Source of the DNA: Candidatus Zixiibacteriota bacterium
GTDB lineage: Bacteria > Zixibacteria > MSB-5A5 > GN15 > FEB-12
NCBI GenBank assembly: GCA_020351995.1
Contig: CP070674.1
Location: 2,601,519-2,665,518, forward strand
DNA: 64,000 nucleotides
Direction: 5' to 3'
Positions 1-64,000 of this stretch are shown one piece after another. Each line of letters starts with the position of its first letter. Positions within the stretch are counted from its first letter, which is position 1. The notes below the pieces were generated by a model. That model was not told the origin of the DNA and made no database searches. It saw only the letters and a list, made by a program, of their open reading frames with translations. A program made the position numbers and the translations under genes.

Positions 1-627
1 ATCCGCGACAATAGCACCGGTGGGACAGGCATCGATACATACCCGGCATTCGCCACACTTACCGTGATCGACAACCGTGGGATCATCGGGCTCCAGTTCA
101 AGAGTCGTCACGATCTCGCTGAGGAGTACCCAGGAACCGTAGTCCCGGTTTATAAGCAGGCTGTTTTTGCCAATGTAGCCCAATCCAGCTTTAACGGCAT
201 AGCTTCGTTCCAAAAAGGGGCCGTAATCCACCCACCATTTGAACTGATGCCCTGAAATTTTACCAAGCTGTTCGGTAATTTTATGTATTAAGTGTTCCGT
301 TCTGGTCTTGAATACTTTGTGATAATCCCGACCGCGGGCATAGCGCGCCACCCGGCCATTCCCTTCCGGCACCTTGTCAGTATTCTGGTGGTAGTAGTTA
401 AGGCCAAGCATTATTACGGATCGCACACCATCGAGCAGCTTACTCGGGTCGCACCGTCTTTCCTGATTTCTTTCAAGCCAGCTCATCTCAGCCTGATAAC
501 CTTTCTGCAACCATTTCTGAAAGGTGTCCCGCGCCTGTTCAATCGGTTCAGCGGCGGTTACACCACAGAGGTCAAACCCGCAGGCTCCGGCGAGTTTCTT
601 GGTCTGGGTGGAAGTAAAAAGCATCAT
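1..627 (-). CDS. queG: Epoxyqueuosine reductase QueG (N-terminal part; runs off window)
   Basis: Cobalamin- and [4Fe-4S]-dependent reductase that converts epoxyqueuosine to queuosine in the anticodon wobble base of tRNA; cytoplasmic. The first 209 codons are visible and the C-terminus lies beyond position 1. The translation begins [14 protein letters not shown] and contains [18 protein letters not shown], the [11 protein letters not shown] stretch, [20 protein letters not shown] and then the first ferredoxin-type cluster motif [16 protein letters not shown]. All of these are QueG hallmarks in the usual order. Two adjacent ATGs (627 and 624) are possible starts. It is transcribed away from the operon that starts at 1041. 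The family call is secure; the second cluster and any HEAT-repeat tail cannot be seen. Confidence 0.95.
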
Positions 628-1040
628 TTCTAAATAAACCACAAAAGGGTATTCTTACAACAGCTTTCGCGCGGTTCGGCGCCTAATTGTCTCATGAGAA
701 TGGGCTTAATCGAGACCAATAGGAATTCGAAATAGTGCATACGAAGGTATAGATTTCCGCGGCAGTCTGGTTGCGTGCAAACTCAATGGGTTTTGGCCGT
801 TTTCGGGCAAAACTTGTTCAAAATGGGGAAAATACGATTGACAAAGGACGCCATGACGGTTAATTTTGTGACCTGATTTTTTGATGGCCGTTTGGCCGTA
901 CAGCAACGTTTTTTTATGCTTATATTTGTGAAAGAATTCTCAAGCCGCGTCAATGCAGGCATAATTTATCCGGATTCAAAAATAGTGAAAATCAAGCCTT
1001 GTATTACCTGCACGTTTGACACCTACGGAAAGGAGTACCG
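628..1040. other. Divergent intergenic region between queG and the RAM/NuoEF operon
   Basis: 413 bases without a convincing gene. It must carry promoters for queG (leftward) and for the plus-strand operon. A TTGACA at 838-843 has only a poor -10 (TTAATT, 860-865), so it is a weak promoter candidate at best. A strong Shine-Dalgarno (AAAGGAG) precedes the ATG at 1041. The 66-codon minus-strand ORF here has no recognisable features and is not called. Confidence 0.5.
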
Positions 1041-1532
1041 ATGAGTGCCGGGGCTTATGTTCTGGTTAAATTCGAAGACCGGGAGAAACTACTGCCCGCA
1101 GTTGCCACCCTTGGCAATCTGCCCGAAGTAAGTAAGTGGGACGCGGTCGACGGTCACTTTGACCTCGTGCTGAGGCTCAAAGACGGCCGGTCGTCGGCAA
1201 TCGAACAGATTAAGAAGCTTGAGGGCTACTCCGATATGGCCACCTGTGAGCTTCAGTCCGACGAAAAGGAACCCGAGTTTTCGCCGGATCACTCGTACAG
1301 CTATCTGTTTATCGATACCGAGCGCTACCAGCAGAAAGCAGTGCAGAGCAGCCTGGCCAAGATAGAAAATGTCGCCTCTGTCTGGCCGGCCACGGGTGCC
1401 TGTGACCTGGTGGCGGTGGTAAAGGGAGAGAACTTCGATCACATTGCCCGCATCATAAATAAGGAAATCCGGCCGCTTGACGGCATACTGCGTCTGAAAC
1501 AGGATCGCATCATCTTTCTGGACAGAATGTAG
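1041..1532 (+). CDS. Tandem RAM-domain (Lrp/AsnC ligand-binding-like) protein without HTH
   Basis: The 163-residue protein looks like two copies of the alpha/beta RAM fold that forms the effector-binding half of Lrp/AsnC regulators. Copy 1 (about residues 4-75) starts AYVLVKFEDREKLL and contains VDGHFDLVLRLK. Copy 2 (about 82-160) contains YSYLFIDTERY, TGACDLVAVVK and LDGILRLKQDRIIFL. The 'G-x-(F/C)-D-L-V' strand in both copies is the recurring RAM motif. There is no helix-turn-helix, so it is unlikely to bind DNA alone. It is the first gene of an operon with NuoE-, NuoF- and NuoG/FDH-like subunits, 11 bases upstream of the NuoE gene, which suggests an accessory or small-molecule-sensing role for that complex. 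The fold call is from pattern only and the function is inference. Confidence 0.7.
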   Translation: MSAGAYVLVKFEDREKLLPAVATLGNLPEVSKWDAVDGHFDLVLRLKDGRSSAIEQIKKLEGYSDMATCELQSDEKEPEFSPDHSYSYLFIDTERYQQKAVQSSLAKIENVASVWPATGACDLVAVVKGENFDHIARIINKEIRPLDGILRLKQDRIIFLDRM

Positions 1533-1543
1533 GAGAACCTTTA

Positions 1544-2056
1544 ATGGCCGAGCAAACCACGGATAAATTCAAACCATTCAATGTTGATTTATGGAAATAC
1601 GATGGTCAGGCCGGCGCTCTGATACCGCTTCTTCAGTCGGCCCAGGATACCTACGGATACATATCTGAAAAGGCTATTGACTATATCAGTCATGTCACCG
1701 GTATCCCTTCGGCCGACATCTACGGCGTGGTTACTTTTTACGCTCAGTTTCGCACAAAACCGCTGGGCAAATATGTCATCAAAGTCTGCAACGGAACGGC
1801 CTGCCACGTGAATGGTGCCAAGGGTATCGCTGACACTATTAACGATGAGCTGAACATCGACTATGACGAGACTTCCGACGAAGGCGCTTTTTCTCTCCTG
1901 TCGGTGGCCTGTATCGGCTGCTGTTCACTGGCGCCGGTGATTGTGATAAATGACGAAACCTACGGAAGACTGACACCGGCCAAGCTTCGGAAGATACTTC
2001 GCTCGTATAAACAGAAAGTAAAGAAAGAAGCCCAGACGGCAACGGATCAGGGATAG
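1544..2056 (+). CDS. NuoE/HydC-like [2Fe-2S] thioredoxin-fold subunit
   Basis: 170-residue subunit of the complex I 24-kDa family, as found in NADH dehydrogenases, bifurcating hydrogenases (HydC/HndA) and transhydrogenases. The N-terminal helical part holds LIPLLQSAQDTYGYISEKAI, and IYGVVTFYAQF is the family signature. The four cluster cysteines are C-x4-C in VCNGTACHVNGA and C-x3-C in VACIGCCSLAP. It passes electrons to or from the partner NuoF-like flavoprotein, encoded 3 bases downstream. A clear AGGAG precedes the start. The partners, a NuoF with extra ferredoxin domains and a GltD-containing large subunit, argue against complex I. No membrane subunits are present. Confidence 0.93.
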   Translation: MAEQTTDKFKPFNVDLWKYDGQAGALIPLLQSAQDTYGYISEKAIDYISHVTGIPSADIYGVVTFYAQFRTKPLGKYVIKVCNGTACHVNGAKGIADTINDELNIDYDETSDEGAFSLLSVACIGCCSLAPVIVINDETYGRLTPAKLRKILRSYKQKVKKEAQTATDQG

Positions 2057-2059
2057 TTT

Positions 2060-3817
2060 ATGAAGACGGTTAAAATCGGACTTGGAACTTGTGGTATATC
2101 GGCCGGGGGTGAGAAGGTTTACCGGGCCTTTCAGGACGAGCTCAAGGATCATCCGGATGCTTTTGTGCTCAAGGAGACCGGGTGCATTGGGATGTGCTAC
2201 CGGGAAGTGCTGGTTGAGGTCTCCAATGGCAATGGCACGGCCCATATGTACGGCGAAGTTACCCCGGAAAGAGTGGGTCGTATCATTGATGAAGATATTC
2301 TCGGCGGAGCGACCATAGACGAGTGGCTGGTGTCGGGCGAGGACCGTGAGGTCGGTTTCTTTGACCGGCAACAGCGAATTGTACTGAGAAACTGCGGCAT
2401 CATCGACCCGGGTTCGATTGACGAGTACATCGATATGGGCGGTTACCGGGCTGCCCGGCGGGCGCTCACCCAGATGAAGCCCGAAGAGGTCATTGATGAA
2501 GTTGTCACGTCGGGACTTCGTGGTCGCGGCGGCGGCGGTTTCCCGACCGGGACGAAATGGAAATTTACCCGGCAGGCCCCCGGTGACAAGAAGTATATCA
2601 TCTGCAATGCCGACGAGGGCGACCCCGGCGCGTTTATGGATCGCTCAATCCTGGAAGGTGATCCCAGCGCGGTTCTCGAGGGAATGATTATCGCCGGGTA
2701 TGCCATCGGCGCCGACGAAGCTTATATTTATTGCCGGGCGGAATATCCCAAGGCTATCGCACGACTCCGCCAGGCAATTGCCCAGGCCAGAAAGAACGGA
2801 TTTCTCGGCAACCGGGTTTTCGGGACCGAATTCAACTTCAATATAAAGATTAAGGAAGGCGCCGGAGCCTTCGTGTGCGGCGAAGAAACCGCCCTGATCG
2901 CCTCAATAGAAGGTAAACGCGGCATGCCGCGATTCCGGCCACCTTTCCCGGCCCAGTCGGGACTGTGGGGCAAACCCACTAACATCAACAACGTCGAGAC
3001 TTACGCCAATGTCCCATGGATCATACTCAACGGCGGCGAGGCCTATGCCAAATACGGCACCGAGGACAGCAAAGGTACAAAAGTATTCGCCATGGCCGGT
3101 AAAGTCAAGCGCACCGGTCTGGTGGAAGTACCGATGGGTGTGACGATCAATGAGATTATCTTCGATGTCTGCGGCGGGATTATTGACGATAAGAAATTCA
3201 AGGCCGTTCAGATGGGTGGCCCGTCGGGAGGATGTATCCCGGCATCCATGTGCGATATCCAGATAGATTATCAACAGATCAACAGAACCGGCGCCATTAT
3301 GGGTTCCGGTGGTTTGGTGGTCATGGACGAAACTACCTGCATGGTTGATGTCGCCAAGTTCTTCCTTACTTTCACTCAGGCCGAATCCTGCGGCAAGTGC
3401 ACTTTCTGCCGAATCGGCACCAAGCGCATGCTCGAGATACTCGAGCGCATCACAGCCGGTGAAGGCACTATGGAAGATCTCGATAATCTCGATGAGTTGA
3501 GCGAACAGATCAGGGCGGCATCTTTGTGCGGTCTGGGTCAAACGGCCCCCAATCCTGTCCTGACAACGCTGAAGTACTTCCGTGAGGAATACGAAACCCA
3601 TATCAAAGAGAAAAAGTGCCCTGCCCATGTTTGCTCGACGCTGTTGACTTACACTATCAACGAAAAATGCACCGGATGTACGGTCTGCAAAACTGCCTGT
3701 CCTACCGACGCCATCTTTGGCGAGAAAAAAACCGTACATATGATAGACCAGAATAAATGCATCAAGTGCGGCAAATGCTTCACGGTCTGCCGGTTTGACG
3801 CCGTGGTTAAGGATTGA
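2060..3817 (+). CDS. NuoF/HydB-like FMN, NAD(H)-binding flavoprotein with C-terminal 2x[4Fe-4S]
   Basis: 585-residue electron-input subunit. Domain order as seen: a thioredoxin-like [2Fe-2S] domain (about 1-110; GTCGISAGGEKVYRAF and GCIGMC); the NuoF core with the Gly-rich GLRGRGGGGFPTGTKW that binds NADH/FMN and NADEGDPGAFMDR; GAGAFVCGEETALIASIEG; an SLBB-like segment; the NADH_4Fe-4S motif SCGKCTFCRIG with a distal Cys in AASLCGLGQ; and two ferredoxin motifs (CTGCTVCKTACP and CIKCGKCFTVCRF). The N-terminal and C-terminal additions are typical of HydB/HndC-type subunits of electron-bifurcating enzymes and absent from ordinary complex I NuoF. It lies 3 bases after the NuoE gene and 8 bases before the large subunit, so the three form one operon and probably one complex. 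Confidence 0.93.
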   Translation: MKTVKIGLGTCGISAGGEKVYRAFQDELKDHPDAFVLKETGCIGMCYREVLVEVSNGNGTAHMYGEVTPERVGRIIDEDILGGATIDEWLVSGEDREVGFFDRQQRIVLRNCGIIDPGSIDEYIDMGGYRAARRALTQMKPEEVIDEVVTSGLRGRGGGGFPTGTKWKFTRQAPGDKKYIICNADEGDPGAFMDRSILEGDPSAVLEGMIIAGYAIGADEAYIYCRAEYPKAIARLRQAIAQARKNGFLGNRVFGTEFNFNIKIKEGAGAFVCGEETALIASIEGKRGMPRFRPPFPAQSGLWGKPTNINNVETYANVPWIILNGGEAYAKYGTEDSKGTKVFAMAGKVKRTGLVEVPMGVTINEIIFDVCGGIIDDKKFKAVQMGGPSGGCIPASMCDIQIDYQQINRTGAIMGSGGLVVMDETTCMVDVAKFFLTFTQAESCGKCTFCRIGTKRMLEILERITAGEGTMEDLDNLDELSEQIRAASLCGLGQTAPNPVLTTLKYFREEYETHIKEKKCPAHVCSTLLTYTINEKCTGCTVCKTACPTDAIFGEKKTVHMIDQNKCIKCGKCFTVCRFDAVVKD

Positions 3818-3825
3818 GGTGCGAC

Positions 3826-6800
3826 ATGGTTAAGCTGACAATCAATGGAAAAGACATCACGGCCTCACCCGATCAAACCATCCTTCAGGTCTGCCGTGAA
3901 CAGAACATAGACACCATCCCCACGCTTTGCTACGACGACAAGCTGCCGCCTTTCGGCTCCTGCTTCCTGTGCGTGGTCGAACTCGGGGGGCAGAACAGGC
4001 TCTTCCCTGCCTGCGCGACGAAAGTCACCGAAGGCATGAAGGTCCAGACGCGCTCGGAGAAAGTCATGCGGGCCCGCAAGACCTGCCTGGAGCTTCTCGT
4101 TTCCGACCACTATGCCGACTGTTTTGGCCCTTGCCGATTGAACTGCCCGGCCGATATTGACATTCAGGGCTATATGTCGCTGATCAACCTGGGGAAATTC
4201 AAGGAAGCGGTAGCCCTTATCAAAGAAAAGAACCCATTACCTTCAGTGTGCGGTCGCGTATGTACCCGCAAATGCGAACTAAACTGCCGACGTTCACTTA
4301 TCGACGCCCCGGTCGGCATTGATTTCATCAAGCGCTACGCCGCCGATCAGGATATGATCGGAGAGATGTGGCGTCCGGAGACAAAGCCCGATAACGGTAT
4401 TTCCATAGCCATTGTCGGTGGTGGCCCGGCCGGGTTGACCGCGGCGTACTATCTGGTAATCGAAGGCTATCGACCGGTGATCTATGAGGCTCTGCCTCAT
4501 ATGGGTGGCATGCTTCGCTACGGCATTCCGGAGTATCGTCTGCCCAAAGCCGTCCTTGACAAAGAAATCGACTGGATAGCTTCGCTCGGTGTCGATATTC
4601 ACACCGACAAACGACTCGGCAAAGATTTTACCATCGATGACCTGTTCAAGCAGGGTTATAAGGCCGTATTTGTCGGGCTCGGTGCTCAGATCGGGAAGCC
4701 CATGCGCGTCGAAAACGAAGAGGCTGAGGGTGTTCTCTCGGGAGTGACGTTTCTTCAGCAGGTGGAGATGAGAACCAACCCGGGTATCAATGGGCGTGTA
4801 GTCGTAGTGGGTGGCGGTAATACCGCTATCGACGCCGCCCGCACTTCTCTCAGGCTGGGAGCCGACGAGGTCATTCTGCTTTACCGCCGCACCCGCAAAG
4901 AAATGCCGGCGAATGAAATGGAAATCGTCGCCGCCGAAGAAGAAGGCGTCAAAATGGAGTTTTTGGCCGCCCCGGTGAAAGTGAATGTTGAAGAAGGTCG
5001 TATGAAGTCTATCGACTGCATTCGCATGGAACTGGGCGCACCTGATGAATCGGGACGCCGGCGTCCGGTGGTAATCGACGGCTCGGAGTACACCCTCGAG
5101 GCCGACTGGGTAATCTCGGCCATCGGCCAGGAACCTGACCTTGAAGGCGTGGACAAAGACGAGACGCTGCAGGTAACCAAGTGGAAAACAATCATCGCCA
5201 AAGACGGAACTTTCAATACTGATCGTCCCGGTGTCTTTGCCGGTGGTGACGTCGTCACCGGGCCGGCCGACGCCATCGACGCTATCGCGGCCGGACGTAA
5301 AGCCGCCTACGCGATCGACAAGTATATTAGAGAAAACGTCATTACCCCAATCACAAAACGGTTCGAGAGCCGTCGCGACAACTTCCATAAGATTACGGCC
5401 GAGGACCTCCCCGATGTTGAGAGAAGCGAGCGGCTGCACATGCCGGAACTTACTGTGAAGGAAAGAATCAAATCGTTTGACGAAGTGGAGACGGGCTACA
5501 CCGATGAAATGGCCATGACCGAATCACTGCGCTGCGCCGAGTGTGGGTGCGACGTAGCCCTTTCGTGTACTCTCCAGGATTACTGCACCGAATATGGTGT
5601 GGACCAGACCCGCTTCGCAGGCAGTTACAGCAAATACAAGATTGACACCCGTCATCCGTTCATTAAAATCGATTCCAATAAGTGCATCCGCTGCGGCCGC
5701 TGCGTGGCCACATGCAGTGAAATTCTGAACGTGTCCGCACTTGGATTCGTTAACCGCGGTCTTCGTACTATCATTAAACCGGCTCTCGAAAAAGCTCTGC
5801 ATGAAACCAACTGCGTATCGTGCGGAAACTGTATCGATGTTTGCCCTACCGGCGCCCTGAACGAGAAAATGCCGTTCCGGCGCAGCGGCCCGTGGAAAAT
5901 GGAAACCACGTATAATATCTGCAATTACTGTTCGGTTGGATGCAACATCACCATTAACCACAAAACGCCGGACCTCTTCTTCGTTACCGGCGCCCCGCCG
6001 GATAAGCAGCCCAACACCGGTGAACTCTGCGTAAAGGGTCGCTTTGGCTACGAGCATTATCTTGATGGCAGCCGCTTGACGAAGCCGATGATCCGCAAGA
6101 AAGATAAACTGGTCGAGGTTTCGTGGGATGAGGCTTTCGAGGCCGTCAAGAAAGGCTTCAAGGGCATTATCAAGGAGCACGGCAGAGACCAGATACTGGT
6201 TTCGGCGTCACCCAAACTGACCACCGAGGAGTTGTATCTCGCCGGCATAATGGCCCGGGCGGCGATCGGCACCAACAGTATCGAGTCTTTCCACAAGTTG
6301 ACCAACGGCGCCGATTATCATGCCATCGATGACATGATTGGAGCAACGGTGGCCACAATAAGCGATAAAGAAGCCAGGGAAGCCGATATGTATCTTTTCC
6401 TCGGGGGGAATGCTACGTCGGAGAATCCTGTTCTCGGATGGCAACTCAAACGCAGAATCAAGAAGGGTACTCCGGCTATTGTCATCAACTCCGGCCAGAT
6501 AGACCTTGCCGATTATGCCACGGTCTGGGCCGATCCGCGCCGCGGAACTTCAACCGTGCTTCTTAACGCCGTGATGGCCCAGTTGATCAAGAATGACAAA
6601 ACCAATGATTCGTTCATAAATGAGCGCACGGTTAATTACGATCAGGTACAGAGGGAATTGCTCGTTACCGATATCGAGGAAGCAGCTTCCGTGTGCGGGG
6701 TCAGCACCGCGACGATAGAGAAGATGGCTGACCTTCTGTCCAACCCGTCAATGACACTGGTGGCCTACTACAACATCGATAGCCGCATCGACCGCGCCAA

Positions 6801-7560
6801 TAACGAGCTCAAAGCTCTGACAACGCTGCTGATGCTGCTCGGTAAGATCGGCGTAAAGGGGTCAGGGTTGGTTCTAACTTCAAGCCAGTGCAATTATACC
6901 GGGATGCAACTTGCCGGCTTTGACAGCAGTCTGCTTCCCGGTACGACTCTCTTCAGTAAGGAGGCGAGTCTTAAAGAAGTCGGTGCCCTCTGGCAGACGG
7001 ATCTTGTCAGACTGGCGAAGGAATCCGGTGGAAGTCTCTCCCGCAGGATACGCGAGGATAAAGTCCGCGCCGCAATCATCCTGGGTGAGAACCCAGCCCG
7101 TGACTCTGAGTTCAACGCCCTCATCGATAAGCTGGATTTCGTCGTGGTAGCCGACATGTTCAGAACCGAAACGGTGCAGATGGCCGATGTCTTCCTGCCT
7201 CTGTCGGCCTACCTTGAGAACAAGGGACACCTGACCAACTGGGCCGGGATGGCACAATTCACCACGCCAATCGGAGAGCCGCTCAACGGCATGACGAATA
7301 TCGACATCATCAATAAGCTGTGCCACAGTTTTGGGTACAAGCGCGCTATCAACAGCTTCGAAGAACTGGTAAGCGAAATCGAATTCCTCCGCAATAAGCT
7401 CGGCGTGCCGATGCCATTGGGCGACGCCTTTGCCACCGATGACGGCAAGGCTCATTTTATATTGTACCCCGCCGAGGTTTCGACGACGCCGGCTGATTTT
7501 GTCAAAGTTGTTGAGATCGACTCGAGGATAGCCGACAGGACAAAATTGATTAACGCCTAA
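3826..7560 (+). CDS. Fusion: [2Fe-2S] + GltD/NfnB-like FAD-NAD(P)H domain + [4Fe-4S] + molybdopterin-oxidoreductase-fold subunit
   Basis: 1244 residues. Visible domains: [2Fe-2S] domain (1-85; Cys in TLCYDD, GSCFLC, PACAT); GltD-like N-terminal helical/cluster region (CFGPCRLNCP, VCGRVCTRKCELNCRR); FAD and NAD(P) Rossmann motifs IVGGGPAGLTAA and VVVGGGNTAIDAAR with FAGGDVVTGPADA; a Cys-rich linker (CAECGCDVALSC); two [4Fe-4S] motifs (CIRCGRCVATCSE, CVSCGNCIDVCP); then a molybdopterin-oxidoreductase-type domain starting NICNYCSVGCNI...ELCVKG. Where formate dehydrogenases carry catalytic Sec/Cys (typically ...RLCHSP...) this protein has HKLTNGADYH, so the residue is Thr and formate chemistry is unlikely. 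It resembles NuoG or the large subunit of bifurcating transhydrogenases (compare Sporomusa-type Nfn, Stn). I chose ATG 3826, with GAGG upstream, over the TTG at 3814. Whether Mo/W cofactor is bound is unknown. Confidence 0.9.
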   Translation: MVKLTINGKDITASPDQTILQVCREQNIDTIPTLCYDDKLPPFGSCFLCVVELGGQNRLFPACATKVTEGMKVQTRSEKVMRARKTCLELLVSDHYADCFGPCRLNCPADIDIQGYMSLINLGKFKEAVALIKEKNPLPSVCGRVCTRKCELNCRRSLIDAPVGIDFIKRYAADQDMIGEMWRPETKPDNGISIAIVGGGPAGLTAAYYLVIEGYRPVIYEALPHMGGMLRYGIPEYRLPKAVLDKEIDWIASLGVDIHTDKRLGKDFTIDDLFKQGYKAVFVGLGAQIGKPMRVENEEAEGVLSGVTFLQQVEMRTNPGINGRVVVVGGGNTAIDAARTSLRLGADEVILLYRRTRKEMPANEMEIVAAEEEGVKMEFLAAPVKVNVEEGRMKSIDCIRMELGAPDESGRRRPVVIDGSEYTLEADWVISAIGQEPDLEGVDKDETLQVTKWKTIIAKDGTFNTDRPGVFAGGDVVTGPADAIDAIAAGRKAAYAIDKYIRENVITPITKRFESRRDNFHKITAEDLPDVERSERLHMPELTVKERIKSFDEVETGYTDEMAMTESLRCAECGCDVALSCTLQDYCTEYGVDQTRFAGSYSKYKIDTRHPFIKIDSNKCIRCGRCVATCSEILNVSALGFVNRGLRTIIKPALEKALHETNCVSCGNCIDVCPTGALNEKMPFRRSGPWKMETTYNICNYCSVGCNITINHKTPDLFFVTGAPPDKQPNTGELCVKGRFGYEHYLDGSRLTKPMIRKKDKLVEVSWDEAFEAVKKGFKGIIKEHGRDQILVSASPKLTTEELYLAGIMARAAIGTNSIESFHKLTNGADYHAIDDMIGATVATISDKEAREADMYLFLGGNATSENPVLGWQLKRRIKKGTPAIVINSGQIDLADYATVWADPRRGTSTVLLNAVMAQLIKNDKTNDSFINERTVNYDQVQRELLVTDIEEAASVCGVSTATIEKMADLLSNPSMTLVAYYNIDSRIDRANNELKALTTLLMLLGKIGVKGSGLVLTSSQCNYTGMQLAGFDSSLLPGTTLFSKEASLKEVGALWQTDLVRLAKESGGSLSRRIREDKVRAAIILGENPARDSEFNALIDKLDFVVVADMFRTETVQMADVFLPLSAYLENKGHLTNWAGMAQFTTPIGEPLNGMTNIDIINKLCHSFGYKRAINSFEELVSEIEFLRNKLGVPMPLGDAFATDDGKAHFILYPAEVSTTPADFVKVVEIDSRIADRTKLINA

Positions 7561-7582
7561 ACATCCGTGATTCGCATCAACA

Positions 7583-7627
7583 AAGCCACATTCACGAGCA
7601 TGAATGTGGCTTCTCTAGTATTTTTTT
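7583..7627 (+). terminator. Rho-independent-type terminator after the oxidoreductase operon
   Basis: Perfect 12-bp stem AAGCCACATTCA / TGAATGTGGCTT (7583-7594, 7601-7612) with a 6-base loop. A T7 run follows at 7621-7627, about 8 bases after the stem. It sits 23 bases after the stop of the large subunit. Confidence 0.8.
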
Positions 7628-7655
7628 ATTGAAATTCAACGACTTATTTAACGCA

Positions 7656-7726
7656 ATTGTCTTGCGACAATAGCCTCCCGATTTAAGAAAGTTCAATCGC
7701 CATGAATCCGTTTACTTAAACGGATT
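7656..7726. promoter_or_regulatory. Two inverted repeats upstream of the aminotransferase gene
   Basis: ATTGTC-TTGC-GACAAT (7656-7671) and the longer near-perfect palindrome AATCCGTTTA-CT-TAAACGGATT (7705-7726). The second has 10-bp arms around a 2-base centre, the shape of a dimeric repressor operator rather than a terminator, and no T-run follows it. It lies about 30 bases upstream of a possible promoter at 7756-7783. No regulator gene sits beside it, so the binding protein is unknown. Confidence 0.5.
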
Positions 7727-7755
7727 ACGGCATCAAGACGGAGGTTAAAATCCCC

Positions 7756-7783
7756 TTGAGTTTTAAATTTAAACCGTTATCTT
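7756..7783 (+). promoter_or_regulatory. Candidate sigma-70-type promoter for the aminotransferase
   Basis: TTGAGT (7756-7761), 16-base spacer, TATCTT (7778-7783). The match is moderate. Position relative to the operator-like palindrome and the gene start at 7850 is sensible. Confidence 0.4.
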
Positions 7784-7849
7784 GCCGACAAATCTTAAGG
7801 GAAGTTCCATCAGACGTCCCGAAATGCTTTTAGAATAAAGGAGATGCCT

Positions 7850-9133
7850 ATGACCAAGACTAACATCATAAAGAATGAAGAAATCGGATTCTCCCAGGTT
7901 CCCGACCGGCAGATCATGGACTTTGAGAGCACTTTTGGCGCGCATCATTACGGCCGACTCGGCCTGGTTGTCAGGAAAGCCGAAGGTGCCTGGCTGTACG
8001 GCATTGACGGCCGCAGACATCTCGATTGCCTGGCCGCGTACTCGGCCGCCAACCAGGGACATCACCATCCGAAGATAGTCGCGGCCCTGGTGGACGCTCT
8101 TCAGGGTAAGTACGGCTCCGTTATTTCCAACGTCGTGTATACCGATTCCCTCGGCATCTTTCTCGAAAAGGTCGCTAATCTTGTTCCTCAGTTGGGTCAC
8201 CGCTTCGGCGAAAATGGCAATAAGGTTCTCCCCAAGAATGGTGGTGTGGAATCGGTCGAGACCGCGATCAAAATGGCTCGCTATTACGGTTGGAAAGCCA
8301 AAGGCATTGAGGACGGTAAACAGGAAGTGATCGTTTTTACTCGCAATTTCCACGGCCGCATGATCACCACCATCTCCTTCTCCCCTACCCGCAAATACAA
8401 AGAAGGGTTCGGGCCGCTTACTCCCGGTTTCAAGATTGTCGAGTTCGGAGACCTTGAAGGAACCAGGAGGGCCATTACACCCAACACATGCGGTATTCTC
8501 GTTGAGCCGATGCAGGGTGAGGGTGGCATGTACCCGGCCGGCAAGGGATTCCTCAGCGGTCTTCGCGAACTGGCCGACGAGCACAACCTTCTGCTCATGT
8601 TTGACGAAATTCAGGTGGGCCTCGGTCGTACCGGTAAGATGTTCTGCTTCGAACATGAAAACGTCGTACCCGACGGCATCATTCTCGGCAAGGCCGTCTC
8701 CGGTGGACTGGTCCCGGTCTCGGTGTTCGTCACCAACACCAAACTGATGGATATGGCCTTCCAGCCCGGCAAAGACGGCTCCACGTACGGTGGCTATCCA
8801 CTGGCATGTGTTGCCTGCAACGCCGCCATCGACGTAATCATTGAGGAGAAACTTGTCGAGAACTCCGCAAAAATGGGCGCTATTCTCAAGAAGAAGATTC
8901 TCGATATCGCTGCCCGGTCACCTCACGTTAAGGAAGTGCGTGGAAGTGGGTTGTTCATCGGTATCGAGGTTAACAGCGGCGACGCGATGGTATTCTGCCG
9001 GAAGCTGCTCGACATCGGCATGCTGGCCAACGACAGTTACGGACACACCATCCGAATCTCGCCGCCCCTGATCATCGGTGAAACCGAGCTTGACTATATC
9101 GTTGATAAGCTTGAGAAGGTGCTGATAGATTAG
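7850..9133 (+). CDS. Class III PLP aminotransferase, ornithine/acetylornithine-aminotransferase family
   Basis: 427-residue fold-type I PLP enzyme. The family features are LDCLAAYSAANQGHHHPKI near the N-terminus, NGGVESVETAIKMARYYG, the Gly-rich FHGRMITTISFS, the cofactor Asp in LLMFDEIQVGLGRTGKM and the Schiff-base Lys in GIILGKAVSGGLVPVS. HGST-like substrate contact DGSTYGGYPLACVA follows. The sequence style is close to ornithine-oxo-acid transaminase (RocD), but acetylornithine or another omega-amine substrate cannot be excluded. Of two in-frame ATGs (7844 and 7850), 7850 is preferred because AAGGAG is 6 bases upstream of it and abuts the first. It is monocistronic, with terminators on both sides and an operator-like palindrome upstream. 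Confidence 0.88.
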   Translation: MTKTNIIKNEEIGFSQVPDRQIMDFESTFGAHHYGRLGLVVRKAEGAWLYGIDGRRHLDCLAAYSAANQGHHHPKIVAALVDALQGKYGSVISNVVYTDSLGIFLEKVANLVPQLGHRFGENGNKVLPKNGGVESVETAIKMARYYGWKAKGIEDGKQEVIVFTRNFHGRMITTISFSPTRKYKEGFGPLTPGFKIVEFGDLEGTRRAITPNTCGILVEPMQGEGGMYPAGKGFLSGLRELADEHNLLLMFDEIQVGLGRTGKMFCFEHENVVPDGIILGKAVSGGLVPVSVFVTNTKLMDMAFQPGKDGSTYGGYPLACVACNAAIDVIIEEKLVENSAKMGAILKKKILDIAARSPHVKEVRGSGLFIGIEVNSGDAMVFCRKLLDIGMLANDSYGHTIRISPPLIIGETELDYIVDKLEKVLID

Positions 9134-9156
9134 TTTGATTATTTTTCTGCAATAAA

Positions 9157-9184
9157 AAAAGGCGGTCCAACCGGGCCGCCTTTT
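9157..9184. terminator. Bidirectional terminator between convergent genes
   Basis: AAAAGGCGG / CCGCCTTTT stem (9157-9165, 9176-9184) with a 10-base loop, flanked by A-run on the left and T-run on the right. It serves the plus-strand aminotransferase and the minus-strand secreted protein that end on either side. Confidence 0.88.
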
Positions 9185-9196
9185 CAGTAATATCAC

Positions 9197-10021
9197 TTAT
9201 GGAAATGTCACGGTAAGATTAATTCCCCAGAGGAAATCGAGAACGTCCGAAAGATCCTCATCAAGAGGAACCCTGAAATGGAATCCGGGTTCGAAAACCC
9301 CGGCATCATAACCTCCGAAAAAGCCAAGTTGATGAACAGTACGTTCACCAAAATCCATGTCGCCTTCAGTCGCCAATAAACGCCCGGCAAGCCCGAAGCC
9401 CAGATTGGCCTTTTCGGGACGAAACCACATCACCATGCTATAGTCGACATATAGTTCGTTTTCAGCACCCCCTTCAGTGGGCATCATAAGATCACCGGTA
9501 AAGTCGATATCGAAGCCGTATTCGGCTTCGGACTTGAACTGAAATCCGAACCCGCCTGATAATGTCCACAGGTCCGGTACAAAGGACTCAAACCGGTCTA
9601 TCATGCTTACCATGCCAAGCAATGAAGCGGCAAATTTACTATCTGAAGCCAATGGCGGCCTAAAACCCAGCCGGCCCTTAATGGACTGGTTACCGCCGGA
9701 CACGGGCGCCACATACTCGATTCCCAGATATGGATTGCCGAAAACCGACTGATCTTCAAAGTCGGTATCGACATTGGACATGGGAAAATCGAATATGACG
9801 GCCAACTCGGGCGTGGCCGGAATATAGGCTGACAGGTATATCATTGAGGTAAAGAAATTCAGCCCTTCGGCTTCGTCAAAGGCGGCCTTGAAAAAATCGA
9901 GCGACACGCTTTTCTCGTCAGCCGGCCGTAACCAGTAGGCCTGGGCGGATACCGACTGCGAGAAAAGTAACACCGCCATGACACAGACCAGAAGAAATGC
10001 TACTCGGTTACGATTGATCAT
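9197..10021 (-). CDS. Secreted, probably outer-membrane beta-barrel protein of unknown function
   Basis: 274 residues from the ATG at 10021 (strong GGAGGAG just upstream; an upstream in-frame start at 10075 is less likely). The N-terminus is a classical signal peptide: basic NRNR, then hydrophobic VAFLLVCVMAVLLF, then SVSA-QA. The mature part alternates aromatic and polar residues with many Gly, for example LGIEYVAPVSGG, YGFDIDFTGDLMM, FGFQFKSEAEYG and LGFFGGYDAGVF, as in transmembrane beta-strands of small outer-membrane barrels. No specific family was recognised. It is convergent with the aminotransferase and is not linked to the operon upstream of it (152-base gap). Confidence 0.75.
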   Translation of the reverse strand: MINRNRVAFLLVCVMAVLLFSQSVSAQAYWLRPADEKSVSLDFFKAAFDEAEGLNFFTSMIYLSAYIPATPELAVIFDFPMSNVDTDFEDQSVFGNPYLGIEYVAPVSGGNQSIKGRLGFRPPLASDSKFAASLLGMVSMIDRFESFVPDLWTLSGGFGFQFKSEAEYGFDIDFTGDLMMPTEGGAENELYVDYSMVMWFRPEKANLGFGLAGRLLATEGDMDFGERTVHQLGFFGGYDAGVFEPGFHFRVPLDEDLSDVLDFLWGINLTVTFP

Positions 10022-10173
10022 CTCCTCCTCCATGTGTTTTGGTTCTGGAATTTTCTGCCGGGATGCTGGGCTCAAGCGTTAAGTTCAGGCAGACAATCCT
10101 GATATGCACTAAAATATTATTCTCAATCGGAATAGCAAGGATAAAAAAAAGTGGTCCCGGATATTCTTGAGAC

Positions 10174-11085
10174 TTAGTAGTTCACCCGCTTTTTCCTTGC
10201 CGAACCCACATAGATCGACACCAGTGTGATCACGGCGCCTATTACTTGCAGCAAGGTGAGATGCTCGGCGAAAAACAGCACGCCCCATACGGTGGCCAAC
10301 ACCGGCTGTAGCAGGAGAATCAGCGCACTCTGGGCCGCACGCAGTTCAGGAAGCGTGGTTGAGATAACATACCATCCCACCGCCTGCGCCACCAATGCCA
10401 GCGAAAACAAAATGAACACGGAAAATAAGTCCGGTGGTAAATAGGGGTCCGACTCAATCAGCATCGAGATTCCGCAAAAGATAGCCGTAAACAACGAAGT
10501 CCAGGCCATCACCACCAGAAAGCTCGGACACTCTCCGCGGTGACCAGCCTTCTTGAGAGTGACGATATAGCACCCATATACAAGGCCCGTCAACAAGCCA
10601 AACACAATTCCCTGCAGGTAGATAGTGCTGAAATCGACATCGCTGCCAATCCCGACCAGAAGCACTACCCCCACAAAGGCGGCTACCACGGCCATCGCGA
10701 AGGGTAAATTCAGCCTCTCGCGGAAAAGAATGAGCCCCAAGAGGGCGACAAAGAACACCTGAGTATTGGCCAGGATGGTGGCCATCCCGGCTCCGGCAAA
10801 AATTATCGAGCGATGCCAGAAAAACAGATCAAGAAAGAAGATGAAGCCGGCCAGAGCGGCAAATCCCGCGATGATCGGTGGAATTTTCAGTGATTCCCCT
10901 TTAAGTACCACCCATACGAAAAGAATACCGGCTCCGAAGATTGTCCGCCAGAAGCCTATAGCGGTCGGACCTAGAACATCCCGCCCGAGCAGCTTGACGA
11001 ATATAGCCGCGAAGCTGATACAAAACGCGCCAAAGGCCAAAACCAGCAAGGCCTTCAGATTCGAGCTATCTTCCGCAGAATTCAT
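10174..11085 (-). CDS. EamA/DMT-family membrane transporter
   Basis: 303-residue inner-membrane protein with ten hydrophobic segments in two homologous halves, the drug/metabolite transporter (EamA) arrangement. The first half starts with ALLVLAFGAFCISFAAIFVK, and the second half includes LTGLVYGCYIVTLKKAGHRG and LLLQPVLATVWGVLFFAEHL, the conserved helix 9-10 region. Substrate is unknown; relatives export amino acids, metabolites or take up nucleotide sugars. The start is placed at ATG 11085 with GGAGAAG upstream, 15 bases after the rodA stop. It is the last gene of the long minus-strand cluster. The C-terminus ends in a short basic tail (SARKKRVNY). Confidence 0.9.
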   Translation of the reverse strand: MNSAEDSSNLKALLVLAFGAFCISFAAIFVKLLGRDVLGPTAIGFWRTIFGAGILFVWVVLKGESLKIPPIIAGFAALAGFIFFLDLFFWHRSIIFAGAGMATILANTQVFFVALLGLILFRERLNLPFAMAVVAAFVGVVLLVGIGSDVDFSTIYLQGIVFGLLTGLVYGCYIVTLKKAGHRGECPSFLVVMAWTSLFTAIFCGISMLIESDPYLPPDLFSVFILFSLALVAQAVGWYVISTTLPELRAAQSALILLLQPVLATVWGVLFFAEHLTLLQVIGAVITLVSIYVGSARKKRVNY

Positions 11086-11099
11086 ACTTCTCCGCCGGT

Positions 11100-12323
11100 T
11101 CAGTATTCCTGCCAGCGGTAGTCGGTTGACACAATCAGACCGATGAGGGACCACGACAATACCAGTGATGTTCCCCCGTAGCTAACAAACGGCAGGGGCA
11201 ACCCGGTGACCGGCATGAAGCCCAGGGTCATTCCGATGTTGACGAAGAACTGGAACAGGAATATGGATGCCGCTCCACCCACCAGCAGCGATGCGAACTT
11301 TGATCGGCACCGCACGGCAATGCGAATGGCCCGGCAGAAAATGAAGCCGAATAGAAACAGCACCACGAGCGCACCCAGCAGGCCGAACTCCTCCCCCAGC
11401 ACCGAGAAGATGAAATCGGTATGAGGCTCGGGTAGAAAATCGAGCCGCGTCTGGGAACCGTTGAAGAGTCCTTTTCCCAGTATACCCCCCGACCCGATGG
11501 CTATCTTAGACTGAATGATCTGGTATCCTGCCCCACGGGGGTCCATCCCCGGATCCAGGAAAGTGAGAATGCGAAGTTTCTGGTAGTCGGCCAAACGTCC
11601 CCACATGAATGGTGTAATAATACCGAAAGCAAGGTTGGCCACCACCGTGAAGAAACCAAACAGGAATCCGGGTTTGAAAAGAAGCAGGAAAATGACCAGT
11701 GCTGTTATGTATATTGACCAGACCAGCCAGTGCGATGCCGCCACCAGTGAGAGCAAGGGTGAGATGATTAGTATCATGTAGGCCGGTGAGAGTCCCGACC
11801 AGAACCACATCGCGAACAGAATAACAATGAAAACCAGCGAAGTCCCGAGGTCGGGCTGCTTGAGAATAAGTCCCAGCGGAATCACCGTTAGCAGAGCCGA
11901 GGCCGCCAGCCTCCTGGTGCTGATTACCGACAACTTGGTGTAGGCGAAGAACCGGGCGAGAATAAAGATCAGTGCCACCTTGGCGAGGTCTGATGGCGCG
12001 AAGTTTACGGGACCGAACGAGAACCATCTCATGGCACCCATCCGTGGTGTGCCAATGAATAACACGAGAATCAACAGAAGCATCGACACGGCATAGAATA
12101 ACGGTGTTATGAAATCGAACAGTCGTAGTGGTAGATGCACCACCGTGACAAATACTGCGAGAGCGATTACCAGCCAGATCAGTTGACGCTGGTAATACTG
12201 CTGTTGATAGGTTGTATCCGCGTAGTGCTGCGCGGACATTATCAGCACTACCCCTATAAGCGAAAGCAACAAAGCCGCCCCGATCAGTTTCCAATCCAGC
12301 GAAGCATAGCTCAGCATTGTCAT
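11100..12323 (-). CDS. rodA: Peptidoglycan glycosyltransferase RodA
   Basis: SEDS-family polymerase that extends lipid II glycan strands during lateral cell-wall growth, working with PBP2. The 407-residue protein has ten or so hydrophobic helices. Recognisable SEDS parts include GVVLIMSAQHY in helix 1, LGTSLVFIVILFAMWFWSG (the catalytic-Asp region DLGTS), QSKIAIGSGGILGKGLFNG and the C-terminal GLPLPFVSYGGTSLV. The start overlaps the stop of the PBP2 gene by four bases (ATGA), so the pair is translationally coupled. GGAGG sits 7 bases before the ATG. Confidence 0.96.
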   Translation of the reverse strand: MTMLSYASLDWKLIGAALLLSLIGVVLIMSAQHYADTTYQQQYYQRQLIWLVIALAVFVTVVHLPLRLFDFITPLFYAVSMLLLILVLFIGTPRMGAMRWFSFGPVNFAPSDLAKVALIFILARFFAYTKLSVISTRRLAASALLTVIPLGLILKQPDLGTSLVFIVILFAMWFWSGLSPAYMILIISPLLSLVAASHWLVWSIYITALVIFLLLFKPGFLFGFFTVVANLAFGIITPFMWGRLADYQKLRILTFLDPGMDPRGAGYQIIQSKIAIGSGGILGKGLFNGSQTRLDFLPEPHTDFIFSVLGEEFGLLGALVVLFLFGFIFCRAIRIAVRCRSKFASLLVGGAASIFLFQFFVNIGMTLGFMPVTGLPLPFVSYGGTSLVLSWSLIGLIVSTDYRWQEY

Positions 12324-14131
12324 TCGCCATCCTCCGCTGTCATCGTAATCGCTTCCGGTGCCATCTTCTTATCCATGTACGTCCTGATGATCTGCCCGAC
12401 CAGAGGTGCCGCCACATCCGAGCCGTGGCCGGCGTTCTCAACAATAGCACAGACAACTATCTCCGGGTTATCAATCGGGGCGACACCGACAAACCAGGAA
12501 TGATCTTCGCCGTGCGGGTTTTGGGCGGTACCCGTCTTGCCGCCAATCGAATAGAGATTGTTTTTCAATCGCCGCGCCGTCCCATGCTCCCCTTCCACAA
12601 CCAGGCGCATGCCTTCCCTTAAGATCGCCACAGTCGAGTTTGAAAACGGAAGCCGGAAAGACATCTTCGGAGATATATTGAGCTCGCTGCCGTCCGGGTG
12701 AGTGACCTTCTTGACGATATACGGTTCATAAGCGGTGCCGTCGTTGGCCAAAGCGCAGAAGAATCGCGCCAGCTGTATCGGCGTCGACAGGAGTTCTCCC
12801 TGGCCGATAGCATTATTCAACACCAGTGCCCTGGTCCATTTATTTACCCCGTAATGCCGGTCGTACCATCGGCTATCGGGATTCAGACCCGGGTCCTCAT
12901 TCGGCAGATCAACCCCGGTGGCATAACCAAATCCGCACCGGTCATAGTACTCAGCCAGTTTATCGACTCCCAGCCTGATACCCGCCTGATACAGATACAC
13001 ATCGCACGACTGTTCGAGCGCATGGGCTGCCGATAGCGAACCGTGGCCACCGGGCTGCCAGCACCTGAAAAACCTGTTTCCGAACTGCATCCCTCCCAGG
13101 CATGGCTTCAGAGTCGAGTTGGCCGACACGATCCCTTCTTCCAGCGCCGCCCCCACAGCGATAAACTTGACCGTGGAACCGGGTGGATAAAGCCCCTTGA
13201 GAGGACGATTCAATAGCGGGTGGGTGGTGTCGTTACTTATCTCCACCCATAAGCTCTCGGGGATAACGGACGAAAAAATGTTGGCGTCATAGCCGGGATA
13301 GGAGGTCATGGCCAATATTTCACCGTTGACGGGGTTGATGGCCACGATAGCGCCGCAGCAAAAGGTATCCAGCGTCTGCACGCAGGCTAACTGCAAGTCA
13401 TTATCAATAGTCAGGGTAAGATTCGAGCCCGGGATTGCCGGTATCGGACGTCGCTCAACATATTCTCCCAGGATCTGCCCGGCCGCGCTGACTTCTATGT
13501 AAGCGGTCCCTTCCCGACCGCGCAGGACTTTGTCATACTGCTTCTCGAGACCCTTTTTGCCTATGATACTTCCCAGCCGATAACCCTCATTTCCCGGTCT
13601 CTTCAACTCCTCTTCAGACGCCTCGCCTACGTACCCGGTAACAACCTCCACTCCAAGGTCGCTGTTGTATTGACGAACCTGCTCCATCTGGTAGGTCACT
13701 CCCGGGAAGTGCTTACTCTGCTCCTCGAGTATGGCCACGGCTTCAAACGAGATATCTCGCTTGACCATGGACGGCTGGTATCGGCTGACCAGGTTCCTCT
13801 GAATACGGTTGCGAATCTGAAGCGTATCCATACCCAGCAGCTCACCAAGGTTAGATATCGTGAGCTCCGGGACCTCCTCGGCGGGGACAACCGATACCGT
13901 ATAAGACGGCCGGTTATCGATTATGATTCTGCCCTCACGATCATAAACCAGGCCCCGGCGGGGAATGATAGGGACAACCCTCAGGCGATTGTTCTCTGAC
14001 TTAATGGCCAACTCATTATGTTGAGCGATCTGGAGCTTAACAAGACCAGCCATGAGCCACAAAAGCATAACCAGTATGATCCCGTAGCTGAGTCTCTCCC
14101 GACCGGCGAGAGATAACTTGAAACGTTCCAT
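12320..14131 (-). CDS. mrdA: Penicillin-binding protein 2 (class B transpeptidase)
   Basis: 603 residues. A single N-terminal membrane anchor (YGIILVMLLWLMAGLV) is followed by the PBP dimerisation domain (GLVYDREGRIIIDNRPSYTV) and the transpeptidase domain. The active-site serine lies in PPGSTVKFIAV (SxxK), the SxN-type motif in SCDVYLY (SCD variant), and the KTG motif in IGGKTGTAQNP. It crosslinks peptidoglycan in the elongasome with RodA, MreC and MreD, all encoded next to it in the order mreC-mreD-mrdA-rodA. The neighbours identify it as PBP2 rather than the septal PBP3. Confidence 0.96.
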   Translation of the reverse strand: MERFKLSLAGRERLSYGIILVMLLWLMAGLVKLQIAQHNELAIKSENNRLRVVPIIPRRGLVYDREGRIIIDNRPSYTVSVVPAEEVPELTISNLGELLGMDTLQIRNRIQRNLVSRYQPSMVKRDISFEAVAILEEQSKHFPGVTYQMEQVRQYNSDLGVEVVTGYVGEASEEELKRPGNEGYRLGSIIGKKGLEKQYDKVLRGREGTAYIEVSAAGQILGEYVERRPIPAIPGSNLTLTIDNDLQLACVQTLDTFCCGAIVAINPVNGEILAMTSYPGYDANIFSSVIPESLWVEISNDTTHPLLNRPLKGLYPPGSTVKFIAVGAALEEGIVSANSTLKPCLGGMQFGNRFFRCWQPGGHGSLSAAHALEQSCDVYLYQAGIRLGVDKLAEYYDRCGFGYATGVDLPNEDPGLNPDSRWYDRHYGVNKWTRALVLNNAIGQGELLSTPIQLARFFCALANDGTAYEPYIVKKVTHPDGSELNISPKMSFRLPFSNSTVAILREGMRLVVEGEHGTARRLKNNLYSIGGKTGTAQNPHGEDHSWFVGVAPIDNPEIVVCAIVENAGHGSDVAAPLVGQIIRTYMDKKMAPEAITMTAEDGE

Positions 14132-14137
14132 TCGGCC

Positions 14138-14626
14138 TCAAAAAATGGCTTTTAGTTTTTTAGCCGTGATCTTGCCTTCCTTAAACAGAAAAAACACCCA
14201 CGCGATGACCGCAGTATATACGGCTCCCGTCACGACTCCCGTCACCAGAAGGTAGAAAACACCGTCGCTCCCGGCCATTATCAGAACCGCGACATTGTGT
14301 ATCAGCACCCCGACAAGGACCAGCAGTACCCGTGAGTAGATCGATTCCAGATTCACCTTGGCACGAACATGAAAGGTCAGGTAACCCAGCAAAGCCATCA
14401 CCAGAACATACCATCCCATGGAATCCCCGATTCCGGCATAAGTCACCACACCGACCATGAACCCGAACCAGCAGGCATCGAGCTCCGATTTGTAAAGACC
14501 TATCAGGATCACCACCACCGCCGGAATGTTTATGGTCGCGGCATAGATTGAAGTGGCATCATTGAGTATCACCTGGTGCAGGGACACCAGCCATAGATAC
14601 AACAGGAAAGGAAGAACTCTAATCAT
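14138..14626 (-). CDS. mreD: Rod shape-determining protein MreD
   Basis: 162-residue inner-membrane protein with five to six hydrophobic helices and almost no soluble part. The N-terminus MIRVLPFLLYLWLVSLHQV and the aliphatic helices around IPAVVVILIGLYKSELDAC are typical of MreD. Its ATG overlaps the mreC stop by four bases and it ends six bases before mrdA, so it belongs to the mre-mrd operon. No mreB is present in the window; it must be elsewhere. Confidence 0.88.
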   Translation of the reverse strand: MIRVLPFLLYLWLVSLHQVILNDATSIYAATINIPAVVVILIGLYKSELDACWFGFMVGVVTYAGIGDSMGWYVLVMALLGYLTFHVRAKVNLESIYSRVLLVLVGVLIHNVAVLIMAGSDGVFYLLVTGVVTGAVYTAVIAWVFFLFKEGKITAKKLKAIF

Positions 14627-15414
14627 CTACCCTCCATATTCAACACGAACAACTCATCCAGTGAGTGAAAGTCCACGAAGGGCGTGACTGTGATCCTGCA
14701 GAAAGGCTCGAGTTCCGGACGCTCGACGCTCGAAACGACGCCTACCCTCAGACCCGGAGGATACACCCCTCCGAGACCCGACGAGAGCACTGTGTCGTTG
14801 ACGTTGACTGCACCCTGGACGGGAAGATTATCCAGTATCATCCCTTCGGAAACGGTAAACCTGATGATGCCCATTTCCCTGCTCTGGGCGATGCGGGCCG
14901 CGACCCGGTTGGACGGGTCGGTCAGAAGCTGCACGGTAGCGTAGTCGCTTGCCACCGACACTATCCGGCCGATAAGACCGTTCTGGTTAATAACCGGTTG
15001 ATCGACAAAGATAGAATCGTTGCTGCCACCATTGATAACGGCCGATACCGGAAAGTAGTCGCCGGATATCGACATCACTTCTACCGGCAGCAAGATGTAT
15101 CCGGACTGCTGCTCGAAGCCGAGTACTGACCGCAGCCGGGCATTCTCGCGCACGGCTTCCTGGTACATCGACAGATTGACGTTGGCCTGAGTAAGCATCT
15201 GTCTCAACCGGTGGTTTTCCTCGCCCACTGCGTGAAGGTCACCAAGGCCGGTTTTAATCTCGGCAAACGGCCAGTAGAATACGCTTAGAATCGCTTGATT
15301 GACGGTCGGCATGACAACTGAGGGAGCGACGATTAGAATAACGGAGAGTAGAGCGATTGCCAGAAGATGGATGTTTCTCCAGTGCCTGGCAAAGAGGTTG
15401 GTGATCCAATTCAT
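14623..15414 (-). CDS. mreC: Rod shape-determining protein MreC
   Basis: 263 residues: one N-terminal transmembrane helix (IHLLAIALLSVILIVAPSVV), a coiled-coil (EENHRLRQMLTQANVNL through VRENARLRSVLGF) and a beta-rich periplasmic domain containing GLIGRIVSVASDYATVQLLT and SGLGGVYPPGLRVGVV, both MreC signatures. It forms the periplasmic scaffold that activates PBP2-RodA. It is first of the mreC-mreD-mrdA-rodA run, 30 bases after the PTS EIIA gene. Confidence 0.95.
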   Translation of the reverse strand: MNWITNLFARHWRNIHLLAIALLSVILIVAPSVVMPTVNQAILSVFYWPFAEIKTGLGDLHAVGEENHRLRQMLTQANVNLSMYQEAVRENARLRSVLGFEQQSGYILLPVEVMSISGDYFPVSAVINGGSNDSIFVDQPVINQNGLIGRIVSVASDYATVQLLTDPSNRVAARIAQSREMGIIRFTVSEGMILDNLPVQGAVNVNDTVLSSGLGGVYPPGLRVGVVSSVERPELEPFCRITVTPFVDFHSLDELFVLNMEGR

Positions 15415-15444
15415 GTTCTTGCGGCATCCCTGCCCGATTAACTA

Positions 15445-15897
15445 TCAGTCCACGTTATCTATCAACGCCAGCACGTCTCCGGGGGACGAGGCTTCCATGA
15501 GCTTCTGGCGGTTCTTCTCTGATTTCATAAGGTAAGACAGACGGGCCATAACATTGAGGTGAGCCCCAATGGCATCCTCGGGAGCTGCTATCAGGAAGAA
15601 CAGGTGAACCGGCTTGTGATCCATCGCGTCGAAGTCAATACCCTTCGTGCTTCGCCCGAAAGCGATCACGATACCCTTGACTGATCTTGTCTTGGCGTGC
15701 GGGAACGCTACGCCATAACCCACTCCGGTGGTCACGAGATTCTCACGGTCAACAACATCCGTAAGTAGCTGCTCCGCGTCTTTGACCATGTTAGAGTACG
15801 ATACAAGGTTGACCAGCTCTTCGATAACTTCCGTCTTGGAACCGGCCTTCAAACCGAAAATAACCAGACTCTCGTCACAGAACTTGGATAGTTTCAA
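15445..15897 (-). CDS. PTS EIIA type-2 (PtsN/fructose-like) domain protein
   Basis: 150-residue single-domain EIIA of the mannitol/fructose class. The phosphorylated His lies in GVGYGVAFPHAKTRSVKG. The rest of the fold is recognisable from MKLSKFCDESLVIF, TEVIEELVNLV and PVHLFFLIAAPEDAIGAHL. No EIIB/EIIC or sugar genes are nearby, so a regulatory PtsN-like role is more likely than sugar uptake. It sits between a Trm112-like protein and mreC in a cell-envelope cluster. A second EIIA, longer at the N-terminus, is encoded at 54090-54590. Confidence 0.92.
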   Translation of the reverse strand: MKLSKFCDESLVIFGLKAGSKTEVIEELVNLVSYSNMVKDAEQLLTDVVDRENLVTTGVGYGVAFPHAKTRSVKGIVIAFGRSTKGIDFDAMDHKPVHLFFLIAAPEDAIGAHLNVMARLSYLMKSEKNRQKLMEASSPGDVLALIDNVD

Positions 15898-15912
15898 GGT
15901 ACAAACCTTTAT

Positions 15913-16083
15913 TTATTTTAGTTTCTCAGCTTCGTCAATCAGCAATACCGGCACGCCGTTGTCTATCCGGAAGGCCAGTCGGCAGGTACCACATTCGAGG
16001 CGACCTTCAGTCCTAACATAATTCAGTTTGCCCTTGCATTTGGGGCACACCAGCTTCGCCAGCAGATTCTCGGACAATTCCAT
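15913..16083 (-). CDS. Trm112-family (YcaR-like) small zinc-ribbon protein
   Basis: 56 residues. The sequence starts MELSENLLAKLVCPKCKGKL, has the second cysteine pair in LECGTCRLAF and continues RIDNGVPVLLIDEAEKL. This is the Trm112/UPF0434 pattern: 'L..LVCP.CKG.L' then a second knuckle and 'Y/F.I..GIP.L...EA'. In other bacteria such proteins lie beside envelope or lipid genes (ycaR next to lpxK/kdsB). Here it follows accA by two bases and precedes the EIIA gene by 15. Four Cys (two CxxC) probably bind zinc. Confidence 0.85.
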   Translation of the reverse strand: MELSENLLAKLVCPKCKGKLNYVRTEGRLECGTCRLAFRIDNGVPVLLIDEAEKLK

Positions 16084-16085
16084 AC

Positions 16086-17045
16086 CTATTCCTCGAACTC
16101 GCCCATGTGCCGATATTTCTCGATCCGCTCTCTGAGCAAATCATCGATCGGCTTGGACATCAGTTCCCGAAGAGTCTCCACTATTCTCTGCTTGACTGTA
16201 TTGGCAGCAACCGTCGGATCATTATGGGCTCCGCTGGACGGTTCTTTTATGACTTCGTCAATGATGCCCAGGGCAACCAGATCATCCGAGGTCGGTTTCA
16301 GGGCCTCCGCGGCGTCCGGGGCCTTGGCCGCGTCGCGCCATAGAATAGCAGCGCATCCTTCCGGAGAAATTACCGAGTACCAGGCGTATTCCATCATCAG
16401 CACTCTGTCGCCCACGCCAATGCCCAGCGCGCCGCCCGAAGCCCCCTCACCGATAATCACGATAACGATCGGCACGCGTATACGCGACATCTCACGAATG
16501 TTTCTTGCAATGGCCTCTGCCTGACCGCGTTCTTCGGCACCAATACCCGGAAAAGCGCCGGGCGTATCTACCAGGACGACGATCGGAATATCATACTTCT
16601 CGGCCAGCTGGAAAAGCCGCAGGGCCTTCCGGTACCCTTCCGGATGGGCCATGCCAAAATTGCGAAAGAGCTTCTCTTTGGTATCCCGGCCCTTTTGCTG
16701 GCCGACAAACATCACCGGCTGGCCATCAATATAGGCAAATCCACCCACAAGGGCTTTGTCATCGGCAAAACACCGATCGCCGTGAAGTTCAATAAAACCC
16801 TGGCTCATCATGCGAATGTAGTCGAGAGTATATGGCCGCCGGGGATGGCGCGAGAGCTGGACTTTCTGCCAGCGCGTGAGACTTGAGTATATTTCCTGCC
16901 GCAGCTTGGCCAGCTTCTTTTCCATGGAAGCTATCTCGCCGCTCAATTCTATATCTTCGCCGACAGAGAAATCCTTCATGTCGGAGATCTTTTTCTCTAA
17001 CTCAATAATCGGGCGCTCGAAATTCAGATGAACTCTCTCATCCAT
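16086..17045 (-). CDS. accA: Acetyl-CoA carboxylase carboxyltransferase subunit alpha
   Basis: 319 residues, the usual length. It transfers the carboxyl group from biotin-BCCP to acetyl-CoA to form malonyl-CoA for fatty-acid synthesis, in a heterotetramer with AccD. Recognisable segments: the N-terminal helix [15 protein letters not shown], the [14 protein letters not shown]-type segment ([17 protein letters not shown]), [15 protein letters not shown], the crotonase-fold oxyanion region [16 protein letters not shown] and [19 protein letters not shown]. accD is not in the window; accC (34559) and accB (38902) are elsewhere in it. Confidence 0.97.
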
Positions 17046-17076
17046 AAATTACAATAAACCCCTATAATTCTTAGAA

Positions 17077-18147
17077 TTACTCCTGGCGTCCGTTCAATCG
17101 TCTGCGGTCGGAGAATTTGGTTAATAAGATAAAAAAAGCACCAAAAATAACAACCATAAAAACGACCAGCGATCCGAACACGATAAGACGGTTCCAGTAA
17201 AACATGGCCAGCGCGAGAAGACCGTAAATGACAGCCAGCAGGTAAAACGTGAAAACCACCTGCCTGCGAGAAAACCCCATTAGAGACAGATAATGAAACA
17301 AGTGACGGCGGTCAGCACGCATTATGTTTCGACCACTTACACTTCGCCGCACTGCCGAAGACAATACTTCCATTAAGGGCACTCCGAGCGCCAACAGGGG
17401 CATATACAAAGCCGTTGCCGTATATGATTTTAGCGGCATGGCCAGGGAGAAGAGCGCGAAGTAGTACCCAATCTGCATCGAACCGGAATCGCCGAGAAAA
17501 ACGCGTGCCGGATACCGGTTGTAGTACAAAAACAGGCTCAGAAAACCAACGAGAACCAGCACGAAAACCAGAACGGGCCCCACCTGATAAAGCTGCCCGA
17601 TAGCCATCAGAGACAGCGCGCCGATCAAAGACACCCCGGAGGCAAGTCCATCCAGCCCGTCGATCAGATTGATGGCATTGGTTAGTACTATTACCCATAG
17701 CACCGTAATGACAACAGAAAGCCATCCGACATCGATCTCAACGCCCTGAAACGGTATCGCCAGAAAGACCACTCTCAGGCCGCCGAGATAAAGGAGAAGT
17801 CCCGCCGCCGCCTGCGCGGCAAGCTTGACCCAGGCCGACGTCGGGGAAAGATCATCGGACAGTCCAACCAGCAGTATTATCAGTCCGCCGAGAAAAACGT
17901 AAATCACCGTGTCACTCAAGCCCTGGAACAGATCGTGGAAGAGCAGGTAGCCGATGCCTACCGTCAGCCAGGTAGTAATGAATAGAGCCAAACCTCCCAG
18001 TAGCGGGGTCGGACGCTTGTGTTTCTTGTGCTTACCCGGCATATCCAGAATACCGTACTTATGACCCAGACGTATAACGACCGGAACAAAGACAGCGCTC
18101 AGAACCAGGCTGACGGCAATAAGGCTAACTAAAGTAGTGGTCGGCAT
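17077..18147 (-). CDS. Polyprenyl-phosphate GlcNAc/hexose-1-phosphate transferase (WecA/TagO/MraY superfamily)
   Basis: 356-residue multi-spanning membrane enzyme that starts lipid-linked glycan synthesis by moving a sugar-1-phosphate from a UDP-sugar to undecaprenyl phosphate. Key motifs: KKHKRPTPLLGGLALF (cytosolic loop 1), LLVGLSDDLSPTSAW (Asp pair for Mg), TNAINLIDGLDGLASGVSL (the DG(L/I)DGLA motif) and RVFLGDSGSMQIGYY. MRADRRHLFHYL is the HxxH-type C-terminal loop. The 'NLIDGLDGLA' form favours the WecA/TagO branch over MraY. Downstream glycosyltransferases support a role in O-antigen-, capsule- or glycoprotein-type glycan assembly. Confidence 0.93.
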   Translation of the reverse strand: MPTTTLVSLIAVSLVLSAVFVPVVIRLGHKYGILDMPGKHKKHKRPTPLLGGLALFITTWLTVGIGYLLFHDLFQGLSDTVIYVFLGGLIILLVGLSDDLSPTSAWVKLAAQAAAGLLLYLGGLRVVFLAIPFQGVEIDVGWLSVVITVLWVIVLTNAINLIDGLDGLASGVSLIGALSLMAIGQLYQVGPVLVFVLVLVGFLSLFLYYNRYPARVFLGDSGSMQIGYYFALFSLAMPLKSYTATALYMPLLALGVPLMEVLSSAVRRSVSGRNIMRADRRHLFHYLSLMGFSRRQVVFTFYLLAVIYGLLALAMFYWNRLIVFGSLVVFMVVIFGAFFILLTKFSDRRRLNGRQE

Positions 18148-18157
18148 AGTGTAACAC

Positions 18158-19015
18158 CTAATTTCTTGCCACCGGTCTTCCCAGCAAGGATGCCAGCACC
18201 AGATGAATACCTAAGACAAGAGGCATAATAAACAATGATGCCGTGCCGGGGAAATGCTTTCGAAAATATTTCCAGAAAGAAATATGATGGTACCAGTTTC
18301 GTTTGAGTTTCCCCCCACGGCTGCCTTTTCCCCACAGATGGACCCCGCCGGCCCCGGGAACAAAGTAATTGATATATCCCGCGCGATTTAGTCTCAAGCA
18401 GAGGTCGGTGTCTTCCATGTACATGAAGAAACATTCATCAAAACCACCGAGGGCCATGAAGAGATCCTTCTTGACTGCCAGGAGCGTACCGGCCACCGAA
18501 GGTACCTCGGTCACCTCGGCAAAGTCTTCCAGAGTATACTTCCCACGGTTTCCAAAAAGGCGTGTAAATACCGAACCCCGGGAAAAAACGATATTGCCCG
18601 GTGAGGGAAACTGGCGGCAGGTGGCCTGAAACGAACCGTCGGGGAAGCGCATGCGACCGGTCACCGCTCCGACCCTGTCACGGCTCTGCCAGGTTCCCAG
18701 AAGCCTTTCGATCGCGCCTTCATCCAGAACCAGATCGGGATTGTGAAAGAGAAGAAACTCTCCCGATGCCACCCATGCCGCCTGATTGCAGGCGGCCGCG
18801 AAACCGACGTTCTCGTTCATCTCCATGATCCGTGCGGCTGAAAAGTAGCTCCGCACCCGGCTGATCGATTGATCGGACGAATTATTGTCAACCACTATCA
18901 ACTCGAAACCGGTGTTCTTGTGGAGTTGCTTCAATCTGGCGAGGGAATCTTCCAGGGCCGGAAGAGAGTTGCAGGTGACAATGATAATTGAGACCCTGTG
19001 CTTACTCAAACACAC
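18158..19015 (-). CDS. Family 2 glycosyltransferase (rhamnosyltransferase-like)
   Basis: 285 residues. The GT-A fold begins VSIIIVTCNSLPALEDSLARL, with FELIVVDNNSSDQS as the nucleotide-sugar-binding Asp region and VGFAAACNQAAWVASGEFLLF leading to the metal-binding acidic motif FHNPDLVL. MALGGFDECFFMYMEDTDLCLR is the catalytic-base region typical of rhamnosyltransferase-like GT2 enzymes. A C-terminal hydrophobic segment (ASLFIMPLVLGIHLVLASLL) may anchor it to the membrane. The GTG start at 19015 lacks a clear Shine-Dalgarno, so the exact N-terminus is uncertain. It lies 10 bases before the WecA-like gene in the same operon. Confidence 0.92.
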   Translation of the reverse strand: MCLSKHRVSIIIVTCNSLPALEDSLARLKQLHKNTGFELIVVDNNSSDQSISRVRSYFSAARIMEMNENVGFAAACNQAAWVASGEFLLFHNPDLVLDEGAIERLLGTWQSRDRVGAVTGRMRFPDGSFQATCRQFPSPGNIVFSRGSVFTRLFGNRGKYTLEDFAEVTEVPSVAGTLLAVKKDLFMALGGFDECFFMYMEDTDLCLRLNRAGYINYFVPGAGGVHLWGKGSRGGKLKRNWYHHISFWKYFRKHFPGTASLFIMPLVLGIHLVLASLLGRPVARN

Positions 19016-19027
19016 ATCAAAAACGAA

Positions 19028-19753
19028 TCAATTAAGCTTTCCAAATATTGACATAATTCGAAGCCACCACACCATCCATATCGCCTCTCGCATGATTTTC
19101 TTTGACATCTTTGAAGAGCCGGCTATGCGATCGACGAATATGATCGGTATTTCGTGAATCTTGAATCCTTTTTTCCAGGCTCGCATCGACATTTCAATCT
19201 GGAAGGAATACCCTGATGAGTTCACAGCGTCAAGATCGATTGTCTCGAGCACTTTGCGCCGGAAGCACTTGAATCCCCCGGTGGCGTCCCTTACCGGCAG
19301 TCCGGTTATTATACGAGTGTACACGTTGGCGAAATAAGACAGAAGCAGACGCGACATGGGCCAGTTGATAACGTTGACACCGGAAATATACCGCGAACCC
19401 AAGACGAGATCGTAGTTCTGGATCTCCCTCAGGAAATCTTTGATATATTCCGGGCCGTGCGAAAAATCGGCATCCATCTCAAAGACAAAATCATACTCCT
19501 GCTCGATGGCCCAGTGGAAACCGGCGATGTAGGCTTTTCCCAGACCATCCTTCTGGGAACGGTGCATAACATACACCTTTTCTTCCTCGCGGGCCAACCG
19601 GTCGGCTATCTCCCCCGTACCGTCGGGCGAGTTGTCATCCACGATCAGCACATGAATTCGGGGATCGAGCGGCAGGACAGCATGAACTATCTTTTCGATG
19701 TTGTCGCGCTCGTTGTATGTCGGGAAAATTATGAGGGCTCGTTGCTGTGACAT
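19028..19753 (-). CDS. Polyprenol-phosphate mannosyltransferase-like GT2 (Dpm1/Ppm family)
   Basis: 241 residues. Typical Dpm1 features in order: ALIIFPTYNERDNIEKIV, IHVLIVDDNSPDGTGEIAD, GLGKAYIAGFHWAIEQEYDFV, the metal motif FEMDADFSHGPEYI, and DATGGFKCFRRKVLETI. It probably moves a hexose from GDP- or UDP-sugar to a polyprenyl phosphate, giving the lipid-linked donor for a periplasmic glycosyltransferase. The neighbouring multi-spanning YfhO protein would fit as that partner. No C-terminal transmembrane helices are seen. Its ATG shares a base with the YfhO stop (TAATG), so the two are translationally coupled. Confidence 0.93.
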   Translation of the reverse strand: MSQQRALIIFPTYNERDNIEKIVHAVLPLDPRIHVLIVDDNSPDGTGEIADRLAREEEKVYVMHRSQKDGLGKAYIAGFHWAIEQEYDFVFEMDADFSHGPEYIKDFLREIQNYDLVLGSRYISGVNVINWPMSRLLLSYFANVYTRIITGLPVRDATGGFKCFRRKVLETIDLDAVNSSGYSFQIEMSMRAWKKGFKIHEIPIIFVDRIAGSSKMSKKIMREAIWMVWWLRIMSIFGKLN

Positions 19754-22224
19754 TAGGGTTGTTCTTTCCTTTCCATTTTGCTATGGGGTCTTCCCGTATA
19801 CCAGCAGACTCCTATTATAACAACCAGATACAGGAACGTCAAGCCGGTGACACTCTTACCCAGACGATAGCGGTCAGACTCGAACTTAAACAGGACCCGG
19901 CCCGCCCCGGCGGGAATCTCGACCGCTCTGAATGTCGAGTAACTTCTGTAGACCTCGGACGGCGTTCCGTCAACATAAGCGCGCCAGGCGTCGTAGTAGT
20001 TGTCGGTCAATACCAGAATCTTGTCGCTCGCCGCACTGACTCCCAGCAGGACCGAATCGGCCTGATAGTCGATAAACCAGACGGAGTCCGCACTCGCCGA
20101 ATCATGACGGTACTGAAGCGACGGCTCCTTTTCGAGGTATACTACCCGGCGCAAATCGTCGCTACCTCTGAGAACCTGTTCCCGGATATCCTCGACCTTA
20201 TCGAAGACCTTTACGCTGTCAACCAGGAAAGCTCGCGGTAGGGCATTCTCATTTCGCCAGATCTTGACGGCCCCGAAATCATCAATGACCGACACCGGCT
20301 TGCTACCGAAATATCCGTCAGGTATCGGCTGATCACCCGGGAAGAGTATATACTCCGCTCCTACCAGATTGAGAAAACGGGGATTCGTTTGATTTGACTT
20401 CAGCACTCCCCCCAGAAGATTATCGTACCAGCGAAGCTGATTGCCGTGATACCCTATCACGACTTCCACACCGTTTTCCGGCAGAATGTTTTCACCCACC
20501 ATACGGGTAGTGAAGTTCATTACGCGGAATTTCCCCTCTTGCTCCGTCATTACTTTGACAACCGGATTCGCCCTTGACTGAAACCGTTCGTAGTTAACCG
20601 CCTCGACGAACCGGCTGTTGAAGCGAACGCCGGAGATTACCGGCAGAGCGATCAGGGTCGCCAGCACCCACGGGCCGGCTTTCTCCGAGCGGTAAAGCCA
20701 GACGACCACCGCCATCAGAGCCACGGAGACAAAGGCGACCCAGGCGCCGGTCTGAATGGAGGGAAGGTTGATGTACGCCAGGTCCAGTTTAGACACTCCC
20801 GCCTGTACATAATTGGTCGCGGCATTATCGTAAAAGAGCGATACCCACAGATCCAGCATTCCACGCCCGTTAAGCTTAAATAGAACCGCTACCACGAACA
20901 GAAGGGCCGGGAAACCCCACAACAGGTAGGAGAATTTCTCCGACAACCGTTCGCGTATTTTATCTTTCTCTTCCAGAAGTGCCTGCACGGCCATACCGCC
21001 CAGTAGCGCCGCCGAGAACGAGAAAACGAACATGATAACGGAGGGCGCGCGCAGAGACTTAACCATCGGTATCACAAGAAAGAATATCTTAAACAAGGGC
21101 GTGGTGGCGCCCAGGGCATAGATCAAGGCGAACAGCGCCAGCCCCCCGAAGAAATATGACTCCCTGCGGCGGTAAAAAAAGAAGCCGATTAAGGCCGCGA
21201 AAAGAACAACCGTTCCGGCTGATTCAGAGTTATCCTTAAAAGCGTTTTTACCCCAGTACGGGGTCGACATGTCACTGCCTGAATGCCTCCCGGCGAACTC
21301 CGGGATTGCCAGAGAAATTACCTCTTCCTCGTGCATCGACCACGAGGTTGCCCAGTCCCAGCCTCGCTTGGCATCGGACCGCGGTGAGAACTCACTGGTA
21401 TAAACATAACCCGGGTAAAACTGAATCGCCGATATCATAAGGCCAATAACAACCGCGTATGCCGTCAACATTACCGGGCGTATCAACCGGAGGAATTCGC
21501 GCTTTTCTCTGAACAATAATATCAATCTGAAGGCGGTGTAAAAGGCCAGCACCCATAATGCGAAGTACGACATCTGCGGATGGGGACTGAGAATGATGAC
21601 GCCGATAACCAGCCCCAACAGGGAGAAATTTAACAGCGCTTTCCGCGTACCATCGCTGGCAAGGCCCCGCTCGAGGAAGAACATTACCAGCGGGAAAAGG
21701 GTAGTCACGTATATTTTTCCGTCGTGCCCCGGCGCGACCAGTGACACTAAATAAGGGGCGAACATGTAACACGCCGCCGAGAACAAGCCCGCTGTCTTTG
21801 ATAATTTGAATTGCCTGGCTGCGAGATACATGAAAATACCAGCCAGAAAGATATGTAAGAACAGCGTCCAACCCTGCCATCGGTCATGCGAAAGTATGAG
21901 CTTGAGCGCCGAGAGCGGATAAAATATGTCTCCATGAAACGCTTCCACGTACGGCATCCCGCCGAAAATGTAGGGGTTCCATTGCGGGATTGCCCCATGC
22001 TCGTGGATGTAGTCAACAAGAAGCGTGCGGAAGAAAACACCGGCCTGAATCTGATCCGACAGATACAGCATTTGGTCAGAGAAGATGAAATCACTGAACA
22101 GGACGATCAGAGCCAGAAATATTACGACGAAAACTATCGGTACAAAAAACGGCGAGCTTTCCGGGTCGAAGGAAGGCGCCTGACGCTTCGCGGGTGTCCT
22201 GGGGAACTTGTGTTTTTTTGCCAT
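19753..22224 (-). CDS. YfhO-family multi-spanning membrane protein (GT-C-like)
   Basis: 823-residue membrane protein. A basic cytosolic N-terminus (MAKKHKFPRTPAKRQ) is followed by about 12-14 hydrophobic helices and a soluble periplasmic C-terminal part (about 560-790), then a last helix (LTFLYLVVIIGVCWYTG). The loop after the first helix holds WNPYIFGGMPYVEAFHGDIFYP, the YfhO pattern 'P.WNP..F.G.P..a'. The C-terminal part contains LTDNYYDAWRAYVDGTPSEVYR and GAGRVLFKFESDRY, also typical of the family. Gram-positive relatives act in teichoic-acid glycosylation using polyprenyl-phospho-sugars, and a coupled Dpm1-like gene supports a similar GT-C role here. ATG 22224 (GGAG upstream) is preferred over TTG 22227. 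Confidence 0.85.
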   Translation of the reverse strand: MAKKHKFPRTPAKRQAPSFDPESSPFFVPIVFVVIFLALIVLFSDFIFSDQMLYLSDQIQAGVFFRTLLVDYIHEHGAIPQWNPYIFGGMPYVEAFHGDIFYPLSALKLILSHDRWQGWTLFLHIFLAGIFMYLAARQFKLSKTAGLFSAACYMFAPYLVSLVAPGHDGKIYVTTLFPLVMFFLERGLASDGTRKALLNFSLLGLVIGVIILSPHPQMSYFALWVLAFYTAFRLILLFREKREFLRLIRPVMLTAYAVVIGLMISAIQFYPGYVYTSEFSPRSDAKRGWDWATSWSMHEEEVISLAIPEFAGRHSGSDMSTPYWGKNAFKDNSESAGTVVLFAALIGFFFYRRRESYFFGGLALFALIYALGATTPLFKIFFLVIPMVKSLRAPSVIMFVFSFSAALLGGMAVQALLEEKDKIRERLSEKFSYLLWGFPALLFVVAVLFKLNGRGMLDLWVSLFYDNAATNYVQAGVSKLDLAYINLPSIQTGAWVAFVSVALMAVVVWLYRSEKAGPWVLATLIALPVISGVRFNSRFVEAVNYERFQSRANPVVKVMTEQEGKFRVMNFTTRMVGENILPENGVEVVIGYHGNQLRWYDNLLGGVLKSNQTNPRFLNLVGAEYILFPGDQPIPDGYFGSKPVSVIDDFGAVKIWRNENALPRAFLVDSVKVFDKVEDIREQVLRGSDDLRRVVYLEKEPSLQYRHDSASADSVWFIDYQADSVLLGVSAASDKILVLTDNYYDAWRAYVDGTPSEVYRSYSTFRAVEIPAGAGRVLFKFESDRYRLGKSVTGLTFLYLVVIIGVCWYTGRPHSKMERKEQP

Positions 22225-22261
22225 CAATTGCTCCAGCTTCGGATGATGCTAATCCGGTGTT

Positions 22262-23218
22262 TTAACTCTCTTGAGACTTATCTTCGAGAAGCCTGTTCAA
22301 TTTACGCCTGAGGTCTCCGACCTCCTCCTTGATTGCCGTCTGGCCCTCGGCCATGAACCCCATCAAAAACAGGCCGAAGCCCAGCCCGACCAGAAGGATC
22401 ACCAGGTACAGAAGCGGTAATTGGGTTTCTCCGAGCCAGTATTTCAAATAAATGGCCCAGAGTCCAACCAGAAACCCCAGCCCGAAGCATGTGCATCCAA
22501 TCAAGCCAAAAAACAATAGCGGTTTCTTCAGAAACGTGATTTGAAATTTCACGGCTAACATATCCAGAACGCCGATGGGGATGCGCCAGACTGAAAACTT
22601 GGTTGTTCCCCAGCGACGTTCATATAAACGTACCGGTACTTCTTCAACTTTGAAACCCTCGTTCGCCGCCAGCACCACCAGGTAGCGGTGCCAGTCCCGG
22701 CGCAGGAAAATATGGCGAACAATCTCCTTACGAAAGGCCTTGACAGCATTGAGATCATGCACCTTGAGACCGAATATCTTCCGCGAAATCCAGTTGTATA
22801 TACCCGACACGAACCACTTTCTGTACCGGCCCTGTTTCCAGCCGGTGCTTAGATCGGCTCCCTCCGCTATCGGTTCAACCAGACGAGGGATATCCTCGGG
22901 CAGATACTGAAGATCGGCGGGGTAGAAAACATAGACATCTCCCCTGGCAATCGCGAAACCTGTCTGAAGGGCCTCGGTCAGACCCCGGTTTCTCTGGTGA
23001 CTGGCATACCTGATAAAGTCGTACTTTTCGGCCGCCTGCTTTATCTTCTCAAGGGTATCGTCAGTGGAGCCATCGTCGACAAATACCAGCTCGGTCTTAA
23101 ACGGTGCTGCTTTCGCCATCTCGTCGTACAGTTGGCACAGCTCCTCGATGTTCCCCTCTTCGTTGAGAGCCGGGATTACAGTAGAAACAAAGAAATTGTA
23201 ATTTCTCTCACCTGCCAA
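22262..23218 (-). CDS. Membrane-anchored GT2 glycosyltransferase (GtrB/ArnC-like)
   Basis: 318 residues: GT-A domain with FVSTVIPALNEEGNIEELCQ, TELVFVDDGSTDDTLEKI, NRGLTEALQTGFAIARGDVYV and the metal motif FYPADLQYLPEDIP, then two transmembrane helices (LLFFGLIGCTCFGLGFLVGL and LPLLYLVILLVGLGFGLFLM) and a charged C-terminal helix. This is the polyprenyl-phosphate glucosyl/aminoarabinosyl-transferase (GtrB/ArnC) layout. It is the first gene of the minus-strand glycan cluster and lies 37 bases upstream of the YfhO gene. Confidence 0.92.
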   Translation of the reverse strand: MAGERNYNFFVSTVIPALNEEGNIEELCQLYDEMAKAAPFKTELVFVDDGSTDDTLEKIKQAAEKYDFIRYASHQRNRGLTEALQTGFAIARGDVYVFYPADLQYLPEDIPRLVEPIAEGADLSTGWKQGRYRKWFVSGIYNWISRKIFGLKVHDLNAVKAFRKEIVRHIFLRRDWHRYLVVLAANEGFKVEEVPVRLYERRWGTTKFSVWRIPIGVLDMLAVKFQITFLKKPLLFFGLIGCTCFGLGFLVGLWAIYLKYWLGETQLPLLYLVILLVGLGFGLFLMGFMAEGQTAIKEEVGDLRRKLNRLLEDKSQES

Positions 23219-23361
23219 AATACCTTCCCTTTACTTGCCCTTACTCACGAAAAATGCTATCCAAATTCAGGAAAGCCCAATAGCCAGTTAGTGTTAGCCG
23301 AAGAGTCAACTCTTGCACCGCTAATGGGCCTGACGTGCCTTAAGTATTGTTGTTTATTGAC

Positions 23362-23384
23362 AAAAACTCAACTGCTTTTTTGAG
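23362..23384 (-). terminator. Weak candidate terminator after the 23411-24319 gene
   Basis: On the minus strand CTCAA-AAAAGCAG-TTGAG followed by TTTTTG. The stem has only five pairs, but the U-run is directly adjacent and the position, just after a stop and before the next gene, is right. Confidence 0.4.
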
Positions 23385-23410
23385 AGGCTATGAAACCGAC
23401 AGGACTGGCT

Positions 23411-24319
23411 CTATTCCATTCCCTCCTCAAACATTCCGCTGTAAGGGTTAAAGATAAAGCGGAGCGTTCCTTCTTCTCTCAACTCATCATTTTCCTTGAT
23501 GGTATACACCGAAACTATTTCGAGGGCGTTTCCGTCGGCGTCTTCCACAACCGTGATTTCGGCGTCGTAAATGACCTCGGTATCACCCTCAACGTCATTA
23601 TGGTAATAGTCTTCCTTGTGTTTCACCACCGAGGCCACCGGCCTGACACCCCCCTCGCCAATCAGGTAATAATTGATCTTCTCCTCGTCACAGGAAAACG
23701 GTCCGTTACAACATGGATTCTCACCGGACATGGAGAATACGAGGCTTAACAAGATATCTCCAACGATATGATAAGACTCGGCCACGGATATTTTCGACAG
23801 AGCCAGAATGTCTTTGCACTTCCACCAGTGCGGAAGAAAGGCCAGTTTGGTTTCGCTCTCCGTTATGGTCAGGGTCGTCAGCCGTTCGTCATAATAGGTA
23901 TCCCGATAGTAATCGCGATATGAAAAACACCGGTAGGCCATCAGGACCACGACGGAAGCCGGGTCCTTGCCGGTGTAAACATAGATTGGCCTAAACAGGC
24001 TCCCCGGCACGTTGGTTGGATCACTTCCCCAGTGGCCTATCATCGACGTACAACCGCTATCATAGGCGATTGGCACCATGCCTATCAGTATTTCTTCGAC
24101 CTGCTCGCCGAGTGTCGCCGTATCTGTCATTACGAAGTTGCTGAAGAACACACGTAGTGCCTCTTGTGCCTCCCCCTCAATCGAAACCTGAACGTCCGTC
24201 AGAGGCAGATTGACTCTACGCTGGGCGGAAACCGACGTTGTCACCACCGCACTTAGCCATATTAACAACAAAACAGATGACGCTCGAAGTGCTACTGTTA
24301 AACCATTCCCAGATCTCAT
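23411..24319 (-). CDS. Secreted protein of unknown function
   Basis: 302 residues from the ATG at 24319, chosen because AAAGGAG lies 9 bases upstream; a GTG 45 bases earlier is less likely. A signal peptide is clear (ASSVLLLIWLSAVVTTSVSA, cleavage before QRR). The mature part has several cysteines (DSGCTSM, YRCFSYR, WWKCKD, NPCCNGPFSCDEE), suggesting periplasmic disulfides, and ends in a beta-rich acidic region (DVEGDTEVIYDAEITVVEDA, TLRFIFNPYSGMFEEG). I recognise no family. It follows the O-methyltransferase gene by 14 bases in the same direction and may be co-transcribed. Confidence 0.65.
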   Translation of the reverse strand: MRSGNGLTVALRASSVLLLIWLSAVVTTSVSAQRRVNLPLTDVQVSIEGEAQEALRVFFSNFVMTDTATLGEQVEEILIGMVPIAYDSGCTSMIGHWGSDPTNVPGSLFRPIYVYTGKDPASVVVLMAYRCFSYRDYYRDTYYDERLTTLTITESETKLAFLPHWWKCKDILALSKISVAESYHIVGDILLSLVFSMSGENPCCNGPFSCDEEKINYYLIGEGGVRPVASVVKHKEDYYHNDVEGDTEVIYDAEITVVEDADGNALEIVSVYTIKENDELREEGTLRFIFNPYSGMFEEGME

Positions 24320-24333
24320 AGCGGACTCTCCTT

Positions 24334-24939
24334 TTACTCTCTCCCATTCAAGATGCGTCGGCACAGCAGCTCACCCCTGCCAATCGGAACCACCACGGCG
24401 TCAACGCGCCGGTCAGCCATGGCCCGGTCGACAAGGCTTTGAAGGGTTTCAGCATGGCTGATGACATTGTCGGCCACCAACAGTCCCCCGCGTACCAGCT
24501 TTGGAACAATCAACTCATAACATTCAAGATACACTTCCTTTTCGGCGTCCAGAAAACAGAATGAAATGCCATTCAAACCGGACAGATATTCGCGAGCGTC
24601 ACCGACAATCACCTTGATGATATCATCCATCCCGGCTAGCCGAAAGGTTTCTTGGGCCATATGCGCCTTTTCTTCCAGCACCTCGAAAGTAGTCAGGCGC
24701 ACACCACGTTCCCGGCATGCCAGTCCCAAATAGAGGCTGGAATACCCGGCACTGGTTCCTATTTCAACAAAGTTGCCCTGCGGCGTGCTGCTGGCGACAA
24801 TCGCAAGGAATTTCGCTGTTTCGGGCGGAATTTGTCTCAGACGCTTATCCCGGGGAGTTCCGTCGACGCGGTCTCTGGCGTCGATAGCCTCAAGACGGCG
24901 CATCTGCTCCAGCACCCGTTCGGGGATATCACCAAACAT
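24334..24939 (-). CDS. SAM-dependent O-methyltransferase (family 3, catechol-O-methyltransferase-like)
   Basis: 201 residues, a single Rossmann-fold methyltransferase. Motif I is [19 protein letters not shown]; the acidic residue binding SAM ribose is in [25 protein letters not shown] is motif [22 protein letters not shown] and [16 protein letters not shown] are the metal-binding Asp regions of family 3. The substrate cannot be inferred. It lies 27 bases downstream of pyrC in the same direction. Confidence 0.9.
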
Positions 24940-24966
24940 TTTTTCTCCTGCTTTCCCGGCCGACCG

Positions 24967-26280
24967 TTATTGTTCGAACACAATTCGGCCGCCTAATATT
25001 GTTTTATACACCTGTCCCGACAGCTTCCACCCGATAAATGGCGAGTTCTTAGACTTGGAACGGAATTTGTCCGCCTTCACCGTCCACTTCTTGTCCGGAT
25101 CTATCAGGGTAATATCCGCCGGTGAGCCCTCGGCCAGGGTACCGCCGGGCAAATTCAGGATTCTGGCCGGGTTGGCGGTCATTTTGCGAATAGCGTCCGC
25201 CCAGCTCAGGTATCCCTTATCGACCAGATACGTCTTTATCAACCCCAGTGTGGTCTCCAGACCTATCATCCCGGCCGGAGCCAGATCGAATTCACAATCC
25301 TTATCTTCCTCTGAGTGAGGGGCGTGATCGGACGCGATGCAGTCGATAGTTCCGTCCACCAGTCCTTCAATCACAGCGTCCCTGTCAGCGGCGGTGCGAA
25401 TCGGGGGATTCACCCGCAGATTAGTGTTGAATTCCTTGCCGATCTCTTCATCGGTAAGCACCAGGTGATGTGGTGTCGCCTCGGCCGTTACTCTCACACC
25501 ATCTTTCTTCGCCTCCCGGATCGCCGCCACTGCCTGTCGGGTCGACACGTGTTGGATGTGAAGGCGGGCGCCGGTGAAGCGGCAAAGGGCGATATCTCTG
25601 AGGACAGCGATTTCTTCGGCCACCGCCGGGGCCCCTTTCATTCCCAGACGGCTTGACTGAAACGACTCGTTCATTACCCCGCCGGCGCATAGATATTGAT
25701 CTTCGGCATGCTGCATGACCGGGATATTGAACATCTTAGCGTATTCCAGACCCCGGCGCATGATTTCCGGGTTCTGGGGATACTTGCCATCGTCACTTAT
25801 GGCCACGGCGCCGATTTTTACCAGGTCGCCGATTTCGGAAAGTTCCTTGCCTTCAAGGTTCTTCGTCACCGCACCAACCACGTATACCCTGGCATCACAA
25901 TCTTTGGCCCGGTCCTGAACGAATTTGACTGTTTCCTGGTTATCTATCCGGGGTGTGGTGTTGGGCATACAGCACACCGCCGTGAACCCGCCCGCTGCCG
26001 CCGCCCGGCAACCTGATTCGATGGTTTCGGCGTCTTCACGACCCGGTTCACGCAGATGGACATGGATATCGATCAGCCCCGGCACCACCAGCTTATCGGT
26101 AGCATCTACAATAAGGGCCTTGTCGAGGCTCTTAACTTCCTTTTGTACCGCCGCCGCAGGGGTGACAATTTTCTTTATCAGGCCGTCTTTAATGAACACG
26201 TACGCATCTTTGCCAAATCCTAGAGCAGGGTCAATAATACGGCCACCAGTGATCACCAGGTCATATTTCTTGCCTGCCAT
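24967..26280 (-). CDS. pyrC: Dihydroorotase (class I)
   Basis: 437 residues. Zinc amidohydrolase that cyclises carbamoyl-aspartate to dihydroorotate, third step of UMP synthesis. Metal motifs: LVVPGLIDIHVHLREPGRED (HxH), MQHAEDQYLC, LHIQHVSTRQAV and the Asp in IASDHAPHSEEDKD. The carboxylated-Lys position of some class I enzymes cannot be assigned by eye. It is the third gene of pyrRBC, 2 bases after the pyrB stop. Confidence 0.97.
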   Translation of the reverse strand: MAGKKYDLVITGGRIIDPALGFGKDAYVFIKDGLIKKIVTPAAAVQKEVKSLDKALIVDATDKLVVPGLIDIHVHLREPGREDAETIESGCRAAAAGGFTAVCCMPNTTPRIDNQETVKFVQDRAKDCDARVYVVGAVTKNLEGKELSEIGDLVKIGAVAISDDGKYPQNPEIMRRGLEYAKMFNIPVMQHAEDQYLCAGGVMNESFQSSRLGMKGAPAVAEEIAVLRDIALCRFTGARLHIQHVSTRQAVAAIREAKKDGVRVTAEATPHHLVLTDEEIGKEFNTNLRVNPPIRTAADRDAVIEGLVDGTIDCIASDHAPHSEEDKDCEFDLAPAGMIGLETTLGLIKTYLVDKGYLSWADAIRKMTANPARILNLPGGTLAEGSPADITLIDPDKKWTVKADKFRSKSKNSPFIGWKLSGQVYKTILGGRIVFEQ

Positions 26281-26282
26281 AT

Positions 26283-27926
<1,644 letters not shown>

Positions 27927-27932
27927 AATAAC

Positions 27933-27967
27933 ACCTTTAGTAGCCTCACTGAACTACCTTAAAAGGT
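27933..27967 (-). promoter_or_regulatory. PyrR-binding RNA hairpin in the pyrRBC leader
   Basis: On the transcript: lower stem ACCUUU/AAAGGU, a purine-rich bulge (UAAG opposite U), upper stem GUAGUU/GGCUAC and a hexaloop CAGUGA. The loop fits the known PyrR consensus CNGNGA, and AGUUCAGUGAGGCU fits the ARUCCNGNGAGGYU consensus at all but one position. I see no intrinsic terminator between this hairpin and pyrR, so the control is more likely translational than attenuation. Confidence 0.85.
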
Positions 27968-28014
27968 TCTTGTGATAGCGCAAAGCCAGTCTTTACGCAT
28001 ATCCGTTAGAGCCG

Positions 28015-28042
28015 ATTATAACTGATTATCTCTGCCTGTCAA
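28015..28042 (-). promoter_or_regulatory. Consensus sigma-70-type promoter for pyrRBC
   Basis: TTGACA (28037-28042 on the minus strand), 16-base spacer, TATAAT (28015-28020). Both hexamers match the consensus exactly. Predicted transcription starts near 28007, giving a leader of about 180 bases that contains the PyrR hairpin. Confidence 0.88.
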
Positions 28043-28072
28043 GTTAATCATGGAAAAAGCCAAAAAAAGTTG

Positions 28073-29566
28073 TCAGGCCGGTTGGTTCGACAGCGGAGAG
28101 ACAACCCGGCGATACTGCGGATTGCCGAAGAATTCCGTCGGCGAGAGCACCAGATTCGAGGCATCGTTGCGAAGATATATGATATGCTCGGCCAGGCTGT
28201 GGATAACCTGTCCGTCATGCGATATTATCACCAGCCCCGTACCCATGTCTTTCAGGGCTTTAGCCAGCGCGATAAACCTCCCCACGCCTTCCGGGTCGAG
28301 GCCGCATGTCGGCTCATCGAACACCACGAATCGCGGAGACATCGAAAGCACTGCCGCGAAGGCCAGCCGCCGCTTCTCGCCACCGGAAAGCGAAAACGGA
28401 TCACGAGATCCGAAAGTGTCGGCTTCAAGGCCGACCATGGCAAAGAAGGCTTTTGACTGCTGCTCAGCCGGCGTTCGACCGAAATTCTCCGGCCCGAAGT
28501 TTACTTCCTCAAGACAGGTGGGAAGGAAAAACTGGCGTTCCGGCTGCTGGAAAACGCCGGTAACAGAACCACGTAGTTTCTCGCTATCGATGTCCTCACC
28601 ATCGTGAGCAAGATAGGATATTCTTCCAGCGGTAGGTTCAAGAAGGGCGCACAGCAGGTTCCCCAGGGTGCTCTTGCCCGACCCGGACAGCCCCACCACC
28701 CCTACAATCTCGCCGGCCTTGAAATCGAAAGTCAGGTTACGAAGAATGTCAGCCTCCTCAGTGTAGGCAAACCGCACCGCGTCCGCCTTTATCGCCGTAA
28801 GGCGAACTGCTCTCCGATCCCTTTCAGTATCCCCGTGTCCTGGAACAATTACCCGCTTGGTGGAAACGTCCGGATAGCACAGTCCGGCCCGATCGCACAA
28901 CTCGATATTGTTCAGAATCGTCCGCGGTTCATCATCGGCGATTATTTCCCCACGATCAAAAACGAGTAGTCGGTCATACTGGTATGCGACATACGGATAT
29001 TGGGAGATATGTATCTGGACCATAGACGGCCGCTGCTTTCTGATATTGTCCAGTTCCATTCTTAAGGCCGCTTTACCTTCTTCATCAAGGAAGGAATCAG
29101 GTTCATCCAGCACCAGGATATCCGGTTGGAAAATCATAACCGAGGCCAGTGCTACCCTTTGCTTCTCCCCGCCTGACAGCTCTGAGGTAAGACGCTGCCT
29201 GAGGTGGGCCAACTTGAACTTGCCGAGGTTCTCGCTGATGAGCAGCTCCATTTCTCGCTGCGGCATACCAAGGTTCTCCAGCGCGAAAGCCAGTTCTTTT
29301 TCGACGGTGACAGCTACCATCTGGTTATCCGGATTCTGGAATATCATTCCCACCGGGATGGGTTTGGACGTCGTGTTGGTAATCTTGAGCTGGCCCTGTT
29401 GAACCTCGATAAGTCCCGCCAGAAGTTTGGCGAAGGTCGATTTCCCCGAGCCGTTGGCTCCCATGACGCACACCGCTTCGCCGGGTTTTATTTCAAGGCT
29501 GATATTCTGCAAGGCCGGCCGACTGCTGTCGGTGTAGCGATATGTTACATTCTCGAGCTTTATCAT
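28073..29566 (-). CDS. ABC protein with two fused ATPase domains (EcfA1-EcfA2-like)
   Basis: 497 residues with two complete ATPase cassettes. First: GANGSGKSTFAKLLAGL (Walker A), SELSGGEKQRVALASVM, ILVLDEPDSFLDEEGK. Second: GLSGSGKSTLGNLLCALL, FSLSGGEKRRLAFAAVL, FVVFDEPTCGLDPEG. The Q-loop regions (MIFQNPDNQMVAVTV and GVFQQPERQFFLPTC) resemble cobalt/ECF-type transporters, in which two EcfA ATPases drive vitamin or metal uptake. No EcfT or substrate-binding S protein is adjacent. ATG 29566 matches the usual domain start; TTG 29578 is possible. Neither has a good Shine-Dalgarno, and a terminator hairpin ends about 10 bases upstream. Confidence 0.9.
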   Translation of the reverse strand: MIKLENVTYRYTDSSRPALQNISLEIKPGEAVCVMGANGSGKSTFAKLLAGLIEVQQGQLKITNTTSKPIPVGMIFQNPDNQMVAVTVEKELAFALENLGMPQREMELLISENLGKFKLAHLRQRLTSELSGGEKQRVALASVMIFQPDILVLDEPDSFLDEEGKAALRMELDNIRKQRPSMVQIHISQYPYVAYQYDRLLVFDRGEIIADDEPRTILNNIELCDRAGLCYPDVSTKRVIVPGHGDTERDRRAVRLTAIKADAVRFAYTEEADILRNLTFDFKAGEIVGVVGLSGSGKSTLGNLLCALLEPTAGRISYLAHDGEDIDSEKLRGSVTGVFQQPERQFFLPTCLEEVNFGPENFGRTPAEQQSKAFFAMVGLEADTFGSRDPFSLSGGEKRRLAFAAVLSMSPRFVVFDEPTCGLDPEGVGRFIALAKALKDMGTGLVIISHDGQVIHSLAEHIIYLRNDASNLVLSPTEFFGNPQYRRVVSPLSNQPA

Positions 29567-29575
29567 AATCCCGGA

Positions 29576-29611
29576 CAAAAAAACCGATGCCCCTAATTAA
29601 GAGCATCGGTC
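29576..29611 (-). terminator. Rho-independent terminator after gcvPB
   Basis: On the minus strand ACCGATGC/GCATCGGT stem (arms at 29603-29610 and 29583-29590), followed directly by a T7 run at about 29576-29582. It lies between the gcvPB stop and the ABC-ATPase start. Confidence 0.85.
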
Positions 29612-29632
29612 TCAAATAACAAGAATAATTCC

Positions 29633-31084
29633 TTATTCCGGATAAGCGACATCAAGGTTCCGCGCCGCTCCCACTTCATCGAGACGCCGAACCGGCGTGC
29701 TATGAGGTGCCGACGTAACCAGTTCGGGATTATCCTTCACTTCGGCCGCGATCTGTTTCATGACGGTAGCGAAATAGTCCAGTGTTTCCCGGCTTTCGGT
29801 TTCGGTAGGTTCAATCATCATGGCTTCCGGCACAATCAGCGGGAAATAGTTGGTTGGCGGATGCACCCCGAAGTCGAGCAGCCGCTTGGAGATATCCAGT
29901 GTCTTGACCCCTACGGCCTTCTGACGGTTACCCGAGATGACAAACTCGTGCATACAGTGGACATCATACGGCAACTCAAATTCGTCTTTGAGCAGCACCT
30001 TCAGGTAGTTGGCGTTGAGAACGGCATTCTCGCTCACACGGCGAAGACCACTCCCGCCCAGCGTGCGTATGTAAGCGTACGCCCTCACGATATTGGCGAA
30101 GTTGCCGTAGAACGAGTGCAGGCGGCCTATCGAATACGGACGGTCGTAGCTGAAGAACAACTGACCCTTGTCGTCTTTTTCCAGAACCGGAAACGGCAGA
30201 AATTTCTCCAGCTCGGCCGTGACACCGATAGCCCCGGCGCCCGGTCCGCCGCCACCATGCGGGGTAGAGAAGGTTTTATGCAGGTTGAAATGCATGATAT
30301 CGAAGCCAACCTCACCGGGACGGAAAATACCCATGTTGGCGTTCAGGTTGGCGCCATCCATATACATCAGTCCACCCGCTTGGTGAACGATATCTGCGAT
30401 TTCCTTGATGTGGGTTTCGAAAATACCCAGCGTGTTCGGGTTGGTTAACATCATCCCGGCCACTTCGTCGTCCATCACCTCAGCCACCGCTTCAGGAGGA
30501 ATAACTCCCTTGTCGTTGGATTTAACCTGAACGGATTGGAAACCGACCGATGTTACCGAAGCCGGATTGGTGCCGTGCGCAGAATCGGGGATTATTATCT
30601 TATTCCGTTTCTGCCCGTTATGCTCATGGCAAGCCCGCATAATCAGAAGCCCCGCGAACTCACCGTGAGCCCCGGCCACCGGCTGCAGCGATACCGCCGC
30701 GAAACCCGATACCTCGGACAGGTAATCAGACAAATCCCACATCAGTCGAAGAATCCCACGCGCAGAGCTGCAGGGCGCCAGCGGATGATGAGCTGTAAAG
30801 CCATCCATCGAAGCCGCCTGGTCGTTCAGTCTCGGATTGTACTTCATGGTACACGACCCAAGCGGATAAAAGCCCTTGTCGATATGATGATTCTTGACCG
30901 AGAGTCCGACGAAGTGCCTCATCGCTTCCCCTTCGGTTACCTCCGGAAGGGCCGCGGGAGCGCCACGATGAAATTTGGCGGGGATCGCCGCCAGAATTTC
31001 GGGTTTCTTCTTGACCGTGTCCGGGAGCGTACAACCTTTACGCCCCGGCACCGACCTTTCATATATAAGATTAACCTGCCTCAT
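29633..31084 (-). CDS. gcvPB: Glycine dehydrogenase (decarboxylating) subunit 2
   Basis: 483 residues, the C-terminal half of the two-subunit P protein; with GcvPA it decarboxylates glycine and passes the aminomethyl group to lipoyl-GcvH. The PLP Lys is in MHFNLHKTFSTPHGGGGPGA. LPEVTEGEAMRHFVGLSVKN, YPLGSCTMKYNPR and the C-terminal LIVPEAMMIEPTETES are family signatures. ATG 31084 is preferred over TTG 31087. In this cluster gcvPB is separated from gcvPA by a thioredoxin-like lipoprotein and two zinc-ribbon genes. gcvT is not in the window. Confidence 0.96.
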   Translation of the reverse strand: MRQVNLIYERSVPGRKGCTLPDTVKKKPEILAAIPAKFHRGAPAALPEVTEGEAMRHFVGLSVKNHHIDKGFYPLGSCTMKYNPRLNDQAASMDGFTAHHPLAPCSSARGILRLMWDLSDYLSEVSGFAAVSLQPVAGAHGEFAGLLIMRACHEHNGQKRNKIIIPDSAHGTNPASVTSVGFQSVQVKSNDKGVIPPEAVAEVMDDEVAGMMLTNPNTLGIFETHIKEIADIVHQAGGLMYMDGANLNANMGIFRPGEVGFDIMHFNLHKTFSTPHGGGGPGAGAIGVTAELEKFLPFPVLEKDDKGQLFFSYDRPYSIGRLHSFYGNFANIVRAYAYIRTLGGSGLRRVSENAVLNANYLKVLLKDEFELPYDVHCMHEFVISGNRQKAVGVKTLDISKRLLDFGVHPPTNYFPLIVPEAMMIEPTETESRETLDYFATVMKQIAAEVKDNPELVTSAPHSTPVRRLDEVGAARNLDVAYPE

Positions 31085-31135
31085 CAAACTTATATCACTA
31101 TCTCAGCGCCGTCAGGGACCGCGTGACCACTGGAC

Positions 31136-31999
31136 CTACTTGGCCTCCGGCGCTTTGCCCTCCAGTTTGTCAATCTGTTTCTGCGCCCATTCGGATTCTT
31201 CCGATTCCGGATAATGGCGGATAAATTCCTTGAAGGCGGTAATAGCATTAGCCGTGTCATAGCCCAGAACATAAATGTAGGCCCGCCAGATCTCGGCTTC
31301 CTCGGCCACGGGTGTACCGTCAAAATCCTTCATTATTTTCAGGAAGGCTTCCCGGGCACCGTCGTAATCCTTGGCCCGCCGGATCATATCCGCCAGAGCC
31401 ATCCGGCTCTCACCGGACAGGGAATCGGTTGGCTCACCCATGCCGATCACCTTGTCGAACCACTCCGTGGCTTCATCCGGCCGGCCGCTGTATTTGTACT
31501 TTTCGGCAATTTCAAAATACATATCCCGGTCTTCGAGGGTATCCGCCCGGGCCAGCAGATCCTCGAGAGTACCGATACCGTTTTGATAATCTTCAAGTTT
31601 CTGAAGGAACTCATCCGGTTTCAAATAACCGATAATACGGTCAATTTCCTTGCCGTCTTTGTCTGTCAGCACCAGCGTCGGGAAAGCGCTGACAGCATAA
31701 TCTTTGGCGAGAACCGTATCCACTTTGGCATTGAATTTCGCCAGAACCATTTTGTCAACAAAGTAGCCAATTACTATCGAATCTTTCAACACGACCGTGT
31801 CGACCATGTCGCACCACGGTCAGGTATCGGAGTAAAAGTCAAGCAAAATCGGCTTGCCTTCCGCCGCTGCCTGTTTGGCTTCAGCCAGAGTTGTCACAAA
31901 AGGCGCCTCCGTAAGAGGCTCCTGCGGTGCTTTCTGACCACATGATACGGCGATGACGGTTACGAGCAAGACTACCATCAGGATTGCAGCACTTCGCAT
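31136..31999 (-). CDS. Thioredoxin-like TPR lipoprotein, predicted selenoprotein (in-frame UGA in UxxC)
   Basis: Reading through the TGA at 31820-31822 gives 287 residues. The N-terminus MRSAAILMVVLLVTVIAVSC has a lipobox-like end (AVSC), so it should be a membrane-anchored periplasmic lipoprotein. Next is the thioredoxin active-site strand ILLDFYSDT-U-PWCDMVDT; the UGA is exactly at the first Cys of CxxC. AVSAFPTLVLTDKDGKEIDR supplies the cis-Pro region of the same fold, all downstream of the UGA. The C-terminal 130 residues are TPR-like (AEKYKYSGRPDEATEWFDKV, FKEFIRHYPESEESEWAQKQ). A SECIS-like hairpin starts right at the UGA. ATG 31999 has GGAGG upstream. A nonsense mutation is the alternative, but both halves are intact and in frame. 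Confidence 0.85.
31793..31821 (-). promoter_or_regulatory. Bacterial SECIS-like hairpin immediately after the UGA codon
   Basis: On the mRNA the UGA runs into GACCGUG, which pairs perfectly with CACGGUC (7 bp). Inside is a second stem CGAC/GUCG with apical loop AUG, separated by a GUG/A internal loop. Bacterial SECIS elements sit in the coding region just after the UGA, and the apical loop here is about 12-15 bases downstream. Fit to SelB rules needs computation. Confidence 0.65.
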
Positions 32000-32019
32000 A
32001 GCTCCTCCAGTCATCTATC

Positions 32020-32415
32020 CTAAATTAAAGGGTTGTCTACAGCAGGCTGAATTAGTTCGTCCCCCAATACTGCCTGAAGAACCAGCTTAGCCTCATCACC
32101 GAATTCCTTTGGTACTAATATTAGGTCAGCCCCGCTCTCGCGCAGAACCGGGTCGATTTCCATTTGCCTCGGTTGGGAACGGGTATCCAGCGAAGACGGC
32201 AGAAAAACCGAGGGGATATTGTTAGAATCAAGCGAGCCCCGGGCTACTTTGGCCTTTATCTCACTCGTTACGCCCCCGACCAGTACCCAGCTGTCGTCGG
32301 GACTTACCGCCGGAGCGAAACTGTCTGGTATCTTATCTACCAGCTCTTCCCCGCAATCCGGGCAGACCGCCATGTTAACGGGATACTCGTATCCACAAGT
32401 CGGGCAGTACGGCAA
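32020..32415 (-). CDS. Zinc-ribbon + DUF2007-like protein (first of two)
   Basis: 131 residues. Zinc ribbon MPYCPTCGYEYPVNMAVCPDCGEEL (two CxxC knuckles, quoted here as CPTC and CPDC), then an alpha/beta domain from about residue 40: WVLVGGVTSEIKAKVARGSL, DSNNIPSVFLPSS and LILVPKEFGDEAKLVLQAVL. This is the DUF2007 'putative signal-transducing protein' pattern, in which a short ACT-like fold senses or binds an unknown ligand. It lies 20 bases upstream of the selenoprotein start and abuts the second such gene (next base). Confidence 0.7.
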   Translation of the reverse strand: MPYCPTCGYEYPVNMAVCPDCGEELVDKIPDSFAPAVSPDDSWVLVGGVTSEIKAKVARGSLDSNNIPSVFLPSSLDTRSQPRQMEIDPVLRESGADLILVPKEFGDEAKLVLQAVLGDELIQPAVDNPLI

Positions 32416-32763
32416 TTAGCTTTCCTTTCTGTGCCACTTCTTACCAAGCGTCATTTCCAGAATCTCTGACGCTTCTTCAATAAACTCCTCGGGTACCGAT
32501 ATCTCGAACAACGCCGAGCCCGCCTTGTAAAACGGGTTCAGAGGCAGCCCAATATTTCCGAAGAACCCCGATCTCGAAAAAACCACCGCCGGAATCTCAC
32601 TGGTGGCTAACGCCTCTTTACCGAAATCGGCCGACAACTTGTCCTCAATCTCCCCGATTATCGTCCATGTAATTTCACGTTCTTCGTCCAGTTCACATCC
32701 GCAGATATAGCAGGTCGAAGCGTCATCTGCGATCTCCGTGTTACATGCCGGACAGTTAGCCAT
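32416..32763 (-). CDS. Zinc-ribbon + DUF2007-like protein (second of two)
   Basis: 115 residues. N-terminal zinc ribbon with CPAC and CYICGC knuckles, followed by an alpha/beta stretch (ALATSEIPAVVFSRSGFF, LFEISVPEEFIEEASEILEM) similar in plan to the neighbouring 131-residue protein. The two are probably distant paralogues. It starts one base after gcvPA ends and is therefore part of the gcv operon. No defined function; a zinc-binding regulatory or adaptor role is possible. Confidence 0.65.
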   Translation of the reverse strand: MANCPACNTEIADDASTCYICGCELDEEREITWTIIGEIEDKLSADFGKEALATSEIPAVVFSRSGFFGNIGLPLNPFYKAGSALFEISVPEEFIEEASEILEMTLGKKWHRKES

Positions 32764-32764
32764 C

Positions 32765-34096
32765 TTACGCCAACTCCTTCAAGCCGCCGACCAACAGCTG
32801 AATTTCTTCCGTTGTTCGTTTCTCGGTGACGGCCACTATCAAGCAGTTATCGAGACCTTTGTACCATCTACCGGCATTGACGCCGCCGAGAACGCCGTGT
32901 TTCACTAAACTCAAAATTACTTTCTGCGCCGGCACCGGTGTCTTCACCGCGAACTCACGCACGAACGGTGCTTTGAAGTATGGTTCGAACCCATCGAGTT
33001 CAAACAAACTTTGCGACGTTTGTTGCGCCTTTTCGGCCGAAAGCAGCGCCACCTGCTCCAGACCGGCCTTTCCCAGAAGAGTCAAGTACACCGATGCCGC
33101 CGTGGCGCACAAAGCCTGGTTGGTGCAGATGTTAGAGGTCGCTTTCTCGCGCCGGATGTGCTGTTCCCGGGTCTGAAGTGTCAGCACGAACCCGGTCTTG
33201 CCATCAACATCCTTGGTCCGGCTGGCGATTCGCCCCGGCATATATCTCACGAGTTCTTTCTTGGCCGCGAAGAATCCTAACAGGGGTCCTCCAAACGACA
33301 CCGGCATCCCCAGTGGCTGACCTTCGCCTACGACGATATCCGCGCCATACTCGCCGGGGGTTTTCAAAATGGCCTGCGCGATCGGGTCCACGGCCATAAC
33401 CAGCTTGCCGCCAACTTTGTGAGTCGCCTCGGCCACATCCTCAACCTCTTCCAGCAGACCAAAGAAATTCGGCTGCGCCAAAAGGACGCAGGCCGTGGCA
33501 TCATCAATGGCCGAGATCAAGCCTTCCACATCGGTAAGACCATCCTTCATCGGTACCGTAACCAGCTCAACATCACGACCCGATAGATATGTCTTGATAA
33601 CCTCGCGGTAGAGTGGACTGACTGTTTCGGAAAGGAGCACCTTCCCGCGCCGCGTGACGTTGGTCGACAGAATGATTGCCTCCGCGGCGGCCGTGGCGCC
33701 GTCGTACATCGAGGCATTGGCTACATGCATACCCGTCAACCGACAGATGTGAGACTGAAACTCATAGATTACCTGAAGCGTCCCCTGGGCCACCTCGGCC
33801 TGGTAAGGCGTATAGGCCGTCATAAACTCCGGGCGATTTATAATCGTCCCCACCGCCGCCGGAATGAAGTGGTCGTAAAGTCCGCCACCGGCAAAGCAAA
33901 TCAGTCCCGTGTTATTTTCGTTTGAAAGAGTCTCGATTTCCCTGAGCAGGGTCATCTCCGGCGTGGAAGGAATGTCCAGCGGTCTTTTCAGGCGGAGTTC
34001 CTCGGGGATACCGCTGAATAACTCCTCAATATCAGCGACCCCGATTCTCTCGAGCATCATCCGGCGGTCGTTATCGGTGTTGGGAACGTATGGCAT
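32765..34096 (-). CDS. gcvPA: Glycine dehydrogenase (decarboxylating) subunit 1
   Basis: 443 residues, N-terminal half of the split P protein. Features: PYVPNTDNDRRMMLERIGV at the start, ICFAGGGLYDHFIPAAVGTI, the YTPYQAEVAQGTLQVIYEFQ substrate-channel segment, VANASMYDGATAAAEAIILS and TREQHIRREKATSNICTNQA. It forms the heterotetramer with GcvPB encoded downstream. ATG 34096 is chosen; TTG 34102 is an alternative because the Shine-Dalgarno is weak. gcvH lies 45 bases upstream. Confidence 0.96.
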   Translation of the reverse strand: MPYVPNTDNDRRMMLERIGVADIEELFSGIPEELRLKRPLDIPSTPEMTLLREIETLSNENNTGLICFAGGGLYDHFIPAAVGTIINRPEFMTAYTPYQAEVAQGTLQVIYEFQSHICRLTGMHVANASMYDGATAAAEAIILSTNVTRRGKVLLSETVSPLYREVIKTYLSGRDVELVTVPMKDGLTDVEGLISAIDDATACVLLAQPNFFGLLEEVEDVAEATHKVGGKLVMAVDPIAQAILKTPGEYGADIVVGEGQPLGMPVSFGGPLLGFFAAKKELVRYMPGRIASRTKDVDGKTGFVLTLQTREQHIRREKATSNICTNQALCATAASVYLTLLGKAGLEQVALLSAEKAQQTSQSLFELDGFEPYFKAPFVREFAVKTPVPAQKVILSLVKHGVLGGVNAGRWYKGLDNCLIVAVTEKRTTEEIQLLVGGLKELA

Positions 34097-34141
34097 GGCC
34101 AACTTTCTAAGCTTGCAGATACGAAAAAGAACCGGTCAGGT

Positions 34142-34522
34142 TCAGCTAATTACCTGATTATAACCGTCGGCGTCGAGCAATTGTTCAATTTCGCCCTGAT
34201 CCGATATATCAATCTTTATCATCCAGCCTTCCCCGTAAGGATCGCGGTTGATTATCATCGGATCGTCGTCCAGGGCCGTGTTTACCTCGATTATTTTGCC
34301 GCTCAGCGGCGCGAACATATCGGAAACCGCCTTGACCGCTTCGATAGTGCCAAACGGCTTCATCATGCTGACGTCGTCGCCCACCGCCGGGAGCTCCACG
34401 AAAACGATATCTCCCAGTTCGCCTTGAGCATAATCCGTAATCCCTATTGTTGCCGTCGTTCCCTCAAGCTTCACCCACTCATGTTCCTTGCTATATCTGA
34501 GTTCGGTTGGTATGTTAGCCAT
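34142..34522 (-). CDS. gcvH: Glycine cleavage system H protein
   Basis: 126 residues. Lipoyl-carrier protein that shuttles the aminomethyl group between P, T and L proteins. ELRYSKEHEWVKLEGTTATI opens the fold; the lipoylated Lys is in GTIEAVKAVSDMFAPLSGKI; DPYGEGWMIKIDISDQGEI is the conserved C-terminal part. First gcv gene of the cluster, 36 bases after accC. Confidence 0.97.
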   Translation of the reverse strand: MANIPTELRYSKEHEWVKLEGTTATIGITDYAQGELGDIVFVELPAVGDDVSMMKPFGTIEAVKAVSDMFAPLSGKIIEVNTALDDDPMIINRDPYGEGWMIKIDISDQGEIEQLLDADGYNQVIS

Positions 34523-34558
34523 TTTCTCAAGCTCCTATCCTTATTGAAAATCCACGAA

Positions 34559-36016
34559 TCAACTTTCTGCTTTATCAGACGATTCCTCGGCCGGTGTTTC
34601 CGTCTCCACCTCCGGACTTTCCGCCACCGTCTTCGGTGCTGCTTCCACGGTAGTCTCGGGCAGTCCCGGCCCTTTTGCCCGGAATTCCCGGTCTAAAAAA
34701 CCGATATCGTAATCACCCGCGATAAAACTCGGGTGATCAAAAATCTGCTGATGGAACCCTATCGTCGTCGGTACCCCCTCGACAATAAACTCATCCAGGG
34801 CGTTTCGCATCTTGACGATGGCCTGTTCCCGTGTGCGGGCCCTGACAATCAGCTTGGCGATCATGGAATCATAATAGGGGGGGATGACATACGACGTGTA
34901 AACGGCCCGATCCACGCGCACGCCCGGACCACCCGGCACGTGCAAGGCGGTAAGCTGACCGGGAGTTGGACGGAAATCCTTATCAACATCTTCCGCGTTC
35001 ACCCGGCACTCTATCGAGGCCCATTTGTGAACCAGGTCCTGCTGCTTATAGGCGAGTCGTTCACCCTGAGCTACTTTTATCTGATCTTTAACCAGGTCAA
35101 CCTCGAAGGCTTCCTCGGTGACCGGATGCTCCACCTGGATTCGGGTGTTCATTTCCATGAAATAGAAATTCCGATGCCTGTCGACCAAAAACTCGATCGT
35201 ACCCGCCCCGCGATACCCGACCAGCCGGGCTCCGTCGACAGCGGCCTTGCCCATACGGTGGCGAAGTTCGTCGGTCATCAGCGGCGAAGGTGTTTCTTCG
35301 ATAAGTTTTTGATGACGGCGCTGAATCGAACAATCACGCTCGCCAAAATGGAAATAGTTACCGTGGGCGTCGCCCATAACCTGGATCTCAACATGATGCG
35401 GATTTTCGATGAACTTCTCCAGGTATAGATCCGGGTTGGAGAAAGCGTTCGCGGCTTCGGTCGAGGCCAAGTGGAATCCGCGCTCGAGTTCGGCCCTATC
35501 GCGACACACCCGCATCCCTTTGCCGCCACCACCCGCGACCGCCTTGAGAATGACCGGGTATCCGATTTCGGCGGCGATATCGCTCGCGTCATCGAATGAG
35601 CCCACGACACCCTCCGAACCGGGTGTTACCGGAACCCCGGCCTCTCTCATAAGCTCCTTGGCTTTGACTTTGTCACCTAACTGGCGGATTTGCTCGGGTG
35701 TGGGGCCAATAAATATGATGTCGCACGATTCACAGATCTCGGCGAAATCGGCGTTCTCGGCCAGGAAACCGTAACCGGGATGAATCGCTCCCGCGTTGGT
35801 GACCTCGGCCGCCGCGATTATCCGCTTGGGATCGAGATAAGATTGCCCCGGTTGCGCCGGACCGATACAGACATCCTCATCGGCGAAGCGAACGTGTAAG
35901 GCGTCACGGTCAACCTCGGAATAGACCGCAACGGTTTTTAATCCGAGTTCTTTGCAGGCGCGTATTATCCGCAGGGCGATTTCGCCACGATTGGCGATCA
36001 AGACTTTTTCGAACAA
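34559..36016 (-). CDS. accC: Biotin carboxylase (acetyl-CoA carboxylase) with acidic C-terminal tail
   Basis: 485 residues. ATP-grasp enzyme that carboxylates biotin on BCCP. Motifs: [39 protein letters not shown], the Gly-rich ATP loop [36 protein letters not shown], and [20 protein letters not shown] with the catalytic Arg. The biotin-carboxylase fold ends near [10 protein letters not shown]; about 38 further residues rich in Pro, Glu and Thr are unusual for AccC and likely disordered. accB is not adjacent (38902, same strand, separated by a plus-strand gene and pilT). Confidence 0.95.
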
Positions 36017-36442
36017 ACCGCTGTCCTTATTTCAAATTCGCTGCTCGTCGCGGGCTAAACCCGCATTCCAACTCAAAATCGGACAGCAATATACGTCAAA
36101 TCCCTTCCCCCGGCAACTTAAAAGAAGGACTTTTGAGCAGTTCTAACTTGTTAGCTGATAATCAGAAAACCCGGATTGTCAGGATTGAGGTTGTGGACGG
36201 GTCCGAACATACACAATCCCACTCGCATAGCCCTTGAACTCTTGCCTTCATGGTCCATATTTGGTTATTTTCCAAACACAAAGTACTTGTTGTCAGTCCA
36301 TGTATATGTAGACTTTCACGATGTCACTTCCGGGGAGGCGTCTTTCTGATCTATGAGGCTTGGTATGGCTAATGAGAGCCGCCGGGTATTCCCGCGAGTA
36401 GTACATGTGATGCTCCCGACTTCGGGCAACTGTAAGGAAGTA
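36017..36442. other. Intergenic region upstream of accC and of the lone secreted protein
   Basis: 426 bases of lower GC without a convincing gene. A short GCGGG-CTAAA-CCCGC hairpin lies at 36051-36065 near the accC start. I see no glycine or other known riboswitch, and no strong promoter by eye. In-frame codons before 36443 lack a plausible start with Shine-Dalgarno. Confidence 0.4.
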
Positions 36443-37348
36443 ATGAGGCAATTCTTGAATAAAACCCGTCTGTTATCACTTCTGGTAATATTGTTGTTGT
36501 GTTCGAGTGTATATTCGTCTGACAACAAGTGGGATGTAAGGATTGAATCATCTAAACAAGTCTACATGCTTCATGAACCAATTGTGCTCGATGTCACGGT
36601 AACGAACAGCACTTCGGACACTCTAAGAACGCACGGATTAATGCAGCCCAACAACTCCGAGTTGTCCGTTTTCTTAAAAGACGGTAACGGTAAACAGGTG
36701 GAATACAGTGGCCCACGCTTCCTGCAGACGTCTGAGCCCGGTCGGCTGCTGCTTGAGCCCAATGACCATGATTATAATTGCTTCAATATTCTTGAGTTGT
36801 ACGGGGCAAGAGAATGTAAATCCGGTTATGAGGTCTCATGTTCGAGATTTCCGTACTTACCAGAAGGAACTTATACGGTTGCCGCTGAATATGAAGGCGA
36901 TATTTCCAATGAGTTGTCAATCAATGTCGTTGCGCCATATGGACAGGAGGCAGAAGTTCTAAAGAAAATCGAAGAAGCGTATCAGATCTGGTCACAGTCG
37001 GATACCGATCCATCATCCCGAGTTTATGGAGAAATTCCAAGAGACTATCCAAATAGTGTTTATACTGAATTATGTTACTATCTCTCCCGGTTCTACTCCC
37101 ACGAAATCTTCAATGGATTTAGAAGCGGAGCTTTTAATCTCCGAACTCTAAATAGAGAAATGTTGGCCAAGTATCCCAACTCGGCAAATGTAAAAGGCTG
37201 GCTGCTGTCACTGACAGACCAGAAGAATGAAGATGAAAAGACCGCGATCTATGATAAACTGATCAACGAGCACCCCAACACAAGATGCTCCAAGATGGCC
37301 GGTCTGCTGAAAAAGAGGATATTAGCTAAGCGGGAGGTGAGGAAATGA
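36443..37348 (+). CDS. Secreted protein: Ig-like domain plus TPR-like helices
   Basis: 301 residues from ATG 36443 (AAGGA 5-9 bases upstream; this places a normal signal peptide at the N-terminus, TRLLSLLVILLLCSSVYSS). Residues about 30-160 look like a beta-sandwich: VYMLHEPIVLDVTVTNSTSD, SELSVFLKDGNGKQVEYSG and LPEGTYTVAAEYEGDI. The C-terminal part is helical and TPR-like (EEAYQIWSQSDTDP, YPNSVYTELCYYLSRFY, KLINEHPNTRCSKMAGLLKK). Sampled 60-base lines are about 43% GC against 50-55% in pilT. It is an isolated plus-strand gene between two minus-strand acc loci. Family not recognised; recent acquisition is possible. Confidence 0.7.
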   Translation: MRQFLNKTRLLSLLVILLLCSSVYSSDNKWDVRIESSKQVYMLHEPIVLDVTVTNSTSDTLRTHGLMQPNNSELSVFLKDGNGKQVEYSGPRFLQTSEPGRLLLEPNDHDYNCFNILELYGARECKSGYEVSCSRFPYLPEGTYTVAAEYEGDISNELSINVVAPYGQEAEVLKKIEEAYQIWSQSDTDPSSRVYGEIPRDYPNSVYTELCYYLSRFYSHEIFNGFRSGAFNLRTLNREMLAKYPNSANVKGWLLSLTDQKNEDEKTAIYDKLINEHPNTRCSKMAGLLKKRILAKREVRK

Positions 37349-37713
37349 GAAAGCTGGACAACGCAGGGCAGAACTCGGTAGCAGTTCTGCCGTAAAGTCT
37401 TCCTTCAATCCAACCCTGCAATCCACTGCTTGGAGTGAGATCATTTTGCGACGGCAATCATTATATTCCCCCGGATGTCGGGTTTCTTTTTCGCACCGCT
37501 CATCAGGAACCCGATCTAGGTCCACTGAGTCTTTACCCACCGCAGGCGGTGGGGCACCCGGCACACTCCGCATGGCAGGGCGCCGCACGCGGGATCTCAC
37601 TCTTGTCACTCTCAACGATAAAGAGATTCTAATCATTTTCAATTGAATTCCGCAAGAAAAACGGCTGTGCTCCCGAAAAGCACAGCCATTATAATCTGCC
37701 TGACGGTCTATCG
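37349..37713. other. Intergenic region between the secreted protein and pilT
   Basis: 365 bases without a gene. It contains an 18-bp inverted repeat CCCACCGC-AG-GCGGTGGG (37536-37553), REP-like in appearance, and the pilT terminator. The C-terminal part of a long minus-strand antisense ORF crosses it but has no coding character. Confidence 0.5.
37654..37687 (-). terminator. Rho-independent terminator after pilT
   Basis: On the minus strand GGCTGTGCT/AGCACAGCC stem (37679-37687 with 37663-37671), 7-base loop, then a CGTTTTTC T-run. Lies 27 bases past the pilT stop. Confidence 0.88.
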
Positions 37714-38880
37714 TCAATACTTCGTAAAGTCGTTGCTCGAATCCAAACGCTGCTCGATACGACGATCGTCCTCGTCCTCCGGCTCTTCGTCTTCTTTCCA
37801 GCGATCGGCGGAACCCGTAATACCCCGCAACCTCAGATCGAAATCGTCCGGGTTGGTCGCGTGCGCCATGGCTTCCTCGAACGAAATCAAACCCTCCTTG
37901 TGAAGCTGCATAATCGACTGGTCGAAAGTCAGCATGCCGTACTGCACGCCGCCGCCTTCCATCAGGTCCATAATACCGGCGGTTTTGTCCGGATCGATAA
38001 TACACTCTTTGATCGCTCCCGAGTCGAACATGATTTCCAGTGCCGGAACCCGCCCCGGCATATCGGCCCGCGTTAACAGCCTCTGGCACACGATACCTTT
38101 GAGGGTACCCGCCAGAAGCAGCCTTATCTGCTGGTGCTGGTGCGGAGGGAAGAACGATATGATACGCGTGATCGTCTCAATAACGTTCATGGTGTGAAGC
38201 GTCGTAAGCACCAGGTGACCTGTATCGGCTGCCGTAAGCGCGATCGACATGGTTTCGATATCACGCACCTCACCGATCAGAATAACATCCGGGTCCTGAC
38301 GGAAAGCGTGCCGCAACGCCGCGGCGAACGTTTCGGTATCACCGCCGACCTCGCGCTGCGAGATAATCGATTTCTTGTCGCGATAGATGTACTCGATCGG
38401 GTCCTCAATTGTGAGAATATTGTCGGTCCGCTTGGCGTTCATTTCCTCAATCAACGCCGCCAGCGTTGTCGACTTACCCGAACCGGTGGTACCGGTGATA
38501 ATAACCAGACCGCGATGCAAGTTCGCAATCTTCTTAACCGATGTGGGCAGGTGGAGTTCTTCGAAAGAGGGTACCGACGTATTGACGGCACGGATAGCGA
38601 TACCAGTGGTGCCCCGCTGACGGAACAGGTTTATACGAAAACGTCCCAGCTTGGCTACCGACAGAGCCAGGTCCATCTCGTTCTTGCGGTGGAAGCGCTC
38701 GCGTTGCTTGTCGTTCAAAATCTGAGAGACGATGGTGTCCATCTGGTCGATACTGATCGGCTCGGTAGCGATTTGTTCCAGACGGCCGTTTACTCTCACA
38801 TGGGGTCGGATACCAACTCGGACGTGAAGGTCGGAAGCTTTCCGGTTGAGCATGTCAACCAGCATCTGCTTTAAAGTCAT
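37714..38880 (-). CDS. pilT: Type IV pilus twitching/retraction ATPase PilT
   Basis: 388-residue hexameric AAA-like ATPase that depolymerises type IV pili. N-terminal MLNRKASDLHVRVGIRPHVRVNGRL; Walker A in VIITGTTGSGKSTTLAALIE; Asp box DNILTIEDPIEYIYRDKKS; Walker B in PDVILIGEVRDIETMSIAL; and His box in TGHLVLTTLHTMNV. The AIRAVN-type motif of PilT is present (GIAIRAVNTSVPSFEEL). A Glu/Asp-rich tail (EDEEPEDEDDRR-like) extends the C-terminus. No other pilus genes are nearby; it follows accB by 21 bases. Confidence 0.95.
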   Translation of the reverse strand: MTLKQMLVDMLNRKASDLHVRVGIRPHVRVNGRLEQIATEPISIDQMDTIVSQILNDKQRERFHRKNEMDLALSVAKLGRFRINLFRQRGTTGIAIRAVNTSVPSFEELHLPTSVKKIANLHRGLVIITGTTGSGKSTTLAALIEEMNAKRTDNILTIEDPIEYIYRDKKSIISQREVGGDTETFAAALRHAFRQDPDVILIGEVRDIETMSIALTAADTGHLVLTTLHTMNVIETITRIISFFPPHQHQQIRLLLAGTLKGIVCQRLLTRADMPGRVPALEIMFDSGAIKECIIDPDKTAGIMDLMEGGGVQYGMLTFDQSIMQLHKEGLISFEEAMAHATNPDDFDLRLRGITGSADRWKEDEEPEDEDDRRIEQRLDSSNDFTKY

Positions 38881-38901
38881 GGCAACCCCTTTCAGGTGTG
38901 G

Positions 38902-39399
38902 TTAACCTGCTGGGTCGATCAGGAACAACTCCTGCCCGAACTCTACCGGCTGGGCATTTTCAACGAGGATTTTGGCTACCCGGCCGCTGACTTCGGACTC
39001 GATCTCGTTCATCAGTTTCATTGCCTCAACAATGCAAACTACCTGACCAACTGTAATCTTCTCGTTCAGCGAGACATACGGGTTAGCTTCCGGTGAAGGT
39101 GCGGCATAAAATGTGCCGACCATGGGCGACTTGACCGCCACCTGGCGACCCGTATCCTCAACGGGTGGTGCTTCTGCTGGGGTCGGGGGGACAACCGCCG
39201 GCGGCGCCGGTTCGGAAGTTGTGGTACTGGTCGCGGTCACGATTGGCTGCAAAACCGCAGGCGAATCGCCGCTTCCATTAGACGATGCCGACAGCCGCTG
39301 CGTGATTCTCACCTTGCGGCCCCAACTAGACACCTCTAATGATTCAATATCGGACTCTTCGACCAGTCTTATTAGCTTTTTGATGTATTTTTCGTTCAT
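38902..39399 (-). CDS. accB: Biotin carboxyl carrier protein of acetyl-CoA carboxylase
   Basis: 165 residues from ATG 39399 ([19 protein letters not shown], the typical AccB N-terminus; an upstream in-frame start at 39432 is unlikely). A Pro/Ala/Thr-rich linker (about 50-90) connects to the biotinyl domain with [20 protein letters not shown] and the biotinylated Lys in [14 protein letters not shown]. It lies between an M24 peptidase gene and pilT instead of beside accC. Confidence 0.95.
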
Positions 39400-39416
39400 A
39401 GGGTTTCCCTGTAGAA

Positions 39417-39442
39417 TACGGCAGGCCGCCAAACCTGCCGTA
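39417..39442 (-). promoter_or_regulatory. Stable hairpin in the accB leader
   Basis: TACGGCAGG/CCTGCCGTA, a 9-bp perfect stem with 8-base loop, located 18 bases upstream of the accB ATG on the transcript. No U-run follows, so it is not a standard terminator. It could influence accB expression relative to the upstream peptidase gene. Confidence 0.5.
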
Positions 39443-39478
39443 CGTTGACTTACAGCGTCATATAATAAAATAATCGAA

Positions 39479-40552
39479 CTACAGTTCCAACAAGTTTTTT
39501 GGCGACGTGGTCAGCACCCGGCATCCGGTCCTGGTAACAACTACATCGTCTTCAATCCGGCATCCCCCCCAGCCACTGATATAAATACCCGGCTCCACTG
39601 TTATCACGTTGTTTACCTTTAACTTATCGTCGGAAATACTGGACAGACGAGGTCCCACGTGAATAAAAAGCCCGATTCCGTGGCCGGTCCCGTGGCCGAA
39701 GTTCTTGCCGTAGCCCGCCTTAGTGATGATCCTGCGACAGACGGCGTCTACTGCCTTGCCAGAGACCCCGGCTTTGACCTTCTTGATCCCGGCTTTGTTG
39801 GCCCTCAACACTAACTCGTAGATTTTCTTCTGCTTAGGTGAGGCTTTGCCCACCACCACCGTACGGGTTATATCCGAAACATACCCGTTAACCGTGGCTC
39901 CAAAGTCGAAAGTAACGAAATCTCCCTTTTGTATCTTCTTGTTCGTGGCCATCCCATGCGGAAGAGCAGAACGATACCCCGACGCCACGATACTTTCGAA
40001 ACCCGGTTTTTCGCTGCCCAGCATCATCATCTGATATTCCAGTTCGGCCGCTACCTCGCGCTCACGCACACCGGGCCGAATCAACGCCAGAATCCGTTCG
40101 AAAGCCGTGTCCGCGATTCTCACCGCCTTGGTGATGTTAGCAACCTCCTCGCTGTCTTTCACCCATCCTAATTCCGTGAAGACATTATCGGCCGGGACCA
40201 AAATCGCGTCCTTGAGCGCCCCCTCCAATCGCTTTCGCCCCGTCACGGTCAGATACTCACCATTGAATCCCCATCGATGGTTTTTGATGTTGTACTTCGA
40301 AAAATCCTTAAGCGCTCCCGTCGGGTCACCTCTGATAATATGTATCTTGGCTCCCTTGACCTGTTTGGCCGACTGGTCCTTGTAACGAAAGTCAGTGAAG
40401 AAATCCGCAGACTTCCGGCCGATAATCAACATCGCAGACGTTCCAGTAAAACCGGTCAGATACCTGATGTGATCGAGATGATTTACTATCACTCCGTCGA
40501 GGTTTTCTCTCTGGAATTGTTTGCGAACGGCATCAATCCGTTTTCTTGACAT
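39479..40552 (-). CDS. M24 family Xaa-Pro aminopeptidase/prolidase
   Basis: 357 residues. Creatinase-type N-terminal domain ([22 protein letters not shown]) followed by the pita-bread metallopeptidase domain. Dinuclear-metal ligands: Asp in [20 protein letters not shown], His in [19 protein letters not shown], Glu in [10 protein letters not shown] and Glu in [12 protein letters not shown]. It cleaves N-terminal Xaa-Pro bonds or Xaa-Pro dipeptides. The start overlaps the end of the upstream TPR gene by 20 bases. Such peptidases often precede efp/accB; here accB follows but no efp is seen. Confidence 0.94.
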
Positions 40553-41177
40553 GGGAGTTTTCCTTATGCTTGGATTTTTCTTCTGCGATGTTCAGCTTTT
40601 CCAGAAGACGCGGATTCTGGGACGAAGTCGATAAGTTTCTGTAAACCTCCGCCGCCAGCCGAGGATATCCCTGGGCCAGGTAGAGATCGGCGATCGTTTC
40701 GGTGTAGAAAGGAATCTCTCGGGTGACCTGCTTTGCGGCCAACTGCGACACCTCTTCCTCGGCGCGTCGCAAAGTAATCGTGTGGGTGGTTTCTCTTCTG
40801 GCTTTAACGAGCGGGCTTTTCAGACCCCGGCAGTATGGATCGATTGTCAGCACCCGATTATAATCGGCCACGGCGCCGTGTTCGTCGCCCCGCATGAACT
40901 TTATGTCACCAAGATACTTCAGGGCGACCAGATTTTCCGGGTCCATCGACAGAACGTGATATAACTGCTCGGACGCCGAATCAACCTGCCCGGCGTGATA
41001 GAGCGCGCGAGCATAGATGAGCCTGCCGGAAAGGGTCGGTGGTTCCTCCGCGAGATGTTCCTTACATATCTCAACTGCTTTTGAAAAGCGGCCTTCCTCG
41101 AGACACCTGGCCGCCTGAGCCACACGACTGCCACGCGAGGCCAAATCGTCGGTAACATTCAATGCCGCGTCAAACAT
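40533..41177 (-). CDS. Tetratricopeptide-repeat protein
   Basis: 214 residues with no signal peptide. TPR-like helix pairs: AQAARCLEEGRFSKAVEICKE, LIYARALYHAGQVDSASEQLY, LVALKYLGDIKFMRGDEHGAV and ADLYLAQGYPRLAAEVYRNL. Likely a cytoplasmic scaffold. The C-terminus is Lys/Glu-rich. The gene overlaps the M24 peptidase gene by 20 bases, which implies coupling, and follows rfaE2 by 89 bases. Confidence 0.85.
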   Translation of the reverse strand: MFDAALNVTDDLASRGSRVAQAARCLEEGRFSKAVEICKEHLAEEPPTLSGRLIYARALYHAGQVDSASEQLYHVLSMDPENLVALKYLGDIKFMRGDEHGAVADYNRVLTIDPYCRGLKSPLVKARRETTHTITLRRAEEEVSQLAAKQVTREIPFYTETIADLYLAQGYPRLAAEVYRNLSTSSQNPRLLEKLNIAEEKSKHKENSHVKKTD

Positions 41178-41266
41178 AAGTCTATAAGAAATGCCTGTTC
41201 CCCAAAAAAATCAAGGATTCGGAAGAAACCGGGAAAACTAGTGGAATGCCGGTCAGGAAATATCGC

Positions 41267-41734
41267 TTAACGCAAGCGCCTTAAAATCGTACTGGTCGCC
41301 CGCCCGCTGGTAAGCTTGACACGTTTGACCTGCCCACCATACGATCTGACAAACGACGCCCCGACAATCTCGTTAAATTTGTAATCGGCTCCTTTTACGA
41401 GTACATCCGGCCTTACCAGCTTTATCAGTCGATCCGGGGTATCCTCGCCGAACAAAACCACAAAGTCCACCATGCGCAGGGCCAGGAGAATTACCGCCCG
41501 GTCCGTCTGCGATTGCACCGGACGGGATTCGCCTTTTAAACGACGTACCGAACCATCCGTGTTCAGTCCGACTATCAGAATGTCGCCGAACGATTTTGCC
41601 TTCCTCAGGTATTCCACGTGTCCGCGGTGTATGATGTCAAAAACACCGTTGGTGAAGACAACCTTTTTCCCCTGACCTTTGAGCCTGCGAGATAATCCGG
41701 CGATTTTGCTTTTACTGATTAGATTCTTCTTCAT
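41267..41734 (-). CDS. rfaE2: D-glycero-beta-D-manno-heptose 1-phosphate adenylyltransferase (RfaE2-type)
   Basis: 155 residues from ATG 41734. Nucleotidyltransferase with KVVFTNGVFDIIHRGHVEYL (the HxGH motif as HRGH), ILIVGLNTDGSVRRLKG, QTDRAVILLALRMVDFVVLF and the C-terminal SGRATSTILRRL (ISTT-like). It activates heptose-1-phosphate to ADP-heptose for LPS inner core. The kinase half is the separate gene rfaE1 two genes upstream, so HldE is split here. The upstream in-frame start at 41764 would overlap the small membrane gene. Confidence 0.93.
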   Translation of the reverse strand: MKKNLISKSKIAGLSRRLKGQGKKVVFTNGVFDIIHRGHVEYLRKAKSFGDILIVGLNTDGSVRRLKGESRPVQSQTDRAVILLALRMVDFVVLFGEDTPDRLIKLVRPDVLVKGADYKFNEIVGASFVRSYGGQVKRVKLTSGRATSTILRRLR

Positions 41735-41736
41735 GT

Positions 41737-41928
41737 TTACCAGATATTCGGTAACTCCCCCCATATACCCACAATCAAGAGGATCAGGCCGCCCGTGAAC
41801 GTGAGTATGCGGTCAACCCGGTGCGGGTTCTCGCGGTGAATTTTCTTGAGAATGAAACTGTCGCGCCTTAACGAGTCCGCCATTAGCGCCACACCAAGAA
41901 GGATCTGAACAACGCGGAGTACCCACAT
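41737..41928 (-). CDS. Small membrane protein between rfaE1 and rfaE2
   Basis: 63 residues with two hydrophobic helices (VLRVVQILLGVALMADSL and ILTFTGGLILLIVGIWG) separated by a basic loop. It fills the gap exactly: 17 bases after rfaE1 and 2 bases before the rfaE2 ATG, which supports it being a real gene. No family recognised. Confidence 0.6.
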   Translation of the reverse strand: MWVLRVVQILLGVALMADSLRRDSFILKKIHRENPHRVDRILTFTGGLILLIVGIWGELPNIW

Positions 41929-41945
41929 GACGTTAACCCCGGAAC

Positions 41946-42968
41946 CTACTGCGGCGCCGCTTTGGCCAGATTGCCGTTTTTGATATTATGTATCAGCTCG
42001 GCTTTCAACTGGGGTACCGTCACCGAGGCCGTCCCGACCTCCGCCACCGTGATACCGGCTCCGGCATTAGCGACTATGGCTGCCTCCACCAGGTCCGCCC
42101 CACCACAGACCGCCGATACAAAGGTGGCGATCACCGTGTCGCCTGCCCCGGTCACATCGTAAACTTTCCGCGCGAACGTGGGAATGTGGGTCGGCCCCTC
42201 GCCATGGCGAAATATCGACATCCCGTCGGCACCGCGTGTGATGAGAATCGATTTGGCCTCGAGCTTTTCTATCAAGCCGCTACCCACCTCAAGCAGGTCG
42301 GCCTCGGTGCGAATTCTCTTTCCGTAGGCAAACCCGGCTTCATGATGGTTAGGCGTAATTACCGAGACTCGGCGATAGTTGTGAAAATGGGTTTCCTTGG
42401 GATCCACCCCGACGAATATGCCCTTATCCAGGCAAAGTTCAATGACTTGCTGAAGCAGCGATAAGGTAATTACCCCTTTGCCGTAGTCCGAGATAATAAC
42501 AGCCCCAATATCGTCAACAACCGACTTGAACCGCGCCAAAACCTTGCGCTCAATGTCCTTATCCAGTTCGTGCGAATTTTCACGATCGGTTCTTACCACC
42601 TGCTGGTTGTTGGCAATAACCCTGGTTTTGATGGTCGTCCGGCGTGACGGGTCGTTCACGATGAAGTCACCTGAAATTCGCTTTTCTTTCAAAAGCTGGG
42701 TCATCCTGATAGATGCCTCATCCTCACCCACCGTCCCCAGCAGCATTGGTTCATCGCCTAACGCTTTTATGTTCGCGGCCACGTTGGCGGAACCGCCGAG
42801 GAGACATCTATCCGACGATATCTCGACCACTGGAACCGGCGCCTCGGGAGATATTCTGCTAACGGTGCCAAAAAGGTACTCGTCGAGCATGATGTCGCCC
42901 AGAATCAGGATCCTCGATCTGCCCATCCCTTTTGTTATTTGATCAATCCGTTCGGTGGTCAGCGGCAT
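41946..42968 (-). CDS. rfaE1: D-glycero-beta-D-manno-heptose-7-phosphate kinase (RfaE1-type)
   Basis: 340-residue PfkB-family kinase. N-terminal ILILGDIMLDEYLFGTVSRI, the sugar-binding LLGGSANVAANIKALG, DYGKGVITLSLLQQVI, VDPKETHFHNYRRVSVITPN and the catalytic-base motif YDVTGAGDTVIATF. It phosphorylates heptose-7-P to the 1,7-bisphosphate in ADP-heptose synthesis. First gene of a minus-strand run, divergent from the DUF3467 gene. Confidence 0.94.
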   Translation of the reverse strand: MPLTTERIDQITKGMGRSRILILGDIMLDEYLFGTVSRISPEAPVPVVEISSDRCLLGGSANVAANIKALGDEPMLLGTVGEDEASIRMTQLLKEKRISGDFIVNDPSRRTTIKTRVIANNQQVVRTDRENSHELDKDIERKVLARFKSVVDDIGAVIISDYGKGVITLSLLQQVIELCLDKGIFVGVDPKETHFHNYRRVSVITPNHHEAGFAYGKRIRTEADLLEVGSGLIEKLEAKSILITRGADGMSIFRHGEGPTHIPTFARKVYDVTGAGDTVIATFVSAVCGGADLVEAAIVANAGAGITVAEVGTASVTVPQLKAELIHNIKNGNLAKAAPQ

Positions 42969-43019
42969 GAAATACCCTGTACCTATCCAGTTATTAAGCG
43001 CTTTCGTTCTATTAAATCA

Positions 43020-43047
43020 TTGACTTAGGCTGAGAATATATTAAAAT
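43020..43047 (+). promoter_or_regulatory. Candidate promoter for the DUF3467-GH57 operon
   Basis: TTGACT (43020-43025), 16-base spacer, TAAAAT (43042-43047) in the divergent region. Five of six bases match at each hexamer. The ATG at 43110 is preceded by TAAGGTGAG. Confidence 0.7.
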
Positions 43048-43109
43048 GGGATGCCTTAAACAAGAAAATACCCTGTAAATCAGAAAACGAGCTTTTGTAA
43101 GGTGAGAAT

Positions 43110-43442
43110 ATGAATCAACCCCAACCACCGCAACAAATTAACATCGAACTGGGCGAGAAAGAAGCCGAGGGTATCTACGCTAACCTGGCTATGATTATGC
43201 ACTCGCCTACCGAGATTATTATCGACTTCGCACGCGTCATGCCCCGGATGCCCAAATCAAAGGTTCTGGCCCGCATCATCATGACTCCCATGCATGCCAA
43301 GATGCTGCACAAGGCATTGACGGACAATATCAAGAAATTCGAAAGCCAGTTCGGGGAAATCAAGGTTTTCGGTTCTCCCGACAAAACGTCCAAGCCCATC
43401 GGGTTTCAGTCGGCCACGGGCGATCTTGAGGATGACAAATGA
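43110..43442 (+). CDS. DUF3467 protein
   Basis: 110 residues. INIELGEKEAEGIYANLAMI, PTEIIIDFARVMPRMPKSKV, ARIIMTPMHAKMLHKALTDN and IKKFESQFGEIKV are the DUF3467 pattern; the family has no established function and is widespread in bacteria. Its stop overlaps the GH57 start by four bases (ATGA), so the two are translationally coupled. Confidence 0.9.
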   Translation: MNQPQPPQQINIELGEKEAEGIYANLAMIMHSPTEIIIDFARVMPRMPKSKVLARIIMTPMHAKMLHKALTDNIKKFESQFGEIKVFGSPDKTSKPIGFQSATGDLEDDK

Positions 43443-45184
43443 CCAGAGGTTACTTCGCCTTTGTTCTTCACAGCCACCTGCCTTACGTACTATCGCATGG
43501 TCGCTGGCCGCACGGTACCGACTGGCTGTGCGAAGCGGCCGCGGAAACCTATATGCTTCTTCTGAGGATCCTCAATGAACTGATCGATGAGGGTCATCGC
43601 CCTAAGCTCACTATCGGCCTGTCACCGGTCTTGTGCGAACAGCTTGCCGATAACTCCTTCAAAGAGGAGTTCATCGTTTATCTCAACCAGAAAATCAAAG
43701 CTGCCGAGCACGACGCCGAGGAGTTTTACAAGTACGACGAGCAAAACATGCTGGAGAACGCCCATCTATGGGAAAACTTCTATCGCGCCAGCCTCAACCA
43801 GTTTAACAACATCGGGCAGGACATAATTTACCAATTCAAAAGACTCCAGGACGATGGATACCTCGAGATAATGACCTGCGGCGCTACCCACGGATACTAC
43901 CCGCTCCTGTCGCGGGACGAATCGCTCCAGGCACAGACTAAAATGGCGGTTAAAAGCTACAAAAGGCATTTCGGTCGCGAGCCGCGCGGCATCTGGCTAC
44001 CCGAGTGCGCTTACCGTCCCCGCTATGACTGGACACCGCCGGTTCCCATCGGTGGTGTTCAAACGAGCAGCCCGCGTAAAGGCGTTGACGAGTTCCTTTC
44101 GGAAAACGGATTGGAGTTCTTCATAATTGACTCGGCCCTGCTGAAAGGTGGAAAATCGATCGGGGTCTATATCGATCGTTTCGAGGCTCTCAAGCTCCTC
44201 TGGGGACAGTTTGAGAAAAGCTACAAGCCGCGCGCAGAGGAAAAGGACAAAACCCCCCGCGACGTTTACCTGGTTTCATCATCGCCCGAAGGCAAGAAGC
44301 CCACGGCCGTCTATACCCGCGACCCTGAAACCGGCCTGCTGGTATGGTCCGGCGAACACGGCTATCCCGGCGACGGCAACTATATTGACTTCCACAAGAA
44401 GCGTTTCCCCGGCGGCCACCGCTACTGGGCAGTGACATCGTCGAAAGCCGACCTGGCCGATAAGCTGGAGTATCATCATAGTTCGGCCCTTGCCAGGGTC
44501 GATGAGAACGGAGACCATTTCAGTCAGAAAGTCGTTGACATAATCAACAGTCATCATGATCTGACGGGCGAGAAGGGCGTCCTGATCGCACCATACGACG
44601 CCGAACTCTTCGGACACTGGTGGTTTGAGGGACCCCAGTTTCTGAAAAAGGTCCTGAGCGACTTATGCACCAGCGACAGCGTCGAGCTTACCTTTCTGTC
44701 AGAGGACCTGGATCGCAGAAAACCGGCCCAGATCATTTCCATTCCGGAAGGAAGCTGGGGACAGGGCAATCATCACTACATATGGCTTAACGAGCACACC
44801 GAGTGGACGTGGAAACACATCTATGAGTGTGAAGCCAAAATGAGCCAGCTGGCCGCTTGGTGGCTCGATAACCCGGACCAGCGCGACACCGAGCTGGAAC
44901 GTGTCCTCAAACAGTTAGCGCGAGAACTTATGCTCCTATCGGCCTCGGATTGGCAGTTCCTGATATCGACATTTGCCGCCCGTGACTACGCCGAACTGCG
45001 TCTGGTCGAGCACTACGAGGACTTCCGCCGTCTCACTCTGATGGCCGAAAAGAAAATCAACGGTCAGGCCCTGAGACCGGGCGAAAAACAGTTTCTTGAC
45101 GATTGCGCTCAACGTGACGCTCTCTTCCCCGATATAGAAATCGAGTGGTTCGGCAAGGTTGAATACCCGGCGACTTCCGCCTAA
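43439..45184 (+). CDS. Glycoside hydrolase family 57, probable 1,4-alpha-glucan branching enzyme
   Basis: 581 residues. GH57 opening FAFVLHSHLPYVLSHGRWPH (the HxH motif), nucleophile Glu in PRGIWLPECAYRPRYDW, the acid/base Asp region VLIAPYDAELFGHWWFEGPQ and a C-terminal helical domain (SDWQFLISTFAARDYAELRL) of the branching-enzyme type. It would introduce alpha-1,6 branches into glycogen-like glucan in the cytoplasm. No other glycogen genes are in the window. GH57 amylases or glucanotransferases share the barrel, but 'ELFGHWWFEGP' with the C-terminal domain favours branching enzyme. Confidence 0.9.
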   Translation: MTRGYFAFVLHSHLPYVLSHGRWPHGTDWLCEAAAETYMLLLRILNELIDEGHRPKLTIGLSPVLCEQLADNSFKEEFIVYLNQKIKAAEHDAEEFYKYDEQNMLENAHLWENFYRASLNQFNNIGQDIIYQFKRLQDDGYLEIMTCGATHGYYPLLSRDESLQAQTKMAVKSYKRHFGREPRGIWLPECAYRPRYDWTPPVPIGGVQTSSPRKGVDEFLSENGLEFFIIDSALLKGGKSIGVYIDRFEALKLLWGQFEKSYKPRAEEKDKTPRDVYLVSSSPEGKKPTAVYTRDPETGLLVWSGEHGYPGDGNYIDFHKKRFPGGHRYWAVTSSKADLADKLEYHHSSALARVDENGDHFSQKVVDIINSHHDLTGEKGVLIAPYDAELFGHWWFEGPQFLKKVLSDLCTSDSVELTFLSEDLDRRKPAQIISIPEGSWGQGNHHYIWLNEHTEWTWKHIYECEAKMSQLAAWWLDNPDQRDTELERVLKQLARELMLLSASDWQFLISTFAARDYAELRLVEHYEDFRRLTLMAEKKINGQALRPGEKQFLDDCAQRDALFPDIEIEWFGKVEYPATSA

Positions 45185-45243
45185 ACGACTGCCGACCGAT
45201 TTTTTATTTGATTCCGCTCTTTCGTACGACCGATATTGCAGCT

Positions 45244-45465
45244 ATGACACTCGCCAGAAACTTCACCAAGTGCCCGTATTGTCGGGAGGAGATCGCTGAA
45301 GGTGCTATACGGTGCAAACATTGCCACGCCGACCTGAGTGATCTGAAGAAGAAGGAATCTGTCTGGGCAAAGTACAACTGCTTTCGGACCGGTTTTCTGG
45401 TCGGTATCCTGTTCACCATTGTGCTGTCCATAATCCTCTACTTACATTTCACGTCCGGGAACTGA
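45244..45465 (+). CDS. Small zinc-ribbon membrane protein
   Basis: 73 residues from ATG 45244; a TTG at 45208 would add 12. A zinc ribbon (KCPYCREEIAEGAIRCKHCH, two CxxC) is followed by a charged linker and one transmembrane helix (FLVGILFTIVLSIILYLHF). The 'CPYC.E.I...A.RCKHCG' module is common in bacterial membrane proteins of unknown role. The start lacks a clear Shine-Dalgarno. Lies 59 bases after the GH57 gene. Confidence 0.7.
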   Translation: MTLARNFTKCPYCREEIAEGAIRCKHCHADLSDLKKKESVWAKYNCFRTGFLVGILFTIVLSIILYLHFTSGN

Positions 45466-45516
45466 GCGAACCCCCTTTCCCGTATCTTGGCTACATCAAA
45501 CAGCCCGAAAGGGCAC

Positions 45517-45544
45517 TTGACAAATCCTGATTAATGTCGATAAA
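45517..45544 (+). promoter_or_regulatory. Candidate promoter for the membrane sensor gene
   Basis: TTGACA (45517-45522), 16-base spacer, GATAAA (45539-45544). The -35 is perfect; the -10 is moderate. Confidence 0.6.
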
Positions 45545-45550
45545 GTGATA

Positions 45551-45677
45551 ATAGACTGGAGGACTTCAGAAACCCCTCTATTTGGCCGAAAGGGTAGCTC
45601 AAACGGCAGTCCGAAGTCGATGGTTCGCCCGTAAGAGCGAAAAGTGACAACCTGACTCTCAAACTGTAGGACGCTTC
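45551..45677 (+). ncRNA. Structured 5' leader, riboswitch-like but not identified
   Basis: Between the promoter and the sensor ATG the leader can fold: an outer GACTTC/GAAGTC pairing (45565-45613 region) encloses GCCG/CGGC and ACCC/GGGT helices with GAAA- and CAAA-containing loops, followed by TTCGC/GCGAA. I could not match it to a named riboswitch class; the c-di-GMP-I core was compared and does not fit. Confidence 0.35.
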
Positions 45678-46880
45678 ATGGGCGGTGAGAAGATCAAGCT
45701 GCGCATTCTGGTTCCGCTGACGATAGCCATCGTAGGCCTTCTTGGCTCTTTTGTATCCGGCACCTATCGCCTCATGAACGGGGCCCTTCACAGCCAGGTC
45801 GACCAGTATCTGGCCTCGGTGAAGAAGGTAATCAGGGCCAATCACCACTCAGATATAGAAGTGCTCGGTGAAATTGCCGATAACCTGGCGCGTCATCAGC
45901 GCCTGCGGCAGGCTTACCGTAACAACAACAGGCCGCAGGCACAGAGTGTTCTCAGACCGATCTTCCAGGAACTCTCTCAACAACATGGGATCTCCAAACT
46001 CTACATTCACGACAGAGACGGCGTGAATTTTGCCCGGGCTCATCAGCCGCACCTGTTCGGGGACACGATGAATCACGCCACGCTGGCCGGCGCCATACAA
46101 ACCGGTGACGTTTGTTTCGGTATGGAACTATGTGACAGGGGCTCATTTACATTCAGCTTCGTGCTGCCATGGCGCTACCCTGGAGAAATCGCTGGTTACA
46201 TTGAGCTCGGTAAAGATTTCCAGTATATCACCAGAGAAGTCCCGGCAGCCTTTGGCGTTGAGATGATCACGCTGATAAACAAAACCCATGTATCTCGAAA
46301 GGCGTGGGAACGAGCCTACCGGCACGGCAATATCGATGTCTGGTGGAACACGTTCTCGGATTTCGTAATAATCGATAACACCTTTGATACGATACCCGCG
46401 CGACTGAATCACTGGTTCTCGGAAAACCCGGAGGAGCCACCTTACAACCAGAGGATATCACTCGAAGGTGTGACCTATTCTCTTGCATTCTTCCCCCTGG
46501 TTGACATACTGGGACGTAAGGTCGGCGGGGTGGCGGTCTTTTGCGACATCACGCATTACCTGGAGAAGACCTTCAAGCAGCTTGTGCTGATTTCGGCCAT
46601 GTGCCTTATAATCGGAATCGCGCTGTGTGTATCGTTTTACAAGATGCTTGAAGGCCTGGAGGCTGAACTGACCGATTCGCGACAAAAGATTCTGCGGGAA
46701 AGTCAATTGCGTCTCGAAATCGAGCGCAGGCACACCAAGGAATTAGCCGCACATATCCTGGAACTCGAGCTCGCCAGAACCAGAGCACTCAAAATGGTTC
46801 GGGAATCAGAACTCGCCAAACAGCAAGCAGAGAAAATAAAGAAAGAGTACCTGCAAAAACAGGGCTACCCGGATAGGTAG
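45678..46880 (+). CDS. Membrane sensor with Cache-like periplasmic domain, no output domain
   Basis: 400 residues. First transmembrane helix about 8-30 (RILVPLTIAIVGLLGSFVSG), a large periplasmic region of about 280 residues, second helix about 308-330 (LVLISAMCLIIGIALCVSF), then a cytoplasmic coiled-coil of about 70 residues (EAELTDSRQKILRESQLRLE onward). The periplasmic part resembles double-Cache sensors (ISKLYIHDRDGVNFARAH, FTFSFVLPWRYPGEIAGYIE). The protein ends in the coiled-coil, where a kinase, GGDEF or methyl-accepting domain would normally begin. No frame nearby continues such a domain. It may act with a separate partner or be a remnant. AGGA precedes the ATG. Confidence 0.8.
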   Translation: MGGEKIKLRILVPLTIAIVGLLGSFVSGTYRLMNGALHSQVDQYLASVKKVIRANHHSDIEVLGEIADNLARHQRLRQAYRNNNRPQAQSVLRPIFQELSQQHGISKLYIHDRDGVNFARAHQPHLFGDTMNHATLAGAIQTGDVCFGMELCDRGSFTFSFVLPWRYPGEIAGYIELGKDFQYITREVPAAFGVEMITLINKTHVSRKAWERAYRHGNIDVWWNTFSDFVIIDNTFDTIPARLNHWFSENPEEPPYNQRISLEGVTYSLAFFPLVDILGRKVGGVAVFCDITHYLEKTFKQLVLISAMCLIIGIALCVSFYKMLEGLEAELTDSRQKILRESQLRLEIERRHTKELAAHILELELARTRALKMVRESELAKQQAEKIKKEYLQKQGYPDR

Positions 46881-46918
46881 TCCTGCCCATGACCGGGTAC
46901 GATTCTGGCACCTGATTT

Positions 46919-48187
46919 TCACGTATTTTTCTTGCTGACTTTGACGCGCAGTATGCGTTGCCCCTCAACCTCACCGACCTCGAACTCCAGGTCGTGCCAG
47001 CGAATCTTCTGCCCCGACACCGGCACACTCCCAACCAGGTCATAAATCAACCCTCCTACCGTATCATAGTCAGTCTGCTCGTACTCGGTGTCAAGATAAG
47101 CCTGAAGCTTGTCTACCATGAGACCGGCGCTCACCAGATAGTGCCCATCACCCAGGTCATTGAATTCGGCCACTTCGGCATCATGCTCATCCTGAATCTC
47201 GCCGAATATCTCCTCAATAATGTCCTCGAGCGTAACCAGGCCCGCCAATCCGCCATATTCATCGGCAACAAGCGCGATATGCTGGCGCTTGTCTTTGAAC
47301 TCCCGAAGTAGCTCGCCGATGATTTTGGTTTCGGGTACGAAGTAAGGCTTGCGCAGATAGTTTTCTATGAGAAACTTCTCCCCCTGATCGGGAGGGTTGC
47401 TGAAAAGGTCCTTGACGTACAGCAGCCCGATGATCTTGTCGATGGTTTCCTCGTAAACCGGATAGCGTGAATGACCGTCTCTTTTCACCAGGGCTCTGAT
47501 GGCACTGAAACTCATTTCCTTATCAATGCCCACGATATCTATCCTGGGAATCATGATCTCCCGGACGACTGTCTGGTCAAGAAGGAAGATCTGGCTTATC
47601 ATTTCCCTCTCTTCGTCGTCGACGATGGTTTCCCCGATCCCGGCGTGGTCGGCTACGGCATCAATAGCCCTTTCCACGATTTCCTCTTTCTGTTCCTCAC
47701 TTACCTGCTCCTCTGTCATCGAACGCCTGACTATCTTCCGGTACGCCAGCACGGCCGGGAAGAAAACCAGGTAAACCGTACGGATGACCCACAGGTATTT
47801 CAACATACCAGCATTGATGGCTTTCCTCGATGACATCTTGGGGAAAACCTCCGCCACCAGTATGTAAGCTACCCAGACGACTATCAGCCCGACCGGGAAT
47901 GTCACGAGTTGATCCACGCCGGACCATTGTGTAAACTGGTATGCCAATCTCAATGACAGGGCCGAGAAGATTATCAACCAGACTGATTTGTAGAGATCGG
48001 CCACCTGAACCAGGGCTCGTGGATCATCCGCAATTTTCATCAGAAAAACGCGGCGGCCGTCGGAGGCCATGGGAAGAATGGTCTCTATTTCGTCGGGGTC
48101 AACATAGACCGCCGAGGCATACAACGAGACGATGTACACCGTCACGAAACCGACCAGCACACCGGCCAGGCAAACCAGATCAACCAT
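46919..48187 (-). CDS. CNNM/HlyC-CorC family membrane protein with CBS pair
   Basis: 422 residues. N-terminal DUF21/CNNM transmembrane domain (FVTVYIVSLYASAVYVD, LVTFPVGLIVVWVAYILVAE), linker EREMISQIFLLDQTVVREIM, two CBS motifs (VGIDKEMSFSAIRALVKRDG and FLIENYLRKPYFVPE onward) and the C-terminal CorC_HlyC domain (DGHYLVSAGLMVDKLQAYLD). Members are linked to Mg/Co export or membrane homeostasis. Its ATG lies 8 bases inside ybeY's end, so it is coupled to ybeY. Confidence 0.92.
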   Translation of the reverse strand: MVDLVCLAGVLVGFVTVYIVSLYASAVYVDPDEIETILPMASDGRRVFLMKIADDPRALVQVADLYKSVWLIIFSALSLRLAYQFTQWSGVDQLVTFPVGLIVVWVAYILVAEVFPKMSSRKAINAGMLKYLWVIRTVYLVFFPAVLAYRKIVRRSMTEEQVSEEQKEEIVERAIDAVADHAGIGETIVDDEEREMISQIFLLDQTVVREIMIPRIDIVGIDKEMSFSAIRALVKRDGHSRYPVYEETIDKIIGLLYVKDLFSNPPDQGEKFLIENYLRKPYFVPETKIIGELLREFKDKRQHIALVADEYGGLAGLVTLEDIIEEIFGEIQDEHDAEVAEFNDLGDGHYLVSAGLMVDKLQAYLDTEYEQTDYDTVGGLIYDLVGSVPVSGQKIRWHDLEFEVGEVEGQRILRVKVSKKNT

Positions 48188-48620
48188 CGTCCGACCTTCT
48201 TGAATGATTCACGAAATAATCCTCCAGTGACTGCATCTGCGTGGCGTCCCGTTTCTTAGAATGGTCATAACCGAACAGATGAAGCAACCCGTGACAGCTC
48301 AATCTCACCAGCTCTTCCGCCAGCGTTACACCGTATGACCTGGCCTGACGTGCCGCCGTTGGTACCGATACGTACACTTCGCCGAACACGCATTCCTCAT
48401 CGTCAGGATAATCAATACTGAAAGCCAGTACATCGGTAGCTTTGTTGATATGCCGAAACTGGCGGTTGAGTTTTCGGATACCCGCATCATCGGTGAATAC
48501 GAGATTAATCGTGCCGGCCCAGCCCGGCTTCTTTTCCTCCGCGATAAGTTTATCGAACAGCTTCTGAAGCCTTTTCAAAGGTAGCCTTCCTCCCGATTCC
48601 CTGAAAATGTTGAGCCTCAT
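48180..48620 (-). CDS. ybeY: Endoribonuclease YbeY (rRNA maturation factor)
   Basis: 146 residues. Zinc motif LSCHGLLHLFGYDHSKKRD (HGxLHxxGYDH), preceded by RKLNRQFRHINKATDVLAFS, a YbeY signature. It processes 16S rRNA 3' ends and supports ribosome quality control. Start overlaps the 7TM-HD gene by four bases; phoH lies upstream, the common ybeY-phoH-HD neighbourhood. Confidence 0.96.
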   Translation of the reverse strand: MRLNIFRESGGRLPLKRLQKLFDKLIAEEKKPGWAGTINLVFTDDAGIRKLNRQFRHINKATDVLAFSIDYPDDEECVFGEVYVSVPTAARQARSYGVTLAEELVRLSCHGLLHLFGYDHSKKRDATQMQSLEDYFVNHSRRSDDG

Positions 48621-50869
48621 TCTTCCTCGGTCTTATCCTTTTTGGGATATACCACGCGATGATGAAATGCCCCGATAAGTACCTGGGCGAAGGCCTCTTT
48701 TATCCGGGCCAGGTCCCTCAGGGTCAAGGGACACTGTTCCAGCTCGCCCGACTGGAAGCGATCATTTATTATGCGCTGGATGAGATGGTTGATTCGCGCC
48801 GGTTTTGGATCTTCCAGAGTCCTGCTTGCCGCCTCGACCGCGTCGGCAAGCATGGCGATGCCCGTTTCCCTTGTCTGAGGCTTGGGACCGGGATAGCGAA
48901 ACTTGTCCATAGCCTCCTCGTCGCCCGCGCCCTGCTGAACAGCCTTATTGTAAAAATAAGTTTGCACCATGGTACCGTGATGTTCCTCGACAAAGCTGAG
49001 AACATCGTCGGGAATACCCGCCTCCTCGCCAAGTTGACGACCCATTTTCACATGCGATGAGAGAATTATAGATGACATTGATGGCGTCAGTTCTTCGTGC
49101 TTGGATTTCACACTGAGCTGGTTCTCGACAAAATACTCGGGAATCTCTATCTTACCAATATCGTGAAAGTACGCCCCGACCCGGGCCATCAGGGCATTGG
49201 CCCCGATGGCTGTTGCCGCCGCTTCCGTAAGATTCCCCACGATAATCGAATGATGATAGGTCCCCGGTGCCTCCAGCGCCAGACGCTTCAACAGCGGGTG
49301 ATTGGGATCGGCAAGCTCCAGAAGGGTGATATCCGTGGTGATACCGAACAGTGACTCAAAAAAGGGCAGGATACCCATGGCCAGAAGAGTCGCGACAATG
49401 CCGTTAATCACCCCGAACCCGGTTTCCTGCAAAAGATCGGCGTTCGGCGTAAGCTTCAGTGTCTCGACCATAACGGCATAAACGGCAAAAGTAAGCGCTA
49501 CCGAGTACATTATCCGGAAAAACTCCGACCGTTTCCTTACCCGACGCGACGTAAAGCAAGCCACCGTGCCGACCACCACCGTCATAAAGCTCAAGGTGAA
49601 ATCAAACCGGTGCATGATACCCAGAAGGAACGCAAGCACAATGGTCGACAGCAAGCCGACCTCGGCATCGAAGAGAATCGTAACCATAACCGGCAGCAGG
49701 GCCACGGGATAAAGATATATCGATAGTTCGCCCTGGATCCCGACCAGATACACCAGCAACAACTGCAGCCCAAAGACCATAAACAGTGCAACCAGCTTGG
49801 GATTGGACTTGAACATGTCCGGCCGGAAGAAGAACAGGAAAAGATATAAAGCGGAAAACGCCGCCAGCACTAAAACAATCCTGACCAGCGCCGGAAGTAT
49901 CGTTGCCAGCCAGGGCTCCGCCGCCGCCTGGCTGCGCATTATCCGCGCCATCTCCCTGAGAACCCGTTCCTGGCGTTCATTCACTCTCTGGCCGGCACGC
50001 AGAATGATATCATTCTTTTCCACAATCTCCTTTACATCCGATATCGACGCCAGAGCATCATCCACACGCCGATTGTACTCCGCGGCGTTCATGCGCAGAT
50101 TCGGTTGAATGAACGTCCGACCGACCTGATAGAAATACTCAACATCGATCGAATCGGTCGCGCTGAGCCGGTTAAGAGCCGTCAGAAGCCGGGAGTACGC
50201 TGTCGCCACTGAATAAAGCTTGTCGCGCGAAATGATATTCTGATCGTCCCCCGTGCGGATCAACACATTCTTGTTTCTCGATTCGGGAAACGTGAACCGG
50301 TCGGGCAGGACACCCACGCTGTAAATCTCATTAGCGTAAATATCCCTGACGATGGTGTAAATCCTGTCCAGGCTGTCCGTTTCCATCGATTTCCCGATAG
50401 CCTCCGGGCTGAACAGGGGAAAACGCGCCGAGATTACATCCACGTACTGCTCGATACTCGTTGTATCCTCCTCCAGTCTGGCCTGCCTGATGGAATCCAC
50501 CACCCAGAAAAACCTCCTCAGGCCGGTATAGGCATGGTTGGCTATGGTGGTGTCATAATCCAGCACGAAGGGCAGGGCCAAGCGGGTGGCCTCGGTCTCG
50601 TCGCGAATTTCCCGGTCCGTCTTGTACACCGTGATCTGGAACGGGGCAATAACGTCCTCCAGCGCGATCTCGCCCCTTCGCGGCATATCCAGCGGATCAT
50701 ACAGCGACTGGCCCGGGTAAACGATACCCACCAGAAGCGACAGAATTATCAGCAGCAGAAACTTGAACGTACGCGAATGAAATGACGACCTTTTGACCTG
50801 GCGTATTTCACTCTGGACTTTAAGAAGTTTCTTGATGCGGCGTTTGAGTTTTACTAAGAACGAAAACAT
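48617..50869 (-). CDS. 7TM-HD phosphohydrolase (PgpH-type c-di-AMP phosphodiesterase family)
   Basis: 750 residues. One N-terminal helix (TFKFLLLIILSLLVGIVYPG), a large extracellular 7TMR-HDED domain (about 60-330), seven helices (about 335-510) and a cytoplasmic HD domain: APGTYHHSIIVGNLTEAAA, ARVGAYFHDIGKIEIPEYFV (the HD pair), VKMGRQLGEEAGIPDDVLSF and ADAVEAASRTLEDPKPAR. Relatives such as PgpH hydrolyse c-di-AMP. Located between phoH and ybeY as in many bacteria. The first helix carries a run of basic residues on its cytoplasmic side. Confidence 0.93.
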   Translation of the reverse strand: MFSFLVKLKRRIKKLLKVQSEIRQVKRSSFHSRTFKFLLLIILSLLVGIVYPGQSLYDPLDMPRRGEIALEDVIAPFQITVYKTDREIRDETEATRLALPFVLDYDTTIANHAYTGLRRFFWVVDSIRQARLEEDTTSIEQYVDVISARFPLFSPEAIGKSMETDSLDRIYTIVRDIYANEIYSVGVLPDRFTFPESRNKNVLIRTGDDQNIISRDKLYSVATAYSRLLTALNRLSATDSIDVEYFYQVGRTFIQPNLRMNAAEYNRRVDDALASISDVKEIVEKNDIILRAGQRVNERQERVLREMARIMRSQAAAEPWLATILPALVRIVLVLAAFSALYLFLFFFRPDMFKSNPKLVALFMVFGLQLLLVYLVGIQGELSIYLYPVALLPVMVTILFDAEVGLLSTIVLAFLLGIMHRFDFTLSFMTVVVGTVACFTSRRVRKRSEFFRIMYSVALTFAVYAVMVETLKLTPNADLLQETGFGVINGIVATLLAMGILPFFESLFGITTDITLLELADPNHPLLKRLALEAPGTYHHSIIVGNLTEAAATAIGANALMARVGAYFHDIGKIEIPEYFVENQLSVKSKHEELTPSMSSIILSSHVKMGRQLGEEAGIPDDVLSFVEEHHGTMVQTYFYNKAVQQGAGDEEAMDKFRYPGPKPQTRETGIAMLADAVEAASRTLEDPKPARINHLIQRIINDRFQSGELEQCPLTLRDLARIKEAFAQVLIGAFHHRVVYPKKDKTEEE

Positions 50870-50890
50870 AAAGCGAAATTCCCTTTCGCC

Positions 50891-51874
50891 TTAATCCTTT
50901 CTCCTGGATTTCTCATATTTCTCGTAGGCTTTGATGATGCTCTGAACAAGATGATGACGGATAACATCCTTCTCGGTAAGATATATGAACTTGATGCCAT
51001 CCAACCCGGCCAGGATCTTCTGGACTCTCACCAGACCGGATTTGCGCCGATCCTCGAGATCTATCTGCGTGATGTCGCCTGTAATAATGGCCTTGGATTT
51101 CTCTCCAATTCGGGTCAGGAACATTTTCATCTGTGGACTGGTCGTGTTTTGCGCCTCGTCAAGGACCACGAAGGCCTCATTGAGCGTCCGACCGCGCATG
51201 AAAGCCAGCGGGGCAATCTCGATGATTCCCAGCTCCAGAAGTTTGCGAATCTTATCGGGCTGAAGCATATCATACAGCGCGTCGTAAACCGGGCGAAGAT
51301 ACGGGTCTACCTTGGCCCGAATATCTCCCGGCAGAAAACCGAGCGACTCCCCCGCCTCGACTGCCGGCCGGGTGAAAACGATTCGGTTAACCTTCTTGGC
51401 CTTCAGTTCGGCCACCGCCATGGCTACCGCCAGGTAGGTTTTTCCGGTGCCGGCCGGACCGATCGAGAACACAATATCGTTCTTCTCGACCGCTTCTACA
51501 TATTTCGACTGCCCGATTGTTTTTGGTTTGATCACCTTTTTTAGCGAGTTGGTCAACAACTGTTCGGTGGAAATGTACTCCGCCGGACCGAAGCCATTTT
51601 CCTTGACCATGCTGATAGCATAATGAACGTACTGCTCGGACAGGTAATCCCCCTGTTTCAATCTTGTCACGAAATCGCCCAAGAGGCGAAAAACACGGTC
51701 TACCTCTCTGCCGGGCCCTTCCACAACGATATTGTCGCCGCGAGCGATAATCTTCACCGGGAAATGCGCCTCGACCAGGCGAAGAAAAACATCATTCTGT
51801 CCAAACAGAAGGCGCTGGTCAATGCCCTGAACCACGAAAGTTCTGGCCTGCCTATCGTCGAGATTCGTAGTCAT
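50891..51874 (-). CDS. phoH: PhoH family ATPase
   Basis: 327 residues. Small N-terminal KH-like region, then the PhoH ATPase domain with Walker A VFSIGPAGTGKTYLAVAMAV, RIVFTRPAVEAGESLGFLPG, Walker B NEAFVVLDEAQNTTSPQMKM and FLTRIGEKSKAIITGDITQI. Cytoplasmic, probably RNA-linked with YbeY. The start is 5 bases after the aspS stop, so they share a transcript. Confidence 0.95.
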   Translation of the reverse strand: MTTNLDDRQARTFVVQGIDQRLLFGQNDVFLRLVEAHFPVKIIARGDNIVVEGPGREVDRVFRLLGDFVTRLKQGDYLSEQYVHYAISMVKENGFGPAEYISTEQLLTNSLKKVIKPKTIGQSKYVEAVEKNDIVFSIGPAGTGKTYLAVAMAVAELKAKKVNRIVFTRPAVEAGESLGFLPGDIRAKVDPYLRPVYDALYDMLQPDKIRKLLELGIIEIAPLAFMRGRTLNEAFVVLDEAQNTTSPQMKMFLTRIGEKSKAIITGDITQIDLEDRRKSGLVRVQKILAGLDGIKFIYLTEKDVIRHHLVQSIIKAYEKYEKSRRKD

Positions 51875-51878
51875 CCAC

Positions 51879-53711
51879 TCAATCCTTTTTGCCGCCCTTC
51901 TTCAACGACAGACCCAGTTCCGCCAGTTGCTCCGGATCAATCTCTGAAGGCGAACCATCCATCAATGATACCGCGTTGGTCGTCTTGGGGAAGGCGATGA
52001 CATCCCTGATCGTGTCGGTACCGGTCATCAGCGACACCAGCCGGTCCAGACCAGCCGCGATACCGGCGTGAGGCGGCGCCCCGTACTCAAGCGCCCGTAG
52101 CAAGAAACCGAACATCCGCTCCGCCCGTTCATTGTCGATTCCGAGTATATTCAGCACCTTTCGTTGCAGCTCCCGTCGATTTATTCTTTGCCCTCCGGAG
52201 GCAATCTCCCAACCGTTTATCACCAGGTCATACTGCATCGCCCGCGCTCGACGCCATGGATGAGCGGCATCGGAACGTGCGACCGACGACTTGAAGCCCT
52301 CTTCTATTAGGGCCAGATCATCTTCGTGCGGGTTCGAGACAATATTATGCATGGCCATAAAAGAATCATTTTCGGTATCATAGTCAAACAACGGGAAGTC
52401 GGTCACCCAGAGGAAACTCCACTTCCCGGTGTCAATCAGGTCCTGGCTGCGCCCGAGATGAAGCCGCAACTGGCCCAGTATGCCCTCCGCCTTGAGCTTT
52501 CGGTCAGAGATTATAAACAGCGCGTCGCCCACTTCAGCCCCCGCTTTCTGACACAGCCTGTCTTTTGTTGTCTCACCGATAAACTTGAGTATCGGCGACT
52601 TGTCGCCGCCCTCGGCGCGAAGGATATAAGCCAACCCGCCACCACCAAGCGACTTCGTCAGTTCCGTCAACTCGTCTATCTGCCTGCGGGAGTAGTTACC
52701 GCCGCCTTTCAGCACGATGCCTTTTACTACACCACCCGATTTGACATTATCGGCAAAAACCTTGAAACCACAGTCACGGGCCTCATCGGTCAGATCCACG
52801 AGCTCCATCCCGAAACGCCGATCCGGCTTGTCAGTGCCCCACCGATTCATCACTTCTTCGAAAGTAAAACGCTCAAACGGCGTCGATACGCTAACACCGA
52901 GTATCTTCCCGAACAGGTCCTGCGTGAGTCCTTCCATCACCGTAAAGACATCGTCGGGAGTTACGTAAGACATCTCTACGTCTATCTGGGTGTGTTCCGG
53001 CTGGCGATCCGAGCGCAGGTCCTCGTCGCGCAAACACCGGGCAACCTGGAAGTACTTGTCGAATCCGGAAATCATCAGAATCTGTTTCAATAGTTGCGGT
53101 GACTGCGGCAAGGCATAAAACCTGCCTTTTGAGACGCGACTGGGTACCACATAGTCGCGGGCACCCTCCGGGGTCGAACGAATCAGAAGAGGCGTCTCGA
53201 TCTCATAAAAGCCCTGCTCGCTAAGATAATTTCGAACGGCCAGAGTTATCTCGTGACGCATTCTCATCTTTTCCTGGAGAGGGGCCCGTCGAAGATCAAG
53301 ATAACGGTACTCTAACCGCAGCAGCTCTTTGGCGGTGGTTTCGTCTACTATCTCGAACGGGGGTGTTTTGGATTCCGACAGGATATAAAATTGTTCTACT
53401 CGCACTTCAATTTCGCCGGTAGCCAGTTTCTTGTTAACCGTGCCCTCCGGGCGAGGAGCTACCGTACCGATCGCGGCTACCACAAACTCATGACGAACGC
53501 GTTCGGCTTCGGCCAGCATCTCTTTGTCGATCCCCTCCGGATCAATCACGATTTGTGTAAGTCCGTAGCGATCACGAAGGTCCACAAACAGCACACCGCC
53601 CAGATTACGGTAGCCGTTCACCCATCCGTTCAATCGTACCGGTTGACCAATATTCGCGACGCTCAGCTCACCGCAGGTGTGAGTTCTTTTAAGCTCTGAG
53701 TACGCTGGCAC
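51879..53711 (-). CDS. aspS: Aspartyl-tRNA synthetase
   Basis: Class II synthetase with the bacterial insertion domain. RTHTCGELSVANIGQPVRLN is the usual N-terminus of the anticodon-binding domain; then LRYRYLDLRRAP-type LEYRYLDLRRAPLQEKMRMR (motif 1 area), RFYALPQSPQLLKQILMISG (motif 2 area), FQVARCLRDEDLRSDRQPEH and the C-terminal HAGIAAGLDRLVSLMTG (motif 3). The ORF is open back to 53822, but alignment by eye puts the start near GTG 53711, with AGGAG close upstream; the exact start is uncertain. About 610 residues. Confidence 0.95.
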   Translation of the reverse strand: MPAYSELKRTHTCGELSVANIGQPVRLNGWVNGYRNLGGVLFVDLRDRYGLTQIVIDPEGIDKEMLAEAERVRHEFVVAAIGTVAPRPEGTVNKKLATGEIEVRVEQFYILSESKTPPFEIVDETTAKELLRLEYRYLDLRRAPLQEKMRMRHEITLAVRNYLSEQGFYEIETPLLIRSTPEGARDYVVPSRVSKGRFYALPQSPQLLKQILMISGFDKYFQVARCLRDEDLRSDRQPEHTQIDVEMSYVTPDDVFTVMEGLTQDLFGKILGVSVSTPFERFTFEEVMNRWGTDKPDRRFGMELVDLTDEARDCGFKVFADNVKSGGVVKGIVLKGGGNYSRRQIDELTELTKSLGGGGLAYILRAEGGDKSPILKFIGETTKDRLCQKAGAEVGDALFIISDRKLKAEGILGQLRLHLGRSQDLIDTGKWSFLWVTDFPLFDYDTENDSFMAMHNIVSNPHEDDLALIEEGFKSSVARSDAAHPWRRARAMQYDLVINGWEIASGGQRINRRELQRKVLNILGIDNERAERMFGFLLRALEYGAPPHAGIAAGLDRLVSLMTGTDTIRDVIAFPKTTNAVSLMDGSPSEIDPEQLAELGLSLKKGGKKD

Positions 53712-54089
53712 TAACTCCTCTCTAAGCAATTGTATTCTAACTATATATCGGCATATACCGGGAAACGTTAAATGACCCAAACAGGTCAACTTACGGCGGA
53801 AAGGTAGCTTATTCCAAATCATAAGTCAAGAGAGCACAATCGGGAGGTACCAACCGCAGAAAGAACACTTTTTTAGTCTCCTAATCCGCAAGGCCTAAAA
53901 ACTGACCGATCCTTCAAGGTCGCCCGATCGCGACGAATCCAGCCGAATCGAATCCGCCGCTTGAACACTTGAAACCAACAACTTCGATTTTCGTCATAGA
54001 TACCGAAAGACAGCGCTTGCGACTATTGACAACTGAGCAACAAAGACTAAATTGCTTAATTTGTTAACACGAGGTCCGATAAATTTACT
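53712..54089. other. Divergent intergenic region between aspS and the PTS EIIA gene
   Basis: 378 bases without a convincing gene. Apart from the promoter noted at 54026-54053 I see no hairpin with T-run and no T-box features (no T-box-like conserved sequence) ahead of aspS. Confidence 0.5.
54026..54053 (+). promoter_or_regulatory. Candidate promoter for the second EIIA gene
   Basis: TTGACA (54026-54031), 16-base spacer, TAAATT (54048-54053). Predicted start about 30 bases before the ATG at 54090. Confidence 0.6.
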
Positions 54090-54590
54090 ATGAATCTGTC
54101 GCGGTACTTTAGAGAAGACTTGATCAAACTCGAAATGGACACCGTCATCGAGCCGCCCGGTGAGGACGAGTCCCTCGAGAAATGGCGCCAGAATGGCAAG
54201 GAGATGATTATCGAAGAACTGGTGTCGTTGCTCGAAGTCGGCAACCGTATCGGTAATCGCAACAAACTGCTTATCGACTTCATCAACCGCGAGAGAAAAG
54301 CCACCACCGGCCTCGGCTATGGCGTTGCCGTCCCTCACGTCAGATCGATGCAGGCCAAGGACTTTATGATCGCCTTCGCCCGTTCTACCGAGGGCTACGA
54401 CTTCGGATCGCTCGACACCAGCCCCACCCATCTTTTCTTTATCATGGCCGCCCCGCCTTACGACGACAACCTCTACCTTAAGGTTTTCAAGTCTCTCGCT
54501 GAAATGCTTCAGTATGAGTCTTTCCGCGAAGAACTGATGTCTTTACAGAGCCCTGGCGAACTGATTCGCGCTCTTCGCGCCATGGAATAG
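54090..54590 (+). CDS. PTS EIIA type-2 domain protein with N-terminal extension
   Basis: 166 residues. Phosphoryl-accepting His in GYGVAVPHVRSMQAKDFMIA; FGSLDTSPTHLFFIMAAPPY and LYLKVFKSLAEMLQYESF complete the EIIA fold. Compared with the EIIA at 15445-15897 it carries about 15 extra residues near the N-terminus (DTVIEPPGEDESLEKWRQNG). It is a monocistronic gene with its own promoter and no EIIB/EIIC nearby, so a regulatory phosphocarrier role is likely. Confidence 0.9.
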   Translation: MNLSRYFREDLIKLEMDTVIEPPGEDESLEKWRQNGKEMIIEELVSLLEVGNRIGNRNKLLIDFINRERKATTGLGYGVAVPHVRSMQAKDFMIAFARSTEGYDFGSLDTSPTHLFFIMAAPPYDDNLYLKVFKSLAEMLQYESFREELMSLQSPGELIRALRAME

Positions 54591-54629
54591 ACCCCCAGGT
54601 GGCTCCTGCCAGACATCTCCCCGTAAACA

Positions 54630-55049
54630 TCAGAAGAGATTGACCACCCTCATACTTGCGGCATTGAAACTAATTGGCCTGATCTTCACATAAGCGTTCG
54701 CCTTCCACGCTGCCGCTGAGTTTGATGTTGCCGCACACCCACCTGAGGCACCAACCTGGAAAAACCCATCAAGGCATATTGCCACATGAACAGCCTTTCC
54801 TCTCGCATTCAGGAAAAACAGCAGGGCACCCTTGCGAGGTTTGTCCACAAGACGGGTCGCGAACAGTCTGAGCAAACCGTCGGCGGTGTGATCCTCCTTT
54901 TCTCCCAAAACACCTGCCGATTTTAGGCACTCGACGACAAAACCGGAGCAATCAAACCCAGACGGATCATCCCCGCCCCACACATACGGTGTCCCGAGAT
55001 ACGCCAGGGCGGTACTGACCAGCCACTTTCTCGCAAGAATCCTCTCCAT
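54630..55049 (-). CDS. NlpC/P60-family peptidase-like protein without signal peptide
   Basis: 139 residues from ATG 55049 (55061 also possible). Catalytic Cys in YVWGGDDPSGFDCSGFVVEC, His in KAVHVAICLDGFFQVGA; the third polar residue is not certain. Normal NlpC/P60 domain size, but no signal peptide or membrane anchor is visible, so it is either cytoplasmic or exported another way. Convergent with the EIIA gene. Likely a gamma-D-glutamyl-type endopeptidase fold; substrate unknown. Confidence 0.85.
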   Translation of the reverse strand: MERILARKWLVSTALAYLGTPYVWGGDDPSGFDCSGFVVECLKSAGVLGEKEDHTADGLLRLFATRLVDKPRKGALLFFLNARGKAVHVAICLDGFFQVGASGGCAATSNSAAAWKANAYVKIRPISFNAASMRVVNLF

Positions 55050-55158
55050 AACAAAGGTCACGGCCTGGCAAAAAGCACAACTGATGTATTAAAATCGTCT
55101 CGTCTCAAGTTGAGATAACTCCCTCTCCGACTTGTGGTTTTCTGGATCCATACACTGC

Positions 55159-55191
55159 TTATCAGCAAATATTTACCGTTTATCGGCAAAT
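55159..55191. repeat. Direct repeats TTATC(A/G)GCAAAT, candidate operator
   Basis: TTATCAGCAAAT (55159-55170) and TTATCGGCAAAT (55180-55191), spaced 21 bases start to start, i.e. two helical turns, ending 5 bases before the -35 at 55197. A good candidate binding site for the XRE regulator encoded in the operon. Confidence 0.55.
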
Positions 55192-55196
55192 TTTGC

Positions 55197-55225
55197 TTGA
55201 CAAAGGGTAAATGATGGCTTATGCT
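55197..55225 (+). promoter_or_regulatory. Promoter of the DUF2975-XRE operon
   Basis: TTGACA (55197-55202), 17-base spacer, TATGCT (55220-55225). The -35 is perfect and the -10 has four matches. Confidence 0.7.
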
Positions 55226-55268
55226 GAAAATGTAGTGGTTGAAGAAACTCTTGCCCGGGAGGATAATC

Positions 55269-56030
55269 ATGGATAGTGTGATTCAGTGCCGCAAATGCGG
55301 AGTTGCCATTGCCCTCGGCGAGGCCAAGCCGGGCGAGCAACTGACCTGCGAGAAATGCGACACCATCAACGTAATCCCTCTGCCCGCTCCACAGACAGGA
55401 ACTATCAAAATCATGTCCGTGGTCATAGACTGGATTTGGTACATCAGCTGTGTGGTATTCGGTTTTTCCGCAGTCGTTATTCTTCTTTGTGTGCCCAACA
55501 TCGGGGATCAGAAACTGTGGTCGTGGGAAAAAGCGCCCATACCCATCAGGGTCACTTACGATCAGCCGATCAGAGTGGAGCCTGACGAATCCGTGGCCGC
55601 TGCTGATGCCCTTCACGTCCGCGGCTACGAGGTCGTATTGGTCGATCGATGGCTTGCCGGCGAGATGGCTCTTCATTGGGTAGCAGCGTTGCTTACCATT
55701 GGATTGTTACTGTGGGTGGTTTATCAGGTGCGCGCCTTCTTTCACAACGTTCGGAGCGGGCGACCATTCTCGAGGGATAATCCCAGAAGAATTCGTTACA
55801 TGGCCTACTCGATCGTAGCCTTTGTCGTCCTCGACATAATCACGATTATCAGCATCGCCCACGCCTACATGAAGCGTATCGATATTCCCGGTGCGCAGCT
55901 CGAAGTAGCCATACCGTGGATCGATACCGGTTACGTTGAATTGATCGCCCTGGGAATCCTGCTGTTTGTCATCGCCCAGATTTTCGATTGGGGGTGTCGC
56001 CTGCAGCAGGAACATGACCTGACCATATAG
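55269..56030 (+). CDS. Zinc-ribbon + DUF2975 membrane protein
   Basis: 253 residues from ATG 55269 (GGAGG six bases upstream). N-terminal zinc knuckle CRKCGVAIALG / LTCEKCDTIN, then four hydrophobic helices: WIWYISCVVFGFSAVVILLC, LHWVAALLTIGLLLWVVYQV, MAYSIVAFVVLDIITIISIA and LIALGILLFVIAQIFDWGCR. The last two with 'FDWGC.LQ.E.DLTI' are the DUF2975 signature. DUF2975 proteins are regularly followed by a small YozG-like HTH protein, as here (11 bases downstream). The zinc ribbon fused in front is unusual for the family. Confidence 0.88.
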   Translation: MDSVIQCRKCGVAIALGEAKPGEQLTCEKCDTINVIPLPAPQTGTIKIMSVVIDWIWYISCVVFGFSAVVILLCVPNIGDQKLWSWEKAPIPIRVTYDQPIRVEPDESVAAADALHVRGYEVVLVDRWLAGEMALHWVAALLTIGLLLWVVYQVRAFFHNVRSGRPFSRDNPRRIRYMAYSIVAFVVLDIITIISIAHAYMKRIDIPGAQLEVAIPWIDTGYVELIALGILLFVIAQIFDWGCRLQQEHDLTI

Positions 56031-56041
56031 TAAGGGAACTC

Positions 56042-56257
56042 ATGCCAATTATTGTCAACCTTGATGTCATGCTGGCCCGGCGCAAAATGTCTCTGACAGA
56101 GTTGTCCGAAAAAGTCGGCGTCACCATAGGTAACCTGTCCATGCTCAAGCAGGGACACGCCCGGGCGGTCAGGTTTTCCACCCTGGAAAAAGTATGCGAG
56201 GCTCTCGACTGTCAACCGGGCGATTTGCTCGAATACGCGCGGGAAGAAAGCAGTTAG
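56042..56257 (+). CDS. XRE-family HTH regulator (YozG-like)
   Basis: 71 residues, essentially one Cro/C1-type helix-turn-helix: IIVNLDVMLARRKMSLTELS, EKVGVTIGNLSMLKQGHARA, FSTLEKVCEALDCQPGDLLE. This is the HTH_26/YozG type found with DUF2975 partners. It probably represses its own operon, perhaps through the direct repeats at 55159-55191, and its membrane partner may modulate it. Confidence 0.93.
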   Translation: MPIIVNLDVMLARRKMSLTELSEKVGVTIGNLSMLKQGHARAVRFSTLEKVCEALDCQPGDLLEYAREESS

Positions 56258-56277
56258 GCTATCGCCTATATTCCGCT

Positions 56278-56305
56278 TTGAATCGTGGACGCTCCTGAGT
56301 ATATT
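56278..56305 (+). promoter_or_regulatory. Candidate promoter of the five-paralogue array
   Basis: TTGAAT (56278-56283), 16-base spacer, TATATT (56300-56305); GGGAGGA precedes the first ATG (56344). Confidence 0.6.
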
Positions 56306-56343
56306 CCTCGTGGATCAAGCACAATCGTTATCGGGAGGAATAC

Positions 56344-56931
56344 ATGTTCGCGAAGCAAATCAACATCACAATCATTGCTGTCTTGATGCTATGTACCGGA
56401 GCTTTCGCCCAGGGTGAGTTCGTTAAACCGGGGGAAAACGCCCTGGGGGTTTACGGCGGCGCGGCGTTTTACGAAAACAGCGATGCCTACTCGTTGGGTT
56501 TCGGCTACTCGCTCAAAGGCCGCTTCGATTTTTCCTTCGCCGTTACCTCGGATAACGATGTCGATGCCCAGTCGTATACTGTCAGTGCCACCTACTATGT
56601 CAAACACTTTCATAAACTGGGCATGTTCGGAATGGGCGTCACGCTCGGCTATGCAAGTCTGCAGGGAGGCGGGATTAGGGATGTCAATGTATTGCTTCTT
56701 GGCGTTGTCGTATTCAACAACCTCTACGTGTCGCGAGATCTCGCGCTTCAGCCGTACCTTTCCGGTACCGTGTGGCGAAACAACAACGCTGCTGTCGGTA
56801 CCGGACAACTCGGAATCACAGCCGACCTCCTGCGCAGGGCACCCGTGCGACCCTTAATCGGGGCCGGTATCGGGTCGTCAGACGGCCAGAGCTACACGAC
56901 CGTACACGGTGGTCTGGTAGTGGTCTTCTGA
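56344..56931 (+). CDS. Tandem secreted paralogue 1 (probable beta-barrel)
   Basis: 195 residues. Signal peptide ITIIAVLMLCTGAFA, cleaved before QGEFVKPGENALGVYGG, the motif shared by all five genes. The mature part has alternating hydrophobic strands and Gly turns (YSLGFGYSLKGRFDFSFAVT, VDAQSYTVSATYYVKHF, GMGVTLGYASLQGGG) and ends in GGLVVVF. A C-terminal Phe and about eight strand-like segments suit a small outer-membrane beta-barrel of the OmpW/OmpX scale, but no known family was recognised. First gene after the promoter. Confidence 0.75.
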   Translation: MFAKQINITIIAVLMLCTGAFAQGEFVKPGENALGVYGGAAFYENSDAYSLGFGYSLKGRFDFSFAVTSDNDVDAQSYTVSATYYVKHFHKLGMFGMGVTLGYASLQGGGIRDVNVLLLGVVVFNNLYVSRDLALQPYLSGTVWRNNNAAVGTGQLGITADLLRRAPVRPLIGAGIGSSDGQSYTTVHGGLVVVF

Positions 56932-56959
56932 GCAAAACCGTTGAAAGGAGTATCACCTG

Positions 56960-57607
56960 ATGAGTCACAAATCTCGGTTAGCTCTGACTGTTCTTCTTAT
57001 CCTGTCAACCTCACCGGCTTTCGCCCAGGGTGAATTCGTGGACCGTGGACAGAGTTGTCTCGCTCTTCTCCCCCAGCTCACCTTCGGCCCCAACTCTACC
57101 GGATATGGCGTCAACCTGGGCTACTGCGCCGAGGGCTATCTGGATTTCGGCTTTGTCTACTCGAAAAACGAAGACACCGATGCCAAAGGTTACGGCCCGA
57201 CTATGGCCGCTCATCTGATGAAGACACGCCGCGGCAACGGCATGTTCGGGGCGTCAGCTTATCTAAGCTTCCAGTCCCTGGAGTTCCCGACCGAGGATAC
57301 CATAACCTTCAAGACAACACTTATTCTGGTGGAAGCCGCCCTGTACTACAATTTTTACATTTCGGACTGGCTCACTCTTCAGCCCTCTTACACAAGCACT
57401 ATGGCCATCGATCTCGAAACCGCCTGGGAGCAATCTGCAACCGGCAGGGCCGACAGACTCGATTTCTACCAGAACATAGGCCTGGCCATGGAATTATATC
57501 GCGGAAAGCAGTATCACCCATTCTTGTTCGCCGGCCTTGTTATTCCCAATCAAACCTCGGAGAATGTTTACGGCAGTATCGGGGTCGGTATTCTGGCAGT
57601 GTTTTAG
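56960..57607 (+). CDS. Tandem secreted paralogue 2 (probable beta-barrel)
   Basis: 215 residues, the longest of the set. Signal peptide ALTVLLILSTSPAFA then QGEFVDRGQSCLALLPQ, with the Pro-Gly of the shared motif changed to Asp-Arg. Strands include GYGVNLGYCAEGYLDFGFVY, AYLSFQSLEF and YYNFYISDWLTLQPSYTS; the 'NFYxxxxxxLQPS' segment recurs in paralogues 1, 3 and 4. Ends GSIGVGILAVF with terminal Phe. GAAAGGAG precedes the ATG; gap of 28 bases to paralogue 1. Confidence 0.75.
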   Translation: MSHKSRLALTVLLILSTSPAFAQGEFVDRGQSCLALLPQLTFGPNSTGYGVNLGYCAEGYLDFGFVYSKNEDTDAKGYGPTMAAHLMKTRRGNGMFGASAYLSFQSLEFPTEDTITFKTTLILVEAALYYNFYISDWLTLQPSYTSTMAIDLETAWEQSATGRADRLDFYQNIGLAMELYRGKQYHPFLFAGLVIPNQTSENVYGSIGVGILAVF

Positions 57608-57656
57608 GTGATTGTATAAGATTTACAAATCTCACTCAAGGACTCTTGGAGGGGTC

Positions 57657-58265
57657 ATGAAAAAAGGTTTTACTCTTATTGTCCTCACAATCATTCTTAC
57701 CGGCGCCCCTGTCTTCGCCCAGGGGGAGTTCCTTAAAGAAGGCGAAAGGGGACTCGGAGTAGCGCCGCAATTCCTGTTTGGCGACAACCATACTGTCTCT
57801 GGTGTCTCCGCCGGTTATTGTCTCGAGAACTCTCTGGAACTATCTTTTGCCTATGCTCACAATTCCGATCCGGAAGCCGATGCCTTTTGTCCGGCCTTGA
57901 CTTTCTACAAGAAGGAAACCAGAGACCGCAGTATGCTCGGTCTCGCACTAACGGTCGGCCTGGAGATGGTCTCGGCGGGCGGAAACGACAATACCGCCAT
58001 ACTCGTTTTCGGTGCCGGTGGGTTTGACAATTTCTACTTGAACGAAAGCATCGTGCTGCAACCGTCGATCCACGGCTCCTTTAGTTTCAAACTCGAGGGT
58101 ACCGAAGATCGCACCCTCGGTATTCTGACAGGCGGTCTGGCCATGGCCTTCAACCACACCAAAACCGTTCGTCCATTCGTGAGTACGAGTATAGGTATTA
58201 CGGCCGAGGCCGACAGCGAGATTTTCTTTGGATTAGGTTTTGGAATAATCGTTGCATTGCAGTAG
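57657..58265 (+). CDS. Tandem secreted paralogue 3 (probable beta-barrel)
   Basis: 202 residues from ATG 57657 (GGAGGGG just upstream). Signal peptide FTLIVLTIILTGAPVFA then QGEFLKEGERGLGVAPQ. SAGYCLENSLELSFAYAHNS, CPALTFYKKETRDRS, GLALTVGLEMVS and FDNFYLNESIVLQPSIHGSF mirror paralogues 2, 4 and 5. It ends FGLGFGIIVALQ, without the terminal aromatic residue. Confidence 0.75.
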   Translation: MKKGFTLIVLTIILTGAPVFAQGEFLKEGERGLGVAPQFLFGDNHTVSGVSAGYCLENSLELSFAYAHNSDPEADAFCPALTFYKKETRDRSMLGLALTVGLEMVSAGGNDNTAILVFGAGGFDNFYLNESIVLQPSIHGSFSFKLEGTEDRTLGILTGGLAMAFNHTKTVRPFVSTSIGITAEADSEIFFGLGFGIIVALQ

Positions 58266-58327
58266 CGGATAAGTATCCCCTCGGCAGTGTTTCAACAACA
58301 GTATAGAACTGCAGGAGAACATAGAAG

Positions 58328-58942
58328 ATGCTCATCAAACAATCAACAAACATCTGCCTTGTATTGATCATGATGGCCTCGTGTGCCTTCGCTCAGGGCG
58401 AGTTCCTTCGTCCCGGTGAAAGTGGCTTCGGCGCGTCCGGGGCAGTACTCTTTGGCGAAGATTCCGACGCCTACGGTCTAACCATCGGAACATCTCCGGG
58501 TGGTTACATCGATCTCACCTTCTCTTACACCACTGACGAAAGCGGCAATATTCAGACCTACTGTCCTTCCCTGACGTTTTACCTCAAGAAGAGCCAACCC
58601 AAAAGCCTGACGGGTGTGGGTTTTACCGCGGGTTTTGGCCGCACCGAAATGAAAATCCTTCCCCAGTCAGGGGCATACAATTTTGTGATTTTCGGAATCA
58701 CTCTGTTTGCCAATTTCTATACCACCCCAACCATCGCTGTTCAGCCCTCGATAACAGGTGGGGCCACGGTGCCGATAGAGGATGTATCGGACGGCAGTTC
58801 TACCTCGATCACCCCGGCCCTGACACTCATCCTGGGACACCAAAGCAAATTCCGCCCCTTCTTCGGTGTTGGCTACACTACCGGTGATGACACGGCCGGG
58901 TCATTCTTTTCAATCGATGCCGGCTTTGTCGCGGCATGGTAA
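58328..58942 (+). CDS. Tandem secreted paralogue 4 (probable beta-barrel)
   Basis: 204 residues. Signal peptide ICLVLIMMASCAFA then QGEFLRPGESGFGASGA. Shared segments: GGYIDLTFSYTTDESGNIQT, CPSLTFYLKKSQPKSLTGVG, FTAGFGRTEM, LFANFYTTPTIAVQPSITGG and a C-terminal FRPFFGVGYTTGDD. It ends FSIDAGFVAAW with a terminal Trp, as in many outer-membrane barrels. GCAGGAGAAC precedes the ATG. Confidence 0.75.
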   Translation: MLIKQSTNICLVLIMMASCAFAQGEFLRPGESGFGASGAVLFGEDSDAYGLTIGTSPGGYIDLTFSYTTDESGNIQTYCPSLTFYLKKSQPKSLTGVGFTAGFGRTEMKILPQSGAYNFVIFGITLFANFYTTPTIAVQPSITGGATVPIEDVSDGSSTSITPALTLILGHQSKFRPFFGVGYTTGDDTAGSFFSIDAGFVAAW

Positions 58943-58955
58943 GGAGAATTTCAAA

Positions 58956-59575
58956 ATGACGAAATATGTTCTCATAACAATTTTGACTCTGTTGGTGCTG
59001 GCAGCACCTTCTTTCGCCCAGGGAGAGTTCCTCCGTCCGGGCGAGAACGCCATTGGCTTTGCCGGCATCAAAACCTTCGGCGATGACGCGGCTGGTCTGG
59101 GTGGCAGTCTGGGTGTCGGCATCAACGGTTGTCTCGACATCGCCGTGGCTTTCAGCCACAATAGCGACCTTGGAATCAATACCTTCTCCCCCTCGTTGAC
59201 GTACTATTTCAAAGAGAACAAGCCCAAGAGCGTGGTGGGACTTGGTCTTACGGCGGGCTATGCACATTCCGAGACCTCGGGCGGCAGAACCGTGGGCGGG
59301 GACGCTCTCCTGGGGGCCTGACGATCTTTGGCACATACTACGAGGAAAATAAGATTGCTTTTCAGGTGTTGGCCACGGCCGGGGTGTTAGGCCAACTGGG
59401 AGAAGATTTTCCGGATCCCACGGCACTCATGGTCTCTGCTGAGCTCAGGTGGCTATTCGCACCGATGGCGCGGTTTCGCCCTTTCGTTGGCGCCGGTTTC
59501 GGTTACCACGAACAAAGTGAGCTCCATGTCTTGTCGGTCATGGCTGGATTTATTATTGTTTTACCTAAACAGTGA
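58956..59575 (+). pseudogene. Tandem secreted paralogue 5, split by a one-base frameshift in a G tract
   Basis: Signal peptide YVLITILTLLVLAAPSFA, then QGEFLRPGENAIGFAGI. The frame runs to a TGA at 59319-59321 just after GGDALLGA. Adding one G to the G5 tract at 59312-59316 restores GGLTIFGTYYEENKIAFQVL and the rest to 59575, giving 206 residues, the length of its siblings. The second part holds FRPFVGAGFGYHEQSELHVL, matching paralogue 4. The break could be a true mutation, a phase-variable or slippery site, or a sequencing or assembly error. Confidence 0.8.
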
Positions 59576-59589
59576 ATTCGACAGAGCGG

Positions 59590-60471
59590 TTATTTGGGAG
59601 GCACTCTCACTGGCTTTCTCTGCGCGACAAAAACCCCTCCCAGCACAAGAGTACCGCCGACAGCTGTTAGCAGTCCAAATTGTTCGTTTAGATAAGGCAC
59701 CGCCAACGAGGTTGTGGCCAGTGGCTCGAGATACAAGAAAATTCCGGCCCGGGCCGCGCCCAGTTTCGACACCCCTTCCTGCCAGAACCAGTGCGCTACC
59801 GCCGTGCTGAATATCCCCAGAAACAGCAAAGCCAGCAGCGGCTCCGATGGCAGACTGAGAAATCGTCCCCAGTCAGATGTAAACGTCATGTATCCGACCA
59901 GTATGATCGCCGACGGCAGTAGGACCGCGAATGTCACCGCCAGCGGATTGTAGCCCCGCACCAGATCGCGCGTAGCTACGGTATAGAGTGCCCACGTATG
60001 AGCCGAGGCCAGGATAAGCCAGTCACCGACCGACCTTATCCAGTCCAGGTTGCCTATCTTTCCCTTCGACACCAGCAGCACTATCCCGGCCGTGGCGATT
60101 GCTATTCCCACCATTTCCTTGAAACCGATCTTCTCTTTGAGGAAAACGAAGGCCGCCACCGCCATCACCAACGGCGTCACCGCGATGATCCATCCGGTAT
60201 TTGTAGCGGAGGTGTGGACGAGGCCATTAATCTGAATGAGGAAATGCGCCGTCAGGATGGCTGAGCCCAATAACAGATGCCAACGATGGCCGGATGCAAA
60301 ACTGAGTTTGATTCCTTTAGAGAGAATGACCGCGTACAGTATCGGCAGGCCTATGATCAGGCGAAGCCCCATCAGTTCGACCGGGGTAACATATTCCAGA
60401 AGGATCTTGGTCGCAACAAATGACCAACCCCAGAATATGATCGTCAACATCAGGTATACGTAGACCAGCAT
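59590..60471 (-). CDS. EamA/DMT-family transporter (downstream of a pair)
   Basis: 293 residues, ten hydrophobic helices in two repeats: MLVYVYLMLTIIFWGWSFVA at the start, LGSAILTAHFLIQINGLVHT, SATNTGWIIAVTPLVMAVAA and WLILASAHTWALYTVATRDL, then a second half ending LEPLATTSLAVPYLNEQFGL. Its ATG shares a base with the stop of the upstream EamA gene (TGATG), so the two are coupled and may form a heterodimer. Substrate unknown. Confidence 0.92.
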   Translation of the reverse strand: MLVYVYLMLTIIFWGWSFVATKILLEYVTPVELMGLRLIIGLPILYAVILSKGIKLSFASGHRWHLLLGSAILTAHFLIQINGLVHTSATNTGWIIAVTPLVMAVAAFVFLKEKIGFKEMVGIAIATAGIVLLVSKGKIGNLDWIRSVGDWLILASAHTWALYTVATRDLVRGYNPLAVTFAVLLPSAIILVGYMTFTSDWGRFLSLPSEPLLALLFLGIFSTAVAHWFWQEGVSKLGAARAGIFLYLEPLATTSLAVPYLNEQFGLLTAVGGTLVLGGVFVAQRKPVRVPPK

Positions 60472-61361
60472 CAGACATCATGCTCCTGAAGTTGCATCTT
60501 GCTGTGTCGCTCGGACACCCAGACACCGATGCTGATCAATATCGCACCGATTATCAACCAGATCGTTATTCTCTCACCTAAGAGCACCCACGCTCCAATC
60601 ATTGTCACGAGCGGTTCCACATACAAGTAGACCCCGACCTCGGCCGCCGTTTGCTTTGCCAGCCCTTCGGACCATAGCCAGAACGCGATTGCCAGGCAAA
60701 AAATGCCAAGGAACACCAGGCTTATTACAGTATTCGTCTCCAGGTTCAAAAATTTCTGATAACCCGACGTAATGAACGTCCAGGGTATGAAAACCAGTCC
60801 CGCGATTACCACCATCCAGAACGTCGCCACCAGCGGATTTATCCGGGCCGTCAACTCTCTCGTACCAACTGTGTAAATCGCCCATGTCACGCACGAGCCG
60901 AGCACTATCACGTCGCCGCGGGTGTGGATCCATCCCAGATTCTTCGGATTGCCGTTATACACCAGGGCGAATACACCAGCAACGGCTAAGGCCAGACCAA
61001 ACCATTGCGGAAGATTGAATTTCTCTTTTAGATACATCCAGGACAGCAGGGCGATGAATATCGGCGCCGTGGTCAGTATCCACGCCGTGTTCGAGGCCGA
61101 CGTTTCCTTCATCCCGGTCGCCATCACCCAGAAATGCATGAAAACAACAAAAGCCGCGAAGATCAGCTTCCCCTTCATGGGCAACGGCCACATGGAAAGG
61201 CGCTTGAATTTGATGATAATGTATAGTGTCGGAGCCGCCAGTAGAAAACGAATCGATATCATCTCCACCGGCTCGAGTTCCTTGAGCACGACCTTAATAG
61301 CGATATAGGAAATGCCCCAGAAGAGCACTGAGATCAGAAGGTACATCGATGACCAGCGCAT
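60471..61361 (-). CDS. EamA/DMT-family transporter (upstream of a pair)
   Basis: 296 residues, same fold: YLLISVLFWGISYIAIKVVL, FVVFMHFWVMATGMKETSAS, NTAWILTTAPIFIALLSWMY and VEPLVTMIGAWVLLGERITI. It is clearly a paralogue of its partner (both have the ETSASNTAW/SATNTGW helix and the VATRD/VGTRE loop), so a tandem duplication is likely. Convergent with paralogue 5 through its partner. Confidence 0.92.
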   Translation of the reverse strand: MRWSSMYLLISVLFWGISYIAIKVVLKELEPVEMISIRFLLAAPTLYIIIKFKRLSMWPLPMKGKLIFAAFVVFMHFWVMATGMKETSASNTAWILTTAPIFIALLSWMYLKEKFNLPQWFGLALAVAGVFALVYNGNPKNLGWIHTRGDVIVLGSCVTWAIYTVGTRELTARINPLVATFWMVVIAGLVFIPWTFITSGYQKFLNLETNTVISLVFLGIFCLAIAFWLWSEGLAKQTAAEVGVYLYVEPLVTMIGAWVLLGERITIWLIIGAILISIGVWVSERHSKMQLQEHDV

Positions 61362-61414
61362 ATGATGCCGAATTAACGTCTAATGGGATTAAGAAACAAG
61401 TGCTTTGTTGATGC

Positions 61415-61795
61415 TTAACGTACACGCGTCGCCGCCAGAATCGCCAGCACCGCCAGGATCACTCCGACCGCTGTTATCCATCGGCTGAGTTTTGGCATCA
61501 CCCTCAGCTTCATAGACACCGTCCCAAGTGCGGCCGCAATCAGGGGAAGTCCCAGCCATAGCAGCCACTGAAAAACCGCCGGAAGATTGTTATGGAATTC
61601 ATGAAGCCCGTCACCGAGAAAACCTTGATCGCGCCACAGGATGGCCAGCACATCCAACCAGATGATCAGCGGCAATAAGAGAGCCAGACCGGCCAATCTC
61701 GGGAGCAGTTGCCCCCATGATCCTGTTTTTTTTTGTTGGTTATCCACCGGTATAGTCCGTAAACTAATATAACAGTAGTGACTGCTGAGTAGCAA
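61415..61795 (-). CDS. Membrane protein of unknown function
   Basis: 126 residues with three hydrophobic helices (LAGLALLLPLIIWLDVLAIL, FQWLLWLGLPLIAAALGTVS, WITAVGVILAVLAILAAT). The N-terminal 20 residues (MLLSSHYCYISLRTIPVDNQ) may not be translated; no good Shine-Dalgarno or alternative ATG is seen, so the start is uncertain. Lies 53 bases upstream of the EamA pair on the same strand. Confidence 0.6.
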   Translation of the reverse strand: MLLSSHYCYISLRTIPVDNQQKKTGSWGQLLPRLAGLALLLPLIIWLDVLAILWRDQGFLGDGLHEFHNNLPAVFQWLLWLGLPLIAAALGTVSMKLRVMPKLSRWITAVGVILAVLAILAATRVR

Positions 61796-61866
61796 GCGGG
61801 TTCGATAGTCCCCAGGTTGTGGGGAGGATAGACGGCATTAGTGTTTGGCATCTAAGGAGGACCGCC

Positions 61867-62331
61867 ATGGATCATATTTATTTGCTAAGGCATTTCCTCG
61901 CCACGCTGGCGTTTCGCACCCAGCACGCCATCCGGGGAGCCCCCGAACACTATCCAGAATTCAAAGCCGGCAAAAACGTCTGGACTCCCCTGCGCATTCT
62001 CAACCACATGACAGAAATCGTGGTTTCCACCAACGAGGTTTACCGGGGTCACGACGCCAGCAAAGTGGAGTTATTGCCCTGGGATGAAGTCGTGGAAAAA
62101 TTCCATTCCGCTCTGCACGAACTGGACACCAGCCTGCTTGAGGTCGAACCGCCTAGAGCCGGCAGATTTCTTGAGCTCTTTCAGGGCCCGTGGCTGGACA
62201 TGATGACCCATGTCGGTCAACTCATGACCCTCAGGCGACTGGCTGGAGCCCCCGTCGAGACCGAACCCTACTACCGCTCAAAAATTAGAGTCGGCCAGGT
62301 CGGCCCCGATCAACCTCTTGAGACCACCTGA
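61867..62331 (+). CDS. DinB/YfiT-like putative metal-dependent four-helix protein
   Basis: 154 residues from ATG 61867 (AAGGAGG upstream). YLLRHFLATLAFRTQHAIRG, TPLRILNHMTEIVVSTNEVY and PWLDMMTHVGQLMTLRRLAG are the DinB-superfamily pattern, with His in NHMTE and THVGQ as likely metal ligands. Members are often thiol-dependent transferases or nickel/zinc enzymes; the exact reaction cannot be told. Confidence 0.8.
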   Translation: MDHIYLLRHFLATLAFRTQHAIRGAPEHYPEFKAGKNVWTPLRILNHMTEIVVSTNEVYRGHDASKVELLPWDEVVEKFHSALHELDTSLLEVEPPRAGRFLELFQGPWLDMMTHVGQLMTLRRLAGAPVETEPYYRSKIRVGQVGPDQPLETT

Positions 62332-62547
62332 TAAGTTATTGGTAAACACAGGACTAGACCCCCCAAGATTGCACCTGCCGGCCGCTCTGCGCCCATAAGC
62401 AGCAAAAGAGATAAATTAGTACTATTTCTATCTTTTTTATCAATTATTGCCCCTCTCGGCTCGTATTTCGTGTGTAGCCTTATGAATCACCATAAAACAA
62501 AACAGGGGGTGGCTAATAAACACACCCCGGGCAAAAAGGAGGTCTTC
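62332..62547. other. Intergenic region before the S8 protease
   Basis: 216 bases, AT-rich in the middle (about 62400-62460). No hairpin with T-run and no convincing promoter hexamers were found by eye. Confidence 0.4.
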
Positions 62548-64000
62548 ATGATGCGCTCTGGTTTCTCAGCCTTGAAGAGCTTGGGACTAGTTTTTTCAGT
62601 GGCGGTGGTTTTCTTGATCGCCGGATGTAGCGATTCCACCTCGCCGGTAAACAGCGAGATCGAGAATCTGGCATCCGCGGTCAGTAATGATGGAACGTCT
62701 CTATCGGCCAAATCCTCAAAAGGGAACATGGGCGTCAACGTTCTGCTCAACACCGCTGTTACCGATGCCATTCTGGCTGACCTTGGCAAATACGGCAAGG
62801 TCCGGGACATTCTTTACAAAGTAAGCGCTGTAACTATGCTGGCCAAGGCGGATCAAATTCCGGAAATTCAGGCCTTGCCTTTCGTTACGGCCGCTAACCC
62901 TGATGCCGAGCGGTATGGAAGACCGGTCGACCTCGTTCCCTACGCGGATTTCGTCGACGGCCTCAACACCTGGGATCAGGATGCAATAAATGTGAGCGCG
63001 GGTCCGGGCTTCGGAACCCGTTCCGTGGCCTTCACGGGTAACGGCGTTTTCGTCGCCGTTCTGGATACCGGCCTGAAGGATCTCTGGCGCATGTACTTCC
63101 CGGAGGAGCGCATCGCCGAAGAGTATGCCAAATCATTCGGCGGCGGAGGTATGGAGATGGGCAATGTGTCCGAACAGCCCAACAAGTGGGAGCACGATAA
63201 CGACTCTCACGGTACTCATGTGACCAGCACCATCATTGGCTACAGCTTCAGAGGCACACCCGTCGGCGGCACTGCCCCCGGAGCTACCATCATCCCCGTC
63301 AAAGTCCTCGGTCAGAGCGGCTGGGGATGGTCTTCGGTCATCGCCCGTGGTATCGAGTACATCGGCGATCTCAAAGCCGGTCCACTGGCCGACTATCCGG
63401 TTGTCATAAATATGAGTCTCGGTGGCCCAGTACTCGATGCCGTTGAACAGGCCGCTATCGATTATGCCGTCGCCCAGGGCGTCATCATTTGCGCCTCCGC
63501 CGGGAATCACGGTATGGGCGGCATGGGCTATCCCGGTGCCTACCCGCCGGTCATCTCGGCCGCTGCGTCCGGATGGATCTATGAGTGGCAGCCCTTCCCC
63601 AATGGCGGCTGGTGGTATAATCTGGATGTCGCCGACCCGATCAATCCCAGCGATTTTTACATCGCCGACTTCTCGAGCCGCGAACTAGCTGGCCAGGATT
63701 TGGATATTGCTGCTCCCGGTTCGTGGGTCGTGGGTCCATATCAGCTTCAGAGCGGAAAGACCTCGTATTACTACCTTGGCGGAACCTCGATGGCCAGCCC
63801 ACACGTGGCCGGCGTTGTGGCCCTGATGCTGGAAAAGAATCCGTTACTGACCGCTGCCGAGGCCGAGGCGATCCTCGAAGGCAGCGCCGTACCGCTTCCG
63901 GCTGGGATGCGCACGGTTATCGGACCGAGTGGAGTATATGAAGATTATACGTGGGGTTCCGACGCTACCGGCGCGGGACTTCTCGATGCTGCCGCTGCCG
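62548..64000 (+). CDS. S8 subtilisin-family lipoprotein protease (C-terminus beyond window)
   Basis: 484 residues visible. The signal peptide FSVAVVFLIAGC ends in a lipobox (IAGC), so it should be a lipoprotein. Catalytic triad: Asp in VFVAVLDTGLKDLW, His in DNDSHGTHVTSTIIG, Ser in GGTSMASPHVAGVVALM; oxyanion Asn in CASAGNHGMGG. About 150 residues before the Asp could be an I9-like propeptide (NVLLNTAVTDAILADLGKYG, IPEIQALPFVTAANPDAERY). AAAGGAGG lies 5 bases before ATG 62548; ATG 62551 is the alternative. A secretion-system C-terminal domain cannot be judged because the gene runs off the window. Confidence 0.95.
   Translation, partial: MMRSGFSALKSLGLVFSVAVVFLIAGCSDSTSPVNSEIENLASAVSNDGTSLSAKSSKGNMGVNVLLNTAVTDAILADLGKYGKVRDILYKVSAVTMLAKADQIPEIQALPFVTAANPDAERYGRPVDLVPYADFVDGLNTWDQDAINVSAGPGFGTRSVAFTGNGVFVAVLDTGLKDLWRMYFPEERIAEEYAKSFGGGGMEMGNVSEQPNKWEHDNDSHGTHVTSTIIGYSFRGTPVGGTAPGATIIPVKVLGQSGWGWSSVIARGIEYIGDLKAGPLADYPVVINMSLGGPVLDAVEQAAIDYAVAQGVIICASAGNHGMGGMGYPGAYPPVISAAASGWIYEWQPFPNGGWWYNLDVADPINPSDFYIADFSSRELAGQDLDIAAPGSWVVGPYQLQSGKTSYYYLGGTSMASPHVAGVVALMLEKNPLLTAAEAEAILEGSAVPLPAGMRTVIGPSGVYEDYTWGSDATGAGLLDAAAA

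Follow-up and report, generated by a model that had tools for sequence, protein, structure and literature searches.

What does an in-frame UGA codon mean when it interrupts an otherwise intact thioredoxin gene at the active site, and what would the full-length protein do? The question is raised by a minus-strand gene in a 64,000-nucleotide stretch of Candidatus Zixiibacteriota DNA (the window), where it lies within the genes of the glycine-cleavage system. Based on the evidence assembled here, we consider it very probable that the codon is read as selenocysteine (Sec) in a SelB-dependent manner, and that the product, composed of a thioredoxin domain and a TPR tail, most likely acts as an exported thiol-disulfide reductase. 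The proposed Sec coding, the SECIS element, the Sec machinery and the fold are supported by comparative evidence; the cellular location, the direction of the reaction as a reduction, the link to CcdA and the role of the TPR part are inferred.

The in-frame UGA and its decoding

The reading frame extends from an ATG at 31997-31999 to a TAG at 31136-31138 on the minus strand (Table 1). Codon 60 is TGA, set in the context FYSDT-U-PWC, where thioredoxins carry the first Cys of the CxxC motif. The original prediction had placed an in-frame TGA at this site, with 227 open codons beyond it, and had expected standard annotation to split the gene; the coordinates and the length of the open frame proved exact on translation, and table 11 does return two ORFs, of 64 and 223 amino acids.

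Table 1. Features of the selenoprotein locus, ordered along the direction of transcription (coordinates of the window)
Feature	Position	Strand	Basis
gcvH	34142..34522	(-)	PF01597, 151 bits
gcvPA	32765..34102	(-)	PF02347, 411 bits; linkage conserved
Small zinc-ribbon/DUF2007-like gene	32416..32763	(-)	PF09413 and PF13240, just below cut-off
Second small zinc-ribbon gene	32020..32415	(-)	PF13240, just below cut-off
Shine-Dalgarno-like GGAGGAG	32002..32008	(-)	Sequence; just 5' of ATG
Selenoprotein gene (thioredoxin + TPR), 287 codons and TAG stop	31136..31999	(-)	Translation with TGA=U open throughout
Putative signal peptide, up to lipobox-like Cys20 (31940-31942)	31943..31999	(-)	Sequence; hydrophobic N-terminus in 112/116 homologues
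Thioredoxin domain, residues 38-140	31580..31888	(-)	PF13098 and PF00085; AlphaFold2 model
UGA codon for Sec60, which opens the U-P-W-C motif	31820..31822	(-)	TGA, Cys or Ser at the column in all aligned homologues
Resolving Cys63 codon	31811..31813	(-)	Invariant in alignment A1
bSECIS hairpin UCGACAC-GGUC-GUGUUGA, loop 31793-31796	31786..31803	(-)	7 pairs in 26/26 distinct sequences; compensatory GC/CG change; bSECIS rules
cis-Pro, residue 107	31679-31681	(-)	P107 invariant in alignment A1
TPR helices, residues 145-280	31160..31567	(-)	TPR_6, TPR_2 and YfiO matches; helices in model
gcvPB	29633..31087	(-)	PF21478 and PF02347; linkage conserved

The gene belongs to a family with matches in 128 of 132 Zixibacteria genomes, including every one of the 41 in the near set, to which the host itself belongs. 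When each locus was aligned to the family profile and duplicates were removed, 125 distinct rows were obtained, among which the active-site column shows TGA in 68, Cys (TGC or TGT) in 54 and Ser in 3; homologues bearing Sec or Cys at the site, which the original prediction had proposed to look for, are thus plentiful. Nine of the 54 Cys rows make up the outgroup, which comes from Ignavibacteriota and related records. The scan of genome contigs used a search pattern with Cys at the site and is therefore silent on Sec copies outside Zixibacteria. TAA and TAG were considered as additional Sec codons and rejected: such stops occur inside some matches, but the active-site column holds only TGA, Cys or Ser codons, so that the stops lie elsewhere. 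In one genome (G002) the gene is found in two far-apart pieces (L020, L049), each next to stretches of N, and a scaffolding fault in that assembly seems to be the cause.

The host genome, a single contig of 3.6 Mb that named relatives place in Zixibacteria, encodes all four components of the Sec pathway for which the original prediction had called: a tRNA-Sec (69.5 bits; cut-off, 47), SelA and SelB from adjacent genes, and SelD, the three proteins each scoring above their curated cut-offs. Two of the outcomes that the original prediction had named as refuting it, a genome devoid of selB/selC and homologues with neither Cys nor Sec at the site, were thus looked for and did not occur. The selD gene (L060, G000:C1:1967464-1968384) has an in-frame TGA of its own in the active-site motif AEVSCAGU, making SelD a probable second Sec protein of this genome, of a known kind. 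Across the phylum, 116 of 132 genomes have a SelA scoring above the cut-off, and most Cys forms of the family consequently sit in Sec-using genomes; the seven genomes that combine a Sec form with no SelA match, a point against the Sec reading, are all draft assemblies.

These observations bear directly on two other explanations of the UGA. A sequencing error or the mark of a pseudogene would agree with the mid-gene stop read by table 11, but 68 distinct homologues share this TGA, each time as the U of UxxC and with the frame intact after it; a base-call error repeated across dozens of genomes is implausible, and we give this explanation practically no weight. Decoding of UGA in some other way, through reassignment to Trp or Cys or through leaky read-through independent of SelB, draws on the fact that an open frame under TGA=X leaves the inserted residue unspecified. 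It is nevertheless very improbable, considering that TGA terminates 17 of the 44 long ORFs in the window, as an ordinary stop, that the Sec machinery is complete in the genome, that the column alternates with Cys and that a SECIS-type hairpin follows downstream.

The SECIS hairpin and switching between Sec and Cys

Within the window's own family the 45 nucleotides from the UGA onward align without gaps, and at 19-36 nt from its U they contain a 7-bp stem closed by the loop GGUC, which is paired in 182 of 182 cells across 26 distinct sequences. One of the stem pairs is GC in 17 sequences and CG in the other 9, and the covariation score of 0.248 compares with 0.133 (sd 0.015) in shuffles, none of 500 reaching it; versions of the hairpin slid along the alignment pair at just 27-48%. 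Published rules for bacterial SECIS elements demand a loop of 3-9 nt with G within its first two bases, a stem of 4-16 bp, a spacing of 16-37 nt and a minimum free energy of -7.5 or below (PMC13188914). The window hairpin, with its loop GGUC, 7-bp stem and spacing of 23 nt, agrees with all of these, and with the energy rule only narrowly: the bare stem, as in relatives with the identical hairpin, has -7.0 kcal/mol, and -7.8 is reached with its neighbours in the window.

A different hairpin, starting at the UGA itself, had been offered as SECIS-like in the original prediction, and here the claim does not hold. That structure is the minimum-energy fold of the lone sequence and relatives do not have it; the folding energy of the window RNA (z = -0.92) is not significant. 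Energy alone was therefore insufficient, and conservation together with synonymous-codon controls revealed the SECIS element at 31786-31803. Once the three UGA bases are omitted from the folded stretch, the window RNA forms the conserved hairpin; a ribosome holding the UGA may set it free. A scan of the locus against Rfam gave no match.

As the SECIS segment is also coding sequence, a set of 300 synonymous recodings of its peptide served as the control for every gene. Hairpins obeying bSECIS geometry occur in 59 of 68 Sec genes, the other 9 having none that fits the rules as coded here, which counts against the general reading, and 42 of the 68 surpass their recodings at p <= 0.05, compared with 4 of 51 Cys/Ser genes. 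A relic of the Sec-type hairpin lies under the Cys codon in L018, L216, L013 and L041 (p <= 0.05), with weaker cases in L171, L019, L021 and L166. Judged from the sequences, the predicted element is present in most Sec genes, missing from most Cys genes and retained as an apparent relic in several of the latter.

On a tree built without the Sec column, the Sec label requires 21 changes by parsimony, at least 9 of them forced by well-supported branches and all counted without direction; none of 500 shuffles clusters the label as strongly. One case involves two genomes of one genus. One (G072, locus L189) carries TGA together with a SelA gene; the other (G005, locus L018) has TGT ahead of the same 9-bp hairpin. 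Its assembly, 85% complete, yielded no SelA match and neither SelB nor tRNA-Sec above cut-off, so that absence of the Sec machinery from it is likely, not certain. From its sequences the pair is understood as a recent Sec-Cys switch. The family thus offers a compact natural record of such switching in which relic SECIS elements survive under Cys codons, including a genome apparently without Sec machinery whose congener keeps both SelA and the Sec form.

Protein architecture, operon setting and proposed function

The thioredoxin fold and TPR tail of the original prediction are borne out by a Pfam match to Thioredoxin_2 (PF13098; 53.2 bits, gathering cut-off 27), by conservation of residues 60, 63 and 107 as in thioredoxin-fold oxidoreductases, and by a confident AlphaFold2 model (pLDDT 92), computed from an alignment of the window protein with sequences from genome contigs, in which the thioredoxin domain is followed by helical repeats. 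Among solved structures, the first half is nearest to the C-terminal domain of DsbD and to thioredoxins, the second half to BamD. Three homologues (L174, L180, L228) carry Ser at the Sec/Cys column, and two of them (L180, L228) are also without the second Cys; these copies are probably not oxidoreductases. Of the predicted membrane-anchored lipoprotein, export is the part that is indicated throughout the family, 112 of 116 homologues having a hydrophobic N-terminus of the export type. Lipid anchoring would fit the window protein, whose lipobox-like motif reads AVSC, but appears not to be a family trait, a lipobox-like Cys being found in just 55 of the 116 even by a loose pattern.

In the window, gcvH is followed in turn by gcvPA, a pair of small zinc-ribbon genes, the selenoprotein gene and gcvPB. 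The arrangement with gcvPA or zinc-ribbon genes before the selenoprotein gene and gcvPB after it recurs in 27/30, 11/11 and 15/20 loci of three sets, giving 53 of the 61 counted, and it extends to distant families of the phylum and of the class; the remaining loci are on short or truncated contigs or are copies at other sites. Among 14 more distant loci (L080-L093), 13 are without the gcv link, and the one exception (L083) is itself labelled as Zixiibacteriota. One or both zinc-ribbon genes (32020-32763) are kept at the same place in many Zixibacteria. In family f19 of the class (copies L209-L214, L225 and L252-L255), the two genomes examined (G125, G130) have a gcv-linked copy alongside a Sec copy located away from the operon, as duplication would produce. 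The near-constant gcv position is newly noticed here, and it poses a testable question about envelope redox and glycine metabolism.

The interpretation as a Sec thioredoxin, central to the original prediction, is supported by the encoded machinery, the Sec/Cys column and the thioredoxin and TPR domains. In the mechanism proposed, SelA would make Sec on tRNA-Sec with selenophosphate from SelD, and SelB would deliver it at the hairpin downstream of the UGA. The product would leave the cytoplasm, in this species probably as a lipoprotein, and consist of a thioredoxin domain, whose active site is U-P-W-C, and the TPR repeats that come after it. Its most likely role is that of an extracytoplasmic thiol-disulfide reductase, in which the selenolate, as a fast nucleophile, would attack the substrate disulfide and Cys63 would resolve the resulting selenyl-sulfide, the TPR tail serving to bind or hold partners. 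Electrons could flow from cytoplasmic thioredoxin through the membrane protein CcdA to the Sec-thioredoxin and on to envelope disulfides, by the principle of the CcdA/DsbD pathway. A single CcdA-type protein is encoded in the genome, and a WCGPC thioredoxin lies about 2.5 kb from it.

Two other functions deserve to be weighed against this proposal. The protein might be an envelope chaperedoxin resembling CnoX/YbbN, its TPR part holding unfolded proteins and its thioredoxin part guarding their thiols, with disulfide reduction secondary. The domain order is the same, the best fold match over the full length is to YbbN, and CnoX of Caulobacter combines reductase with holdase activity (PMC6282202); however, the full-length TM-score to YbbN is just 0.31-0.32, and CnoX is a cytoplasmic protein with GroEL and DnaK as partners, unlike the Zixibacteria protein with its export signal. 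We regard this function as unlikely, albeit worth keeping in view. Direct service to glycine cleavage, for instance in the redox control or assembly of P-protein or lipoyl H-protein, would explain the gcvPA-gcvPB setting and its reach across the phylum. Yet glycine cleavage is cytoplasmic and the export signal is general, Sec copies lie outside the operon in G049, G050, G125 and G130 (the gcv-linked copy of G050 having Ser at the Sec site), and a stable gene order can last without shared function; such a role is rather improbable. There is a correspondingly slim chance that glycine metabolism in Zixibacteria includes the exported Sec-thioredoxin as a functional component, forming a phylum-wide redox or assembly link from the envelope to the glycine-cleavage complex. 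The exported Sec-dependent reductase is the function we favor.

Relation to known selenoproteins and thioredoxins

The 119 prokaryotic selenoprotein families or subfamilies catalogued in a 2026 review include thioredoxins with UxxC as well as a PF13098 protein with that motif, but no entry mentions a TPR protein (PMC13188914). We found no description of the family in open-licence literature on Zixibacteria selenoproteins or on thioredoxin-TPR proteins with SECIS elements, and no matching terms in the main text of deep-Sep. No NCBIfam model covers the family: the best matches, the TsoB rhodanese/DsbD fusion-like selenoprotein (NF045694) and the DsbD C-terminal domain, involve the thioredoxin part only and score 47.7 and 47.3 bits against whole-protein cut-offs of 805 and 330. 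The Zixibacteria protein differs from both in having neither the rhodanese nor the membrane domain of DsbD.

One close relation is to the thiol:disulfide interchange selenoprotein of the review (Table 1, PMC13188914), which shares the Pfam family PF13098 and the UxxC motif. It is set apart by its description, which gives no TPR tail; the tail and the phylum-wide place in the gcv operon are features of the Zixibacteria family. Sec thioredoxins of PF00085 (Table 1, PMC13188914) likewise share the thioredoxin fold with Sec at the attacking position, but they are single-domain proteins, to which the present one adds an export signal and TPR repeats. With the CnoX/YbbN chaperedoxins there is a common order of thioredoxin then TPR, whereas their active site is SxxC or CxxC as opposed to UxxC. 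SECIS remnants in Cys homologues are known from other families (PMC1794560); the relics described here are alike in that Cys homologues retain a SECIS-like hairpin, and distinct in that several cases occur inside one thioredoxin family of one phylum. The family is accordingly a new thioredoxin + TPR, UxxC subfamily within a known kind of selenoprotein, not a new kind, and it adds to the known repertoire a selenoprotein subfamily of its own architecture, present in 128 of 132 Zixibacteria genomes and split by the standard code.

Follow-up and report, generated by a model that had tools for sequence, protein, structure and literature searches.

Five co-directional paralogues at positions 56344-59575 of the window (the whole 64,000-nucleotide stretch analysed here, from the genome of a Candidatus Zixiibacteriota bacterium) probably form an array of small, fast-varying, non-enzymatic outer-membrane barrels that were duplicated in tandem and share a conserved periplasmic mouth. 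We put the probability of this reading, which joins observed paralogy, signal peptides, distribution, synteny and relative divergence to a predicted fold, topology and outer/inner assignment, at about three in four. The family is best read as unnamed in the libraries searched and as belonging to a known kind, the tandem, surface-variable small outer-membrane barrels.

Organization of the array and its shared motifs

All genes of the array lie on the forward strand. Paralogue 1 (56344-56931), found both as an open reading frame and by genome search, encodes 195 aa with the junction AFA|QGEFVKPGE, and paralogue 2 (56960-57607) encodes 215 aa with AFA|QGEFVDRGQ. For paralogue 3 (57657-58265; VFA|QGEFLKEGE), the ATG at 57657 was taken as the start, which gives 202 aa, while the mechanical open reading frame begins at an upstream TTG. 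Paralogue 4 (58328-58942) encodes 204 aa with AFA|QGEFLRPGE, and paralogue 5 is split into an N-terminal part (58956-59321; 121 codons; SFA|QGEFLRPGE) ended by a frameshift and a C-terminal part in the -1 frame (59315-59575) that matches strands 6-10. Thus, the five same-strand genes of about 195-215 codons described in the initial annotation are confirmed for four (195, 215, 202 and 204), and gene 5 is not one open frame. The gaps between the genes measure 13-62 bp and Shine-Dalgarno-like GGAG stretches precede the genes, which are likely co-transcribed.

Pairwise identity among the five is 26-40%, and judging from their sequences the similarity is far above chance. When paralogue 4 was searched against the whole genome (one 3.6-Mb sequence), it retrieved paralogue 3 (E 6.8e-27), paralogue 1 (2.0e-24), paralogue 5 (3.1e-22) and the remaining copy (6.8e-16), and picked up the C-terminal part of paralogue 5 separately (E 7.5e-5). 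This search, which had been proposed as a check for copies elsewhere, found none in the genome beyond the five.

In gene 5, the first frame stops at 59319-59321 and the remainder continues in the -1 frame to 59575, a break that coincides with a GGGGG run at 59313-59317. The break reflects either a frameshift of recent origin or an indel error in a metagenome-assembled genome that contains gaps, and the latter is plausible because another stretch of the same genome (L241) has an N gap. The run itself could be a site of switching or of misassembly, or the lesion of a genuine young pseudogene.

Every one of the five proteins carries a signal peptide followed by an invariant F-A-Q-G-E-F block. Signal-peptidase cleavage most likely occurs at AFA|QGEF, so that QGEF would start the mature protein and not, as had been proposed, end the signal peptide. 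The longer motif, AQGEF(L/V)xxGE, is exact in four of the five, with gene 2 carrying GQ instead of GE. The internal block CPSLTFY is exact in gene 4 and appears as CPALTFY in gene 3 and SPSLTYY in gene 5, and NFYxxxxxxLQPS occurs exactly in genes 2 and 3. The three terminal aromatic residues noted before are F, F and W in genes 1, 2 and 4, respectively. The AQGEF motif alone matched 27 stretches in a scan of the genome contigs, and 0 of them were confirmed as relatives.

Predicted fold and membrane character

AlphaFold models of paralogue 4 (pLDDT 84.2, pTM 0.80) and paralogue 2 (its own model; pLDDT 80.1, pTM 0.76) both have 10 strands. Of the solved structures, OpcA of Neisseria meningitidis (PDB 1k24, 2vdf), a 10-stranded outer-membrane barrel, comes closest to both, with Z 17.1 and rmsd 2.5 over 173 residues for paralogue 4 and Z 16.2 and rmsd 2.8 over 176 residues for paralogue 2. 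Next in rank are further outer-membrane barrels and a barrel designed with 10 strands. Along the strands, outward positions are L/F/V/I in about half of cases and inward positions are G/S/T/A with few charges, in keeping with the strand-like alternation reported in the initial annotation. The signal peptide, amphipathic strands and barrel fold expected of outer-membrane β-barrels are thus all found or predicted, and an aromatic C-terminus is present in three of the five. Taken together, the two models, their matches and the alternating lipid-like and small or polar faces point to outer-membrane barrels, as had been suggested.

The identity to OpcA is only ~8%, and there is no match by sequence; the likeness therefore indicates a common fold and is no evidence of a common function. 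The long outer loops of OpcA form its (glycan-)binding site, in contrast to the short loops of the array models (3-8 residues in paralogue 4), which makes adhesion a guess for the array proteins; OpcA is not known as a tandem family. Matches to autotransporter translocators (Z 14-15) aligned the pore helix to the signal peptide and were considered artefactual, since the precursor had been modelled uncleaved, and viral barrels matched the models at the fold level only.

The models could also be taken for soluble secreted 10-stranded barrels of the nitrobindin or lipocalin type, since one of them matches Rv2717c-like soluble barrels as well (Z 11.3). Such a case is very improbable, given the hydrophobic outward strand faces, the outer-membrane barrels at the top of the structure matches (Z 16-17) and the C-terminal F/W in three of five; soluble globular models, which would have spoken against a barrel, did not occur. 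An enzymatic role in the outer membrane, of the omptin, PagP/PagL or phospholipase type, appears very improbable as well. The omptins (OmpT, Pla) are 10-stranded like the array proteins and match the models with Z ~13, but the conserved outer-half positions of the family include no Asp or His, the omptin catalytic residues are lacking, no conserved Asp/His/Ser set is present in the outer half, and no Pfam match was obtained. Moreover, the strongly conserved residues are at the N-terminus, at mid-strand glycines or in the periplasmic half.

Variation of the predicted outer side

We compared outer and periplasmic halves on the presumption of the usual topology, which places both ends in the periplasm. 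In each of the 10 strands, conservation among eight same-genus sequences is higher in the periplasmic half than in the outer half (sign test p = 0.002), and among 23 sequences of the wider family this holds for 9 of 10 strands; both comparisons lie within the family. Indels are distributed in the same way, with ~64 residues on the predicted outer side (28+6 in strands, 30 in loops) versus 3 on the periplasmic side. The strongly conserved positions are the QGEF...GE start and, in paralogue 4 numbering, D62, K87, N129, Y131, Q139, R176, P177 and G199, which lie near the periplasmic mouth by strand position, with some conserved glycines further up. These mouth residues may form a plug or a partner site.

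Variable outer halves are normal in outer-membrane barrels, and the family sequences are too diverged for dN/dS. The earlier suggestion of diversification at the surface, along with the proposed comparison of surface columns with the rest, is upheld in the sense of fast change of the predicted outer side, not of positive selection: variation is greatest in the outer halves of the 10 strands and in the outer loops, nearly all indels fall there, and neighbouring genes diverge far more slowly than the array.

Divergence relative to flanking genes and other barrels

Between the genome of the window (G000) and G001, a member of the same genus, identity is 60-86% for flanking proteins but 31-35% for the barrels. 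Correspondingly, in genus g13 (G076/G015) the flanks share 86-96% (one lipoprotein-like protein 53%) and the barrels 21-32%, except for one 70-residue barrel fragment at 61%. In g4 (G085/G034/G006), the flanks are mostly 78-93% identical (one lipoprotein 48-64%), the associated cl23 proteins 38-62% and the family barrels 23-40%. As a control that takes in only barrels with orthologues, ten PF13505-type proteins that are reciprocal best hits between G000 and G001 share 39-70%, all above the array (Mann-Whitney p = 0.003). Other PF13505 barrels of the genome of the window also have no close G001 counterparts (best matches 26-33%), and one family pair in genus g44 is 86% identical; fast divergence is therefore a tendency of the family, not a rule.

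Distribution and duplication history

Relatives were gathered by whole-genome search and a scan of neighbouring genes, and a 23-sequence profile was built. The profile search detected family members in 31 of the 132 genomes of the phylum, frequently in tandem sets of 2-4 copies, with four matches each in G001, G038 and G076, three in G034 and G085, and two in G057, G074 and G084. In six genomes belonging to several genera of the same taxonomic family (G006, G015, G016, G074, G076 and G085), family genes adjoin ychF-lon-nnr, and some loci are near an OmpA-like lipoprotein and secA; a common position is between nnr and secA. In the genome of the window, the nnr-secA interval holds the lipoprotein and no family barrel. 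Its array is instead located between an NlpC/P60 protein gene (54630-55061, reverse strand) as the left anchor and an EamA/DMT transporter gene (59590-60471, reverse strand) as the right anchor, a site that holds four barrels in G001. In Candidatus Zixiibacteriota bin295, to which a neighbour gene of the array is 87% identical, the two flanking genes lie almost side by side and enclose nothing.

In the tree, the genes of G000 and G001 form one clade (99/95) with interleaved members, and the copies of G038, G057 and G074 each fall in their own clades, which indicates that tandem amplification happened several times. The tree and the synteny thus bear out the proposed expansion by duplication.

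Inside a tandem array of G060, a 398-residue protein (L027, 1504-2697) was observed to consist of two barrel units fused in one chain: its N-terminal half matches the family (E 4.5e-31), and its C-terminal half is 45% identical to a separate 218-residue family member of G054. This fusion suggests that neighbouring copies in an array can join to give double or larger barrels.

Relation to known families

Scans against Pfam, NCBIfam and PHROGs gave nothing above cut-off, 0 of 23 family members reached a Pfam or NCBIfam cut-off, a PDB sequence search with two profiles (E up to 10) matched no chain, and literature searches found no description of the family. The statement in the initial annotation that the motif belongs to no described family therefore stands as far as Pfam/NCBIfam cut-offs and PDB sequence relatives go. 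A profile match to a porin, OmpX or OmpW family, named there as counter-evidence, was looked for and appeared only below threshold: PF13505 (OMP_b-brl) reached at best 20.3 bits against a cut-off of 28.7 (paralogue 5, E 7e-4) and OmpW (PF03922) 14 bits against 24, and the models are 10-stranded, unlike the eight-stranded OmpX type.

We regard it as rather unlikely that the family is a mere divergent branch of the PF13505 superfamily. The small PF13505 barrels of the same genomes are similar in size, signal peptide and barrel type, and some occur in tandem clusters; the sub-threshold match of paralogue 5 and the weak matches of the family profile to PF13505 barrels also fit such an origin. However, profile-profile comparison of the family with two same-genus PF13505 alignments joined only a hairpin or the signal peptide, with no full-length alignment, whereas the two PF13505 alignments matched each other over 176 columns at 97.6%. 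The failure of all 23 members to reach the cut-off and the greater conservation of G000-G001 orthologues among PF13505 barrels further set the array apart.

The P28/OMP-1 locus of Ehrlichia (PF01617) is a known tandem family of paralogous outer-membrane proteins (PMC7971322), and hairpin and barrel amplification is known in general (PMC6340704). The Zixibacteria array resembles that locus in its tandem arrangement but differs in its phylum, its presumably free-living host, its fewer copies and its sequence, as the PF01617 (Surface_Ag_2) profile did not match the paralogues at E up to 10.

Proposed mechanism and significance

We propose that each protein is exported by Sec and would be cleaved at AFA|QGEF, and that BAM presumably inserts it to give a short-looped barrel of 10 strands whose two ends lie in the periplasm. 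Its periplasmic mouth would consist of the conserved residues (QGEF...GE, D62, K87, N129, Q139 and R176), with the outward half changing very fast. Tandem duplication would have preceded the split of the species of the genus, and later divergence would have left one-to-one counterparts barely recognisable between flanks that remain 60-86% identical. The most likely role is that of a non-enzymatic surface protein providing a binding site, a narrow channel or both, with an exposed face that may be driven to vary by pressures such as phages, changes in ligand or other bacteria. On the present evidence, the proteins could act as adhesins, receptors, decoys or narrow channels.

The proteins might instead be small diffusion channels whose outer side drifts under little constraint, with duplication serving dosage or substrate breadth in the absence of diversifying pressure. 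We hold this to be a substantial but minority possibility, in agreement with which the inward faces are mostly Gly/Ser/Thr/Ala with few charges, catalytic residues are not conserved and fast divergence is seen in other small barrels of the genus as well (39-70%). Nevertheless, the array is more divergent than every one of the ten control barrels that have orthologues (p = 0.003, as above), and the recurrent independent tandem amplification goes beyond what drift predicts, though it is compatible with drift. A more specific version of the proposed reading is a surface-variation locus, in which barrels amplified in tandem at two genomic addresses combine a fixed mouth with a changing face and act as interchangeable receptors or decoys; this we offer only tentatively.

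The results define an unnamed outer-membrane protein family spread through Zixibacteria and provide genome annotators with a profile for it. They also describe surface proteins that turn over almost completely within an otherwise conserved neighbourhood, in uncultured and presumably free-living bacteria. Such surface loci have mostly been studied in pathogens under immune pressure, and pressure on the Zixibacteria array would need another source, such as phages or neighbours.

Neighbouring genes and other loci

Upstream of the array on the forward strand are genes for a zinc-ribbon and DUF2975 membrane protein (55269-56030) and for a 71-aa Xre-type helix-turn-helix protein (56042-56257; family assigned by eye) that ends 86 bp before paralogue 1. 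This pair (55269-56257) accompanies the array and is missing from the same site in bin295. By its position, the helix-turn-helix protein may regulate the array, and the pair together could do so. A DUF2975 relative is found beside the single barrel of G003, of the same genus, but not at this site in G001 (nor in bin295), so the regulatory link is weak.

Several other loci of this genome encode secreted or barrel-like proteins. A second tandem cluster of small barrels, of the PF13505 type and 39-61% identical to G001, is located at L206 (G000:C1:2775500-2779500), and 19 PF13505 matches with E up to 0.01 were counted in the genome. In the window, 9197-10075 (reverse strand) encodes a secreted barrel-like protein of 292 aa with the start AQAYWLRPADE and no Pfam match, which is 41% identical in G001, where the matched stretch has two in-frame stops. 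Two further products, of 317 residues (23414-24364, reverse strand) and 331 residues (36353-37345, forward strand), are probably secreted and have no Pfam match, and the latter seems to have a relative encoded near the G001 array (L036, 12126-13277).
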